DNA of 64,000 bases, taken from NCBI GenBank assembly GCA_022641835.1, contig CP048715.1, positions 992,001-1,056,000 on the forward strand, read 5' to 3'. This document shows, one piece after another, positions 1-64,000 of this stretch. Below the pieces are notes generated by a model. That model was not told the DNA's origin and ran no database searches. It saw only the letters and a program-made list of their open reading frames with translations. Numbering within the stretch: position 1 is the first letter of the stretch; each line of letters starts with the position of its first letter. The DNA is from Petasospora fabianii (taxonomy: Eukaryota; Ascomycota; Saccharomycetes; Phaffomycetales; Wickerhamomycetaceae). Position numbers and translations under genes: made by a program.

Positions 1-1
1 A

Positions 2-1060
2 ATGTCAAGAAAGTTTGAATCAATATCTGACGAAGCGAGAGAATCCGCTGCCTACCTCGCATCCGATGAGAAGTCATCGACGATAAACTCATCAGCTGCA
101 GTAGAAACGCACAAGGAGGTCAAGCCATGGGTACATTTTGTCGCTGGTGGTGTTGGTGGTATGACAGGGTCTATATTCACATCTCCTTTCGATGTTGTCA
201 AGACAAGACTTCAGAGTGATGTGTATGCTGCTTCATATCGTAAGGCGATGACATCAAGCAATCCATTGCTTCAGGCTCTGCAGCATTTCCGTGAGACATT
301 CGGCATCATTGGCAGTGTGTACAAGACAGAAGGTGTTAGAGCCTTGTTCAAAGGTCTTGGTCCTAACCTTGTTGGTGTTATTCCAGCTCGTTCGATTAAC
401 TTCTTTACATACGGTGTCGGTAAGGAATTCCTATCGAAGAACTTCAACAATGGACAGGAAGCCACCTGGGTTCACCTCTGTGCTGCTGCCGCTGCCGGTA
501 TTGCCACTTCTACTGCCACAAATCCTATCTGGCTTGTGAAGACCCGTCTTCAGTTGGACAAAGCCGGTTCTAAGCTGTACAAGAACTCATGGGATTGCCT
601 CAAGACTGTTGTAAAGACCGAGGGAATCCGTGGTCTCTACAAGGGTCTTAGTGCGTCTTACTTGGGATCTGTCGAGAGTACACTTCAATGGGTGCTTTAC
701 GAGCAGATGAAGAGACTCATCTCTGAAAAGGCCATCAAGAACATGGCTGATGGACACGAGAGAACCTCATGGGACTCATTTGTTGAATGGAGTGCTCGTT
801 CAGGTTCCGCTGGTGCAGCCAAGTTTGTAGCCTCTTTGATCACATACCCACACGAAGTCATCAGAACCCGTCTCAGACAGGCTCCATTGGAGAACGGTAA
901 GCCCAAGTACACTGGATTGGTGCAATGCTTCCGCTTGATTGTCAAGGAGGAAGGTCTCGCCTCCATGTACGGTGGTTTGACCCCACATTTACTCAGAACA
1001 GTTCCAAATTCCATCATCATGTTTGGAACTTGGGAACTTGTCATCAAGCTTCTTTCTTAA
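2..1060 (+). CDS. RIM2: Mitochondrial pyrimidine nucleotide carrier (Rim2 type)
   Basis: This 352-aa protein belongs to the mitochondrial carrier family (SLC25), which sits in the inner mitochondrial membrane. Rim2 exchanges pyrimidine nucleotides and supports mitochondrial DNA synthesis. Three carrier repeats are visible: PFDVVKTRLQSD near residue 60, PIWLVKTRLQLDKAG near 175, and PHEVIRTRLRQAP near 285. Diagnostic Rim2 blocks include VKPWVHFVAGG, PARSINFFTYG, YKNSWDCLK, SASYLGSVES and the C-terminal NSIIMFGTWE. The N-terminus (AAYLASDEKSS) also matches Rim2, so the ATG at base 2 is probably the true start even though it lies at the window edge. The promoter is outside the window. Confidence 0.95.
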   Translation: MSRKFESISDEARESAAYLASDEKSSTINSSAAVETHKEVKPWVHFVAGGVGGMTGSIFTSPFDVVKTRLQSDVYAASYRKAMTSSNPLLQALQHFRETFGIIGSVYKTEGVRALFKGLGPNLVGVIPARSINFFTYGVGKEFLSKNFNNGQEATWVHLCAAAAAGIATSTATNPIWLVKTRLQLDKAGSKLYKNSWDCLKTVVKTEGIRGLYKGLSASYLGSVESTLQWVLYEQMKRLISEKAIKNMADGHERTSWDSFVEWSARSGSAGAAKFVASLITYPHEVIRTRLRQAPLENGKPKYTGLVQCFRLIVKEEGLASMYGGLTPHLLRTVPNSIIMFGTWELVIKLLS

Positions 1061-1238
1061 TCCACTCGATTCCCTTCTTTTTAATGACATTGCAACGGCC
1101 CATTTCATGCATAATGCCCCACTTCTTTTCCCCTCTGCTCATGATCATGTTGATAAAACTCTTTTCTACTTTATAAACTGTACATACGTTTCTACTTCAC
1201 GATATAGGTCATAGATTTGACATCAATTTGTAGTCCTG

Positions 1239-1832
1239 CTATACTCTTGGAATGTCACCCTGGTACATGAACTTGAGCGTCTGGTCCACAGTGTACCTAA
1301 TCTTTTCGTCCTCCTCCATCTTGACATCCTCCTTTTCATCAAGGGCACCGTTGTCCAGCTCTTCCTTGGTATGATATCCCGTGAAGTTATGGTTCTGCTT
1401 CCCGCGCTGCATCGTCTCCACTGCCCACTTTGTCAGTCCTTCGTCATCTCGTAGCAGAATATCTGTGCTCTTTGCCTTGGACTCCTCAATCCATTCGACA
1501 ACTTCCGGCGCCGCCTTCTTTCTCAGCAGTGTTGTGAGGAGGCCCTCTTGTTCCGTCGTGGGGAATTGCGGCAAAGGGAAGGCCACAGTGCTTTCCAGCA
1601 CGTTGGAATACTCGCTCAATGTGCCCGAGAGAGAGGCAAGTTGTGTCAGAACGATGTTGAATTGCGTCTGTAGCGAAACGTAGTGTGTGAGTTGAGGGTT
1701 CTTGAACTCTGCCTGGAGTTTGGAGAGCGTGTGCGTTAACTGTGTTAGTCGCAGTCTTAGGGCCTCGAGAGCCTCAACGGGGACACCCGAGTGGTCTGCT
1801 GGCGGTTCCTTATTCTCGACGGGCGACTGCAT
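1239..1832 (-). CDS. MED8: Mediator complex subunit 8
   Basis: MED8 is a head-module subunit of the Mediator coactivator, which bridges activators to RNA polymerase II in the nucleus. The family signature is clear: GVPVEALEALRLRLTQLTH near the N-terminus, then the helix LQTQFNIVLTQLASLSGTL, then FPTTEQEGLLTTLLRKK and the acidic C-terminal end. From the ATG at 1832 the product is 197 aa, close to the usual Med8 size, and its start (MQSPVENKEP) puts the conserved block where yeast Med8 has it. An in-frame ATG at 1916 would add 28 unconserved residues. The gene is divergent from the Saf1-like gene at 1996, so the shared promoter is only about 80-165 bp. Confidence 0.9.
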   Translation of the reverse strand: MQSPVENKEPPADHSGVPVEALEALRLRLTQLTHTLSKLQAEFKNPQLTHYVSLQTQFNIVLTQLASLSGTLSEYSNVLESTVAFPLPQFPTTEQEGLLTTLLRKKAAPEVVEWIEESKAKSTDILLRDDEGLTKWAVETMQRGKQNHNFTGYHTKEELDNGALDEKEDVKMEEDEKIRYTVDQTLKFMYQGDIPRV

Positions 1833-1995
1833 TGGTTTTGTTGTGTGTGTGTCGTTAGTTGGTGTGTATGGCTTATTTGGGTTGATGTTGATGCTGAGTT
1901 TGGCTTTTCGCAACATCTCGAAAGTTCAAACTGAGCTCATCGCCATAACGACAACTAAGGACTATCAACAACGGCCAAGCATCGACTCACAAAGG

Positions 1996-2667
1996 ATGGC
2001 CAAGGGTGGAAATATCGATCCCGTTGAGGCCGAGAGTAAGTCATACATTGCTTTGGAAGTTTCCAAAAAGATCAGCGCACTAACAAGCGAAACAGGACGC
2101 CGCCAAAGGGCAAGGGAGCTCAAGAAGCTAAAGGAGCAGAGACAGACCCATAAGCTCGAGAGGATCAAGAATATGAATCCACAGAGACTTCAACGGCGTA
2201 TTGACGAACTTGAACAAAAGAAGACTAAACAAGGTGGTCATCTTGGCCAGGAGGAGAAAGTTTTGGAAGGACTTCGGAAGGATCTTGCACTTCTAAAGAA
2301 GACGACAGGAATTCAGGACTCGCCACCAGAATCACCACTTCCGGGACTTTCTCAAACCGAAGAAGAGACACCTGAAGCGAACCTTTCGCTGGGTAAGAAC
2401 AGTATCTTTTATGATCCCGAATGGAACCCATTTGGACGTGCACCAGAAGGATATACGAACTACACACTCACAAATCTCCCCGATCCCGTTTCATATGCTC
2501 CAGATCCTGAAGCTGTGAACATACCCCTACCAACTGAAGAGAAACCAAAGTTTTACAAACCACTTGACACCGTGAAGACCATCTTTGAAGGTAGTGCTAT
2601 TGTCAAAGATCGTGATGTGCGGTCTTTCATGCCAACCGCTGTTAAGCGCAAGATTGACCAAGTTTGA
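1996..2667 (+). CDS. WBP11/Saf1-type splicing-associated factor
   Basis: The N-terminal half carries the Wbp11 domain: a GGNIDPVEAERRRQRARELK block (after splicing) followed by basic helices (LKKLKEQRQTHK, LQRRIDELEQKK) and a glutamate/lysine coiled coil. Relatives (human WBP11, fission yeast Saf1) associate with the late spliceosome. Exons are 1996..2035 and 2096..2667, giving 203 aa. The intron (2036..2095) has GTAAGT, CACTAAC and ACAG; removing it restores the family motif VEAER-RRQRARELKK. The intron is exactly 60 nt with no in-frame stop, so the unspliced frame stays open and adds 20 residues. An apparent open frame back to 1702 overlaps MED8 and is not used. S. cerevisiae lacks an obvious equivalent. 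Confidence 0.82.
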   Translation: MAKGGNIDPVEAESKSYIALEVSKKISALTSETGRRQRARELKKLKEQRQTHKLERIKNMNPQRLQRRIDELEQKKTKQGGHLGQEEKVLEGLRKDLALLKKTTGIQDSPPESPLPGLSQTEEETPEANLSLGKNSIFYDPEWNPFGRAPEGYTNYTLTNLPDPVSYAPDPEAVNIPLPTEEKPKFYKPLDTVKTIFEGSAIVKDRDVRSFMPTAVKRKIDQV

Positions 2668-2954
2668 ATACAACAACCATGATGAATGAATGATACTGAA
2701 TTTAATCTACGAAAATTGACTAATTTACTTACTTTGCATATATCATGAATTGCAATTGTAGAAATGCGTTATGTCAAATCACACACTTCTAGAATCATAA
2801 ACGTGTCTAAAACTGTCATTCTTATCACAACTCTCTTTTTGTGTGTGTGTGTAAAGATCAGGGACAAGCCTTTAATCTTTTAAAGAAAGAAGGGAAAAGG
2901 GGTTTGGGGGATGAATATGTGTGTTTAGAGTCAAGAAGGATCAATTGAATCGCT

Positions 2955-4114
2955 TTACTTAGCAGCGGCGAAGATCTTCTCAATCTCAGCAACAGACTCC
3001 TGCAACACCTTGTCCTGGAACTTTGGGTTAGCAAGCTCCTTCTCAACCTTGGCAATAACGGAGGAAGCCAACTGCTGCTGCTCCAACTGACGAACAGAAG
3101 CCTCGTATCTGACCCAAGAGTCCAAGACAGACTTGGCCTCAGTGGCGAGGTCCACCTTCTGCTTCAACTCGAAAGCCTGAGCCTCGAGCTCAACGGTCTC
3201 CTTGGAAACCTCAAAGAGAACCTTGGTGGTGTCAACAACATCCTTCAAGTCAGAAACGGAGTCAATTCTCTCCTTGACAGCCTCAACGTGCTTAACTCTG
3301 GAGGAGTTCAAAATCTCAGAGACGGACTTGATTCTCTCATCAGCCCAGTCCTTGTACAATGGGGCAACGTACTTGGCAACGAGACCAGTGAAGGAGAGGA
3401 AAGTAACAAGCAAAATGGACTCCTCGTTAACAACGTAAAGCTCGTTAGAGATGGCGTAGACGGTGGCAGCGGTGGCAGTGGCGAGGATACTAGTCTTGGA
3501 GAGTGGAGAGTTACCTGGGAGGGCATCAATGATAGAGGAAGCGTTCTTCTGCTCTGGGGTTGGAGCCTGGGAGGAAAGCGAACGAACACCAATTCTGGTA
3601 ATTGTTAGTATATGTGGTCTTTTTGTATGTAGATATTCGTCTCGGGTATAATGTCTCTCGGGGTGATTCAACGCGTCATGACCTGGATGGGAGGAAAGGC
3701 AATAAACATTTTGGTTTCATAAAGAAATGATAGATGAGCTCAATTCGTGGTTGTAGAGTTATCAATTGATCAATTGGTGGCTTGTGACACTAATGTTTAG
3801 GACCTTTGAGGCATTGAGACTTGACATTGAATGTGTGATACTCACGGTGCGGAACGCAAGGCAAAAGAGGCTGGGCGAATAGCTAAACGATCATGTTAGT
3901 TTTTCAATTCTTTGATATCAGATATTATGATTCAGGGCGGTACTGCCGGAAACAATTGGAGGCCCTCGCAAGTGTTCAATAATCGACGCTTTCAAACATT
4001 CGGAACACGTCGCCGAGTCATCAAAAAAGGGTTCACTCCACGCTGGCGCACGCTCATATACCCGTTCAAAAACGAACAGCACTTACCTCTCAAAGACAAT
4101 TGACGGAAGCTCAT
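2955..4114 (-). CDS. ATP4: F1Fo ATP synthase subunit 4 (subunit b)
   Basis: Subunit b of the peripheral stalk of mitochondrial ATP synthase. Recognisable blocks are SIIDALPGN, the membrane segments around YAISNELYVVNEESILLVTF, KHVEAVKERIDSVSDLKDV, LFEVSKETVELEAQAFELKQ and SWVRYEASVRQLEQQQLA. Three exons are needed: 4087..4114, 3846..3882 and 2955..3594, encoding 234 aa. Splice evidence is GTAAGT at 4086 with CTAAC...GTTTAG, and GTGAGT at 3845 with TACTAACAATTACCAG. The spliced N-terminus (MSFRQLSLRAIRPASFALRS) is an arginine/serine-rich mitochondrial presequence. The introns (204 and 251 nt) are much longer than the 58-125 nt seen elsewhere in the window. Confidence 0.93.
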
Positions 4115-4557
4115 CTTTGCTCTGTTTTTTGGTGCTCTTGAAGGAACAGTGAAGAAGAGATCCGAGTCGGAGGTGTTTTTTCGCCCAGGGGCGCCCACTG
4201 TTTTTTGGGCAAATTTGTTTGGCGATTTCGCGGGGCGGCTGCCCGGAGACTCGCTATTGGCCGGTTAGACTTCCTAAAGAGGAAGTGCTATAGGTAATCA
4301 CACTGTATCATAATATATCCACCCGCGAAACAAGTTAGCAGGACAAAAGACGTCAACAAAGCGTCGGACTCTCAACTAAGTCAAATTTGTATTGATTAAC
4401 AACACAAACGGTGTGGTTTGCTCGGATTCTTACGAAGAACTGGCCAGTGTATCCATATAATTACTCGGCTCTTTGTCTTAACGTTCTTGAGAAACTCGCA
4501 CTTGCCGCCACATTCAATCGCTGTTGAACACACCCAACATCAGCGCGTCTACTCATC
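4115..4557. promoter_or_regulatory. Divergent ATP4/TAF5 intergenic region
   Basis: This 443-bp gap holds the 5' regions of ATP4 (left) and TAF5 (right). It contains a GC-rich stretch at about 4185-4260 (GGGGCGCCC, CGCGGGGCGGC, GGCCGG). No recognisable gene or repeat was seen. Confidence 0.5.
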
Positions 4558-6705
4558 ATGTCGCAAAATACACCGAAAGTTGACCCTGCCGCTCAGAATG
4601 CCGCCATGCGAGCACAGTCTGCCGGTCAGGCTGCTGCTGGTGTCCCACAACAGGCCCAGCCGGGTCAAGCACAACCTCAACAGGCGCAACAACAACAGCA
4701 ACGTCGTCAAACCGGTGGTCAGTTCTCCCAGGCAGACTTGAACAGAATTGTGCTTGAGTATCTTAATAAGAAAGGTTATCACAAGACAGAAGCTATGCTA
4801 CGTATGGAGTCATCTCATGTCCCGACACCACCACCTCAAAATTTTGCCTCTGGCGCTGTCAGAACACCAATTACCGATAAGTCATCAGTTGCAACTGTGG
4901 AGAAGATGGAGCCGGAAGGATACGTTCGTGGATACTCAATGCTCAAGGCTTGGGTGGAAAGCTCGCTTGACATTTATAGACCTGAGTTGTTTAGAGTGCT
5001 GTATCCGCTGTTTGTGCATTGTTTCTTGGATCTCGTTGGGAAGGATGGTACTGCTGCAAGATCCTTCTTTAACAAGTTCATGTCTGACCACGAGATCCTT
5101 CATGGATCTGAAGTGAGTAAGCTTGCTGGTATTGGAACCTCAGAGCATCTCGAGGAAAACCAGTTGGCCAAGACATTTAGAAACAATTCTTATGTACTTC
5201 ACATCTCAAGAACTGCTTTGAATTTGCTTCTTTACTTCCTTCATGAGAATGAGGCTGTTGGTGGATCTATCATGATCAGTTTGATCAACAGATATATCCA
5301 ACCAGTCATTACAAACTCTAATGTTAGTGGAAGCAGTGGTGATGAAGGTGCTCTTGATGACGGTATCAAGGGTATTGCCAAGACGGATGAAGTGGAGAAA
5401 TTTAATTCACAACCTGTCAAACTTGGACAAATGCCAATGGATCCAGATTTTTCCAAAGAGGTTGAATTGGAATTGAAGAAAAAAGATGCTAGAGAAGGTG
5501 TTCAAGGTACATCACTTGTTGATGAATTCCACAAGATGCAGACTACATCCGATGATGCGCCAACGAGGGAGGTGTTACCACTTCCACCCAAGACAGCACT
5601 GGATTTAAAGCGTGAAGTGCAGATAGTGAAAGAGTCTCGTGATAAGATTAAACTTGATTCAATTCAAGCTGCAGCTCCAAGTGTATGCATGTACACTTTT
5701 CACAACACTAACAATGATCTCACCTCATTGGAATTCAATGATGATTCCACAATGGTTGCAGGAGGGTTCCAAGATTCATACATCAAGCTCTGGTCGCTTG
5801 ATGGTGGCCCTTTGAAATCCGTGTTAAAGACTGATAAGTTCAATGATGATAACTCAAGAAGATTGATTGGACACAGTGGTACAGTTTATGGACTGTCATT
5901 CTCTCCAGATAACAGATATCTTCTTTCATCTTCTGAAGATAAGACTACAAGACTTTGGTCGATGGATACATACACGGCTCTAGTGTCGTACAAAGGTCAT
6001 AATCATCCAGTTTGGGATGTTAAATTTTCACCATTTGGTCATTATTTCGTCACTGGATCCCATGATCAAACTGCTCGTCTTTGGAGTTGTGATCACATTT
6101 ATCCACTAAGGATCTTTGCTGGACATTTGGGAGATGTTGATACCGTTGAATTCCATCCAAATTCCACATATGTGTTTACTGGTTCCGCTGATAAGTCATG
6201 TCGTATGTGGGATGTTCAGAAGGGTAACAGTGTCCGTATCTTTAGTGGTCACACTGGTGCTGTTAATGCCATTGCAGTTTCTCCCGACGGAAGATGGTTG
6301 GCTTCCGCTGGTGAGGATACCATGATTAACATTTGGGATATTGGGTCTGGTCGTCGTTTGAAAAGTATGAGAGGTCATGGAAGATCATCCATTTATTCAC
6401 TTGCCTTCTCTCAAGAGGGCTCTGTTCTTATTTCTGGTGGTGCTGATTCTTCAGTGCGTGTTTGGGACATTAAGAGGGGTACCACTGAGGCTGGTCCTGT
6501 TCCAGATCCATTCCCAACGAGTGATGATCCTACTACATCTTTGAATGGTGGTTCTAAGGAAAAGATCGAGGAGGCAAGAAGACGTAAGGAGATTGTTCCA
6601 ACTGCTGATCATTTGGCTTCATTCTTCACAAAGAGAACTCCGGTTTACAAAGTTCATTTCACAAGAGGTAATCTTGTTTTGGCCGCTGGTGCTTTTAGAG
6701 GTTGA
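4558..6705 (+). CDS. TAF5: TFIID/SAGA subunit TAF5
   Basis: A 715-aa TAF5, a scaffold subunit of TFIID and, in yeasts, of SAGA. Domains in order: a Q/A-rich leader (residues 1-55); a LisH helix pair (ADLNRIVLEYLNKKGYHKTE, about 60-80); the TAF5 N-terminal domain (GYSMLKAWVESSLDIYRPEL through NLLLYFLHENEAVGG, about 120-240); an acidic and basic linker; then a C-terminal WD40 propeller (about 385-715). Propeller blades include GHSGTVYGLSFSPD, GHNHPVWDVKFSPF, GHLGDVDTVEFHPN and GHTGAVNAIAVSPDG. Conserved leucines in RVLYPLFVH are encoded by CTG, which supports standard CTG=Leu decoding. No intron is evident. Confidence 0.96.
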   Translation: MSQNTPKVDPAAQNAAMRAQSAGQAAAGVPQQAQPGQAQPQQAQQQQQRRQTGGQFSQADLNRIVLEYLNKKGYHKTEAMLRMESSHVPTPPPQNFASGAVRTPITDKSSVATVEKMEPEGYVRGYSMLKAWVESSLDIYRPELFRVLYPLFVHCFLDLVGKDGTAARSFFNKFMSDHEILHGSEVSKLAGIGTSEHLEENQLAKTFRNNSYVLHISRTALNLLLYFLHENEAVGGSIMISLINRYIQPVITNSNVSGSSGDEGALDDGIKGIAKTDEVEKFNSQPVKLGQMPMDPDFSKEVELELKKKDAREGVQGTSLVDEFHKMQTTSDDAPTREVLPLPPKTALDLKREVQIVKESRDKIKLDSIQAAAPSVCMYTFHNTNNDLTSLEFNDDSTMVAGGFQDSYIKLWSLDGGPLKSVLKTDKFNDDNSRRLIGHSGTVYGLSFSPDNRYLLSSSEDKTTRLWSMDTYTALVSYKGHNHPVWDVKFSPFGHYFVTGSHDQTARLWSCDHIYPLRIFAGHLGDVDTVEFHPNSTYVFTGSADKSCRMWDVQKGNSVRIFSGHTGAVNAIAVSPDGRWLASAGEDTMINIWDIGSGRRLKSMRGHGRSSIYSLAFSQEGSVLISGGADSSVRVWDIKRGTTEAGPVPDPFPTSDDPTTSLNGGSKEKIEEARRRKEIVPTADHLASFFTKRTPVYKVHFTRGNLVLAAGAFRG

Positions 6706-6883
6706 ACTGTGATTAGACAAAAACAAATGAAATGTAATAATAGCAACAAGAGACTACAAATACTGGAGGTTAAAAACTAGATAATCATGTACAAAATTTC
6801 AAACATTAAACCCACGACGCTGTATAAACACCTCATCATCACAATATCAAGAGGAATGGTCAAAGTTTGACCCCTGCTCTTTC

Positions 6884-9148
<2,265 letters not shown>

Positions 9149-9940
9149 TCATTCCCTCCGATCATCAATCTTACGCATACTCTCACCAACATCTTCTAGA
9201 CGAGCTTTAACTTTCTCTAATCCTGTCTTTACCCCATCAAAATACTCCCTATTGTATAGTCTGTCCCTAACACTTTCAATATCAGTCGAGTCCCAAATCA
9301 CCTTATGATCATCCGAACTATCCAAAACTTTTTCACACGCTTTCAAATCATTCAACAAAGCATATTGAGTATCTCGTAGCTCATTAAGTGCCCTTGCGTG
9401 TTCTGCACTAAAGAAAGATCCATCTGTAGAAGTCTGATCAGCCATCCTCCGTACATCATCAAGTATATCAATCTGGGTCCATAACATATCTTGGTAATCA
9501 ACTGCTGGTCTAGCCCTCGGTACCTTATCATTAAGCCTATCTGGTGGAGTAGTCGGTACACCTGTTTCCCTTGTAGCATCATTCGTCGTATCTTCCCATT
9601 GGGAATAACCTGTTGTGGTTGGATACAATGAGACTCCTCCATTTGTCTCTGTACGTGTTGAGTAAGGGAAGGGGAATCCATCACCATTGTTACCACTTGT
9701 CATTCCAAGTGGAGTATTTGGTGGTCGTAGTAAGCTGTTATTACCATTATCATTGGTTGTGTTCTCGATATTGTCGACACGTCGTGGAGGGAAGCTCTGT
9801 GTTGAAGCAACATATGGACTATTAGAGTTAGACTCCGTTGTACCTGTTGAGTTTCGTGTGATGGCAAGTTTGGGCACCTGAGGTTCGTCCGTGTACTGTG
9901 TCTTCTCTGTATCATCTATATCTTTCTGGGAGCTTAGCAT
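9149..9940 (-). CDS. Uncharacterised protein with a C-terminal helical domain
   Basis: I do not recognise this 263-aa protein. Residues 1-130 are low complexity, rich in N, T, S and P, with several SP/TP sites (TPLGM, TTPPDR). From about residue 145 to the end the sequence is predicted helical and amphipathic: YQDMLWTQIDILDDVRRMAD, ALNELRDTQYALLNDLKACE, then a long acidic/basic helix (TGLEKVKARLEDVGESMRKI). That pattern suggests a coiled-coil or helical-bundle interaction domain. Frame openness and the contrast between disordered and helical halves argue that it is real. It is divergently transcribed from GPI2 with about 175 bp between them. Confidence 0.6.
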   Translation of the reverse strand: MLSSQKDIDDTEKTQYTDEPQVPKLAITRNSTGTTESNSNSPYVASTQSFPPRRVDNIENTTNDNGNNSLLRPPNTPLGMTSGNNGDGFPFPYSTRTETNGGVSLYPTTTGYSQWEDTTNDATRETGVPTTPPDRLNDKVPRARPAVDYQDMLWTQIDILDDVRRMADQTSTDGSFFSAEHARALNELRDTQYALLNDLKACEKVLDSSDDHKVIWDSTDIESVRDRLYNREYFDGVKTGLEKVKARLEDVGESMRKIDDRRE

Positions 9941-10114
9941 TGTGTAGGTTCTTCCTCCACTGGGTCTTCGTTGACGAGTGTGTGGAGTTAAGTTGTAGCG
10001 ATGTTATGTTTTGATTTGTTTTTCCCATTGGAATAACTCTTTGATCAACAACTCATCAACGCATATTCAAGGACCACCCACACTCATTGTACTATTGTAC
10101 TATAAACAGCTCAT

Positions 10115-10978
10115 ATGAACTTCCATGAGCGAAGAGGATCTCTTCCTCCCTGGAGAAAACTCCTCTATATTAGACAACCGTACCCGGACAATTACACTGA
10201 TTCGTCTTTCCTCTCACAACTCAAGCGTAACACAACGGTCCAACGACACTCCTTCTATAAACTGACTACAGATTTTTCTCTTATCTCACTCCATCTTAAT
10301 GTCCTTGCAATAACTCATATCGTCTTCATCGGTATCTATTCTTTATCATGGAACCCAACTATCCCCGTGTCGTTAAGCTCCCTCGGTACAGCTCTTCTAT
10401 ATACAGCTTATACATTAACAACAACTTCGACACAACGCTTCTTCACCAATGCCATACGGTCTTCACTCGTGATTACCATCTTCACATTAACACTTTCCCC
10501 CGTGCTTAAGTCTCTATCAGAATCAACTTCATCAGATTCCATTTGGTCCCTCTCGGTATGGCTCACCATCATGAATATCATAACGACGGATTACCATTTT
10601 GACCTTCATCACAAATTCAACCCAATCTTCGCTACAAATATGCTCTTGGCAGATGTCACTGTCTTAGCTTCAAGATTAGATTCGTCAACGGCAGTATTTT
10701 GCTTCGTCTTATTTGCAGTACAGATCCATGGTCTCTTCCCCATATGGCAAACATGGATGAGACAAACTCATCCAAGAACACATTGGCCAATCTATACACT
10801 TGTCGCAATAGTAGTGTGTGCATTCATATTCAATATCTTGGGCTCTCAAGTATTACTCGTTTGGGGTTTCATTCAAATCTGTGTTGTGTTAGGGTGTCCT
10901 ATATACTTTATTGTCTTACAGAAGTATAAGGATGAATTACAAGGTCCATGGGATCCTGCGCAGCCGAAATTGCGTTAG
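10115..10978 (+). CDS. GPI2: GPI-GlcNAc transferase subunit GPI2 (PIG-C)
   Basis: A 287-aa multi-spanning ER membrane subunit of the complex that transfers GlcNAc to phosphatidylinositol, the first step of GPI-anchor synthesis. The diagnostic N-terminal block PPWRKLLYIRQPYPDNYTD is at residues 11-29. About seven hydrophobic segments follow, with the conserved loop MNIITTDYHFDLH near residue 160 and the GSQVLLVWGFIQICVV segment near the end. Length matches yeast Gpi2. Another subunit of the same enzyme, GPI15, lies at 58.4 kb; the spacing makes this coincidental rather than a cluster. Confidence 0.9.
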   Translation: MNFHERRGSLPPWRKLLYIRQPYPDNYTDSSFLSQLKRNTTVQRHSFYKLTTDFSLISLHLNVLAITHIVFIGIYSLSWNPTIPVSLSSLGTALLYTAYTLTTTSTQRFFTNAIRSSLVITIFTLTLSPVLKSLSESTSSDSIWSLSVWLTIMNIITTDYHFDLHHKFNPIFATNMLLADVTVLASRLDSSTAVFCFVLFAVQIHGLFPIWQTWMRQTHPRTHWPIYTLVAIVVCAFIFNILGSQVLLVWGFIQICVVLGCPIYFIVLQKYKDELQGPWDPAQPKLR

Positions 10979-11104
10979 GTATACTTAAGATAGGTTTAAT
11001 TGCATGTGTAACTATGTATACAGACTTTACTCTGTATTGTAGACTCAAGAACTGATAGAGTAGTTTGTTGACTATACCAACTCAGAGTCCCGCGAATATG
11101 AACT

Positions 11105-11122
11105 CATCATCATCACCATCAT

Positions 11123-11157
<35 letters not shown>

Positions 11158-11160
11158 CCA
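11105..11160 (+). repeat. ATC trinucleotide microsatellite
   Basis: An interrupted (ATC)n run with a pure core of 10 or more units, lying about 50 bp upstream of the Cwf18-like start codon. It falls in the 5' leader or core promoter. It is length-variable by nature and not coding in the plus direction. Confidence 0.85.
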
Positions 11161-11211
11161 TCGTTATTACTACCATTATCTACACTACCAGACACCACGA
11201 GTAGAGGAACC

Positions 11212-11667
11212 ATGTCACTTGAAGCACAGGCAGCTGATAGAAAAGCTCGTCTTGCTGCACTCCGCAACAAGAACAAAGTCAACCCATCATCAAACACAAC
11301 AACATCAACAACACAAGACGTATCTCCAAAGGAACAACCATCTTTAATCAGTCGTAATTTCGACCCAGAGTCTCGTTCTCAGGTAAAAGGTGTCTCAGCA
11401 CCACCGACTACACTTGATGAAAACTCAGAGACAGTAGAGGCGGTATCACAAGCTATTCAGGATAAGATCTTAGCACAGTTCCGTGAAGAGGCAACAATAC
11501 AAACAAGAGCTAATGTTATTAAACCGAAAAAGATCACTTGGGATTTAGAAAGAGATTTGCAAAATGATATGGAATTGTTGGATGAAAAAACTGATGAAGT
11601 TATAAAAGCATTAGTTAAGGATCGTATAAGGAAGTTGAAACAGGCTAATGATGAGGTTGACATATAA
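11212..11667 (+). CDS. cwf18: Cwf18/CCDC12-type spliceosome protein
   Basis: A 151-aa protein of the Cwf18 family (human CCDC12, fission yeast Cwf18), a small helical component of activated spliceosomes. The N-terminal helix MSLEAQAADRKARLAALRNK matches the family's LExxxxxRKxRLxxLR start. The C-terminal motif KKITWDLERDLQNDMELLDEKTD, then IKALVKDRIRKLKQ, matches the conserved PDWDLKRD...LKKRTQRAI..LIRER block. The ATG at 11212 fits the family N-terminus. S. cerevisiae has no clear ortholog, so this gene supports a richer spliceosome than in baker's yeast. Confidence 0.85.
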   Translation: MSLEAQAADRKARLAALRNKNKVNPSSNTTTSTTQDVSPKEQPSLISRNFDPESRSQVKGVSAPPTTLDENSETVEAVSQAIQDKILAQFREEATIQTRANVIKPKKITWDLERDLQNDMELLDEKTDEVIKALVKDRIRKLKQANDEVDI

Positions 11668-11710
11668 TCTTAAAGAGTAATTATTCATGTTTATGCAGTA
11701 AAGAGAATGA

Positions 11711-12977
11711 TTATGAAAGTGCCTCCTGAGATGGTTGCCAGATGTGTACGGTATTATCATTTGATACCGATGAAATCATCCATGGTTCATGTGGATTCCA
11801 TGCAATGTCATTAACACCTAATAAATGACCAACATGATGGAAAATAAGTGGATCTTGTCTTGAGAAATCCCATAATTTCACAGAATTATCATCAAATCCA
11901 GAAGTAGCAACGATGTTATGCATATTTGGATTAAATTCAACAGCAGATATACCACCTTGATGAGCATCAATAGTGAAGATTGGTGAATCAAATTGTCTAA
12001 TGTCCCATAGATTTACTTTACCAGTACCATCTCCTGAAGCAACACAAAACATATTTCCCTTATTCCAAGAAACGGCATTAACACCAGCACTATGTGCCAT
12101 AGTAGATTTCTTAGATTGAATTTTAGAATCCAACCTCGTATCCCATACTTTAACGAGATTATCCTCTGAACCCGAAACAAACATTGAATCATGGAATGAA
12201 CACCAATCCAGATCATTAACACCTTGGGAATTATCCCATTGCTTCTCAGAATCAAGCTTTTCACCCTTGTTAAACTTTGTAATATCCCACAACTTGATCA
12301 TGCCATCCATTGCACCAGTTACTAATTCACCTTCTTTATTCCCATTCCATGCAAGGGCAAATCCTTCATCACTGTGGCCCTTACACTCAATCTCACACTT
12401 GAACTCGTTTTCTTGAGATGAATGCTTTGTCTTGTCAAACACATAAACGGTTCCAGTAGATGTAATGGTAGCTATGAGATCAGGGTTTTGTGGGAGTACA
12501 CGAGCTCTATTGATCTCACCTAGGTGTGCGATGCGTTGTGTTGTGGTGAGTCTCCCAGAGATGGGATCTCTAGAAGTGAATTCTTTAACTTCTGGGTCAT
12601 ATGAAGACATGTTTGCCTCCTCGATTGCCGACTTCACAGTGAATGTGTTAAGTTGGATGTGTTGTGGTAGCGACGAGGATGTGTATGTTGATGTGAGCAA
12701 ACGATACGTTGTTCGCCTTTGCTTGGAGCTGTAGTTATTGTCGGTTAGTATATCATACTGGCCACACATGAATGTAGTAAACTCACCAATCTTTGTCAGG
12801 GAAGAATTGAACCGTCAAGCTCGGCCAAACGTTGTTGTAGGTGTTGAGGTAATCGTACAACGCTGGTGCGTTGGCCTTCCAGGCCCGATACGTCTCCTGC
12901 GTTTGCGTATCAATACCAGACTCCTCGACAGGGGTCTCTCCCGTGATGATAATATCTTCTTCTTCCATTGCTGTCAT
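11711..12977 (-). CDS. HAT2: Histone-binding WD40 protein, Hat2/RBBP4 family
   Basis: A WD40 histone chaperone of the RBBP4/7-Hat2-Msi1 family. Two exons: 12787..12977 and 11711..12728, encoding 402 aa. The 58-nt intron has GTGAGT, TACTAAC and CTACAG. Exon 1 encodes the family's N-terminal helix and start of the propeller (YRAWKANAPALYDYL, NNVWPSLTVQFFPDKD). Exon 2 continues with GEINRARVLPQNPDLIATI, GHSDEGFALAWN, ISAVEFNPNMHNIVATSGFDD and GVNDIAWNPHEPWMISSVSND. The HAT2 label is preferred over MSI1 from the C-terminus, but both paralogs are close. A second ATG at 12968 could also initiate. Confidence 0.85.
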
Positions 12978-13094
12978 TCGTAGAGGCTGTTTGTTGATTG
13001 ATAGTGTGTGAAGTGAAGAGACACAAGAAATGCGCGTCTTTGGTGGTGGGTGACGACGCGTCGTTTTCGCGATGAAAAAGTGCTTTATATTCAT

Positions 13095-14900
13095 ATGACG
13101 CGTAAATAAGACTATATATATAGACTCGATTTAACTAGTTAAAAAGAGCTAAGCCCAATGTTTAGTCGGTGCAATTCAGAATGGTAACAGTGTGGAGATA
13201 GTGACGTGAATCCCCTACATAATGTGATTACTCAAATGTAAGTTATGGTATGGTTAAGAGTTGCAATTAGTATATGGTGGCAGCGCATTACGATCATACA
13301 CAACGACGAGCGAGTGTTAGGGTTACAGAATACTTCTAAATGATACCTAGGGACCTGGACTAGAGTGTAAACATTACCCTTTTGCAAAGAAGTAGATAGC
13401 ACACACGTTGAAACATGTAAAAGTCATGAACCCTCCATGAATCAGCCATGCATCAACTTCAACTTAGTCATCAACACGAACCCTACTGCAAACATTAGAT
13501 CTTGTCAACAGAGAAGGAGTTAACCTCCCCTGATATAATGTTCAGTTTTCAACAATGTAAATAGGAAAGAAATGATCACAGCTTGCTGTTATATATCTCT
13601 TCAGTGGCCATGTTATCAAGATACTACAATAAAAATATAAAGACTTTCCACCAAAACTAACCCATACGACAAATGGCGAATACGTGATTGTGACGAGCAT
13701 GGGAATAGGGCGCAGTTACCGAAGAACTACTTCACCAATAATAGGGGTCATTAGGTGGATAAGCAAACTCGATAAAGTATTTAAACAGTAAGTTGCATTT
13801 TTCATCAATGCATAGTTATGCATTATAATGCAACCTTGCTGGAATGCATATATTTACGATCAGACATGCATACTCTTCGCGAAAAGTGCAGAAAAATGCA
13901 GAAAAATCTACGAAATTAATCAAACTAACAAAATGATCATACACACGAGTTCCTTCCTTTCACAGCCTAAGAACACCATCAATATAACGTGTAGCTCACA
14001 GGGTTTCGAACCATAGTGCCCTTGAGGTGTAAACCAAGCTACTCTGATATAGCGGCCATGCGTCTTTTCACCAGATACGACCTCCTAGATCACGTTGTCT
14101 CTTGTCAGTGAACTACAATCATACACAATGACGAACGAGAATTAACGCCAGAAACCGCATAGAGACTGTAGATGGGGGTCTCAGGTATCATAAAAACAAC
14201 TTGAAACCTCTTGATGGCTTAATTCCATTGTGTATGATGGTCCTAACTGTACGGCGTTTCATTTTCAAAATCGGGCAGATTTCTGACATCTGTAAATCGA
14301 TCATATGTCATGAAACATGCCTGAAACGGCGCGTACTTGCCTTCAGTGTCATTATCTGCCTTCTCAGTCACGTCCTGCAGGTTCATATCACTTTATTTGG
14401 CCCCAGATAGCTTTCAACTGAGGATTTGTCATGATATTTTGTCACGATGGTGAAGTGTATCCTGTTACAGCTCATTGATCAACTGGTCTATACCTGCGTA
14501 CAACAGCCTAAGTTCACCCTCACATATGCCTTCGCACTATTTAGCATATATTTTCTACTTGAATTTACTGTAAAGTCTTGTAATCGGGGATATAAGGATC
14601 ACTCGGGGACTACATGTCTCCCTGACGCGTCATGACACCACCGTTTTATACTCAATTTTGCCTTAACCACGGCCAACGCAGCATCTACAAGCACAAAACA
14701 AGCTTCATATTAGTACTATCAACTTAGCAGATCCCTTAAGGAGCACTAAAGACGCATACCTGCCCTCCTTCTATCCCCAGCGCCTTCCTACAACATAGCC
14801 AGACATGACCCTATACCTACGAAAAATCGGGCATGCCCCCGCTTTCCCATGATTACCCAACATTTTTGACCCCACTGGGACCATTAATATAGCAAGGAAG
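13095..14900. other. Gene desert, left half
   Basis: About 1.8 kb without a credible gene on either strand, following HAT2. It has ordinary base composition and some ATGCAT repeats near 13,810-13,870. One diverged direct repeat is visible: ATCATACACAACGACGAGCG at 13,293 resembles ATCATACACAATGACGAACG at 14,118. A sequence with a T-loop-like GGTTCGAAACC lies on the minus strand near 14,000-14,015, but the flanking bases do not fold into a full tRNA. No transposon protein motif was seen. Confidence 0.5.
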
Positions 14901-15860
14901 GGCCTCTCGCTTTAATGGTGGCCTCTATGCTGACATTACAGGTTGTGTGCAGAGTGTTGGGCCCCAGTGAATTTGTCCGATGCCTCAACATGGAGAGGCA
15001 CAACCTCACTGCCTATGACGATTCATGGCCACATGAGTATCCCCCACCTGGGGGAAGAACAACACCACCGGGGTATCATCCATCACTGTTTTTAATTCAT
15101 TATCATTTATATTACTTAATATTAATATTTATTACTGTTCATCCACCCTGTCTATGTTCAGCGTTGGTACCTCTTCCCAGGGGCCGCGGATCTACTTTTG
15201 GGTCAGCGTAAGGCTTATCCCACTGCCAGGGACTATTCGGGATAGTCGTGTCCAGAGACCACCAATTCCTTCCTCTTCCAACCTAGGTGGCACTATGACG
15301 ACCATCTCCGTAGTCTTTACCTGGGGGGGAGAAGTGTCCGACATCCTGGGATGACCCTCCAGGATTTCTCCACCTGTCTGCGAGGGACACCACCTAGGGT
15401 TTGCCGAGCTTCCCCGTTCGGGTTGCCAGGCACAGGAATCCGGAGCCTACTATTGAGTGCACACGAGCCCCCATGTCACTGTCCCAGAAGAAGGCTCCAC
15501 CCCGATGACTGTCGTGGTAGGTCTAGTCCACCGTCATGTGCCGAGGCCATACTGGCTTCCCTCGTTAAATGGGGCCAGCGGGAGGTGTACGGAGTCCTTC
15601 AACTAAGAGGTATAACACCAACCTCCATGCAGACACTGACCCCGAAGAAGCACTGGCCCTTAGGGTACCCTAGACATATAACAATTGACACGCCTGGGTG
15701 TGATATAAGGCAACGGACTCCTCCCTGCTCGCAGCTCTACTTTGGCTGGGCATCCTTCAACTCCAACTACAAATGGTATAAGTCACATGTGGACGATTGC
15801 CCTGAGACCAATCCACCTCTCTGAGAGGCTGTCACTGACAGCTGAAGTTATGACATGGGT
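14901..15860. ncRNA. GC-rich, hairpin-dense segment (candidate non-coding RNA)
   Basis: This stretch is visibly more GC-rich than its surroundings and lacks a recognisable protein. It holds many perfect hairpins: TCCCCC-ACCT-GGGGGA (15040-15055), GACTAT-TCGGG-ATAGTC (15231-15247), CCTCT-CTG-AGAGG (15816-15828) and GCTGTCA-C-TGACAGC (15828-15842). A 157-codon open frame at 15351 has no family resemblance and a biased composition. The pattern fits a structured RNA better than a gene. It is not a recognisable SRP, RNase P, MRP or spliceosomal RNA. Strand is unknown. Confidence 0.35.
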
Positions 15861-16450
15861 GTTCAGTATTGAGTCAGAGCGCGGTAGTAATGAATGAAGG
15901 CAGTTAGCTCATCAGCCTCGACAAGCGAGGACACATGTGAAGACACATGATTAGACATCACATCCAGCAACTTAACTGAGTCAACACAAGAACGTTTAAC
16001 AGTCACCGTGGTCCGAGAGCCTGTGAAGGCTCATAGCTACAATGCTTCGTCAAGATAAGATACTGGAATGGAGGCAGTTAGCTCACCTGCCTTGACTTAT
16101 AGATACGCCAAAGACATACCATGCAAGGACACACATGTAAACATGTGTCAAACCAGTAAACCCATCAGACATAACACCGGAGGTCCACAGTGTCCATCGA
16201 CCCATACGTTCGGAGAGGAGGAAAGGGGATCGTTAGTTCAGAGTCCTGTGTCAGTAGGTGAAAGTAGTGAATGAAGAGCTGTTAAGCTCTTCCCCTCGAC
16301 CTATAGATAGGAGTACCGCAACACTCCTATAATGCAAGTTCACACGTATGAAATACGTGGTAAGACACCAGTTTCAACCCAACTGACTCGACAACTGAAC
16401 ATACCCACAGAAATACAGGCAGGAAAGCACGGCCTCTCCGAAGGGGTCAA
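15861..16450. repeat. Three diverged copies of a structured hairpin unit
   Basis: Three units start at about 15861, 16052 and 16236. Units 1 and 3 share GTTCAG, then GTCAG, then TGAATGAAG. In all three a first hairpin carries a TTAGCTC or TTAAGCTC core: AGGCAG/CAGCCT (one mismatch), AGGCAG/CTGCCT (16072-16092), and AAGAGCT/AGCTCTT (16274-16291). Next comes CCTYGAC, with TATAGATA in units 2 and 3. A second hairpin has a different but fully paired stem in each copy: CATGTG/CACATG (15934-15949), ACACATGT/ACATGTGT (16131-16148), CACGTAT/ATACGTG (16343-16359). Extra hairpins are GAGCCT-GTGA-AGGCTC (16017-16032, GNRA loop) and ATAGGAGT/ACTCCTAT (16307-16330). Paired changes that keep the stems point to selection on RNA structure. 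Confidence 0.55.
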
Positions 16451-16643
16451 GGGATCATCAATGGTAGGGTGTCCTCCATCTCCAAGCTGCACTTAGCTAT
16501 TCATGAAGTTTGTAACAAGTGTCTACAGAGAGTACAGATGTACGTTGGCAGCTTTCAGTATCAAAATGATAAGTTTGGTGACACAAAGACTTAAAGTAAA
16601 CGGTCTAGTCACGTGACACTTAGCCGGATATAAGCGGAGTTTA

Positions 16644-16685
16644 ATTTTCAGCTGGGTGAAAAATTATATACCCCAGCCTGAAAAT
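16644..16685. other. Strong inverted repeat (stem-loop)
   Basis: ATTTTCAG-CTGGG pairs with CCCAG-c-CTGAAAAT: 8 bp, one bulged C, then 5 bp, closing a 15-nt AT-rich loop. It lies about 100 bp beyond the BUL1-type stop codon and just after the repeated hairpin units. It could be a 3'-end structure of either locus. Confidence 0.6.
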
Positions 16686-16707
16686 CTTAGTCTTAGTAGT
16701 ACTAATA

Positions 16708-16761
16708 CATCACCAACCAACTTAGAGTTTCATTTACTAGTATTTTGAAGAGTTGGTGATG
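16708..16761. other. 10-bp perfect inverted repeat in the BUL1-type 3' region
   Basis: CATCACCAAC (16708-16717) and GTTGGTGATG (16752-16761) are perfect complements separated by 34 nt. They lie 22-75 nt past the stop codon of the minus-strand arrestin-like gene, in its presumed 3' UTR. Confidence 0.6.
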
Positions 16762-16782
16762 ATCCAAGAGTTCATTAATTGA

Positions 16783-18888
16783 TTATTCGTGAATGTTTCT
16801 CACGCGGATTGGTACCCTAATGATCAATTTATCGGAACATCCTTTAAACTTGATTGTGAGTTCAATGGCGTAGAATCTTGTCATGAGACAAGTTTGGAAA
16901 CTTGGAATCAGTGTCTCTTTCACGCTCTTTGCCAAGTGAAGATCCAATATGAGCTTTCTGGTCCATTCTTTTGTACTAGGACTCTCATTCCAGTCACTAG
17001 TGGCAGGATTAATATCCACTTTAACATGTGGGCGAATTGATGTTGTCATTTTCAAATCGGAAAGCACCTTGGAATCATTTAAGAGTGATTGTGGGATATA
17101 TTCTGCCGGGTTGATATCATCAGTCGTGAGCTTTTCCTTTGTAGTGGAAAGAGCTTGATGGAGTTCAAGGAAGTTTTGCTTCATCTTTTGGAACGATTTG
17201 GCATCTTGATCCATAAGGATGTTAGTTGGAAAAGAGATTGGGATTGGGTGCTTGGAAATGACGTTTGAAATGACCAGTGAAGAGTTTACAGATACTATTG
17301 GTGGTGGTTTAGCGGCTTTTGAGCCTTGTCCCAAGGAAGATAGATCAGAAGGTCTGAAGGTAAGATCAAGGTCGAGTGTAGATAAAGATGAACGTTCTTC
17401 TTTTGAGTAACCGGAGAGAATTGGATGTGGTGAATGTTTGTGTGGCTTGACTTGAAGTTGTTGAATCGTGGTATATGGAAGACCACTAATTGGAATCCTG
17501 GCACGGGCTTTGATAACTCCATCATATTTACGATCTCTTGAACCAAACTTTGCACGACCAACAGAAGTCAAGAATCCCGTAACTTCAAAAAAAGACCTTT
17601 CTGAAGGTCCATATGAATCTGTGAGAACTTTAGAACTTGTCATCTCATCTCGAAGATGAAGTTGCTGCTGCTTGATTTCATTATCCAATCTTGCAATCTG
17701 TTCATCGGATCCGTCATTACCCAACAACACTCTTCTTTCAGCGCTGGCAATTGTACACTTGATTAACTTTTCAAGTGTTGACAGTTCAAATGAGGTAGTT
17801 GTCTTTGGGACATTGTATCCGAAAGGTACGAATCTGATGTAGTGTTCATCCTCTGCTATGATCTTGGAGACATCATCACCATTGGAATCTTTCTCATTAC
17901 TATCGAGACCGATGAAAGTGGCATTAACAACGTATGAGATACTAACATCATGTCCGGAAAGGTCATTTAGCAGTAATGGACTTCCCCTCTCAGCAGTAGT
18001 GCCATATCCCAGATCAGGATTGACATCAAGCTTAGCATATTTGCCATTCTTATGGAAGCGATTGACACCAAGACTTGGTGGAAGCATCATATGTGCCTCA
18101 ACACCATGAGCACAGGCGTTATCCAGTAGACGATGAGGGAACTTGAAAGAGAAGAACTTCTTGTAAGCGGTGTTAGGTTTCATTACTCTATCCGTAGGAA
18201 GTGCCATCCATGCGCCGTCTGTATCCTTCTTGTCAAAGCTGTATGCAATGTTTGCAGAAGGTGTGATGAATCCATATGTCCAGGAGGCATTCATGTCAAT
18301 CATGTGGAGGAAGCGACGATTATGCAGCTTCTTAGACTTCTGGTCTGTTACTGATACCATACCGGATAGCGTCAGGTAAAACATGTGGAAAGGGATTTCG
18401 TTTGGTGAAGAGTTTTGGACTATAACGTAACCGTGGAGTACATCGCCAGATGTGTACTCTCTCAGGAAAGATTCTGGGATTGGTTCTTTGAATTGTGCTG
18501 GTGGTTCCTTAGTGAAGTGAATTGAGACTTTAAGTGATGGTATTGGTGGGAAATGTCGTAGTCTGTGGATATTGGCTGGGTCATCTAAGCCTATGCTTTG
18601 GAGCGTATCGCTTGTGAGACTAGACGTGTGAACAGTTGACGTATACGGAGCCGGTTCGGGATCATCCGTTGTAGTGTTTGGCAATTGAAACTCCGAATTT
18701 GCACTCGTTGCAGGAGTAGCAGCAGTTGCGAGTTCATCGCCATAGACTGGTGGTTGATCTCTGGAAGGACGGGACACCCGTGAGTCATATATGGAACGGT
18801 GCATCTCAAAGGATGGGAGAACATCGAATAGGACATCTCTGTTGTCATCACCAAGATCGATTTGATCCGTATCATCTAAAGATCCCAT
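16783..18888 (-). CDS. BUL1: Bul1/Bul2-type arrestin-like ubiquitin ligase adaptor
   Basis: A 701-aa relative of yeast Bul1/Bul2, adaptors that bring the Rsp5 ubiquitin ligase to membrane permeases. The family block VLFDVLPSFEMHRSIYDSR is followed by a PPVY motif (WW-domain ligand for Rsp5). Next are the arrestin-like sandwich (LREYTSGDVLHGYVIVQNSS, FHMFYLTLSG, MNASWTYGFITPS, NTAYKKFFSFKFPHRLLD) and the C-terminal signature KETLIPSFQTCLMTRFYAIE. The start at 18888 (MGSLDDTD) is chosen over 18942 because the extra 18 residues look unconserved. Its glycine-2 would allow N-myristoylation, which is inference. One gene of this type is seen here; whether a second paralog exists cannot be told. Confidence 0.88.
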   Translation of the reverse strand: MGSLDDTDQIDLGDDNRDVLFDVLPSFEMHRSIYDSRVSRPSRDQPPVYGDELATAATPATSANSEFQLPNTTTDDPEPAPYTSTVHTSSLTSDTLQSIGLDDPANIHRLRHFPPIPSLKVSIHFTKEPPAQFKEPIPESFLREYTSGDVLHGYVIVQNSSPNEIPFHMFYLTLSGMVSVTDQKSKKLHNRRFLHMIDMNASWTYGFITPSANIAYSFDKKDTDGAWMALPTDRVMKPNTAYKKFFSFKFPHRLLDNACAHGVEAHMMLPPSLGVNRFHKNGKYAKLDVNPDLGYGTTAERGSPLLLNDLSGHDVSISYVVNATFIGLDSNEKDSNGDDVSKIIAEDEHYIRFVPFGYNVPKTTTSFELSTLEKLIKCTIASAERRVLLGNDGSDEQIARLDNEIKQQQLHLRDEMTSSKVLTDSYGPSERSFFEVTGFLTSVGRAKFGSRDRKYDGVIKARARIPISGLPYTTIQQLQVKPHKHSPHPILSGYSKEERSSLSTLDLDLTFRPSDLSSLGQGSKAAKPPPIVSVNSSLVISNVISKHPIPISFPTNILMDQDAKSFQKMKQNFLELHQALSTTKEKLTTDDINPAEYIPQSLLNDSKVLSDLKMTTSIRPHVKVDINPATSDWNESPSTKEWTRKLILDLHLAKSVKETLIPSFQTCLMTRFYAIELTIKFKGCSDKLIIRVPIRVRNIHE

Positions 18889-18992
18889 GAATTCGTTTTG
18901 ATTCTTTCTTCCCAGCCGTACGTTTGCGCAGACTACAAACAATTACTAAAGTGGCTTCTAAGACATAGCATTATCTAATGTAAGTACCCCAG

Positions 18993-19043
18993 AAAAAAAA
19001 AAAAAATAAAAAATAAAAAAAAAAAAAATTAAAAAAAAAAATT
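18993..19043 (+). repeat. A-rich tract
   Basis: About 50 bp of nearly pure A with isolated T, between the BUL1-type gene and the metallothionein. Such tracts commonly exclude nucleosomes from promoters. Similar A-rich tracts recur at 34547, 45067, 50418 and 56987. Confidence 0.8.
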
Positions 19044-19165
19044 AATCATTAGATTTGGCAGCGGGTACCAACCTTCCTAATTAGGACACTCGACGCGGAA
19101 CCACGCCGAAAGCGATTGCCTCTTATCGCTTAGCCGCCATTTCGACGCCAATGGCTCGGTAAATT

Positions 19166-19174
19166 TATATAAAA
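19166..19174 (+). promoter_or_regulatory. TATA box of the metallothionein gene
   Basis: TATATAAAA lies 86-94 bp upstream of the metallothionein ATG, after a GC-rich upstream stretch (about 19060-19140). A strong TATA suits an inducible gene. I could not identify a definite copper-factor site. Confidence 0.6.
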
Positions 19175-19259
19175 GGGCACGGCACTCTTCTCTTGGACGT
19201 AGTCTCTCTTTCCATCTGAGAGAGCTGACTTTATCTTATACATCACTATACTTACAACA

Positions 19260-19445
19260 ATGTCCTGCTGCTCCAAGAACTCTAAGAACACCACAGCCTC
19301 CGCTGCTGCCCCAAAGCCACAGATCTCTATTGTTAACACCGCTGCCTCTAAGGGCTGCACAACATGCGGTTCTGCCACTTGCAAGTGTCTTCCAGAGAAC
19401 TGCAAGTGCAGTATCTCTCTTTGCAACTGTGACATCAAGCTGTAA
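19260..19445 (+). CDS. Cysteine-rich metallothionein
   Basis: A 61-aa protein with 10 cysteines and no aromatic residues, the hallmark of a metallothionein that buffers copper or other soft metals in the cytosol. Cysteines are at 3, 4, 33, 36, 41, 43, 48, 50, 55 and 57: an N-terminal CC pair, then CXXC and three CXC pairs each spaced by exactly four residues (CXC-X4-CXC-X4-CXC). Residues 5-32 are cysteine-free and rich in A, S, T and K. A strong TATA box precedes it. Resemblance to a named yeast metallothionein is by composition and motif, not by alignment, so no symbol is given. Confidence 0.88.
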   Translation: MSCCSKNSKNTTASAAAPKPQISIVNTAASKGCTTCGSATCKCLPENCKCSISLCNCDIKL

Positions 19446-19983
19446 GATGTTTAATTTCTCTGCAGGCTTTTGATGAGAAGAAAAGAAGATGCCGATATGA
19501 TATCGGTCTTTGCCCTTGATGGGTATCCCTGATGTTTAGTGGGAATTGCACCAAATGCAGTGATTTATGAGTGGTTTAATGTATGTTATTGAATTTGACG
19601 TTCTATTATTGTTACGCTCGGATCATATATTTCACACGGTATTAGCACCAGGCATTTCACAAACTGGAAACGTCATTACATATTCAACAGTACTTCGCAT
19701 ATGAAGTAGAACACATTTCTATCCCTGATACATTGTCTACATGTAGGCTTGTTTTGATCCGAGTTTCTCCTGCCCTTGCGTTGTCTCTTGTTGTCTATCC
19801 TCACTCCCATTTTGTGTCCCATCGGGAACCGACCGAATGTGGTTGTTTCCTTCTTCATATCTTCTATACCACTGACTATTAGCCTTAGCAGCAGACTGTG
19901 CTGGACTACTATCTTTTGCTTCTCAATACTCTGCCTCTACGTACCTTGCACTGCACTCATTTGCTTCCTTCAACTTAGCGATC
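19446..19983. other. Intergenic region after the metallothionein
   Basis: 538 bp holding the metallothionein 3' end and the promoter of the Rua1-domain gene. A GATATCGG/CCGATATGATATC-type partial inverted repeat (GCCGATATGATATCGGTC) lies at about 19490-19510. Nothing else was recognised. Confidence 0.4.
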
Positions 19984-21279
19984 ATGAACAACGTTGCCAT
20001 TGAAGACTGGATCGAGGCTACATATGCCTCCATTGCTGATCTCTCCATAGAGCAGGTTAAACACATTATAGAGACCCCACAAATTGCAGCTATAATCAAG
20101 AGACAAGATAATCCCCAGCTCGTATTTAGTATTGATGAGGATAATGACAGACCCTCATGCTCCCAATTGCACAGTGATGAATCATCAAGCACAAGATCTA
20201 TTAAAATCCCATCGCCAACACCAAATGTACCCGAAGACAAGCACATTAGGAGCGGTAAAGTATATCTTGGTGAATCCACTTTACATAACGTTCCCTTTAA
20301 TCCCAAGGAGCCGTCGATTGGCACAACAACTCGCCCAAATACACTGATGAGCACCTCCTATGTCAAGTCCCTTAGTAAACGTGTTGCCAGTGGAAGTATC
20401 ATAGATGAGTTGAGTGGGTTATTAATCGGTGAGTTGAAAGAGAATGCAGGGTTTGAGATTTCACTGGATGTGCTGCTTGAAGATGAACTTTCGTCAATGA
20501 CAGAAGACATCAGCGTTGACGAAGGTCCAGTTAGTAAATCAGTAAATAATGATCCAATCAACATTCCAGAGAAAGCACATGGTTACTATCTGAGATCAGC
20601 ATCATCTTTTTCCGAAGATTCAACCCTCTTGCGTCCTGAGCTAACATGCAATGACGACGCACTTGTAACGTACTACTCTGAACTCCGCTACATTCCAGAC
20701 AAAACATGGCTCCCACGAACTTTCCAGCACCATAAAATCAACAAATACAGCGTTCGGCGTGATGCTAATCATGTTTATCTTAGAAACAGATCATGCTCAG
20801 AACCTCCATGCTGTCTCTCAAGCGGTCCACAACATCATATTAGCAAAGGTGTTGTTCAAATTTCATGGGAAGAGTCTGATAACTTAGAAAGCTTCCTCGA
20901 GATTGACTATTTGAGATATCCAAAGAAAGAACATACCTCAATGGAAGTGTTGTGTCGCTTTTGTCGTGGAATGAATTGGATCCCGAAGAAGCAGTACATG
21001 ACCCACTTATCACTCTGTCATGGCATTCTCAAATCTCGTGGGGACAAGTTACCCTTCTTATTACCCTATCCGACTTCGATGTTCGAAGTCAAGCAGGGTG
21101 TGTTTCGTGACTTGACTATTGAGTGCCCCATCTGCAACCGTTGGATTCGGTTAAGCCAGCGAATTAAAGTACCTTACCAGCCAGTAGCAAAGACCCAGGC
21201 CGGATTATATTTCAACTACTTCTCGCATTTCATCAAGCGACACCGTGAATATGGGAAAGGGTCTACCAGGGAGACATAA
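19984..21279 (+). CDS. Rua1 C-terminal domain (DUF4451) transcription regulator
   Basis: A 431-aa protein. Residues 1-225 are disordered and S/T-rich. Residues about 230-425 match the Rua1 C-terminal domain of fungal regulators: YYSELRYIPDKTWLPRTFQH, the basic YLRNRSCSEPPC loop, then two zinc-finger-like units (CRFCRGMNWIPKKQYMTHL ending in SLCHG, and CPICNRWIRL with HFIKRHREYG). The domain is named after the Ustilago regulator Rua1, which acts with a C2H2-type zinc-binding region. The target genes here are unknown. The ATG at 19984 is the first in frame after an upstream stop. Confidence 0.72.
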   Translation: MNNVAIEDWIEATYASIADLSIEQVKHIIETPQIAAIIKRQDNPQLVFSIDEDNDRPSCSQLHSDESSSTRSIKIPSPTPNVPEDKHIRSGKVYLGESTLHNVPFNPKEPSIGTTTRPNTLMSTSYVKSLSKRVASGSIIDELSGLLIGELKENAGFEISLDVLLEDELSSMTEDISVDEGPVSKSVNNDPINIPEKAHGYYLRSASSFSEDSTLLRPELTCNDDALVTYYSELRYIPDKTWLPRTFQHHKINKYSVRRDANHVYLRNRSCSEPPCCLSSGPQHHISKGVVQISWEESDNLESFLEIDYLRYPKKEHTSMEVLCRFCRGMNWIPKKQYMTHLSLCHGILKSRGDKLPFLLPYPTSMFEVKQGVFRDLTIECPICNRWIRLSQRIKVPYQPVAKTQAGLYFNYFSHFIKRHREYGKGSTRET

Positions 21280-21502
21280 GTGAGGCATGAAGTCCATAGG
21301 GAATCTAATGTCCACCTCTTCATGAGATAGGCATTTGTAGAGCATCACCTTCTTTACGCGTCAGGTTCGCGTTAGTTTCGCGTCGTTTTAGCATAGCGCG
21401 TTGTTGTGATGCAGAGCAAAACCTCTTGTTAAGTCTTTAGTCCTGAAGCCCAACAACGACAAAGCGGTACTGCAATCGAAGATGGTGACCGAGGTCAAGG
21501 CT

Positions 21503-23710
21503 ATGGGTAATACCTTCTCCGGGTACATCGCCGAGTTCCCCGGTGTTCGTGTCGACTGCTTCGACAACAACGACTGTCCCCGAACAAAACTCAAGCGGAA
21601 AGACGTCAAGATTCATCTCCTTACACATGCACACACAGACCACATGATCGGCTTTCAGAATGGACTGTTCACAGGTAGCTTTGTCTATGCTTCGCCGTTG
21701 ACAAAGGAGATTGTGGGAACGATGGCTGCATATCGTAAGAATAAGGCCCATATCAAGGCCATCGAACCTAACAAGAAGACCCCGATTAAATATGGTGATG
21801 GGAGCTTGAATATGACGCTCATACCATCCAATCATTGTCCAGGAAGTGTTATGTTTCTCTTGGAATCTGAAACTAAGGCTGTATTACTTACAGGTGACAT
21901 CAGAGCTGAGCAATGGTGGGTTGATTCCCTTCCTCGAAACCCATTCCTGTTTCCCTACACCACTGAACTAAGGACTATTGATACGGTATACCTAGACACT
22001 ACGTATCAGTATCGATCTGAACCATATATCCAGATGAATCAGAACCATGAAGGTTTAAGAATATTGACAAGTTGGCTAGCGTTGTATCCAATGGATGGAA
22101 GTATAAGGATCCATCTTACGAATCCTACACTCGGTTTCGAGGAGGCATGGGCACAGCTGGCGACATTGTTTGATCAAAAATTCCATAGTACCGGTGAAAC
22201 CAAGACTAGGACTGAAGTAGTCTATGCTAATGAAGGGTATGATTATGGACGTCACTTGGTTGGACTATTGGAAGGTGGAGAGGACTCATGCTTTCACGTA
22301 TGTGGTGATGTTACCGAGCATAGAAGGGTTAGGAATAAGTGTTATGATGAAGAACTTGTCAATGTGAGGTTGAGGGGTGCTATTGATATGTCGTTTGAAG
22401 CGATGCTTGAAGCATGCGCTCCGTATGACCTCGAGGAGGACGGTTCTGTTCCAACTGGGTTTACATTTCAACGAGAGACCAAAGCGGGTCACAGAGTTTA
22501 CAACCTCACTAGACCAGATCTTTCAGTCAGGGCTTATGTATTACCAAAGGGTAGTAAAAGGCTTCTTAGTACTGAGTTAGTGTACTTCTTTTCTCGTCAC
22601 TCAGCATATTCTGAGCTTCGGAGATTGATTTCCCTGCTCAAAGTCAATGACATCTACCCAATTGTGGAAGACAACATGTCATGGCTGGAGCGTGGTTTCA
22701 GCATCAAGCGTCACTTTGGAGATATACTTCAATCCAGTGAGCACAGATATGACAAGGAGTGTATGGAATTGCTAGGAAAACCATCCAATCCAACAAATCC
22801 ACATGAGAAGCCATGGACCGTCAGCTACCAACTTCCACCAATCCACAGTTTCACCACATCCTTTAGCCATAAGTCCAGTAGCTCCTCTAAACTTGAAACA
22901 AATGACAAACCACATGAAGAGTTTAAAGCTGGCGACTTTGATCATGCGATAATCCGTGGACAAGAGTCTTTCCGCACACCAGAAGCTGAGGCCCGATATA
23001 GAGAGATCAAGAGAAGAAGGAAAAGATTTATAGCTAAAGAGAGGATCCATCGTGCCGCCGGATGTGTTCTTCCAACCACTAGAGAACTCAGAGAGGCTGA
23101 ATATCAGGAAGAGAACGTCTCTGACGCCGATGAGTACGAGTGTGCAGACGCTGCTTATCGTGAACAGCGTGAGATTGAAAACAACAAGAGGCAGAAGATG
23201 CAAACCAAGTTTGAAAAGTTGGCCGGAAGAAACAGTATTAGCTTTCAGGGTGGTGGTACATGTGATGATCCTGTGTGCCTTGATAGTTCTGTTGACGAGG
23301 TGTCTATGTCTAAACGTATTGTTACGTCGACTGCTACGGTTGACAACAATGTCAGAGTTGATGGTATCGAGGTATCAATTACCACCATTGCTGATTCTTT
23401 ACAGCATCTATCTGAACAACCTGATGTCACTGTCTTGGATGATGTTCAAGATGCACACACGCCCTTCGAATCCGACACTAGTTCAGATGAGGTCAATACT
23501 CCAGAACATGAAGATAACAAGCTTACGCACTCGATGAGGGTGAATAAGCTAGTTGAACAACTGGTGCAATCCCAGTTCAACATAAATGTCACTACGGATT
23601 CAAGGACACCAGCGATTGATCATATTGACAGATTGGTGAGACATGACACCGGCCATGGCTTCTTCGATGTAAACCTCGCGGTGTTGGGGGATAAAAGAGA
23701 GTTGAAATGA
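21503..23710 (+). CDS. Artemis-like SNM1-family metallo-beta-lactamase nuclease
   Basis: A beta-CASP metallo-beta-lactamase nuclease of the SNM1/Artemis group, which processes DNA ends and crosslinks. Counting from an in-frame ATG at 21482, the HxHxDH metal motif (HAHTDH) is at residues 49-54. NHCPGSVMFLLES and the LLTGDIR motif follow, then TVYLDTTY and, in the beta-CASP region, YFFSRHSAYSELRRLI. That last block and the N-terminus (SGYIAEFPGVRVDCFDNN) are closer to Artemis than to Pso2. The ATG at 21503 is preferred because it aligns with the Artemis start, giving 735 aa. The C-terminal 300 residues are charged and disordered. S. cerevisiae has only Pso2 in this family. Confidence 0.82.
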   Translation: MGNTFSGYIAEFPGVRVDCFDNNDCPRTKLKRKDVKIHLLTHAHTDHMIGFQNGLFTGSFVYASPLTKEIVGTMAAYRKNKAHIKAIEPNKKTPIKYGDGSLNMTLIPSNHCPGSVMFLLESETKAVLLTGDIRAEQWWVDSLPRNPFLFPYTTELRTIDTVYLDTTYQYRSEPYIQMNQNHEGLRILTSWLALYPMDGSIRIHLTNPTLGFEEAWAQLATLFDQKFHSTGETKTRTEVVYANEGYDYGRHLVGLLEGGEDSCFHVCGDVTEHRRVRNKCYDEELVNVRLRGAIDMSFEAMLEACAPYDLEEDGSVPTGFTFQRETKAGHRVYNLTRPDLSVRAYVLPKGSKRLLSTELVYFFSRHSAYSELRRLISLLKVNDIYPIVEDNMSWLERGFSIKRHFGDILQSSEHRYDKECMELLGKPSNPTNPHEKPWTVSYQLPPIHSFTTSFSHKSSSSSKLETNDKPHEEFKAGDFDHAIIRGQESFRTPEAEARYREIKRRRKRFIAKERIHRAAGCVLPTTRELREAEYQEENVSDADEYECADAAYREQREIENNKRQKMQTKFEKLAGRNSISFQGGGTCDDPVCLDSSVDEVSMSKRIVTSTATVDNNVRVDGIEVSITTIADSLQHLSEQPDVTVLDDVQDAHTPFESDTSSDEVNTPEHEDNKLTHSMRVNKLVEQLVQSQFNINVTTDSRTPAIDHIDRLVRHDTGHGFFDVNLAVLGDKRELK

Positions 23711-23830
23711 ACTAATGAGTTTAATGAATTACATGAACAACTGTTTTTTTTTTCTTTCTTTATTAAAACGTAAGGACTGGCATGATTCGTTATGATACAA
23801 TTATGACATTAAGGGGATATATGTTTGGGA

Positions 23831-24300
23831 TCAGTTCTCTCTCCATTGGTGACCACACTTCGTACACTGTTTTGCATGTTAGTAATCTGACGTTTGAAAG
23901 CAAGGGTTAAAAGGAAAAACATACCTTGTAGAACGTTGTCATAGGCTCATCAGCAGATCTAATTTGCAACTGGAAGAAGTATGCCTTGTCGTTACCACAG
24001 GCATCAACTGGGCACTGTGCTGCTGTCTGGTCAACGTTCTCCCATGCACCATCACCACCAAGGACATCGTCGATCTCCTTTCTCGGTAGCTCTTTTCTGT
24101 CAAAGATCTCAGCACCTGCTACGGTGAATTCGTAGGGGCATGTGGGACATGATAAGCAGTTGCAGCCCATGTCGTTCTTCTTCACCTGTGATTGATAACA
24201 TTAGTATATGTTTTTGATGTCATCCATGGGCTCACTTTAATGAGCACAGAAAAAGACGTACCAGTAACATATTAGAGCATGTCGGACAAAACGAGAGCAT
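23831..24300 (-). CDS. RPC11: RNA polymerase III subunit C11
   Basis: Rpc11 supports RNA cleavage and transcription termination by RNA polymerase III. Three exons: 24262..24300, 23925..24185 and 23831..23866, encoding 111 aa (yeast Rpc11 is 110). Introns are 76 and 58 nt with GTACGT and GTATGT 5' sites; the second has TACTAAC...AACAG. Spliced protein: N-terminal zinc ribbon (LSFCPTCSNMLL, CPTCPYEF), linker DRKELPRKEIDDVLGG, and the TFIIS-like C-terminal ribbon whose hairpin reads QIRSADEPMTTFYKCTKCGH followed by QWREN. The acidic DE of the active hairpin is intact. The last exon is only 36 nt. Confidence 0.95.
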
Positions 24301-24596
24301 CTTTATGGAGCACAAAGGCAAAACTTGACACTTAAATAGATCAAACTAAAACTTATAAAAGGGCCCATCTCATGTCCGATGCCTCCAAATCTTTTCGGAC
24401 ATGTGGCCCAAACCATAAAAAACCACTTCGCGTAAAAAAGACATTCTATGGCACTTCCTAATACGGTAAAGATGGGAGTTTCTCTTTAGTTTAGATACGC
24501 GTTGTTTACCAATTCCTCAATTTTTCTGTTCATCACTTGATCTATTCTGTCACAGTCAATCACTGCTACAGGCTCATCTCAGAATTCATCGAGAAT

Positions 24597-27101
24597 ATGT
24601 CGCGATCAGTGGTAACGGAGTTGGCACATGTCGATACCGATGGTGATGCATCGATGGCTGACATTAGTACTCTCAATACCACACTCGATCTGACCCCGGA
24701 CCCTACAGTTGTCTTCAATGTGCCATCCCGTGATGAACTAATCAGTATGCTTGTGCCAAAGACGGGTGCTGGGCGCCCCTTTTCCGATTTTTCAGACCTG
24801 TACGGTACGAGACCAATGGGTCCCGAGAAGAGATCGAGAGGTCGTCCAAGGAAAGTTCAATCAAAGTATCGGTGTCGTTTGCCAGAGACACCTGTCGATG
24901 ACCAAGATGCTGTAATCAGTGAAGGTTATAACGTTTCGAGTCGATGTGCAAGAGAACCAAAGAGACCATCCCCTGTGGTGATAGAAGATGGGGTAGAACA
25001 GCCTCGTCGAAAGAGAGGAAGGCCAAGGAAGAAAAGGGAAGGAAGTGCTTCTGCTGAGCTACAATCCGATACTACTGTGAAGTTGGAACGAAAGAGAAGT
25101 GTTTCTGTGAAACTTGAAGCTGAAAGTCAGAGTTCAAGTGATTCTGAAGACGAAGACTCCGAGATCGATATTGATGCTCATGAATTATTCGAATGGAAGC
25201 CAGGCTCCCGTGGATTATCAGTGGCGGAGGAACTACGTCGTAAGAAGAAAGCACAAGCTAGGTTAGCCAAGGCAAATGCGTCGCTATCTAAAGGAGCTCG
25301 TAAGGCACGCAAAGAAGCATTAACGAAGGAGAAAGTTGAAGAAAAAGTGCAGAAGAAGTTACTCAAACAGCTCAAGAAAGAGGAGAAAAAAAAGCCTGAT
25401 GTAATCAATCAGATAATTGAGCTCGATGAAGCTGGTGAAAACAGTGATGCTCGCTCTCAGTTTATCTTCATCAGAACCAAGGATCATAGAATATTGAAAC
25501 CACGCAAGAAGACCCTCGAGGAACACAGGGAAAAGATCATTTCGATGGATCCATTTGCCAGTCCAAAGAAGCAACGTGTCGGTGTATTGCAACTCGAGGA
25601 AGTTGACAAGTCGCCTTCAAAGAGAGGTATCATGCCATTTTCCCTACTTTCTCCATCAAAGACACCGAACGGTAGAGCTGGCTCTCCAAGAAAGTTGAAA
25701 AAAGAATTACAAGAGAGACAAGACAGATCTGCTAGAAAGAAGTTGAATCAAAAATTGTATGCAGTCCTTGATGATGGGTTTGAAAACTTTGATAATGAGA
25801 TTATCGAGGATGATGTTCGTGTTGCAGAACAGATCATTCGTGAGTCTAAATTGGAAGCCAATGGTAAAGAAGATCAAGAGATTGCCTCACCACTTAAGTC
25901 ATTAGCAGAGACACCAAACAAACGCTCAGATATCCCAACACATAATCCCGATTTCGTTCCAACACCACTTCCAACGATCCGAGATGATGAAGACTTTTTG
26001 GACGCAAGATATGACGACAAGGCGTTGTTCTTGGATGGGCCAGATGGTTACTTTGATCAACACAGACACAAGGTTAGAACTTCCCACAATTCAATGGTGC
26101 AGGCACCAGCTCTTGATTATGATGAATTCAATTCTCTTGTTTTGCTCAGTGGATTCATTCATAACAAGCAAAGATCTGAGCTTCTAGCTGGCTATCGTGA
26201 GATGTACACTCAGTGGCTCTTTGAGCTTAGTCAAGGTTTCAACTTGTTGTTCTTCGGTATTGGTTCTAAGAGATCATTCCTCCAGTCTTTTGTTCAAGAT
26301 TGTCTCCTTGATCACGTGGATGTACCAACTCTTGTCATCAATGGTTACAACCCGATTATTGGATTCCCTGAAATTTTGAAACAGATTGTGAGCATCTTCA
26401 AACTGACATCCGTTCCAAAGAGAGCTGGAGAGGCAGTTGATTTCATCGTGTCACATTTTGCCAAGATGTCTAACAAGTCGACAAAGCTCATCATCTTGTT
26501 TCATAACATCGATGCGGAACCACTGCGTGACGAAAAGATCCAGGATTACATGTCTAAAATTGCATCTATTAAACAATTCAACGTCATTGCATCTGTTGAC
26601 CATGTCAATGCACCACTATTATGGGATTCCATCCGTTTAGCCAACTTCAATTTTGTTTGGCATAACTTAACTACATTCACTGATTATCTCACTGAGACCT
26701 CGTTCCGTGATCCTCTTGTTCTCGGTCAGACGCAAAAATCTGCCGGTTCTAAAGGTGCTAAGTACGTGTTATCCTCACTTACTTCAAATTCTAAGGCACT
26801 TTATCGTGTTCTTGCATCAAATCAACTCCAGATAATGGAGGAGGAGATTGCATCAAAGAAAGACGAACCAAGGGAGACATTGCGTGGAAAGATCACACAT
26901 GGACTTGAATTCAACCGTTTCTTCCATTTATGTGCTGAGGAGTTCATCTCCTCCAATGAGATCAACTTTAGAACCATGCTTATGGAGTTTGTCGAACACA
27001 AGATGGCTGGTCTACAAAAGGATCACACTGGTACAGAGATGGTGTTCATTCCCTTCTCACTCGAGGAGATCCAGAAGCTATTGGAGGAAGAGCTACTCTA
27101 A
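24597..27101 (+). CDS. ORC2: Origin recognition complex subunit 2
   Basis: An 834-aa Orc2, part of the complex that marks replication origins and loads MCM helicase. The N-terminal 380 residues are basic and disordered, with AT-hook motifs (RSRGRPRKV near 80 and RKRGRPRKKR near 140) that would bind AT-rich DNA, and acidic serine runs. The conserved Orc2 domain starts near residue 490: LSGFIHNKQRSELLAGYREM, QGFNLLFFGIGSKRSFLQSF, TLVINGYNPIIGFPEIL, then IILFHNIDAEPLRDEKIQ. The winged-helix end contains NEINFRTMLMEFVEHKM. ATG 24597 is preferred to an upstream in-frame ATG at 24537, whose 20 residues look like leader sequence. Confidence 0.93.
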   Translation: MSRSVVTELAHVDTDGDASMADISTLNTTLDLTPDPTVVFNVPSRDELISMLVPKTGAGRPFSDFSDLYGTRPMGPEKRSRGRPRKVQSKYRCRLPETPVDDQDAVISEGYNVSSRCAREPKRPSPVVIEDGVEQPRRKRGRPRKKREGSASAELQSDTTVKLERKRSVSVKLEAESQSSSDSEDEDSEIDIDAHELFEWKPGSRGLSVAEELRRKKKAQARLAKANASLSKGARKARKEALTKEKVEEKVQKKLLKQLKKEEKKKPDVINQIIELDEAGENSDARSQFIFIRTKDHRILKPRKKTLEEHREKIISMDPFASPKKQRVGVLQLEEVDKSPSKRGIMPFSLLSPSKTPNGRAGSPRKLKKELQERQDRSARKKLNQKLYAVLDDGFENFDNEIIEDDVRVAEQIIRESKLEANGKEDQEIASPLKSLAETPNKRSDIPTHNPDFVPTPLPTIRDDEDFLDARYDDKALFLDGPDGYFDQHRHKVRTSHNSMVQAPALDYDEFNSLVLLSGFIHNKQRSELLAGYREMYTQWLFELSQGFNLLFFGIGSKRSFLQSFVQDCLLDHVDVPTLVINGYNPIIGFPEILKQIVSIFKLTSVPKRAGEAVDFIVSHFAKMSNKSTKLIILFHNIDAEPLRDEKIQDYMSKIASIKQFNVIASVDHVNAPLLWDSIRLANFNFVWHNLTTFTDYLTETSFRDPLVLGQTQKSAGSKGAKYVLSSLTSNSKALYRVLASNQLQIMEEEIASKKDEPRETLRGKITHGLEFNRFFHLCAEEFISSNEINFRTMLMEFVEHKMAGLQKDHTGTEMVFIPFSLEEIQKLLEEELL

Positions 27102-27362
27102 GAGGCTCATGGGGTATACCTAAACCAAGAAAATGTTTAATCTGCATAGCCTACAAACAATAGAATGATGGGGAACCACACTTATAACTACTAAATGAAA
27201 GGTAAATTAAGTCCCACTTTAAGCGCGTGGTGTTCGGGTTTGTTCTCTGTACAGCCGCCTCCTGTTTAATGTGTTGCATTTGGGCACGGTGGCTTTAACA
27301 AAAGGCACCTAAGAACAGAGATCGCAACCACGTCAACGAGTACAAAGTCGAGATCATTGGCC

Positions 27363-30076
27363 ATGGAGAAGCTTGATCGAGGGACCAAGGTCGTTGTCGG
27401 CTCGCACGAGGCCGAAATTGAGGAGTATATCGCCGAAGGTGAGTAAATGTGTCCGCTTCTCAATTCCGGTATCCCCAGGTTTATGGTGATGTACCAGGTG
27501 GCAAGACTAGTGAATGCGCTAACAATATCGTGACAGGAGGCTTTGCACATATCTACCGAGTCAAATATTCCCCTGTGGAGGACGGCAAGGATGAGGCTGC
27601 TCTTAAACGAGTCATTGTTAAGACGAAGCCCGAGCTCAACCTGCTGCGGAAGGAGGTTGACACTATGAAGAGATTGGCACATTCCAAGTACGTTGTAACG
27701 TATTACGACTCCAATGCACAAAAATTGGAGGATGGAACATATGAAGTGTTACTCTTAATGGAATTCTGTCCTAATAAGTCTCTTCTTGACTATATGAACA
27801 TGCACCTTAAGACTAAGCTCAATGTCGATCAAATCACCAAGATCATGTACGAGATCACGCAGGCAGTAGCAGACATGCACGCGCAGAAACTCATTCATAG
27901 AGATCTCAAGATTGAAAACGTTCTTATCAATGCAGATGGTGACTTCAAGCTTGCGGATTTTGGTTCTACTTCAACATACATTGCGGCACCTTCTAACCAA
28001 GAGGAGTTCCAGCTTGTGGCTCATGACATCATACACAACACAACCCCACAATATAGAGCACCTGAGATGATTGACCTGTATAGGGGACTCGCCATTGATG
28101 ACAAGTCCGATATTTGGGCTCTTGGTGTCTTCCTGTTCAAATTGATGTATTACACTACTCCATTCGAGACACAAGGTGAACTTGCCATCTTACATGGAGT
28201 GTTTCAATTCCCACCACATCCAAGATACACATCTCGTCTTAAAAACCTCGTGATCATTATGCTTCAAGTTAATCCAATGCTTCGTCCGAATGTTTACCAG
28301 GTTCTTTATGAGATTTGTGACATCATGAAGACACCAGTGCCAATCAAAGACACGTATGGATTGGGCAAGTATGACTTTGAGGCCTATGAACGCTACCAGC
28401 AACAAATTATGATGCAACAGGAACAACAAAGACATCTTCAAGAACAATATTATCTCCAGAAGCAGCAAGAACAAGCACTTCTTGCGCAGCAGCAGCAGCA
28501 GCAAAAACAACAACAACAGCAACCACACCAGGTACCACAACCTGTACCGTCACTTGCCCCAGCTCAAGATATTAAGTCGTCTTCACCTTCTCCACAGCCG
28601 CAAGGATCAGATGATGGTACGTATCCATTAGGCAAATCTACCACATCACAATCGATTCATCCACAAGAATTGACCAAATCTTCAAAGTCGAGTGTTGGTG
28701 ATTTGAAATCCCTCGGTGATGAATTGAACCGCAATGATGACGAATTTGATGATGATCTAAACAATGTTGAGAATAGATTCCCAGATTTGGATGAGATCGA
28801 AGCTGCTGCTCAACAAAAGTATCCTGAGATTGAACAGGTCAATTCTGGCAGCGTTGGGTCCCCAAGAGTTGATCAAGCTAAAATGTCCATTGACAGATCT
28901 AGAGATGTATCCCGAACACCATCTGTTAAGACCAGTGTGGAGGAGAGGGAAGATGAGGTTCCAAACAAGGGATTGAAGTTTACCAAGACAGAGGCATGGA
29001 CTGTTCCAGCTGCTCCCGATAACGATGTCAATGGAATTGAAATTGATGGTGTTTTCCATAAGGCTGATGGTGTTATCTCTGAGACAGCAGATGAAACCAA
29101 CGTTGCACAGGAGTCTTTGGATGATACTTCACCTCATCAGGTTGTGAAAGTGCAAAACTCATTTGATAACTTGTTTGATTTCGATTCTAACTCAACTTCC
29201 TTACCACACATGGGAAATTCACCATACACACAATCAGGTTCAAGAACAGCTTCACAGGGAGTAATTTATCCATCAATCTCACAACCAAATTCAAGAAGTG
29301 CAACTTATTATACACCGCAAGTGGATGGCCAGTCACAGCAGCAGCAGCAGCAGCAGCATCAACAACAACAGATGGCCTCGTCACGCAATCCATTCCCAAC
29401 TTCTTCCCGTGGGCCAATGACTAAGAATCCATTCCCAACAACTACACCTGGAGCTTCTAATGCATCATTAGAAGTGAAGAAGACTTTGATACCGGAACGC
29501 TCTGGTGGTAATCCATGGGCACAATACACGCAACAGGATGGATACAATATTGCACAACAACCAATGACATCACCAAACCATCAGCCTCTTCAACCAAGAC
29601 TTGCGTCTCAGAACAACACAATCTCCTCATCAGCAGCAGCAGCAGTACCATCACAACAGAAACCACAACAGCAACATGTAACACAGGAGCAGGCACCAGC
29701 GAAGCCACCAAGACCTACTAAACAAGTGACAACACCAAATATTGCACCAAAATCCAACAAGATCATTTCTCCAACTATTACATTAAGTTCACATGAGGAC
29801 AAACTTGTTGATATTGATGATTCAACATCTGAACATCGTCCAAAGCTTGATCTTCATATGCGTACCGTTTCATTGGATAAGAGTGGTCCTAGTGATTCTA
29901 GCACAATGAGAACTGTGAATAAGGAGGATAGTACTGATTCTGATGGGGAAAGTACGGGTGATGATCTTAAAGTTGAAGTTATGAAAGTTCGTACAACGAG
30001 TACACATTCGCGTACTTCTAGTGAGATGAATCGGTTAAATTTGGATTTGCAAGAGTTAGATTTGGATGGTGATTTC

Positions 30077-30108
<32 letters not shown>

Positions 30109-30226
30109 GACTGAGAATGAGAATGGTAGATCAAGACGCAGTATTAATCTTAGAAGAAGTTCTAGTGGTCAAAGACGAAGTGGGAGAAAATCTGAAGAGA
30201 AGAGAAGATCATTTCTTGGGTTTTGA
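27363..30226 (+). CDS. Ark/Prk/Akl-type actin-endocytosis kinase (NAK family)
   Basis: A serine/threonine kinase of the Ark1/Prk1/Akl1 (AAK1) family that controls actin patches and clathrin endocytosis. Exons 27363..27438 and 27537..30226 encode 921 aa. The 98-nt intron (GTGAGT, GCTAACAATATCGTGACAG) interrupts the glycine loop codons, and only the spliced form gives IAEGGFAHIYRVKY. Catalytic features: K49 (AALKR), HRDLKIENVL (D148), DFG at 166-168, YRAPEMIDLYRG. The long tail has poly-Q runs, two NPF motifs (SRNPFPTS, TKNPFPTT) for EH-domain partners, a PPRPTK proline motif and a run of ten aspartates near the end. A false start within the intron would lose half the ATP-binding loop. Confidence 0.9.
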
Positions 30227-30370
30227 ATAGGTGGGTAGGTGATATCCTTTTGCATAGTGTTTTGATTGTAGATGTCTAAAACTATAGCTACAACTGAGTT
30301 TCTTCGTCATAACGTTAATATTAAAAGTGTTGTTCACCATTGAATTGAATGCAAATCATTAATAGTTTCT

Positions 30371-30691
30371 TTAATTAGCACGATCTTTAATACCATACTC
30401 CACTAACAATCTTCTAAAATCGTCACCTGTTAAATAGTAATAACTTCTCGTCAAGAGTTGAAACATGGTATGTGGGAGGTATGCAAACACGGCGTACACC
30501 ATGAGAGAGAAAAGAACGAGGAAGAAGCAATGAAGTAGAGCCGCATCTTGATTCTCCATAAGATAGTATGGCAGATGGATATAATACATCCAATAAAGTC
30601 TTGTTAATCCATTACGGAAGAAGTTCACAACGCGGTAAGAATCACGATCACGTTCTTCATTTGTTGGATAATATTGGAAAGTTCCAGCCAT
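30371..30691 (-). CDS. Small subunit of serine palmitoyltransferase-like
   Basis: A 106-aa membrane protein resembling the small activating subunits of serine palmitoyltransferase (SPTSSA/B; Tsc3 in yeast has the same role). The matching block is LYWMYYIHLPYYLMENQDAA, then FFLVLFSLMVYAVFAYLPHT, corresponding to the family's WFYYQY...YMLEPWE...Y.F.P. pattern. Two hydrophobic stretches suggest a hairpin or single span in the ER membrane. These subunits raise the activity and set the acyl-CoA preference of the Lcb1/Lcb2 enzyme at the first step of sphingolipid synthesis. The flanking polar ends are longer than in animal proteins. Confidence 0.72.
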   Translation of the reverse strand: MAGTFQYYPTNEERDRDSYRVVNFFRNGLTRLYWMYYIHLPYYLMENQDAALLHCFFLVLFSLMVYAVFAYLPHTMFQLLTRSYYYLTGDDFRRLLVEYGIKDRAN

Positions 30692-32281
30692 GACGGTAGT
30701 ATTGTTTGGAAGTGGGTATTAATATCAGTGTTGGGGTACTGATCTTATTTTGTATTGAGAAGAACTATTGGTTTTTGGTATATTGAATAACTCTTATGGA
30801 GTTTGATGTGTTTAGGGGTTTCATTTGTTGACGGTTTTGAGAAGAAAGCGCGACCGCTTATGTAAGCAAATAGCCACGAGCTTAGCTAAGCAATTGTTTA
30901 TGCTGCCCTTACCATTCTGGATCCTTCCGATGCGGGAATTTCTACTATATATTATCCGCCTTTCCAATATATTGATTAAAATGATATGGGGATCGGGATC
31001 GGATTTGTGTTATATTTACAATGTTGTTGTGAGTAACTTCTTTAGTTTAGTCAATAACCAGGGCTGATAAGTTATATATAGAGCAGTGCAACGCTTCGCC
31101 CACACTGCCTTGATTGATTCATATTAACCTTTTGAAGCATATGCATTAATGGGACAGGTTAACAACAGCTTAACATCTGAACAAGACGATATATATTGCA
31201 GGCTTCCCATTATATTGGTTTTGTAATTGATAACTTTGGTGCGCAGCGGCTAGGTAAATACAGTATTAGTGACTGTATAACTTGTAGAAAGATCATATAT
31301 TGCTCTGTATTTTAGCTTTAGCTCTTGGTACAGGGGTTTTAAAGAGACAGCCCCATGGAACCCCGTGAAATGGCCAGTGGGTTTCTTTCCCTGGGTGGCT
31401 GAGTCGTTTATTGTAGGGGATATAGCACAAGGTTTTCTATTTTAGGGTCAAACCCGATTAGAAGCGCATTTGAACCGGGTTTGAAAGCGGGATATGCCAT
31501 ATGGGGAGTGTGTACCACCTTCCCGGGTCGGAAGGGAGAAAAGGAACCGATATATAGAGAAGAGTTTTGAATGCGTGGCCGGAACCATGCTTCCATAACG
31601 AGACCATATATATCTATATATCTATATGGTTTAACAGGTCACTCTTTAAAGAGCCCCTTTTCCCACCCTCGGAAAGATCCCCCGAAGTCCGTAACGACCC
31701 GTAACGACCGCAACTACCGCACGGGGATCTTCCATCTCAGGTGACTCGTGCGCGGTGACGCGGACATGCGCTCCTGCCGTTCGTGGGGGAGGCAGTGCTG
31801 GTGGCTCCTCTCGCTGCTGGGTTCAGACACAGTGTCCTGATGAAGGGATATGGAAGTTGGACGGATCCACCCTCATAGTACCATATATATATATATATCA
31901 CTATCAAAACAATATATCAATATGGTACCTTTTTCAAGCACAGTGCCAAGCCAGGCAGGGTCCCTTCAACGCGCAGCCTATACAATCGGCAGGGTCTAAG
32001 TGAAAAGTCTTGGCTTTCTCGGCATGGACCCTGGGCCTCTCACCGGCGCATCGGCGTAGCTTAAATCGACGGGCCGAGAAGCACCTGTCCGCTCATCTGG
32101 CCAATCAGCATGCACTACACACCCGCCTGCACCGCCTCGTACTTAAACAGAACCACTTCGCTCTTGGCACTCTTGGACACCTAACTACTAGTATTGTGCT
32201 TTTGGTGATTTGGTTTGACTGTACTGCTCTGCTTTGCTTTGCCCCTGCTCCTGCTCCTGCTCCTGCTCTGCTTATGCTCTA
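30692..32281. promoter_or_regulatory. Long upstream region of the Nrg1-like gene
   Basis: 1.6 kb without a credible gene. Notable elements: an inverted repeat TCAAACCCG/CGGGTTTGA with a 19-nt spacer (31448-31484); AT-rich CCATATA...TATATGG arms near 31605-31630; and a second pair, GTACCATAT...ATATGGTAC, around 31879-31926 enclosing an (AT)n run. There are CCCCTTTT and CACGGGG stress-element-like motifs (31654, 31720), a GTAACGACC direct duplication (31691, 31701), and a (CTCCTG)n-like run at about 32248-32270. A long regulatory region fits a stress- or nutrient-responsive repressor gene. A structured leader RNA is also possible. Confidence 0.45.
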
Positions 32282-33067
32282 ATGATGTCCCTCCATATTC
32301 AGCAGGTGCTTCCAAAGCCACGTTCACCAGTGCTTCTTCCACCAATCTCCTCCTTAATCGGACCAGTTGACGCCCTTAGCAAAGATACAAATGGACCTAG
32401 TTCATTACAAGCTCATGATACGCTCTTAATTCAACAGGGAACAGGACACATGTTCCCACTCATGATCCCACACGATAACGTTTCAGCTTATCCATCTTCA
32501 AACACATCCACTTCAACCACTTCCACTACGGGTATCTTTGACTCACAGCAATCATCACACTCTGAGATTTCTCGCACAAACAGCGCCTCATCCATACAAT
32601 CCCAATCACCACTCTTTGAAACTCACTCTACTCTTTCGTCATTAGCATCCATCTCAGCTATTCATGCCCAATTACAAATGACAAATTCAAACCCAAATCC
32701 ATCTTTATCGGGTTCTACATCTTTACAACTACACAATACAGTACCACCACCACCAACAACAACAACAACAACAACAACAAACAACACATATACACATGAA
32801 CCACGTACATCAACATCCACAGATCATACTACAACCACAATCTCTGATAAGAAATACAGAAAATACAGATGTAAAACATGTGAAAAATCATTTACAACTT
32901 CAGGACATTTAGCTAGACATTCCCGTATCCACACAGGTGAAAGAAAACATCAATGTCCACATCCTGGTTGTGATGCTCGTTTCGCAAGACAAGATAATTG
33001 TATGCAACATTATCGTACTCATAAGAGTGTTAAAAGTGCAAGAAGTCGGTCTACTGTGAAGAAGTGA
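32282..33067 (+). CDS. NRG1: Nrg1/Nrg2-type C2H2 zinc-finger repressor
   Basis: A 261-aa nuclear protein: a long S/T/N/Q-rich region followed by two C-terminal C2H2 fingers. Finger 1 is YRCKTCEKSFTTSGHLARH, linked by the TGERKH joint to finger 2, CPHPGCDARFARQDNCMQHY. The TTSGHLARH and RQDNCMQHYRTH helices are those of yeast Nrg1/Nrg2, repressors of glucose-repressed, stress and filamentation genes that bind a CCCT core. Adjacent ATGs at 32282 and 32285 could both start. An upstream in-frame ATG at 32234 would add cysteine-rich residues read from a CTCCTG repeat, which I consider leader. Confidence 0.82.
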   Translation: MMSLHIQQVLPKPRSPVLLPPISSLIGPVDALSKDTNGPSSLQAHDTLLIQQGTGHMFPLMIPHDNVSAYPSSNTSTSTTSTTGIFDSQQSSHSEISRTNSASSIQSQSPLFETHSTLSSLASISAIHAQLQMTNSNPNPSLSGSTSLQLHNTVPPPPTTTTTTTTNNTYTHEPRTSTSTDHTTTTISDKKYRKYRCKTCEKSFTTSGHLARHSRIHTGERKHQCPHPGCDARFARQDNCMQHYRTHKSVKSARSRSTVKK

Positions 33068-33396
33068 TTTATATGGTTGATTTTTGGTTTTATTTGGTGT
33101 TACACTTTTTTGTTTGGGTTTTATTTATTCAGTATTCTATAATGTTTATGGCATTTAAGCGCTTTCTATGTAATCGCTTAATCATTAGCTTATTACCGCC
33201 ACAGGTAAAATATACCAGATTTAGCAAAATAATATTACAGTTGTATGTTATATAGAAAAATAAGTTGAGTCAATTGTCTTATATGCAAACATTATATAAC
33301 ATGAATATTATATAATATGATACTATATATTAAGTTCATATATAGCTTCATAGCTATACCTACAATCTATCACTTCATAATGTACATTACACTTAC
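33068..33396. other. AT-rich convergent 3' region
   Basis: 329 bp between the convergent ends of the Nrg1-like and eIF3h genes. It is strongly AT-rich with TATATAA/ATTATAT motifs (33290-33350), as expected for polyadenylation signals in yeasts. No gene was seen. Confidence 0.5.
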
Positions 33397-34382
33397 TCAT
33401 GGCTTAATACCAGAATCAGTAATAAACTGACTCAACACCTGTTGCTCAACATCATCAGAAGTATAACCAACTCTACCAGCCAATGGCAACCACTCTTGCA
33501 ATGAGCTATCCGATTTTTGCGTACCAGCGCTCTTCTTCTTATGTTGCTGGTAATAAAATTGACCAAGATCATCAATAGATTCAATCAATGATTCAACATT
33601 TGCAAGTGTAGCTTGGGTCTTAAGTTGTGTAGATTCCAATGTAGTAGTAGATGTGAAATGATCAACATCCTTTTGGGCCAAATAAAGACTCACAAGGTGA
33701 TTGTTATGGATTTGCACAGGCAATTCTTCAAAGATCTTATCAAAGGAAAGTTGGTGAGAATTGAGAGACTCAACAGAGAAATCATTAGCAATGTAAGCTT
33801 CCAAGAAATTCTTTGTCAATCTGAAAGCTCTCAAACTGAGAACACCATACTTGGCCTTAACCTGATCATGGACAAGGACAATAGCATTAGCTGATTGTCT
33901 CAATTGACCATAGGCAAGAGCCTCAAGTAAAGAATCAGTGATAAATTTACCAGAGATCGAAGATTGATACCATCCCAACAACTGTTCAGCGCTGTTGAGC
34001 TCTTTCAACTCAGAGATCAAATCGTCCTGATACTTGACATTAGACTTGGCACGGTATGGAGAAGACTCTTCTGTAATATATGGGAATGGATAAGCAGATG
34101 TGATCTTAACAACGTCAGCATGGACATCAAATCCCATAATTGGACCTGCTGCAGCGCGTGGGTACACCTCAGAAGCGTGCTTAACAAGCTTCAATGCAGC
34201 CTATGAACCTGTTAGTATGATGTTACCACTTGATGAAATATATCTATAGGAAAACTTACAGCAGACTCGATCTGCACAACTTTCGTAGTTGGGGCGGTAT
34301 AGTGGGCCTTTGAGCTGTTAAGAGTTAGTATTTTTTCAGCCATACAGCATTTAATAATCTTCAGCATCACTTACGAGCTCAT
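33397..34382 (-). CDS. Translation initiation factor eIF3 subunit h
   Basis: An MPN-domain subunit of eIF3. Three exons: 34375..34382 (8 nt), 34260..34314 (55 nt) and 33397..34200, encoding 288 aa. Both introns (60 and 59 nt) carry GTAAGT and TACTAAC. Spliced N-terminus: MSSSKAHYTAPTTKVVQIES followed by AALKLVKHASEVYPRAAAGP. The MPN region reads IMGFDVHADVVKITSAYPFP, then LLGWYQSSISGKFITDSLLE, where the second block matches the GWYQS..G motif. LSLRAFRLT and IFEELPVQIHNNHLV follow. As in other eIF3h proteins, the metal-binding JAMM set is not evident, so it should be non-catalytic. S. cerevisiae lacks eIF3h, so its presence indicates a fuller eIF3 complex. Confidence 0.87.
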
Positions 34383-34546
34383 TTTGAATCCAAAAACACA
34401 GATAAGCTTATCAAATATATGAATAAATCAAGAACTATACGTCTCCACTCGCCTGCTTTTTCATCAGTTTTTTTTTTTGAAGATGGTGAGGCCGGAACTC
34501 GACCCAAAGAAAAGCGCGAACCCTCGGATCTCGCATCTCATCGATT

Positions 34547-34589
34547 TAAAAAAAATAAAATAAAATAAAATTAAAAAAAAAAAAAAAAA
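34547..34589 (+). repeat. A-rich tract upstream of KRS1
   Basis: 43 bp of A with isolated T, directly upstream of the KRS1 TATA box (TATAAA at 34615-34620). It is likely a nucleosome-depleted promoter element shared by the divergent eIF3h and KRS1 genes. Confidence 0.75.
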
Positions 34590-34680
34590 CACCACGACTA
34601 AAAATTGTCGACGATATAAAACGCAGATGGGCATTACTACAACTCAGCGATAACGGTCTTATACACTACGCATTTGCACC

Positions 34681-36450
34681 ATGTCTGAAGAAGTTGCCCA
34701 GGTCGCAGAGGCCGTGCAGAAGCTCTACCTTGACGATGTCACCGGTGAGCAGGTTTCCAAGTCCGAATTGAAGAAGAGACAGAAGATGAGACAGAGAGAT
34801 GCAGAGAAGGCTGAAAAGGCTGCCAAGAGAGCTACTAAGCAGGCTGCTCAACCATCTAAGAAGAAAGACGTTCTTCAGGATCTCACTCCAAACCAGTTCT
34901 TTGAAATCAGATCCAGACAGGTTGAAGAGTTGAGACAGACCAAGTCCCCAAACCCATACCCACACAAGTTTAACGTTTCCATCTCCATTAAGCAGTTCTT
35001 GAGTGAGTACGCTCACTTGAAGCGTGGTGAGACATTGAAGGATGTTTCCGTCTCCGTTGCCGGTCGTGTTACTGCTAAGAGAGAATCTGGTTCCAAGCTT
35101 AAATTTTACGTTCTTAGAGGTGATGGTACCCAAGTGCAAATCATGGCTCAAGCTCAGGATTCCACTGAAGATTACGAAGCTGCTCATGATCTCTTGAAAA
35201 GAGGTGATATTATCGGTGTTACCGGTTACCCAGGTAGAACTGAGCCAAAGAAAGGTGGTGAAGGTGAACTCTCCATCTTTGCCACTTCTGTTCAGCTCTT
35301 GACCCCATGTCTTCACATGTTGCCATCTGACCACTATGGTTTCAAAGACCAGGAGCAGAGATACAGAAAGAGATACTTGGATTTGATTGTCAACAACACC
35401 ACCAGAGATAAGTTTGTCACCAGATCCAAGATCATCTCATACATTAGAAAATTCTTGGATAACAGAGACTTCATTGAGGTTGAAACACCAATGATGAATG
35501 TCATTGCCGGTGGTGCTACCGCTAAGCCATTTGTTACCCATCACAACGAATTGGATTTGGACATGTACATGCGTATTGCCCCAGAGTTGTTCTTGAAAGA
35601 GCTCGTTGTTGGTGGTATGGAGCGTGTTTATGAAATTGGTCGTCAATTTAGAAACGAAGGTATTGATATGACTCACAACCCAGAGTTCACTACATGTGAG
35701 TTCTATCAGGCCTATGCTGATGTCTATGACCTCATGGATATGACTGAGATTTTGTTCTCTGAGATGGTCAAGGAAATCACTGGTGATTACAAGATCTCAT
35801 ACCACCCAGACGGTCCAGAAGGTGAGGAATTGACTTTGGACTTCTCTAGACCATGGAAGAGAATCAACATGATTGAAGAGTTGGAGAAGAGATTCGATGT
35901 CACTTTCCCACCTGGTGACCAGCTCCACACCAAGGAGACTGGTGAATTCTTGAAGAATATCTTGATTAAGCACAAGCTCGATTGCTCTCCACCATTGACC
36001 AACGCTAGAATGTTGGACAAGCTTGTTGGTGAGCTTGAGGACACATGTATCAACCCAACTTTCATCTTTGGTCACCCACAGATGATGTCTCCATTGGCCA
36101 AGTATGATCGTAAGATCCCAGGTCTTTGTGAACGTTTCGAAGTGTTTGTCGCCACCAAGGAGATTTGTAACGCTTACACCGAGTTGAACGATCCATTTGA
36201 CCAGAGACAGAGATTCGAGGAGCAGGCTAGACAGAAGGACCAAGGTGATGATGAAGCTCAGTTGATCGATGAGACTTTCTGTAATGCCTTGGAGTACGGT
36301 CTTCCACCAACTGGTGGCTGGGGTTGTGGTATTGACAGATTGGCCATGTTCTTGACGAACTCTAACAACATTAGAGAGGTTTTGCTCTTCCCAACTTTGA
36401 AGCCAGATGACACCGTCATCCCAGGTAAGGAGGCTGAGGAGAAGAAGTAA
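34681..36450 (+). CDS. KRS1: Cytosolic lysyl-tRNA synthetase
   Basis: A 589-aa class II aminoacyl-tRNA synthetase charging tRNA-Lys. A lysine-rich N-terminal helix (about residues 20-62) assists tRNA binding. The OB-fold anticodon domain follows ([20 protein letters not shown], about 120-220). The catalytic core has [10 protein letters not shown] (motif 1 region), [20 protein letters not shown] (motif 2) and [11 protein letters not shown] (motif 3, near residue 552). No mitochondrial presequence is seen. Codon choice is highly biased, consistent with strong expression. Length matches yeast Krs1. Confidence 0.97.
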
Positions 36451-36728
36451 ATTGTATTTCGTTAGCTAGTCATCTTTTCTTTTAATTCATTGTGATTTTA
36501 GGTATATCCCAAGAAGCCATGGCTAGTAGTTGCTGTGTACGACTCTCTTGACTCCTACGATCTAACCTTACCATTCAAAAGGCATATACAGCTGGTGAAT
36601 GGTTCACCCCATGATCTTGAAGTATATCGAAGTAATTAAAAGTCTACAGCTATAGAAATAAAAGAAGAATTATAGGACGGAAGACAACCAGTGTCTCCCT
36701 GTTCAAGGTGAAATGAGGCTGTGCGTCG

Positions 36729-38399
36729 TCAATGAAGAGAGCCTCTCTTGGCCCTCATATCCTCGACAATGTTCCAGTATCTGTATTTCAACTTATTTCT
36801 CCACCACGGACCAGTGTATCTCATGATGATAAAAGTACCCATGGAACCAAACAATGCAAAACCGGAATTGATAAAAGCATTCTTAAGCCCCAAGTTGTCA
36901 ACCCAGTCAGTCAAACCATATGAACAAGCATACGACATACAGTTTCTGATAAGGATCAAAATGACCATTGCCTCAGTGGACATGTCATAATAACAATCGG
37001 TGGCATACGTAATAGACGTGACGGAGGAGAAGATACCAGAACCACCAAGAACACCCATTGATAAGATGAGGACAAACCAGTGAACACCGTAGTAAGCACC
37101 AACACCCCACCCGATAGAAGCTAAGAGACCGATGACCATTCTAATAGACAAGATCCAGATTCTATCCTCGGCATAAGAGAGGCCACCACGACGACGGGCA
37201 AACCAAACCTTGATCCAGTCGGAGAGGGGAGCTGCAAACACGTAGAAGCAAAGAGAACAGATGACTGGGGACAAGTAGGCTAGGCCCCTTGCACTTGGAG
37301 AGAAGTTGTAAGGCTCAGCGGAGAGAATCTTGGATGCAGTGGCATTTAGCAAATTAAACCACACGAGCGATGATCCATTGATGAAACCTGCCCAAAGCAC
37401 AGATGGGAACTGTGCCATCTTGAAAGTACCGATGAAGAGATATGGCAAGATAAACTTGTCAATACGGCCACTTGTGAGAGAAAGCTTTTGCACAAAAGTC
37501 TTTGTAGAGACTTTCTTCTCGTCAGTAGCTGAGAGAGATCCATCAGCATCTGATTGTTCGCTGTTCTCATTTGTCACGTAGTCGATTTTTTGCTCTTCAT
37601 CACCAGCAGCAGGGACTCTTCCATCATTAGAATGGATAGCAATACCATCAATAACTTCGAGCTTATCAACGTTCAGTTTTCTGTTGTAATTGGTTTCCTC
37701 TTGGAAGAGGAACAAGAAGATGAAGCAAACAGCATCAAAGACAGCACACCACCACATGACCCACTGCCACCCCATACCCTGTGTAATGAAGCCGGCAATG
37801 ACCGAAGCCAGGTAGTTGGACATCGTGAGGGATATACCGTAGATACCAATCATGGTGGCCCTCTCGTGCTCGAAGAAGATGTCAGAGATGGAGGTTTCAC
37901 ACAAAGACTCTGCAGGTGAGCCAAAGAAACCTTGCAAGATCTTGGAGCCGATCCACTCTGGGTTGGATTGGGTGTATGGGGCCCAGACGGAGATGGCCAT
38001 GGTGGCTAGCGTGGTGAGCAAATACACGGGTCTCTTACCATATTGCAAAGCAAGTGGTTGGAAGAAAGCACAGCCAAGACCTAAGAACAAGAACATGTAG
38101 CCGGTACCTCTATTCAACTGTGTTAACGTGAGGCCAGTCTCAGCAGAGACGTTACTCAAGACCGAGTATATAGCAGCAGAGGGAACACCGATGGCATAAA
38201 CGTACACGACTGTACAGAACAGAGAAATGTACTTTCTCTTCAAGCTCCAGTTCAGAGGATCATCTGGGTCATCGGATGGCGTTGGGATCAGGACGATATC
38301 ACTCTGGCCCTTCGCGTGACGGGATTTGATTCTCTTCTCGAGATCAACAAGTGTAGTGGTGCCCGGAACGGCTTCATGGTTGATTGGGACAGCACCCAT
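36729..38399 (-). CDS. Hol1-like MFS transporter (DHA1 family)
   Basis: A 556-aa major facilitator with about 12 membrane spans. The fungal DHA1/Hol1 hallmark is at residues 38-53: LIPTPSDDPDDPLNWS just before the first span. Other family features are YGKRPVYLLTTLATM (motif A region), RATMIGIYGISLTMSNYLAS, and a central hydrophilic loop (about 240-310). Yeast Hol1 moves polyamines and some organic cations at the plasma membrane. Substrate here is inferred only from family. I looked for the short upstream frame that controls yeast HOL1 and found none between the TATA box (near 38495) and the ATG. Confidence 0.8.
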   Translation of the reverse strand: MGAVPINHEAVPGTTTLVDLEKRIKSRHAKGQSDIVLIPTPSDDPDDPLNWSLKRKYISLFCTVVYVYAIGVPSAAIYSVLSNVSAETGLTLTQLNRGTGYMFLFLGLGCAFFQPLALQYGKRPVYLLTTLATMAISVWAPYTQSNPEWIGSKILQGFFGSPAESLCETSISDIFFEHERATMIGIYGISLTMSNYLASVIAGFITQGMGWQWVMWWCAVFDAVCFIFLFLFQEETNYNRKLNVDKLEVIDGIAIHSNDGRVPAAGDEEQKIDYVTNENSEQSDADGSLSATDEKKVSTKTFVQKLSLTSGRIDKFILPYLFIGTFKMAQFPSVLWAGFINGSSLVWFNLLNATASKILSAEPYNFSPSARGLAYLSPVICSLCFYVFAAPLSDWIKVWFARRRGGLSYAEDRIWILSIRMVIGLLASIGWGVGAYYGVHWFVLILSMGVLGGSGIFSSVTSITYATDCYYDMSTEAMVILILIRNCMSYACSYGLTDWVDNLGLKNAFINSGFALFGSMGTFIIMRYTGPWWRNKLKYRYWNIVEDMRAKRGSLH

Positions 38400-39568
38400 G
38401 GTTACTATACTGTCACGTTAGGTAACTGTGGTGTAGAGAATAGTGTTAATGAGGTGGTCAAATATAATAGATGTGCCGAGATGGTAAGACTTTATACACT
38501 TCAAAGACTGGATACTTAGGTGACTTGTGAAGCCTCTCATTTGATCTGCATGTTATTAAGGGTCGCTGAAACCTGTAGTCTAGGTCTTAAATTTCAATAG
38601 TTGCGTATTCACAGTCACTAGTAAAGGTTGTCGGTGGTGATGGTGATGCTGTGAAGTGACAATGCAGTATGATAACAGATACGCCGGAGGTTTCCTTATC
38701 TAGTCAAAGATCTGTTCGCTGAAGATTGACGATTTGGGACACAAGCGTCACAGTGGAGTCCAGGGGTCCTTGTGCAAAAGTATCTGCTGGTTGAACTGTA
38801 ACCAACAGAGTGCTTGAGATGTGTGTTGTTCACTCTCTCAAGACTATGGGTGGTAATCTACGCTCAACCCCCAGCAACTAGTTCACTTTGAGGTGAAAGC
38901 ATGAATACACGAGAATATTCACACAGCTACTGCTTTGAAATACATAATCAAGTATTAAAAGTCTTTCCAAGGTCTCCCAAAGACCTTTCTTATCGCGTAT
39001 CCCCCACAGTTTCGTACCAGAGCTCCTAACGCTCGCTGCTTCGAATACAATCTGATTGGCTTTTGCTACTGTCGTTGTTCAGCAATAGAATCACATAAAC
39101 TTGAAGCCTTGTTCTACTATTCTGTATGATTCTGGCGGGTGTTCTCTTTTTTCGGTAAGCGTCCGCCAGTGAAGCGTATCAGTATCTCTCAGATTCCAGA
39201 TGGTCTTTGATACTCTGGTCCCCACATTTCCATAGAAACAAAACATATCTACATCGCCATACAGCTCAGGGGTCAGCCCCAAAGGGGAACCTCACAGCGA
39301 GCCTTTTTCTCAATGATCCACACAATATCAAGTTGATTGGCTCTGGTTTAGTTGTGCTCCCTGAGGACATATGTTACAGTATGATCTTCTTCGGAGATGT
39401 GTCCTAATCGTCTATCGCATATCCGACCCTTTATGGACATTAACCGCTTTCATAATCGTTTGATGGGGTCTTCACGGCCTTAATTTGAGCTATAAGATCT
39501 TGCACTGCTCTTTCTTAAGCAGGTGTTGATGAGCTTACTTCTGAACTCACCCAATTACCAACCACACC
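38400..39568. promoter_or_regulatory. Transporter/amidase divergent intergenic region
   Basis: 1.17 kb between two divergent genes for uptake and use of nitrogen compounds. GATA-core sites (CTTATC, GATAAG, CAGATA; for example near 38695 and 38990) are scattered through it, which would fit nitrogen control, but such short sites are common by chance. No open frame here resembles a protein. Confidence 0.4.
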
Positions 39569-41221
39569 ATGAGCTACAAGGACATTTCAGCTAAGAAGAG
39601 AGCCGAGCGTGACTCCAAATTCAAGCCAGAATGGCTTGTTCCAGAGGAAGAGCTTCCAGGACCTGAAGTTCTCGATGTCTTGCAATGGCCAGTCAGTTCT
39701 GGATACCTCTCAGCCTCTGAGATTGAGATCACTGAGGCTCCAATAGCCACCATCAGAGCCAACATTAAGTCCAAGAAGTGGACTGCAGTAACAATTGCAA
39801 AGGCTTTTATGCATAGAGCCACCATTGCGCATCAGCTCGTTAACTGTCTCACTGAGGTTTTCTTTGATCTTGGTCTAGAGATGGCTGCCTCGTTGGACAA
39901 GTACTATGAGGAGACCGGTCAACTGATTGGTCCATACCATGGTATCCCAATTTCCTTGAAGGACAACTTGATCATCCGTGGTCAGCCAGCTAGCATCGGT
40001 GTTGTATGTCTTGCTTATGATCCACCATCATTCACTGAGGAGGATGAATCTCCAAATGTTAAGACTTTGAGAAGTCTCGGTGCTGTATTCTACGTCAAGA
40101 CAAGCGTACCAACAGCTATGATGATCGGTGAGACAATGAACAACTTGTATGGATACACTTTAAACCCTTTTAACAGAAACCTCACCTGTGGTGGATCTTC
40201 CGGTGGTGAAGGTGCCCTAGTTGCCATGAAAGGTTCAGTCTTTGGTATAGGTGGTGACATTGGTGGATCCTTGCGTATCCCATCGGCATTTCAGAATCTT
40301 TTCACTTTGAGAGCAACATCGGGTAGATTACCTGGTGGTGGTCGCGCTGCTCTTGTTGGTCTTGAAAGTGTTCCATCTGTCCAAGGTCCAATGGCTAGAG
40401 AACTTTGTATCGTGGAAGAGTATTGTCAAATCATGACTGATTTGGATAAAAATATGGAGAATCTTGATGTCAAATTTGTTCCATATGGATGGAGACAGGA
40501 TGTTGATCTACCTGAGAAATTGACATTTGCCATTGCTAGAGAAGATGATAAGGTTCATCCGTATCCATCAATCTTGAGAGGTATGGATATCGTTATTGAG
40601 AAGTTGAAGTCTGCTGGACATGAGATCATTGAATGGGACCCAACTGGTCAAGGTGAATTCGATCAATTAGTCCATTCCTTTTTCACTTCTGATGGTGGTA
40701 ATAAGATTAAGAAGCTTCATGAAGCAACGGGTGAGCCATTTTTTGAATTCATGCACATATACAGAGATGCAAAGGAGATTAGCGTCTCTGACTTGTGGGA
40801 TATGCAGTCTAAACGTAATGGTATCGTTAAGAAGTTTATAAAGAGATGGGACGGTACTGCAAAGTTGACATCCTCTGGTAAGCCAATTGATGGGTTATTA
40901 CTACCAACTTCTCCATACTCTGGTGCTCCACTCAATAAGAACCAATACTGTGGATACACTAGTGTGTTTAATGGGTTAGATTGGCCTGCTGGTACTGTTC
41001 CAGTGACAAGGGCCGATAAGGAGATTGACTTGAAAGAGGTTGATTATAAGCCCAAAAACGACACTGATCAACTATGCTACGATTCTTATGATGCTGACAA
41101 GTGTCATGGTGGTGCTATTTCTGTTCAGGTTGTTGGTAGAAAGTTACAAGATGAAAAGGTCTTGAAGATGATGAAGATTGTGGCACAATGCTGTGGTACA
41201 TTGGATTATTGGACTACTTAA
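39569..41221 (+). CDS. AMD2: Amidase-signature hydrolase (acetamidase type)
   Basis: A 550-aa cytosolic amidase that hydrolyses carboxylic amides to acid and ammonia. The Ser-cisSer-Lys triad is visible: K131 in HGIPISLKDN, the GGSSGGEGA signature at 208-216 (S210), and S234 in GGDIGGSLRIP. Total length and the N-terminal WLVPEEELPGPEVLDVL lead match fungal acetamidases such as yeast Amd2. No signal peptide is seen. With the divergent transporter it may supply nitrogen, which is inference. The AMD2 symbol is by best family fit; several amidase paralogs exist in many yeasts. Confidence 0.85.
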   Translation: MSYKDISAKKRAERDSKFKPEWLVPEEELPGPEVLDVLQWPVSSGYLSASEIEITEAPIATIRANIKSKKWTAVTIAKAFMHRATIAHQLVNCLTEVFFDLGLEMAASLDKYYEETGQLIGPYHGIPISLKDNLIIRGQPASIGVVCLAYDPPSFTEEDESPNVKTLRSLGAVFYVKTSVPTAMMIGETMNNLYGYTLNPFNRNLTCGGSSGGEGALVAMKGSVFGIGGDIGGSLRIPSAFQNLFTLRATSGRLPGGGRAALVGLESVPSVQGPMARELCIVEEYCQIMTDLDKNMENLDVKFVPYGWRQDVDLPEKLTFAIAREDDKVHPYPSILRGMDIVIEKLKSAGHEIIEWDPTGQGEFDQLVHSFFTSDGGNKIKKLHEATGEPFFEFMHIYRDAKEISVSDLWDMQSKRNGIVKKFIKRWDGTAKLTSSGKPIDGLLLPTSPYSGAPLNKNQYCGYTSVFNGLDWPAGTVPVTRADKEIDLKEVDYKPKNDTDQLCYDSYDADKCHGGAISVQVVGRKLQDEKVLKMMKIVAQCCGTLDYWTT

Positions 41222-41548
41222 TGATCCATCGTTGATTAGACATGAATATAAGAACACACATTGACTCTATCAAAGTCATGAAAGTCATCATTAGAGCATA
41301 AATACAAAGTATACCTTTAACTATCAAGATAAGTTAATCCTCATATAAGATCCGGAGCACAGTGGCGCATGTGTGGCTCCTACCACTTTTCGCATTATAC
41401 CCAATTCGGTTTTCCGGGTAATCTTTTTTTGATCTATTGCCCGGACGACAATCTTTCCCAAGTTGTTTTGTTTGTTCATCTTTATTCTCTTTATTGCTGT
41501 ATACTGTATTGCTCCAGTGTCGTAGATCAACTCTATAATACGAACATC
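41222..41548. other. Intergenic region before DET1
   Basis: 327 bp covering the amidase 3' end and the DET1 promoter. Nothing beyond AT-rich 3' sequence was recognised. Confidence 0.4.
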
Positions 41549-42470
41549 ATGGTCAGACCAAGGGTAAGTGCAGAGAGTCTATGAGGAAAGGGGTTGTGGG
41601 TCGGGGATGATATCTCAACTGATATACTAACAATGATCTAATCAGCTCATCATCCTTGTCAGACATGGCGAAAGTGAAGGAAATTGTGATAAATCCGTCA
41701 ATCAATACATTCCAAACCAAAAGATTTGTCTAACCCAACGAGGTCATCGTCAAGCCAAGGAAGCTGGTGATAAGCTTAAGAGTCTTTTGAAAGAGGATGA
41801 TTCTGTTCTGTTTTATACATCACCCTATAAGCGAACACGTCAGACACTTGAAGGGCTCATTGATGGTATTAAAGATTGTGGAGTCAGTTATAAAGTTCAT
41901 GAGGAGCCAAGAATGCGAGAACAAGATTTTGGTAATTTTCAAAGCTCTGCTGAGGAGATGGAGAAGATTTGGCAAGAACGTGCACATTATGGACACTTCT
42001 TTTACAGAATCCCCTTTGGTGAAAGTGCAGCTGATGTCTATGACAGATGTGCTGGATTCAACGAGACCCTTTTCAGACAGTTCCATAGTGATAAGTTCCC
42101 CTCTGTGCTAGTTTTAGTTACACATGGAATCTGGGCTCGTGTTTTCTTGATGAAGTGGTACAGATGGACATATGAAGAGTTTGAATCATTAAAAAATGTT
42201 CCACATTGTCAGTTGATTATGATGGAAAAGGACCCTGAGACTCAAAAATATAATCTAAGGACCAAATTGCACAAATGGGATGAAGATAATGAAGAGTCTG
42301 AGACGAACTATCGTGCTGAGATCAAGAGTGAAGTGATGAAGAACTCAAACAGTTATATGGATATGACTTTCCAATCGGATATTGATGCTGAGTCGCAAAG
42401 ACGACAGAGAGAGAAAGAGAATAAGCTTAAAGAATTGTTCAGAAAGACCCTGAATGATGGGAAAGGTTGA
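41549..42470 (+). CDS. DET1: Histidine phosphatase family protein Det1
   Basis: A phosphoglycerate-mutase-like phosphatase matching yeast Det1 (YDR051C), linked to intracellular sterol transport. Exon 1 is only 15 nt (41549..41563, MVRPR) and exon 2 is 41646..42470, giving 279 aa. The 82-nt intron has GTAAGT, TACTAAC and AATCAG. The spliced start MVRPRLIILVRHGESEGNCD carries the RHG catalytic motif with H12. The second catalytic histidine is in LVLVTHGIWARVFLMKW. PYKRTRQTLEGL and EQDFGNFQ are further family blocks. A start taken from the later ATG at 41787 would remove the active site. Confidence 0.9.
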
Positions 42471-42821
42471 TTAGTTTATAGAGGAGGTTACGTTATGACC
42501 AGTAGTCATGATCATCATTATCATCATGATCGTCATCATTAGTTACCACTGGAATCCTGTGAACGACACAAACTATTTATTAGCATATTAAAAGTTAGAC
42601 AATAACCTTATACCATTTAAAAACTGCCCATATAGAACTAAAAGCATCCGAAACAAAGAGAGTCACGTGAGATGCATCACCCCCCGCGTGGTGTGGTGGT
42701 CTCGGTTCACCACCGGGCGAGCGCGTATAAAAAGAGGTGCTCGTCCACTTTTAGAAATAAGGAGCAATCAGGTTACTAGTTGTTCTTTTAACATAAACTA
42801 ACTTCAAAACAACTGAACAAA
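42471..42821. promoter_or_regulatory. TPI1 promoter region
   Basis: 351 bp upstream of TPI1. A palindromic TCACGTGA (42663-42670) lies about 150 bp from the ATG, followed by a GC-rich CCCCCCGCGTGGTG stretch. A TATAAAAA box is at 42726-42733, 89-96 bp before the ATG. CACGTG boxes are known glycolytic-gene control sites in several yeasts. A short CATCAT repeat lies at about 42510-42540. Confidence 0.6.
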
Positions 42822-43693
42822 ATGGTATGTTACCAGTTCAATTGAGTTCTCAGATGCTAGAGGGACGCCTTCTTTCAATTGAGTTCTCAGGCGTCCCTCT
42901 GGTACCTGTCGGGTGCCCTTCCTCAACACCGGTACTAACAACTCAATAGGCTAGAAAGTTCTTCGTCGGTGGTAACTTCAAACTTAACGGATCCAAGACC
43001 TCCATCAAGGAGATTGTTGAGCGTCTTAACACTTCTTCCCTCGACCCAAACACTGAGGTTGTCATTTCCCCACCATCTACTTACTTGGACTACACTGTTT
43101 CCCTTGTTAAGACCCCACAGGTTGAAGTTTGTGCTCAGAATGCCTACACAAAGGGTTCTGGTGCCTTCACCGGTGAGATCTCTGTTGATCAGATCAAGGA
43201 TGTTGGTGCCACTTGGGTGCTTCTTGGTCACTCTGAGAGACGTACTTTGTTCAATGAGTCTGACGAGTTTGTCGCTGAAAAGGTTAAGCTTGCCCTTGAG
43301 TCTGGTTTGAAAGTTATCCTTGCCATTGGTGAAACTTTGGAGGAGAGAAAGACTGGTGTCACTGACAAGGTTAATGAGAGACAGCTCTCTGCTGTGATTA
43401 AGCTCGTTAAGGACTGGTCTAACATTGTCATTGCCTATGAGCCAGTTTGGGCTATTGGTACCGGTTTGGCTGCTACTCCAGAGGATGCTCAGGAGACTCA
43501 CAAGAACATTAGAACTTTCTTGAAGAAGGAACTTGGTGATGAAGTTGCTGAGGCTACTAGAATCCTTTACGGTGGTTCCGCTAACGGTAAGAATGCTCCA
43601 ACTTTTAAAGACAAGCCAGATGTTGATGGTTTCCTCGTTGGTGGTGCCTCTCTCAAGCCAGAGTTTGTTGACATTATCAACTCTAGACAGTAA
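42822..43693 (+). CDS. TPI1: Triosephosphate isomerase
   Basis: A 248-aa glycolytic enzyme interconverting dihydroxyacetone phosphate and glyceraldehyde-3-phosphate. Exon 1 is the ATG alone (42822..42824), followed by a 125-nt intron (GTATGT ... TACTAACAACTCAATAG) and exon 2 (42950..43693). Spliced start: [17 protein letters not shown] with catalytic K12. H95 is in LLGHSERR and the general base glutamate in [11 protein letters not shown]. The phosphate-binding loops [10 protein letters not shown] and GFLVGGASL are intact. Codon bias is extreme, as expected for this enzyme. The intron contains a large hairpin, listed separately. Confidence 0.97.
42837..42900 (+). other. Repeat-hairpin element inside the TPI1 intron
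   Basis: A 17-bp perfect direct repeat (TTCAATTGAGTTCTCAG at 42837-42853 and 42874-42890) is combined with a perfect 11-bp inverted repeat (AGAGGGACGCC at 42859-42869, GGCGTCCCTCT at 42890-42900; 20-nt loop). Four further pairs, including G-T wobbles, may extend the stem to 42904. It occupies about half the intron between the 5' site and the branch site. Confidence 0.85.
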
Positions 43694-44018
43694 GATCTAA
43701 GCTCTCCTCCACTTTTTGCAGCGGGGCTGTTGATCAATCAAGTTGTACTCACGTAAACGACTTATGAAATGTACGTATGGAAATGGTTTAGACTACATGT
43801 AAAACACTCTGAAATAGACAACTTTTGTGAATCATTGATCAAAACAACATGCAAATCTCATAAACTCTTTTCTCTTTTCTTCTGAAAACCATGCAAACTA
43901 AACATTATAAGGATAAAATCAACCCAATTTGAACTAAGCAATAATGAAATAACAAGAAGCAATTAACAACTAAACCAAACATGCAAAAATCATATCAACA
44001 TCAAGCATAACAACATGT
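43694..44018. other. Convergent 3' region of TPI1 and the Q-rich gene
   Basis: 325 bp between convergent genes, A-rich and without a recognisable feature. Confidence 0.4.
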
Positions 44019-44897
44019 TTAATGAGTCATATCCTCTTCATCTTCTAATGGAGTACCACTTAACGTCAATGGAGTCATTGGTACTTGTTCACCAGGGATC
44101 GGTGTTAAGAAAGGACTCATATTCCCCGTAACAAGTGGTGCCGGTTGTGATGGTTGTTGTTGTGACTGTTGTTGTAACTGTTGAACACCAGTATTTGAGT
44201 TATGTCTCGGCATATTTGGGAATGCATGACGTTGTTGTTGTAATGAATTAGGTAATTGTTGTTGTGAAAGGAAGAAACCAGATGGAGAATTGGCAAGTGA
44301 TGTTGGTCCAAATGTTGGGGTATCAGGGGTCATACCATTATGATTATTGATTGGAATAGGTTGTTGTGGGAATTGTTGTGATGTACGACGAGATTGAGCA
44401 TATGAACTATTGTTATAGTACTGTTGATGACGTTGTTGGTGAATTTGGAAAGGTGCAGTTCTTGCAGTAGATGAGAATGACGTTTGACGGGACATAGACT
44501 TACGCTTCAGTTCATTTGGAGAAGTCATGAGATCCAAGTTGTCACGATTCAAAGAAAGAAGTGAGATGGTCGAAAGACTAGGAAGAAGTCTTCCCGAAGA
44601 CGCATCGATAGAAGTGGCTAAAAGGTTTGGAGATACGAGTGGTGTACTATCGTTCCTCGTTGACACGTCGTACTCCTCATCATCAATGATAGCATTCTCG
44701 GCAGAGTTGACATAGGACTGATACGACGTCTGCAAACCAATGACTCTGTGTGCACCGATCGAAGATGTCGAAGAGCTTGTTGAGGCGTGACGGCTCTTCG
44801 GTGTCATTGTTGTTATTGGCTTGAGTGTCAACTGTGCAAATGGGGAAACTGCGTCCTTGCTAGTGGAGTTTGCAAGCGTCTTGAACGGAGTGTTCAT
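44019..44897 (-). CDS. Uncharacterised Q/S/T-rich protein with many SP/TP sites
   Basis: I do not recognise this 292-aa protein. It is mostly disordered: an S/T-rich N-terminal half (TMTPKSR, SSTSSIGAHR), an acidic patch (IIDDEEYDV), a basic block KRKSMSRQTSF near residue 132 (basophilic-kinase-like RQTS site), then glutamine runs, and a C-terminus dense in proline-directed sites (MTPDTPTF, MSPFLTPIPG, VPMTPLTLSGTP). At least nine SP or TP sites suggest control by cyclin-dependent or MAP kinase. The spacing of LTP/MTP motifs recalls small cell-cycle regulators, but no family motif is present. The frame is open and compositionally coherent, so it is likely real. Confidence 0.6.
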   Translation of the reverse strand: MNTPFKTLANSTSKDAVSPFAQLTLKPITTMTPKSRHASTSSSTSSIGAHRVIGLQTSYQSYVNSAENAIIDDEEYDVSTRNDSTPLVSPNLLATSIDASSGRLLPSLSTISLLSLNRDNLDLMTSPNELKRKSMSRQTSFSSTARTAPFQIHQQRHQQYYNNSSYAQSRRTSQQFPQQPIPINNHNGMTPDTPTFGPTSLANSPSGFFLSQQQLPNSLQQQRHAFPNMPRHNSNTGVQQLQQQSQQQPSQPAPLVTGNMSPFLTPIPGEQVPMTPLTLSGTPLEDEEDMTH

Positions 44898-45783
44898 GTG
44901 ATTTTTTGTCCGTTTGTCGCTTGTTTTGATGGTGTAAAAGGTGTTTACCAGGGAAAGGACTGGTTTCTTTTGGTGTTATGGGGTGCTTTGGTTGGTTAAA
45001 AGAGCAAAATTTAACAATGTATGGGTGACATTTTTCTGTTTAGGTCAATTTTTTTTTTCATGACCCAAATAAAATAAAAAATTAAAAAAAATAAAATAAA
45101 AAATAAAATAAAAAATAATAAAAAATGAAATAAATAAAAATGAAATAAATAAAAAATAAAAAATAAAATAAATAAAAAAAAATAATAATAATAATAAAAT
45201 AATAAAAAAAAATAATAAAAAATAAAAAAAAACGCGAGATATATGTGGAGTAAAAGCGAGGAGATTGAACTGTATGTTAGTCTCTATATTCTTTACTTTA
45301 TATGACACTTGGTGACACTTGATGGATCATTTGCTATAGATAACCTGTCAGATCAATAGAACAGGAAATTCTTCCCATATAAACCCCTTCTCTTTAGTGA
45401 TAAAAGTGTCGTGTGCAAATTGTAGATTTCTTAAATTGAATTAAACCCGATCTAAATTTCCAAAACAAATCATATTACTACTTCCAATATAACTCTGTGT
45501 TTTAGTAATAATAGAGTATATCTTGTTTGATTTCTAAAGTTGGTCACTCTTAAAAGATCATCTTGAACTGGTATTGCTTTTATGTGTTCAATCTTTCACT
45601 GGTGTGATATATCAATATATATCTTATTTGCAACCAGGTATAATTTTTTTTCATCCCTCGTCAGCTAAGTGAATTGAAAGATGATGAAGTACTTAGGGAG
45701 ATACAATATGCTATAAATTTCTAGTTCACTAATTATTATACAGTGCTCTACATAAGATATATTACATTCATCAATTCAATGGT
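44898..45783. other. Intergenic region with a long A/T tract
   Basis: 886 bp between the 5' end of the Q-rich gene and the 3' end of TRM7. It contains the A-rich tract at 45067-45232 and AT-rich flanks with TATA-like motifs. No gene was recognised. Confidence 0.45.
45067..45232 (+). repeat. 166-bp A/T low-complexity tract
   Basis: Nearly pure A on the plus strand with single Ts (AAAATAAAATAA-like) and only two Gs. The purine strand bias is almost complete. It is the longest of five such tracts in the window. Confidence 0.85.
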
Positions 45784-46772
45784 TCATCTTCTAATCTCAC
45801 CAGCTCTTTTCAATTCCAATGCCTTTTTATAAGCTGGAGCTGTGGGGCTTTGCACTGGATCCAAACTCACTCTCTTGATACCACTATCTATCGTATAAGT
45901 AGCATCTGAATCATAACTAGAAAGATCACCACAAGCGATAAATGGTGCCACGACTCTTTGCTCTTCTTCATATTCCAAATCATCTTTCAATTCATAACGA
46001 CCAATATTGGCACCTTTAAAGAAATCTTCAGTTGAGACGTTAAGATCCAATGTCGGTTTCCATGTAGAACTTGGTTTATATCCAAGACAAACGATGAATG
46101 CCTCAAGGGAAGTACCTCTAGATGATCTTGGCTTTGCACAAATAACTTTCTCAAATAAGAATCCAAGTTGTGAATACATCAAATCAATATCACGACCTCT
46201 AAAGATCTTAGCCACAAATGAACCACCAGGTCTTAAGAGACACGTTGTTAATTGAAGAGCAGCAAGGATCAGTTGTGCTTGAATGTATTCATCAAGATCG
46301 TGCAATCCGGTAACGTCAGGCGCACCATCACTACACACGAAATCCGCTGGTTCACCACCAAATATATCAAGGATCTTCGAGAGTGTCTTTGGATGTGTGA
46401 TATCTGCCTGTAATGTTGTAACTCCATTGATTGGAGCCATTGGTTGTAGGTCAACAGCGACAATCTTTGGTGCAGAACCCGAGTTGGTAGTTTCTTCTGA
46501 AGATCTCTTCTCAAATAGTTCACGGGATAACACTTGAGACCATGACCCTGGGGCTGCACAGAGATCAACTACTCTGTTAACACCTTTGAATAATTGGAAC
46601 TGATCATTCAGTTGTAGAAGCTTAAATGCAGATCTAGCTCTCCATCCTTCTTCCTTAGCCTTTCTGTACACTGTGTTAACTTATTGTCCCAGAGAGCAAA
46701 ATAAAAACGAAAAAAAAACATCCTCACATACCTATAGTACAAGTCTCTCTTGTCTTTACTACTTTTACCCAT
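45784..46772 (-). CDS. TRM7: tRNA 2'-O-ribose methyltransferase (FtsJ family)
   Basis: Trm7 methylates the 2'-O-ribose of anticodon-loop nucleotides 32 and 34 of several tRNAs, using SAM. Exons 46732..46772 and 45784..46663 give 306 aa. The 68-nt intron begins GTATGT and ends GTTAACACAGTGTACAG; the second AG must be used, since only it gives [20 protein letters not shown]. Motifs: K-D-K-E type catalytic set with the first lysine in [12 protein letters not shown] loop [18 protein letters not shown]-like [12 protein letters not shown], and [11 protein letters not shown]. The branch site TTAAC is a variant of the usual CTAAC. Length matches yeast Trm7 (310 aa). Confidence 0.93.
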
Positions 46773-47017
46773 CTTAACAATAGATATAATCAACTTTATC
46801 CCCAGTATTTGATACCTCAAGAGATCATCTCAAACTTTTTTTAACCAAGAGGAAAAAGAAGAACCCTCGGAAGTCACATCCACCTTGATGCCCTCGGAAT
46901 TCTAACGCTCAAGCTACTGAAAAATTCCGGACACTTTTGTCTCTTGGTGGATGGTTTTGAGAGTTGTTTTTGCTATAGATAAAGATCATTTGAAGAGTTT
47001 GTATCTGTCATTTAACA

Positions 47018-47803
47018 ATGCTGAGAAACGTCACAAGAGTGAGCACACGCTGTTTTTCTACGAGTCTAAGGGTTTCCCAGGAGGCGATTAAGCCATCTTC
47101 TTCACCAATCACCCCATCCGCATCCACTACCACCACGGCGACTGCTTCACAAGTTAAATACGATCCACAGGTATTCACTCCAGAAGAGGTACTTGAAACC
47201 ACTAAAACCCCATTGCCTATTAGTGTGGAATTAAACTACTACGCCCCTTTGAGACATAAGAAACGTTATGGTGATCTCGTTGCTGAAATCCAGTTACGTG
47301 CGTACGATCATGAGAACTTGGACTTCTTTGGTGATTTCGCATTGAGAGCAGCTTATTACCTTGATATTCCAGCTAGTGGAGTCGTTCCACTTCCTACGAA
47401 AAGAGAAAGATGGACTGTGATTAGAGCACCGTTCGTTCATGCTAAATCTAAAGAGAATTTCTTGAGATTAACACATAAGAGAGTCATTAAGGCTTATGAT
47501 GCTACACCGGAAGTTATTGACCTATGGGTGTCATACCTCGCCAAACACAGTAATTCTGGTGTCGGTATTAAAGTGACGACGTACCAACGTGAGTCTGTTA
47601 ACCTTGTTGAGGAGCTTGATAAGACAGATTTGTCTAAATTGACAGATTTGAATATCGAGGATGAATCCTTGGGTGGTCAAGGTTCACACAACGTCGCTAT
47701 TGCTAAGAGAGTTCAAGAGTTGCTCAATGATCCTGTGTTTAAGAGACATTTGAAGACTGAGAATGTGGAGGGTCAAAAGGAGAACAAGCAGGTTGAACAG
47801 TAA
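47018..47803 (+). CDS. RSM10: Mitochondrial small-subunit ribosomal protein uS10m
   Basis: A 261-aa mitochondrial ribosomal protein. A cleavable presequence is evident ([20 protein letters not shown]). The uS10 fold spans about residues 85-190: [40 protein letters not shown], then [20 protein letters not shown]. The protein continues into a fungal-specific C-terminal extension (about residues 190-261). No intron is seen. Confidence 0.92.
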
Positions 47804-47858
47804 GTCTTTTTGATCTAAAGAATGCATGTACATATATATATACATCAATGTAGCTCTT

Positions 47859-48480
47859 TCAACCATACATATCCCAATCCTCATCTTCTTCTTCATCATC
47901 CTTGGGCAAGTCCACAAACTTCTTCTTCTCAAGCAGATCCTTTCGACACAGGGGACATGTTGAATGTACTTTGAGCCATGGGGCGATACACTCAAGATCA
48001 AACTTGTGTTTACCATCACAAGGGAGTCTAACAACGAGTGGATGTGGATCATCGACAAAATCAGCTGTACAAATGGAGCATGTCATATCAGGTTTGAGTG
48101 ACTTCTTATTAACACGCTCGAGGGAATCGATAAACTCTTGAGATACTCCCTTAACCTCCTTTTGTTGTTCGAGCTGTTCTAAAAGTGATTCTTGGATAGG
48201 AAGCCCCTCAAGCGTCTCTAACGCACGCGTGAACTGCTCGAGAGGGACATTAGCACCAGAAGGGGAGAAGTGTAACTCAGCAGAGTTGTCAGTTTCCGCA
48301 AAGAATCCCTGAAGAAGGGTGGCGAGTGTTTGGTGTGGCCGACGATGCTGCTCATGATCCGGGGCTCGCTCCGTGTGTTGTGACTGGATATTGTGCTCGT
48401 CTGTGAAGGGGAAAATTAGTACTTGTTGATTGCAGTATCAGAGACTAAGAGGGAAACTACTGACCTTCGTAAGTGGACAT
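47859..48480 (-). CDS. RING-H2 protein, ortholog of yeast YBR062C
   Basis: A 185-aa putative E3 ubiquitin ligase. Exon 1 is 16 nt (48465..48480) and exon 2 is 47859..48400. The 64-nt intron has an unusual GTCAGT donor, TACTAAT branch and TTCACAG acceptor. The spliced start MSTYEDEHNIQSQ and the end EEEDEDWDMYG both mirror YBR062C (MSTYEEEHG..., EEDWGMYG), whose gene also has an intron just after MSTYE. The C-terminal RING-H2 reads CSICTADFVDDPHPLVVRLP, DGKHKFDLECIAPWL and STCPLCRKDL, with all eight metal ligands present. The YBR062C-like partner proteins are not known to me. Confidence 0.88.
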
Positions 48481-48502
48481 TGAGAGAATGGAGTCGAGAG
48501 CT

Positions 48503-48529
48503 AGAGAGAGAGAGAGAGAGAGAGAGAGA
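48503..48529 (+). repeat. (AG)n dinucleotide run
   Basis: About 13 AG units just upstream of the RING gene start, in its minus-strand promoter or leader. A CT-rich counterpart lies at 49873-49890 upstream of ECM2. Confidence 0.85.
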
Positions 48530-48679
48530 TACAAAGAGAGCATTACATAATCTCCTCAGATCTTCCGCGCTCGAGTGTCTCTCTCAATATATATCTCTCT
48601 CTCTTGTGCTAATGTGTTATTACTATTAACTAACGTCTAGTGGCTATAGTCCTCTTAATGATATAACATTAATTCATAA

Positions 48680-49726
48680 CTATAACTCAAAGTTCTTCGA
48701 GGTTGATTTGTAAGAAGTCTTGGATGGTGTTTCCTTTCTCACGCTTAACTTAGGCTCAGACTGCTCACTTGTTGAAGCTGGAGCTTCAATAGCTTTCTTC
48801 TTATCAGACTTTTGGATAGTACCATCCCTCGAAAGCTTCTTCATTACCTTAGACACAATCGATCCAATTTTCAACTTCTCAGCATTGGTAGATCCCAATG
48901 GCCTTTCCTTTCCCCAACATACCCTCAATGGGATGTTCTCTATAACAATTATACCGGCACCAGATGTATCCTTCTTCTGTGATTCTAAGATAGTCTTAGC
49001 AGCTGTCTCAGCATCACTTCTCTTTGTGAAAGTGATAAACCCACATCTAGCTCTCTGTTGGCAATTGAAAGACTTGACATGTCCAAATTTCTCGAAGTAA
49101 TCCGTTATCTTGTATTCTGCCAAGGACTCATCAATGCCAAACACAAACAACGTCTTCAACTCAACATCCTCAGGAACATTAAGCGAACCATTAAAAGGAA
49201 GCTTACTCACAATCTTTGTGACATCAACTTTTTCAATATGTGCCGGCAGGGCCTTGTTTTCCTCTCTTTTCTTTGTCAAGTTCTTACCCTTATTTTGACT
49301 CATTGCCAATTTGGTCAAGATCTCTCTAGCCTTATCAGCATCACTCGTGACAGCAGCACCTCCAATACTTTCAAACCGATCACTATTATTTGCCACAAAC
49401 AACTTACTCACTTCGTTCTTCGGACCTTCACTCCCCTCAACGTGAATACCAGCCATCCTAAGTGCTGCATCTCGAAGTTGGATTGGGATACCATAAGTCA
49501 GATCAAGGAGACAAGATTGACAACAGTTTCGTTGTTTGGCACACGTAAGACATATAACTGTATGCTTAAAAGGACCATTGCGTACCGGTGCCCATTTGAA
49601 CACTGTGAATGGTCTTGTACAGAATTTACACTCGAGCCCCGAGGTTTCTCGTATCATGCGGAGGTATGGATTCGGTCCAAGACATGTCTCGCAAACGGCG
49701 GGCACTTCTTCTTCTTGTGTCGACAT
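48680..49726 (-). CDS. ECM2: Pre-mRNA splicing factor Ecm2/Slt11
   Basis: A 348-aa spliceosome protein that helps shape the U2/U6 catalytic core. N-terminal zinc-binding region: PAVCETCLGPNPYLRM, GLECKFCTRPFTVFKW, CLTCAKQRNCCQSCLLDLTY. C-terminal RRM: KTLFVFGIDESLAEYKITDY with RCGFITFTKRSDAETA, followed by a basic tail. The same architecture is found in human RBM22. The start at 49726 (MSTQEEEV) is chosen because the upstream in-frame stretch to 49954 is a low-complexity H/T/R leader read from repeats. Its functional partner Cwc2 is also in this window, at 61.5 kb. Confidence 0.93.
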   Translation of the reverse strand: MSTQEEEVPAVCETCLGPNPYLRMIRETSGLECKFCTRPFTVFKWAPVRNGPFKHTVICLTCAKQRNCCQSCLLDLTYGIPIQLRDAALRMAGIHVEGSEGPKNEVSKLFVANNSDRFESIGGAAVTSDADKAREILTKLAMSQNKGKNLTKKREENKALPAHIEKVDVTKIVSKLPFNGSLNVPEDVELKTLFVFGIDESLAEYKITDYFEKFGHVKSFNCQQRARCGFITFTKRSDAETAAKTILESQKKDTSGAGIIVIENIPLRVCWGKERPLGSTNAEKLKIGSIVSKVMKKLSRDGTIQKSDKKKAIEAPASTSEQSEPKLSVRKETPSKTSYKSTSKNFEL

Positions 49727-50621
49727 CGTTTTGTGATATGTGTGTAGATGTATATGATGTGTTTGAGTCTGTCTTGGATCAGATGGGCTGTGGTGGGCGT
49801 GCGTAGTTGTGTCCAAGAGTGGTGGCGTAGTGTATGTTAATACTTTGTTTTCAATTTTTGAGATGAGCTTTCTCTCTCTCTCTCTCTTGGGACGAATAAG
49901 TGTATTCAATCTAACGAACATTCTACAGAGTGACAAGATTATTACGAACGACATATAATTTAGATACTATAAAGCATTACTATTAACAAGACATGTTAGT
50001 ACTCTTATTCTGCGCTTGCAAAATCTAACCAGGTCATCATCCTCATAAAGAGAACCTCAATCAAGCACAGTCCATCAGGGTTAAAAAGCATGATATAATC
50101 CGCATGGCGTCCTAGGATGAAGAAATTCAAAGTTGTTGTTGTCAAGGTTTTCATCAGCTGGATGTGTCTTGTTCAAGATATGTTCTCTGTCCACTATATA
50201 GTAGGACCAGGATGATGTGGCTAATGGTAGTAAATACATACACTTCAGAGAGTTCCCAACCGTGGTTGGAAGAGCAAGCAGAGCATCGTCTGATACTGCA
50301 GAAGCTCTTCCAACAGCACGGTAGTTGTCAATATCGGTTGACACTGTGAAAGATGATGATATGTGTGCTAAGAGAAGGAAAGAGAATAAAAAAACTGAGA
50401 ATAAAAATGAGCGAAGAAAAAAAAAAAAAACAAAAAAAATAAAAAACTTAGTGGTGTTCAGGTGTTTCTAACACCCGGTTAGGGCAACGTTTTGTTTCTC
50501 GGAAAGCTGTTAGCGGTAGATAACGACCAACGACAATTTTAGCATCTTTTAACATCTCTTAGCTCAACAACAACTTCTTGAAGGGTCTACAGTTTCAGTA
50601 ATCAAGACTGTTGACACCAAC
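49727..50621. other. ECM2/YPK9 divergent intergenic region
   Basis: 895 bp. It holds a CT run (49873-49890), an A-rich tract at 50418-50449 and the two divergent promoters. Minus-strand open stretches at 50081-50344, in two overlapping frames, look mildly protein-like but have no ATG, no consensus intron and no family resemblance. I leave them unannotated. Confidence 0.4.
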
Positions 50622-53600
50622 ATGGCGGGTCGTAACAGTGTTGCAAATAGTCACGTGAGCTCACGGCGTTCTTCGTCCATTCTCAGACCGGCAAGTATCC
50701 TCCAGCAACATGACCCAACTGAGAACAATACAGAGATGTTTGATGGTGCAGCCAATGAGATCATTCCTTCATCCATATCTTCGTTTCATCATGCTCACCA
50801 TTTTGGACATAGGGATTCTGTAGGGTCCGTGCCGAGCTCTGCGGCGTCCTCAATGCGTCGTGGTAGACTGGGGCCTCATCTCTCACAATCACCAGCTGAG
50901 ATGCACAGTCTAACAAGAATGAACTCTCGTTCAAGATCTAGATCCAGATCCGTTGATCATTTCAACTTCTTTGACCCAGAAGACGTTGAGGCTGCACAAG
51001 GTGCGTCCACTATGGACGAAGATGTTGACTATGATACCAATTGGGATGATGAATACAGACGTGGTAGTGTCACAAGTATGAGCGTTCAGGATTATGGTTC
51101 CATTGATAGAGTACGCACAAACTCAACATATGCATACAGAGACCGTGTTCCAAGTGATGCAAGTAGAGCATTGCTCGATGATGATGAGATGAGTACCGAT
51201 AGGGAAGATGAAGATACAAGTGACATTGGACCAACTCCATCCAATGGACAAACTTTCCCACAAGAAGTTGACCCGGCATTACACGAACATTACTTCCCTA
51301 ATTATCCAACCAGTATCAAGTTCCAGAGATTCTACATTGCAGAGGAGGATCTTGTGCTCGCCATTGCTGGTTACAAGACACACAAGGTGAGACTTCAGCT
51401 TTATTATCTCTTTTGCATCCTTACATTCGGTCTCGGATATCTTATTCTAAGATGGTTACCAAAGTATAAATTTGCATTCTATGGTGCTGCTGCCCCGCTT
51501 GGTAAAGCTGAATGGGTTGTCATTGAAACCGAGTATGGTGAACTCAGCGTCGTTGATGTGCATAGACAGTGGTACAATAGACCGCTTTCCACGATCATGA
51601 ACGTTCCACATTTGGATATTGAAAGCACACAGGGAAGTGGTTCTGGCTCCAATTCTTCGGGACTCAATCTCAACTTGGATCCAATCATTCCAATCCTGAT
51701 CTCATTCGAGTACAGATACTTGAAACTTTACTACTCTCCAGTTGAAGACATTTACAAAACCAACACTAATTGGGTAGACTACTCATGGCATACACGCTCA
51801 AAGGAAGGTCTCACCACTGATGCATACGAAGACAGAAATCTTGTATTCAGTCAGAACTCTCTTGATCTTAAGGAGAAAACAGTGGGTCAACTTCTTGTAG
51901 ATGAAGTTTTGCACCCATTCTACATGTTTCAGGTATTCTCCATTATTCTTTGGGCATTTGACGAGTATTACTACTATGCAGCTTGTATCTTCCTCATCTC
52001 CATTGCATCCATCATCAACACTCTCATCGAGACCAAGTCTACGATGAAGAGGCTCACAGAACTGTCGCATTTCCAATGCACAGTGCGTGTTTGGAGAAAT
52101 GGCTTCTGGAAGGAGACAACATCGCATGACCTCGTCCCAGGTGATGTGTACGAAGTGTCAGATCCATCTCTCAACACTGTTCCTTGTGACTCGGTACTTC
52201 TTTCCGGTGATGCCATCCTTAATGAATCCATGCTCACCGGTGAATCTGTCCCAGTGTCAAAACTTCCAGCAACTTCAGAGACTCTTGAGCACCTTCTTGA
52301 AGGCGGTTCCAATATGTCCTCTCTCCTTGCCAAATCATACTTGTTTAATGGAACAAAGATCATTCGTGTTCGCCACACAGCATCAGATCCAGCTCTTGCC
52401 CTCGTTACCCGTACAGGATTCTCCACTACTAAAGGTGCACTCCTCCGTTCAATGCTCTTCCCAAAGCCTGCAGGTTTCAAGTTTTACGAAGATTCATTCA
52501 AGTACATCGGATTCATGTTTCTCATTGCCTGTTTCGGTTTCGTTTTCTCCACTATTAACTTCATCAAGCTTGGCCTTAGTTATAGAATTATCATCCTCAG
52601 GGCATTGGACATCATCACCATCGTCGTGCCTCCTGCGCTTCCAGCTACACTCACAATCGGTACCAGTTTTGCCCTGTCCAGATTGAGAAAGAAGGAGATT
52701 TTCTGTATCGCTCCAACGAGAGTCAATGTCGGTGGTAAGCTTGATGTCATGTGCTTTGACAAGACTGGTACTCTCACTGAAGATGGATTAGATGTCTATG
52801 GTGTCCATTCTGCTAAAAACTTTGATAAGTTGACCAAGAATGTGAATGAGTTGGATTCCAAGATGATCCAGGCCCTCGTATCCTGTCATTCTCTGAGAGT
52901 TGTTGACGGTGAACTTATGGGTGATCCGCTCGATTATAAGATGTTTGAATTCACTGGTTGGAACTATGAGGAGGAGTTTGGTGGGTTCAGCTCGTTAAAT
53001 GAGAGCAGAAACGATGAGGATATATTGCCTGAAAACACTGGTATCTCTCCATCAGTGGTCTATCCTTCTGGTGATAAGAGCAAGATGCTGGGTATCTTGA
53101 AATCTTTTGAGTTTGTTTCTGAGTTGAGAAGAATGAGTGTCGTTGTCAAATGTGAGTCCAACTTCCATGTCTTGACTAAAGGAGCACCAGAGGTGATCAA
53201 GGAGATTTGTGATGAGAGAACATTCCCACAAAACTACGAAGAGTTACTTCATCACTATACACACAATGGTTACAGAGTCATCGCATGTGCTGGTAAACCA
53301 TTGAAGAAGAACACTTGGCTCTACTCTCAGAAGATTAGTAGAAATGAGGCTGAATCAGGTTTGCAATTCTTAGGTTTCATTGTCTTTGAGAACAGACTCA
53401 AACCATCCACCACTGGCGTCCTCACTGAGTTGAGAAGAGCTAACTTGAGAACAGTCATGTGCACTGGTGATAACCTCCTCACTGCCATTTCCGTCGGTCG
53501 TGAGTGCGGTCTTGTCGAAGAAGATCTCATTTTTGTCCCACATTTCACTGAATCTGGTATTGAGTGGCATGAAATTGATAACGATGAGATGGTGTTGGAC

Positions 53601-54677
53601 TCCAATACTCTCAAGCTTCATGACACATACAAGTCCTATGGTCTTGCTGTCTCTGGTGATGTCTTCAGACATGTCTTGAAAAATGAGGTTGATCTCTATT
53701 CTGAGGATTACATCAACACATTGTTGCTCAAGACCAACATCTTTGCCCGTATGTCTCCTGACGAGAAGCATGAGCTTGTCGAGCAGTTGCAAGAACTGGA
53801 TTACACGGTTGGATTCTGTGGTGATGGTGCTAATGACTGTGGTGCACTAAAGGCTGCAGATGTTGGTATTTCTCTTTCTGAAGCTGAAGCTTCTGTTGCT
53901 GCTCCATTCACATCTCGTACATTTGAGATCTCATGTGTTTTGGATGTCATCAAGCAAGGTCGTGCTTCCCTCGTGACATCATTCAGTTGTTTCCAGTACA
54001 TGTCTTTGTACTCTGCTATCCAGTTCATCTCTGTCTCGATCCTTTATAAAAGAGGTTCCAACTTGGGTGACTTCCAGTTCTTGTGGATCGACTTGTTCCT
54101 TATCCTCCCACTGGCGATCTTTATGTCTTGGTCTGATGCATATGATACCATTGTTCCAAAGAGACCATCTGCGAACTTGGTTTCTCCAAAGCTTTTGATC
54201 CCTCTTGTGATAAACATCGTCATCATGCTCATTTTCCAGGTGGCTATATGGCAGTATGTTCAGGGGATGCCATGGTACATCAAACCTGTTCCAGGTGGCG
54301 ATGACGCTGTTCAGTCCTCTGATAACACTGTCTTGTTCTACTTCTCCAATATGCAATACATCCTGTGTGCAATCACGTTGACTGTGGGCCCACCATACAG
54401 AGAATCAGCAGCTAAGAACATCCCATTCATTAGTAATGTCATTGTGTCGTTTTTGTTGAGTGTCTTGTTGATGAATGTTTCCCCTGATGGATTCTGGGGC
54501 AATCTGTTCCAATTGACTGATATCTCAACTGGATTCAAGTGGCTCATTGTGGTATTTGGTGTATTGAACTTGGCTGCATGTCATTACATTGCTCCAAAGT
54601 TCAAGAAGGTGTGGAGAAAGAGAATCAGCTCTAAGAGATACAAGAGATGGTTGAAGGGACAACACGTTGTCGTTTGA
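50622..54677 (+). CDS. YPK9: P5B-type ATPase (vacuolar/lysosomal polyamine transporter type)
   Basis: A 1351-aa P5B ATPase like yeast Ypk9 and human ATP13A2, which export polyamines from the vacuole or lysosome. The disordered cytosolic N-terminus (1-220) is serine/arginine- and acid-rich. Core motifs: MLTGESVPVSK (actuator), the P5B signature PPALPATLTIGTSFALSRL in M4, DKTGTLTEDGLDVYG with phospho-aspartate D713, MSPDEKHELVEQLQ, and GDGANDCGALKAADVGISLS (hinge). About ten membrane spans follow the usual layout. A proline-rich PPALP in M4 distinguishes P5B from P5A. Manganese or heavy-metal resistance is also linked to Ypk9. Confidence 0.96.
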   Translation: MAGRNSVANSHVSSRRSSSILRPASILQQHDPTENNTEMFDGAANEIIPSSISSFHHAHHFGHRDSVGSVPSSAASSMRRGRLGPHLSQSPAEMHSLTRMNSRSRSRSRSVDHFNFFDPEDVEAAQGASTMDEDVDYDTNWDDEYRRGSVTSMSVQDYGSIDRVRTNSTYAYRDRVPSDASRALLDDDEMSTDREDEDTSDIGPTPSNGQTFPQEVDPALHEHYFPNYPTSIKFQRFYIAEEDLVLAIAGYKTHKVRLQLYYLFCILTFGLGYLILRWLPKYKFAFYGAAAPLGKAEWVVIETEYGELSVVDVHRQWYNRPLSTIMNVPHLDIESTQGSGSGSNSSGLNLNLDPIIPILISFEYRYLKLYYSPVEDIYKTNTNWVDYSWHTRSKEGLTTDAYEDRNLVFSQNSLDLKEKTVGQLLVDEVLHPFYMFQVFSIILWAFDEYYYYAACIFLISIASIINTLIETKSTMKRLTELSHFQCTVRVWRNGFWKETTSHDLVPGDVYEVSDPSLNTVPCDSVLLSGDAILNESMLTGESVPVSKLPATSETLEHLLEGGSNMSSLLAKSYLFNGTKIIRVRHTASDPALALVTRTGFSTTKGALLRSMLFPKPAGFKFYEDSFKYIGFMFLIACFGFVFSTINFIKLGLSYRIIILRALDIITIVVPPALPATLTIGTSFALSRLRKKEIFCIAPTRVNVGGKLDVMCFDKTGTLTEDGLDVYGVHSAKNFDKLTKNVNELDSKMIQALVSCHSLRVVDGELMGDPLDYKMFEFTGWNYEEEFGGFSSLNESRNDEDILPENTGISPSVVYPSGDKSKMLGILKSFEFVSELRRMSVVVKCESNFHVLTKGAPEVIKEICDERTFPQNYEELLHHYTHNGYRVIACAGKPLKKNTWLYSQKISRNEAESGLQFLGFIVFENRLKPSTTGVLTELRRANLRTVMCTGDNLLTAISVGRECGLVEEDLIFVPHFTESGIEWHEIDNDEMVLDSNTLKLHDTYKSYGLAVSGDVFRHVLKNEVDLYSEDYINTLLLKTNIFARMSPDEKHELVEQLQELDYTVGFCGDGANDCGALKAADVGISLSEAEASVAAPFTSRTFEISCVLDVIKQGRASLVTSFSCFQYMSLYSAIQFISVSILYKRGSNLGDFQFLWIDLFLILPLAIFMSWSDAYDTIVPKRPSANLVSPKLLIPLVINIVIMLIFQVAIWQYVQGMPWYIKPVPGGDDAVQSSDNTVLFYFSNMQYILCAITLTVGPPYRESAAKNIPFISNVIVSFLLSVLLMNVSPDGFWGNLFQLTDISTGFKWLIVVFGVLNLAACHYIAPKFKKVWRKRISSKRYKRWLKGQHVVV

Positions 54678-55367
54678 TATGCATTTGTGCGATGCTTTCA
54701 GTAAAGATTCTACTACGTGTTTATAATTGGACCGGCAAAGTGCTCGAAAAGACGTCGAGGTACTATAGATAAACGTTTCTAATCCTGTGATTATCGTGTA
54801 GCTGGGCCTTTTTATGACCCTTTCGAATACCACACGGGACTAGACATCAAGAAAACACCAAACTACGCTGCGGATACAATTCTTTAAATTAGGTTAAACC
54901 GTTTATAATTTCCGTTTTATGTCGGGATAATGTACAGAATACTATGGCCCTTAATCAGATGCCCCAAACCACTCACCACCAATTGGGATGAATTTTCAGT
55001 GTGGTATATCCAAGATTTCAGGTCTCAAGGTGCATATGCCAGCTATGTACAAGAAGTGGGAGCACCAAGAGTTTATTGAGGAAGCTGGAAAAGAACTGAT
55101 AAGGATGATGGCGAGGTTGTGGGCAAGTATAGGAGTAATGAAAACGAATAATATGAGAGTGCATGACATAAAAGTTGAGGTGACGGTGGGATGTGTAGAT
55201 GTGTTCATGTCTTCAATAATTGATCATTAGCAGTGAAGATGTGGAAGTGAACAGGGATGAAATGATGAAGATATCAAGAGGATAAATAAGAAAGCAGAAG
55301 TTCGTAGCCGTAAATCATGACAAGTTTGTGTTTAAGGTGTGGGGGTATGAAGTGATGAAGAAGAGGT
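54678..55367. other. Convergent YPK9/HEM3 3' region
   Basis: 690 bp with no convincing gene. Two opposing 70-80-codon frames overlap at 54988-55230 but resemble nothing and look like chance openings. Confidence 0.4.
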
Positions 55368-56597
55368 TTACTCATCCTTCTCGTTAATCTTGTTGAAGTC
55401 AATTTCATCGAGAATCTCCTTGGCGCCCTTCTCCTTCATCTGATCAGCAAGATTTTGACCAGCGAGGTCGGCATCAGCCTTGTAGTCATCGCCAATGTGA
55501 ACGGTGATTTCGTCCTCGATGCATTTCTGACCATCAACGGAGACAACCATACCCTTCAAGTTCAAGATACCAGTGGTTTCGTCAAAAGTTGTCCAGACAC
55601 CAATTGGAACCGAACAACCACCTTCAAGAGTTCTCATGAGAGCTCTCTCGGCGTAACAGCAAACGGTGGCATTCTTGTTTTCAATTGTACTGAGAATGGA
55701 TTGCATGATGGCATCACCTTTTCTAATTTCAATACCCAATGCACCTTGACCAACAGCGTGGTACATCAATTTAGAATCCAAACGTTGTGTGATTCTGTGC
55801 TCGAGACCAACTCTAACCAAACCTGCAGTAGCGAGGATGATACAGGCAAATGGTGTCTCTGGGTCATCCAATTTTCTAATTCTTGTCTGCAAGTTACCTC
55901 TAACGGACTCAAATACCAAATGTGGCAAGTTTCTCTTCAATTGAGCAGATCTTCTAACAGAAGAGGTACCAACCACGGAACCAGCTGGCAACTCTTCCAA
56001 ACATGTGTATGGAGAGTTTTTACTCATAACAACAGCGTCGGATGGGTCCTCTCTTTCAACGATACAACCAAGTTCAAATTCTTCTGGCAAATTTGTTGGC
56101 ATATCCTTCAATGAGTGAACAACGAGATCCAACTTATGGTATTCACCAAGATCCTGGAGTAAAAGGATCTCCAGCTCTTTAGTCCACAAAGCCTTACCAC
56201 CAAAGGAGTACAGTGGCTTATTCTGAACGTGGTCACCAAGTGTTGTTAGGGCAAGAATTGGACAAGCCATGTTGGTAAAAGTCTTCTTGATGAGACCCTT
56301 GATGATTTGGGACTGAGCAACGGCCAAGAGAGACTTACGACCACCAATGAAGATTTGATCTGGGATGTATGGCATGTTAAGTCTAGCGGCAAGGGCCAAG
56401 TTATCGGCAGATACGGCATTAGCTCTTTGGATGTCAAGCTCGGACACTTCATCATCAAAGATGACAGAAGAGTTTGTGTTATTAGAGGAGGTGGACTTCG
56501 GTGTGGAACTGAGTGACATCTTTTTCAAACTTGTCTGTGGACCGTGGAGTTGTTGTAGCTGTGATGATGGATCCAAGTGTAATGGTGATGAAAGCAT
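55368..56597 (-). CDS. HEM3: Porphobilinogen deaminase
   Basis: Hem3 joins four porphobilinogens into hydroxymethylbilane in heme synthesis, normally in the cytosol. Family motifs: IGGRKSLLAVAQSQ, TLGDHVQNKPLYSFGGKALW, LVVHSLKDMPTNLP, GTSSVRRSAQLKR, FESVRGNLQTR, YHAVGQGALGIEIRKGD. The dipyrromethane cofactor cysteine is in EGGCSVPIGV (about residue 328). The protein is 409 aa, about 80 longer than yeast Hem3 (327). The excess is an N-terminal extension (residues 1-77) with Q/S-rich and acidic parts. A later ATG (reading MPYIPDQIFIGG, near 56374) could give a normal-length enzyme. CCAAT-type sites lie upstream. Confidence 0.93.
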   Translation of the reverse strand: MLSSPLHLDPSSQLQQLHGPQTSLKKMSLSSTPKSTSSNNTNSSVIFDDEVSELDIQRANAVSADNLALAARLNMPYIPDQIFIGGRKSLLAVAQSQIIKGLIKKTFTNMACPILALTTLGDHVQNKPLYSFGGKALWTKELEILLLQDLGEYHKLDLVVHSLKDMPTNLPEEFELGCIVEREDPSDAVVMSKNSPYTCLEELPAGSVVGTSSVRRSAQLKRNLPHLVFESVRGNLQTRIRKLDDPETPFACIILATAGLVRVGLEHRITQRLDSKLMYHAVGQGALGIEIRKGDAIMQSILSTIENKNATVCCYAERALMRTLEGGCSVPIGVWTTFDETTGILNLKGMVVSVDGQKCIEDEITVHIGDDYKADADLAGQNLADQMKEKGAKEILDEIDFNKINEKDE

Positions 56598-58368
56598 GGC
56601 GAATGTGTTGTTGTTGTGGTAATAGATTGATGCAATGGAAAAGAAACTGTGAGATTGATCTATTCAATGATCAAATTTCAACTAATACGACAGAGCTAAA
56701 GCTAGCGCTGTTGTTGTTTATATAGTTGTTATTGTTGATATGTTTGTTGTTGGCGGTTAAAACAACTCGGCGGCTAAGGAAGTTCAAACGACGCAAGCAA
56801 CAAGAGATGATATGGGGCGGGTAATACCTTTAGTGCAGCAAATCTGAGGTCTGGTTTCAGAAGAGAATAAAGACACTCAGAGTGAAGCTGAACACTGAAT
56901 TACTTGATAAGATGTGTTTCGTCGTTTTATGGGAAAACGGGTTTTCTGCTTTTTTTCACTTGGCTCGAATTGGCTGATTAAAAATGAAAAAAAAAAAAAT
57001 TAAAAAAAAGAACTCAATCGGTAGGTGCAGTAGCGAAGACTTGACGGGGTAAGAAGTGTTGGTTGTTTGTTTAAGGATTAATTCCTTTAATGGGTACTTT
57101 GTAGAAACTTTTTAAGTGCAATGGATAGCCTTTCTTATCATCTAAGAAGGGCAGAGCCCGCGTGTATTAAAGGGCCGACTTCTAAGCTTTTTATATCGGC
57201 TTATTCCTACCGGTTGTCTGGACCGCTTTGCCGAATTAGGAAGCACTGCGAAGCCGTATTGACCAATCAGAGCACAGAAAATGGTAAGCTCCACCTCTTG
57301 GACTTTCTTTTTTCTTACTGCTGATGTAAGCAATGTAAGCAATATGGATCTCGGACTCTTATAGAACCGAAGCTCTCTTGGCAAGACCTAGCGATTGAGG
57401 TTTACTGAGGGGAGACTAATTGGTCTAGTTTATTAATGGATCATTTTTATTCATCTTATATCATCTTATATTCATCAGTTCGTAGCTTTAACGTCAGTCA
57501 AGCCTCGGGGTATAAGTCTATAACGATCATAAAGGAGGAGCATATCAATCAAGCAATTGCATTTCATCTCTGTTGATACTAGATCTTTTTGATGACAATC
57601 TTTTGTTATTGTTCTTGTCACGCCGAGCGTCTCGGCCCTTCTAATTTCCGTGGGGTCAATCAGTCGTTCAGAGAGTTGCCCCTTGATGTCCAACCACTCA
57701 CAACGCAGTTGTATGTCAGTAAAGTCCCCTCAGTTCGACAGACAGCAAGCAGCTTCGTACGAAACACATGGTCGGATATTAGCACTGCTGATGTGTGTGC
57801 GCAGCCGTTGTTCAGGGGTTATGTTCGAGGGTGCAACCTTCTACCCCACAGACTTGGGCCGAACCTCGGGATCTAGAGAGCATCTCTTGTAGTTCTATAC
57901 ACTTGAGCTATAGAGTATGATCTTCTGTCTTGACAATAGAACCCACTGTCCAATCAATGCACATATGTTCACAATGACACATTCATCAGGACATTAGCGC
58001 TCGTTTTGTCTGCACAGTCACAGGAAATAAGGTGTCTTCCTCGTCTGTGATTCGTTCCACGTCGTAGTTTGACACCCGATTTTTTTGACCTCGGCCGCAG
58101 GCAGCCCCTATTGAGTCAAAATAAAAGATTTTTATCAGATTTGAACGCGGAGCTTTAACATATTCGTTCTTTATACTTAATGTCTCATCACTAGACATAG
58201 TATTGGCTGTGCACAGGGATAGGTCACGTGCTGAGGAGGTGTCTAGGTGGGCTCGGAACTCAGCTATACCCTCGGATCTTATCAGACCCATTAATCACCA
58301 CTCAATAAAGAGCCTTTCTAGACATCTTATTCCAATTACATAATCTCAACCAACCTTTCACCAATAGA
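56598..58368. other. HEM3/GPI15 upstream region
   Basis: 1.77 kb without a recognisable gene, between two divergent genes. Features: an ATTGG at about 56968 (CCAAT read toward HEM3), a CCAATCA at 57263 in plus orientation, an A-rich tract at 56987-57010, a GCCGAG-CGT-CTCGGC hairpin (57622-57636), and a palindromic TGTGCACA next to a CACGTG near 58208-58230. CCAAT boxes bind the HAP complex, known to activate heme genes. Long length and scattered short frames leave room for an unrecognised non-coding RNA. Confidence 0.4.
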
Positions 58369-58986
58369 ATGCTCTCCCTGAAAAGTCGATTATCTACAGA
58401 TGCCGACACAGAGCGACAGTATCAGTTGACCTACCACCATGGCAAACTCGGATCATTATTGACATACTTGGTGTCATCTATAGTCATATCGTATCTCTTA
58501 TGGGAATCTAATACATCGGATTGGAAAAGGTGGTATCAGCTTGCATCCCTAGCGATTTTAATGATACTTCTCACAATGGTACCACTAAGCACACGTATGT
58601 CCCCTTAATGTCACTCCATTAAGAAGCCCTGTAACTAACAACAAATATCAAAGGAGAAACTGTCAACATCATCAAGGGGCTAGGAATCGAACTGTTAACA
58701 ACTTACCCGTTTTCCTTAAAGCCCAATCAACACAGATTCATACCTACACAAAGGCTTTTGGATGTTGTTATACTAGAGGGATTCAAAGGACTTCAAGTTA
58801 TCTTTTATCTCGCATGTGTCGTTGCAGATGACACTAAACTCGCACTTCCTCTACCGGTAAGTCTCACCCTCTCCGCAAAGGCAGATACCCAAAACATACT
58901 AACACAATAACAATCAGAATGCTGGACTTCGACTTGATGATATCAAAAAATTACGTTCTCAATTGCTTAAACGATTGACAAAATAA
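58369..58986 (+). CDS. GPI15: GPI-GlcNAc transferase subunit GPI15 (PIG-H)
   Basis: PIG-H subunit of the enzyme starting GPI-anchor synthesis at the ER. Three exons: 58369..58594, 58654..58856 and 58918..58986, encoding 165 aa. Introns of 59 and 61 nt have GTATGT and GTAAGT donors and CTAAC/TACTAAC branches. Two N-terminal hydrophobic spans (LLTYLVSSIVISYLLW, LASLAILMILLTMVP) precede the PIG-H domain: ETVNIIKGLGIELLTTYPF, then QHRFIPTQRLLDVVILEGFK, then VIFYLACVVADDTKLALPLP. The last exon encodes the conserved RLDDIKKLRSQL end. The domain only appears after splicing all three exons. Confidence 0.88.
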
Positions 58987-59208
58987 ATGCCCTAATGACA
59001 AGTTTGAGTATAAAAGTGTAGCTGACTAAGCAGTACACACAGTATTTTTTTTTTTCTTTTTTCTTTTCTGCTCACAGCACGCGTAGCGTAGGGGAAAAAG
59101 ACCTGGTTAATCATAACAACCCATTAACAGTATCTTTGAAAGTTCTGATTAGACAGACCTACCTTTAAGAAGTTTTTACTTTTACACTTTTGCAAATCGC
59201 TCAACGAC

Positions 59209-61215
59209 ATGAGTTCCATTGTCAGTAAGTCCTCTATTTTGCTCTAACCGCCGTGTTTTTTTAACCTCATTAGAGGGGGTATCAACAACCAATGACATAT
59301 ATTAACCAGTCATTAACCAGACAAGAGTGGTGTCAGATTCACACCGAAGGTGAAACAGCGTCGTGCTAACACTGGTGCTACAAATACGCCCATAGCGAGC
59401 AGAAGAGGATCCGTTGCCCCGCCTGTTGATCCACTCACACCCGCCGCTACGCAACAACAACAATCACAACAAGAGGAAGAAGAACAAGATGATACCTTCC
59501 ATCAGAGCTCTGACGTTGAAAATGATTCAGATACACAGCTTCCCGACTCAACAGATGACAACTTTGCATCTCGTCTTCAGACACGGCGTGAATCGGTCTC
59601 TGGATCCGTTGCCGCCAGTAGAAGAGGAAGTGTAGTGGAACCAACACCCGCTGCAACGAAACAGAGAAGATTATCCACACTGAGTAACACTTCTCGTGGT
59701 GATGTCTTGAGAAAGCCTTCTTTCTCATCGGAAACAAGAAGTCATGTCATTTCAGTTCCACCTCCACCAGCACAATTATCCCAGGGAAAGAGAAGGAGAA
59801 GAAGCAGTGTAGCTTCTGGACCAAGAGCTGCTGTCTTTAGAAAACGTTCAAGTGTTGGTCTTGAAAACGATGAATCTCGTTCTATTACCGCTACACCACA
59901 ACCAATCACTCCAATAACGCCAGCTTCTACTCAGATCCAAGAAGAAGAACAGGAACATAACGAGTCTGAACCACCATTGACTAAGACCCAGGCGAAGCAA
60001 CCAGAGGATAACAGCGTTGGTACTCAGGATGGTGATAAACATCAGGAGATAAGAGTCAAGAAACTTGAGACCGATACCGAGACTGCCACACCAAATGGAT
60101 CAATTCAAGCTGAAGGTTTAATGTTTGATCCAATCCAAGGTTGTCTGAGAAAGATCATTTACGACCCATCTGATCCTAACTCAAATTCTTACGTTATAAA
60201 GGACGTCACAACCATTTCGACATATAATCAACTTTCTAAATCACTTTACTCTCTTGATCCCCAGAAACTATCAAATGTCACGATCGATGATGAAACATTC
60301 ACCATGAAGGATCTATGCAGACCTACACTCCCAATTGGTCGTGTCTCTTCTCAATACGAGAAAGTTCAACAGGCCAAGAAGAACAGAATTGAGGCACGTA
60401 AGAAGAGACAAGACCTTCGTCGTCAGGCTCGTCTTGAACGTCGCTCACTTGAGTCTCTTGAAGATGACAAGTCAGATAACAAGAGAGTCAAGCCTGAAGA
60501 TTTGTTAGATGATGCACAATTCAATGACCAACAAATCACAGGGCACAGTGCTATCCAACTGAAGCTTGGTCAGGATGGTCAACTTGTTGTTGATGAAGAG
60601 TCAAGAGTTGTTGATCGTCACAAGAATGCCGGGAATATTGTTAGAGAACGTTATGATGAGAACCCATACGAAAACATTGTTAATTCTGCAACGTATGGTA
60701 AGCAAAGGTATACCGATAAGTGGGATAAGCAAGAGATTTCCAAGTTTTATCAGGCATTGGGCCAGTGGGGTACAGATTTTGCCTTGATTGCACAAATGTT
60801 CCCCTATAGAACACGTCGTCAAATTAAGAGTAAATTTATCCTGGAGGAGAAGAAGCGTCCATTATTAATTGAACTGGCTCTCTCGAACAAGCTGAAGACC
60901 CAATTTGACTTTGATGAGTATTGCAATGATGCTAATAAGACATTTGGTACTCTCGATGAGTTCAACACTAAGTTGGAACAGTTGAAGGCTGATCACGAGG
61001 CCAACTTGAAAGAGCTGGCTGCTGCTAAGGAGAAGGCTAAGGAGGAAGATACACAGAGACAGAAGAAGAGAGAATTTGAGATTCAGACTGGTCAGAGAAC
61101 AATGACTAGACAGGAGAGAATCACGGAGCTGACAAAGAATGAAACTGTTCTGGGTTCCATTGATGATGTTAAGAAAAAGAGATTAGATGAGGCTCAGGCT
61201 GAGCAGGAGGATTGA
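59209..61215 (+). CDS. BDP1: TFIIIB subunit Bdp1 (B'')
   Basis: Bdp1 is the SANT-domain subunit of TFIIIB, which recruits RNA polymerase III to tRNA and 5S genes. Exon 1 is 16 nt (59209..59224) and exon 2 is 59321..61215, giving 636 aa. The 96-nt intron has GTAAGT and ends in a repeated ATTAACCAG. The spliced start MSSIVNKSGVRFTPKVKQRR closely matches yeast Bdp1 (MSSIVNKSGTRFAPKVRQRR). The SANT domain is near residues 468-515: RYTDKWDKQEISKFYQALGQ followed by WGTDFALIAQMFPYRTRRQI. The preceding block AIQLKLGQDGQLVVDEESRV is also family-specific. The C-terminal coiled coil is intact. Confidence 0.95.
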
Positions 61216-61471
61216 TTTTCATTTGGGATGATAATTGGAGTTTATGTTTATATATAATCTGTTTTAACGTTATTTAGTTGTAGAGCTTGATAAAGTTGAT
61301 GTAAAACATCCAAACACCATTTCCAAGCCCATGTTGAAAAGTAATGTCTACAGAACAAACGTTAGCACTCGATCATCAGAATGGTATTACCTAGCTCATC
61401 AAACCTTTTGCCTTCAGGATTATAAGTGGTTCTGTACTACAGCGACTCACCAACTACATCAAACCGAGAAA

Positions 61472-62434
61472 ATGTCGACAGAGCTGGTATCTCAACCACC
61501 TAAACGCAAACCTGCGCGTGTACAAGTGGACCCCGATGAGTTCACAGAAGACCTCCCACCACAAACGGGAACGGTGTTTAACATCTGGTATAACAAATGG
61601 TCTGGTGGTGGCTCACAATTCACGCTTGTAAAGGCAAAATATAAACTGAATGTTGAAAGAGATACCGGGTATACGAAGGCGGACAAGCTTGATCGTCCTT
61701 ATTTCTGTCTTTTCTTCGCTAAGGGTATGTGTTGTAAGGGGAAGAAATGTGAATATTTGCATCGTGTTCCAACTGAAGAGGATGTGTTTCCTCTGACTGT
61801 GGACTGTTTCGGAAGAGAGAAGTTTGCAGATTTCCGTGATGATATGAGTGGTGTTGGATCTTTCAATACCGTTAACAAGACGTTATACATTGGTGGTCTA
61901 GTGGTGAAAGATGATACTCAAGAACTGCTACGTAATGAGTTTAGAAAATTTGGCAAGATTGCCAAAATGAACATCATTTCCAATAAAAATTGTGGGTTTG
62001 TGACGTTTAAGGATGAGGCAAATGCACAGTTCGCTAAGGAGGCCATGATGGGTCAGAGTCTTTACGGTACTGATATCTTAAATGTGAAATGGGCTCATGA
62101 GGATCCTAACCCAGCTGCTGTGAAACAAAGGAAAAGAGAATTGGAGCTTGAGACTCAGCAAGTTGTTAAGAATTTGTTGGAGAAGAGTGAGGCAGCATCT
62201 AAGAAACAAAAGTTGGAAACGCAAAATGATAACGAACCAGTTGTCGATGTACCTGATAACGAGGATGATGAGCAGATAACTACAAACACAGAGGTGAAGC
62301 AAATTGAAGCATCAAAAAACACGGGTATCTTCAATGGATCATCCTTGGAGTTCCTTAAGCATGTCAAGAGACAACCTGCAAAGCAGACTGCAGCCCCGCT
62401 CATCACGGGATACGAAAGCAGTGATGACGAGTAA
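61472..62434 (+). CDS. CWC2: Pre-mRNA splicing factor Cwc2
   Basis: Cwc2 is a Prp19-complex protein that contacts U6 RNA and promotes the active spliceosome core. Torus domain with CCCH finger: TGTVFNIWYNKWSGG, FCLFFAKGMCCKGKKCEYLH. RRM: KTLYIGGLVVKDDTQELLRN, NCGFVTFKDEANAQFAKEAM, then WAHEDPNPA. The C-terminal helix and acidic tail complete a 320-aa protein. ATG 61472 (MSTELVSQ) is used; the in-frame ATG at 61331 would add 47 residues without similarity. With ECM2 it covers the two halves that human RBM22 combines. Confidence 0.93.
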   Translation: MSTELVSQPPKRKPARVQVDPDEFTEDLPPQTGTVFNIWYNKWSGGGSQFTLVKAKYKLNVERDTGYTKADKLDRPYFCLFFAKGMCCKGKKCEYLHRVPTEEDVFPLTVDCFGREKFADFRDDMSGVGSFNTVNKTLYIGGLVVKDDTQELLRNEFRKFGKIAKMNIISNKNCGFVTFKDEANAQFAKEAMMGQSLYGTDILNVKWAHEDPNPAAVKQRKRELELETQQVVKNLLEKSEAASKKQKLETQNDNEPVVDVPDNEDDEQITTNTEVKQIEASKNTGIFNGSSLEFLKHVKRQPAKQTAAPLITGYESSDDE

Positions 62435-62747
62435 CCATATGAAACCCTGCAAAATCTAATGAGTAATGTCTATCATACACAGATGTAGATAATCCTTTAT
62501 AATGGTATAACTTATGTCTTCTATCGACTGATAGTGTCATCATTTGCCCGTGATGTTTTGGCAGCTAAGTGACATGTGCGCGTTCCACGTTGATAAGGAA
62601 CTTGCTTATTTGACATATTTGATGAGTTTAAGCTATTCAAAGTCTTTGGAAGATCATAGCTCCACTCTCTGTGGCTTCTTAAACCATCTTGTGGTGCCTG
62701 GATTTCGAAGGATCCATGGTTATGCTCTTCTAATATCTTGATCAGCC
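62435..62747. other. Intergenic region before the exonuclease-like gene
   Basis: 313 bp holding the CWC2 3' end and the start region of the next gene. Nothing was recognised. Confidence 0.4.
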
Positions 62748-63851
62748 ATGTATAACCGTCTCAGATCTTCTGCCCCACCTTTTATAACGGGAACGCGTCG
62801 CAAGCTAACCACAGTGTCTACGATTCCACCGAACGCTGCTGCCGTTTCACAGGTTTTCACATTGACTTCTCACGTCTCGAATCATCTCATACGGTTCCCC
62901 TTTCGAGTGGCCAGTTCTTCCAATGGCACACAAAGCTCACGTTCTGCGTCTAGTACCCATTTCGAGGGCCTCTTAGCCAAGTTCCGTACTAATGCCCAAG
63001 ACGATGGGTTCTTCAAGAGTAATACACAACCAGAGTCTCCACAGACATTAGCTATGACTCTTTCCTCGAAGGCCATTGTCGTGGCAATCGATACAGGTGG
63101 ACACTGTCCCACTTGTGTCAGTGATATTGGGTTTTGCATCTACGACAAGCTTAGAAACTCTGTGTACATGATCCAGATCGACATCAACGGCAGAAAGTTG
63201 TCCCGAAAGAGTGGAATCATGACGAATTTACTCGCTATACCTTTGAAACTTGATGAAAATCAGACAATGGAGTTTGCAAGTAAGTTACTTTGGTATTATC
63301 TTGTGGAGCAGCGTCGTGCCGGTCATGATGTTTGCATGGTGGGCCATAGTTTGGAAAGAGATCTCAAGAGTTTAAGAGCTTTAGGAATTAATGTTCCACG
63401 TCATGTTCCGAAGATTGATACAGATGTCTTATGTCGTGAGACTATGTTTCAACAAGGTCTCAATTTAAGGAAATTAGCGTTAAGCTTGGGTATCACAGAG
63501 TTGAAACCTTTCCATCCATCAGTGAACGATGCATATTATACACTCCATGTATTATTGAGACTTGTCAACACTCCACAATTCACCAAAGTGCCCTTCCAAA
63601 AGCTTCAGGCACAGCATAGAAAGTATATGCTTCGATTGGATCGCAAATTAGTGAAAGAACTCAAGAGTGAAGATCCAGCAAGGGCCGCTAATGAACTTAG
63701 TCGTCAGGAGAGACAGTTTGTTAAGAGGTTTGGTCTTTCGTTTGACCCAGATCCAACTTTGGGTAATTCATCAGCTGCTTATGGTACTGTTTTTATATCT
63801 GATGAAGCAGGTAGATCAGACGGAAAATTTGCTACAATGGTTAGTTCTTGA
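62748..63851 (+). CDS. Gfd2/YDR514C-type DEDDh exonuclease-like protein
   Basis: A 367-aa protein with a basic, R/S/T-rich N-terminus (residues 1-25) that looks like a mitochondrial presequence. Residues about 105-275 resemble the RNase H-fold domain of yeast Gfd2 and YDR514C: AIVVAIDTGG, SDIGFCIYDKLRNSVYMIQI, GHSLERDLKSLRALG (D205), and HPSVNDAYYTLHVLLRL with the HxxxxD motif (H256, D261). The first acidic motif, normally DxE, reads D115-T-G117, so one metal ligand seems missing. That may reduce or abolish catalysis unless the adjacent sequence compensates. The C-terminal 90 residues are charged and partly disordered. The assignment is by domain pattern. Confidence 0.65.
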   Translation: MYNRLRSSAPPFITGTRRKLTTVSTIPPNAAAVSQVFTLTSHVSNHLIRFPFRVASSSNGTQSSRSASSTHFEGLLAKFRTNAQDDGFFKSNTQPESPQTLAMTLSSKAIVVAIDTGGHCPTCVSDIGFCIYDKLRNSVYMIQIDINGRKLSRKSGIMTNLLAIPLKLDENQTMEFASKLLWYYLVEQRRAGHDVCMVGHSLERDLKSLRALGINVPRHVPKIDTDVLCRETMFQQGLNLRKLALSLGITELKPFHPSVNDAYYTLHVLLRLVNTPQFTKVPFQKLQAQHRKYMLRLDRKLVKELKSEDPARAANELSRQERQFVKRFGLSFDPDPTLGNSSAAYGTVFISDEAGRSDGKFATMVSS

Positions 63852-64000
63852 GCTATACCCAGCTACTTATTTATTTATCTAGACGTAGGCATTAATAAAT
63901 CACCGACTCTATCATCAATATTTAACTTTATGTAAAACTCTACCACAGAGAGAACCCCCCAACTAGGTACTAATGAGAGCATAACTCGTGACATTAGCAA
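63852..64000. other. Window end, 3' flank
   Basis: 149 bp of AT-rich 3' sequence; nothing identifiable. Confidence 0.4.

Follow-up and report, generated by a model that had tools for sequence, protein, structure and literature searches.

A dispersed multi-copy element of Petasospora fabianii with tandem cloverleaf-like domains, possibly encoding a large structured non-coding RNA

In the yeast Petasospora fabianii, three tandem units with pairing stems were found to be part of a longer non-coding element that occupies about 13.8-16.5 kb of the window (the whole stretch of 64,000 nucleotides that was analysed) and that occurs at 14 loci in the 12.3-Mb, 16-contig genome. Our best explanation, which we hold with about even confidence, is that these 14 dispersed loci are genes for, or derivatives of, a large structured non-coding RNA about 3-5 kb in size, read from the window's minus strand. 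The computed support consists of paralogous loci without a conserved reading frame, a near-invariant core, tandem cloverleaf-like domains, which have the more stable consensus fold on the minus strand, variable stems, and conserved junction strands and P4 loop, and an upstream motif that 5 copies share at the minus-strand 5' end. The family most likely represents multi-copy genes, or a mix of genes and decaying copies, and the existence of the RNA itself is something that we infer.

The three tandem units, already noticed in the first-pass annotation, are present as minus-strand domains at 15884-15962 (u1), 16058-16159 (u2) and 16256-16383 (u3). Unit u1, delimited from alignments and from a covariance-model match of 45.6 bits (model R1, described below), is cloverleaf-like without a full P3 and has a P1 of the GTAATG/CATTAC type, a P2 of CATGTG/CACATG and a P4. 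Unit u2 is a cloverleaf with the stems TACTGG/CCAGTA (P1), ACACATG/CATGTGT (P2) and GGCAG/CTGCC (P4). Unit u3, recognised by a match to model R2, is a cloverleaf with a long outer stem P1 (11 bp of Watson-Crick pairs in copy L036_6026) and with P2, P3 and P4. The linker between u2 and u1 (15963-16057, minus strand) is predicted from helices 6-10 of the consensus fold to pair with the linker between u3 and u2 (16160-16255, minus strand), and this predicted pairing would put u2 at the tip of a long arm. The stems that had been quoted on the plus strand (CATGTG/CACATG, ACACATGT/ACATGTGT, CACGTAT/ATACGTG, AGGCAG/CTGCCT and AAGAGCT/AGCTCTT) all occur in the sequence, and the observation that stems differ yet remain paired across the three divergent units holds. 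The list of five motifs said to be common to the units stands only in part, as TATAGATA and ACCAG are missing from u1; moreover, the TTAGCTC loop is not found in all units, since u3 has TTAAGCTC instead, and the u1 stem is AGGC/GCCT and not the one quoted.

The remaining parts of the element, all given on the minus strand, are a right-side remainder at 16384-16487, with homology to other copies ending at 16487, a core of about 1.1 kb at 14774-15860, defined by an alignment of 13 copies, and a left module, about 1 kb long, at 13797-14773. In the core, columns 60-1019 of the alignment contain 0-14 variable columns per 60-column window (13 copies, gaps ignored), and the edges are more variable, with 22 variable columns in the first 60-column window and 18-24 in each of the last three. 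The left module exists in two types, type A in 6 loci, including that of the window, and type B in 7 others, with a mean identity of 0.72 among A-type modules, 0.71 among B-type modules and 0.47 between the types, compared to 0.39 for type A against shuffled type B. Its left edge (about 13797-13906 in the window) consists, in both A- and B-type copies, of repeated TGCATA/TATGCA-like words, with TTCGCGAA next to them in most copies. A conserved long-range repeat of the ATCATACAC/GTATATGAT type was also seen in the left module, with plus-strand wobble in B-type copies (by eye, uncounted), which speaks against a minus-strand reading. At about 14001-14016 of the window, the minus strand of the left module carries the tRNA B-box-like GGTTCGAAACC; L036 comes near it, and the other A-type copies do not.

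The genome was searched with a 590-base stretch and a 2.9-kb stretch of the window and with a 4.2-kb stretch from another copy, and the 25, 27 and 24 matches obtained, which are lower bounds, were merged into 14 loci. These are located on contigs C1 (1007k and 1324k), C2 (714k, partial), C3 (1352k and 1527k), C4 (160k, 214k, 967k and 1169k), C5 (930k and 942k), C8 (54k and 214k) and C9 (256k). The numbers of copies per contig (C1 2, C2 1, C3 2, C4 4, C5 2, C8 2, C9 1) rule out a centromere-like element present once per chromosome. The family comprises 19 copies of u1, 19 of u2 and 18 of u3, together with two additional unit types, u4 (6 copies) and u5 (7 copies), and some loci contain a second u1-u3 block, partial or whole. 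All 32 genomic occurrences of the loop word GGCAGTTAGCTCA fall inside the element, and the reversed word used as a control does not occur at all.

Concerning known families, Rfam 15 gave no match at the gathering cut-off in the window or in nine loci, seven of them element loci, and the best sub-threshold matches in 12990-16780 of the window had E-values of 0.23-6.7, plus one at 8.3. The statement of the first-pass annotation that no named family has this layout is thus borne out on both strands, and a known RNA family was rejected on these grounds. Telomerase RNA was also considered and rejected; no telomere repeat was seen for comparison at either end of 7 of the 16 contigs (150 bases read per piece end). 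Literature searches found nothing alike, which is no proof of absence.

The transcribed strand is most likely the minus strand, opposite to the plus strand first proposed, as judged from the consensus fold energy, the G.U asymmetry and the extra pairing of the predicted structures. The outer closing stem P1, which turns each unit into a cloverleaf-like domain, forms in the minus-strand reading, in which the two linkers also pair with one another. The consensus fold of the 18-copy u1-u3 block has an energy of -98.2 kcal/mol on the minus strand (shuffled -59.4, z -6.4) and of -64.9 kcal/mol on the plus strand (shuffled -46.3, z -3.9). The RNAalifold energy is lower on the minus strand for all five unit types (minus and plus, in kcal/mol: u1 -18.4 and -14.9, u2 -20.4 and -16.4, u3 -29.1 and -19.7, u4 -24.5 and -17.9, u5 -26.8 and -21.4). 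The P3 hairpin of u2 and u4 reaches at least 6 bp in 23 of 25 units on the minus strand and in 11 of 25 on the plus strand, with means of 6.8 and 4.2 bp; it is more stable on the plus strand in 9 of the 25 units, and L042:3335 pairs P3 on the plus strand only. In u2 of the window, P3 reaches 8 bp only when read on the minus strand, and the single-sequence fold has a z-score of -3.5 on the minus strand versus -1.6 on the plus strand. Fold z-scores calculated by window did not single out the element, and the core was not generally more stable than its shuffled versions.

The distribution of G.U pairs was counted in ten helices with a fully Watson-Crick reference row, where 124 G.U cells are found on the minus strand versus 12 on the plus strand, or 28 versus 12 when counted per base pair; the cells are not independent (P3 contributes 37 and the outer stem of u3 33 of the 124), and it was the minus fold that first drew attention to the ten helices, so that the p value calculated for this contrast is not to be read literally. 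The strand count depends on the choice of helices, because helices predicted on the plus strand (71 plus versus 22 minus cells) and helices predicted on the minus strand (191 minus versus 9 plus cells) each favour their own strand; helices predicted on both strands give 19 minus versus 8 plus. The same counts bear on the proposal that the paired words are DNA-level palindromes, that is, binding sites or cruciforms and not RNA. Some stems are indeed palindromic as DNA (CACATGTG), and the left block has its arrays of TGCATA-like words, but G.U is about ten times commoner on one strand in strand-neutral helices, and long-range outer stems and linker pairing are also difficult to reconcile with DNA palindromes, which we regard as improbable.

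The strand also bears on the suggestion, made in the first-pass annotation from the resemblance of a loop to a tRNA A box, that small RNAs are transcribed from the plus strand by RNA polymerase III starting from A-box-like loops. The word in question, TTAGCTCA, does resemble part of the A box, and some stems fold well on the plus strand too, as does u3 of the window when taken alone (z -4.3 plus versus -3.3 minus, though the energy is lower on the minus strand). Against this, the word lies on the less likely strand and is the P4 loop of the minus strand, where it reads TGAGCTAA and sits in a hairpin loop, and neither the window nor the 13 other loci of the element contain a tRNA gene according to ARAGORN, run with bacterial settings. 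A tRNA or other RNA polymerase III gene was therefore rejected, and we give this proposal only a very slight probability.

For the preferred reading, a large RNA of the minus strand, the claim that the paired stems reflect functional RNA structure finds some support in the occurrence of the family at 14 loci. In the minus-strand structure (133 pairs in 18 blocks), 97.2% of cells are paired, compared to 34-48% for slid versions. Changes on both sides of a pair were found in 26 cells and 9 pairs of the 18 aligned blocks, versus 9.8 cells and 4.7 pairs in shuffles. In the 25 u2 and u4 units the corresponding numbers are 26 cells versus 12.8 shuffled, but 6 pairs versus 5.5, and in 60 distinct units, whose alignment was fitted to the structure model, 267 cells versus 111, but 16 pairs versus 14.5. 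A tree-aware null, in which the changes of each column are redistributed over the tree, was then applied as our own test with a threshold of E<0.05. Among the 18 blocks only two base pairs, 16345-16357 and 16348-16354, both in stem P2 of u3, are significant; they head the ranking of about 130,000 column pairs (E 0.025-0.033). The two cross pairs between them have the same score, as the two base pairs flip as a unit (10:8), and conversion of a single allele block could account for both. In the set of 60 units, the three highest-ranking of 4656 column pairs belong to the structure and none reaches E<0.05, and when the structure pairs alone are tested 6 of 26 pass. Tree-aware covariation in the units is thus weak, and the test has little power, as all copies come from a single genome and are closely related paralogues.

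A covariance model of the units, R1, was trained on u2 and u4 only and was compared to R3, a sequence-only model of the same alignment. R1 was run on both strands of 14 sources totalling 176,413 bases, with E-values of up to 1 accepted, and gave 61 matches, namely the 25 training units, 19 of 19 u1 and 17 of 18 u3, with the u3 of L048 missed and none of the 7 u5 found. All 61 matches are on the minus strand of the element, and none lies outside the elements at E<=1 in the 176,413 bases. In the window, the u1 match has an E-value of 2.9e-10, and u3 was found with 31.1 bits (E 5e-6). R1 thus recovers u1 and u3, which it was not trained on; finding the units is not in itself evidence of structure, because the sequence-only R3 also returns 61 matches (25.6 bits for u1 and 19.6 bits for u3 of the window). 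The bit scores of R1 are higher than those of R3 for all 36 non-training matches, and the E-values of R1 are better for 19 of 19 u1 and 12 of 17 u3, those of R3 being better for the other 5 of 17 u3; the two models differ in effective sequence number.

The conserved core was analyzed for coding potential, given that the element might be the remnant of a protein-coding gene or of a genome-integrated copy of an RNA virus. In 7 of 13 copies (L036, L038, L039, L040, L043, L046 and L047), an uninterrupted plus-strand frame of 109-143 aa ends at a shared stop, and single copies have ORFs of up to 165 aa. Such a frame is to be expected by descent among copies that are nearly identical. In the remaining 6 copies it is broken or out of register, and the changes in the longest common frame fall in 15, 22 and 9 columns of codon positions 1, 2 and 3, which is the reverse of a coding pattern. 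In addition, among shuffled cores (n=300) the longest ORF is at least 109 aa in 8% and at least 143 aa in 1.7%. Pfam gives no match at E-values up to 1 for either the 143-aa or the 157-aa ORF, and no solved structure matches the 143-aa ORF. An exact unit word is absent from viral and prokaryote collections, neither of which is a yeast-genome collection, and an exact core word is absent from the viral collection, which again is not one. A protein-coding core was rejected on account of the broken frame, the codon-position pattern and the absence of Pfam and solved-structure matches to these ORFs, and we consider remains of a protein gene or virus very improbable. Elsewhere in the window, two adjacent ORFs of equal length (367 aa) are located at 61331-62434 and 62748-63851, the first with Torus and RRM domains. 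The genes look like those of Saccharomycotina. In a TAF5-like gene, none of the four CTG codons corresponds to a serine in the two solved structures that match it best, and the standard genetic code is therefore likely in this yeast.

The window copy differs from the 13 others by an insert inside the core at 15085-15142, which is 90% identical to contig C16 over 60 alignment columns; in the search with the 2.9-kb query, the C16 match covers only these 58 bases of the window copy. Beside the matching stretch, C16 has matches to bacterial-type rRNA, a tRNA and group I/II introns, as mitochondrial DNA would, and the window copy therefore seems to carry an insert of mitochondrial DNA.

The right-hand end of the element, which is its 5' end on the minus strand, is kept in 5 of the 14 copies (L036, L037, L038, L043 and L044), which have TTTCTGTGGCA and a TATA-like sequence. 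The order of signals in these five loci is a half-palindrome resembling the X-box of RFX, followed by CGTTTCTGTGGCAG or a close variant, and then the TATA-like sequence; the TATA-like sequences were identified by visual inspection, with no control, in DNA that is rich in AT. The 14-mer CGTTTCTGTGGCAG has three exact matches in the genome, all three at 5' ends of the element. With one mismatch there are 6 matches, 4 of them at element 5' ends, compared to 8 for the reversed control; the support therefore comes from the exact matches and their positions alone. For the two one-mismatch matches outside the element, on C5 and C11, the only homology to the element is a 20-base match (E 0.04) at the motif on C5. 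The window copy is without the 5' part of the five other copies (u5, the upstream motif and the TATA-like sequence) and, because this end is missing, would be either a truncated, decaying copy or the user of another promoter. Upstream of it and downstream of a BUL1-like gene, TATATAA and CACGTGAC are located on the minus strand at 16605-16675, and these could be a candidate substitute promoter.

The main rival explanation is a non-autonomous mobile element (a retroposon or other), whose RNA would be structured for packaging or copying by the enzymes of another element, with the 14 loci representing insertions, of which several are truncated on the 5' side. The 5' ends of the copies do vary and many are short, a conserved coding frame is missing, and the copies are dispersed between unrelated genes: the ORFs nearest to the 13 other loci number 26, and of the 20 that were scanned, 17 have Pfam domains, which differ between loci and reveal no shared theme hinting at a function of the element. 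On the other hand, no terminal repeats surround the window copy, where the only repeats in 13000-17000 are up to 42 bases long, which does not agree with an LTR element or a LARD (large retrotransposon derivative). As regards signs of a SINE or a target-primed retroposon, no A-tail was seen by eye at the left ends, and the ends are not sharp or common to the copies, being too diffuse for target-site duplications to be recognised. Moreover, the copies at 160k and 214k of C4 share a 1.1-kb flank with a 175-aa ORF without a Pfam match (L043:2468-2992 and L044:1760-2284), as would be expected of a segmental duplication, which this probably is, about 53 kb apart. The core is also conserved more than the rest, which is unexpected for dead copies. 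We consequently regard a mobile element as possible, though rather unlikely.

If the loci are RNA genes, as we prefer, RNA polymerase II would transcribe them from the minus-strand 5' end, and the cloverleafs could serve as a series of docking sites, each for one and the same protein (or RNA) partner. The core would then be the constant part, and the whole RNA might act as a multivalent RNP scaffold, with the family presumably kept up by duplication and gene conversion. Somewhat less confidently than for the RNA reading as such, we put forward that the family may represent a new class of eukaryotic RNA gene, namely a multi-copy, kilobase-scale gene of a budding yeast with tandem cloverleafs, an invariant core and its own promoter element. 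In the compact, well-studied nuclear genomes of yeasts, a family of 14 structured RNA loci of kilobase length without an Rfam match would be unexpected. If it is transcribed, it would offer a repeat-domain RNA whose copies can probably be deleted singly, so that partner proteins and role would be directly findable.

The large ornate bacterial RNAs OLE, GOLLD and ROOL are long, multi-domain RNAs with a conserved structure that encode no protein. The element, compared to them here by Rfam scans, would resemble them in being long, multi-domain, structured and non-coding, and differs in being eukaryotic and nuclear, dispersed in multiple copies and composed of tandem similar domains, and in having no Rfam match. 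The LARDs of plants are non-coding and kilobases long, with a conserved structured internal domain and long terminal repeats; the element is likewise non-coding, structured and of kilobase length, and has no LTRs around the window copy. Yeast telomerase RNA is a flexible scaffold of about 1 kb with protein-carrying arms, encoded by a single-copy gene, and the likeness here is by scaffold analogy, whereas the element is multi-copy and has no Rfam match. Finally, structured RNAs in fungal intergenic regions were found through covariation by Gao, Jones and Rivas (2021; PMC8216456), with five model species as queries. The words "paralog", "tandem" and "multiple copies" do not occur in the main text of that study, and the four intergenic structures described in it average 92-144 nt, compared to the kilobase scale of the element described here.
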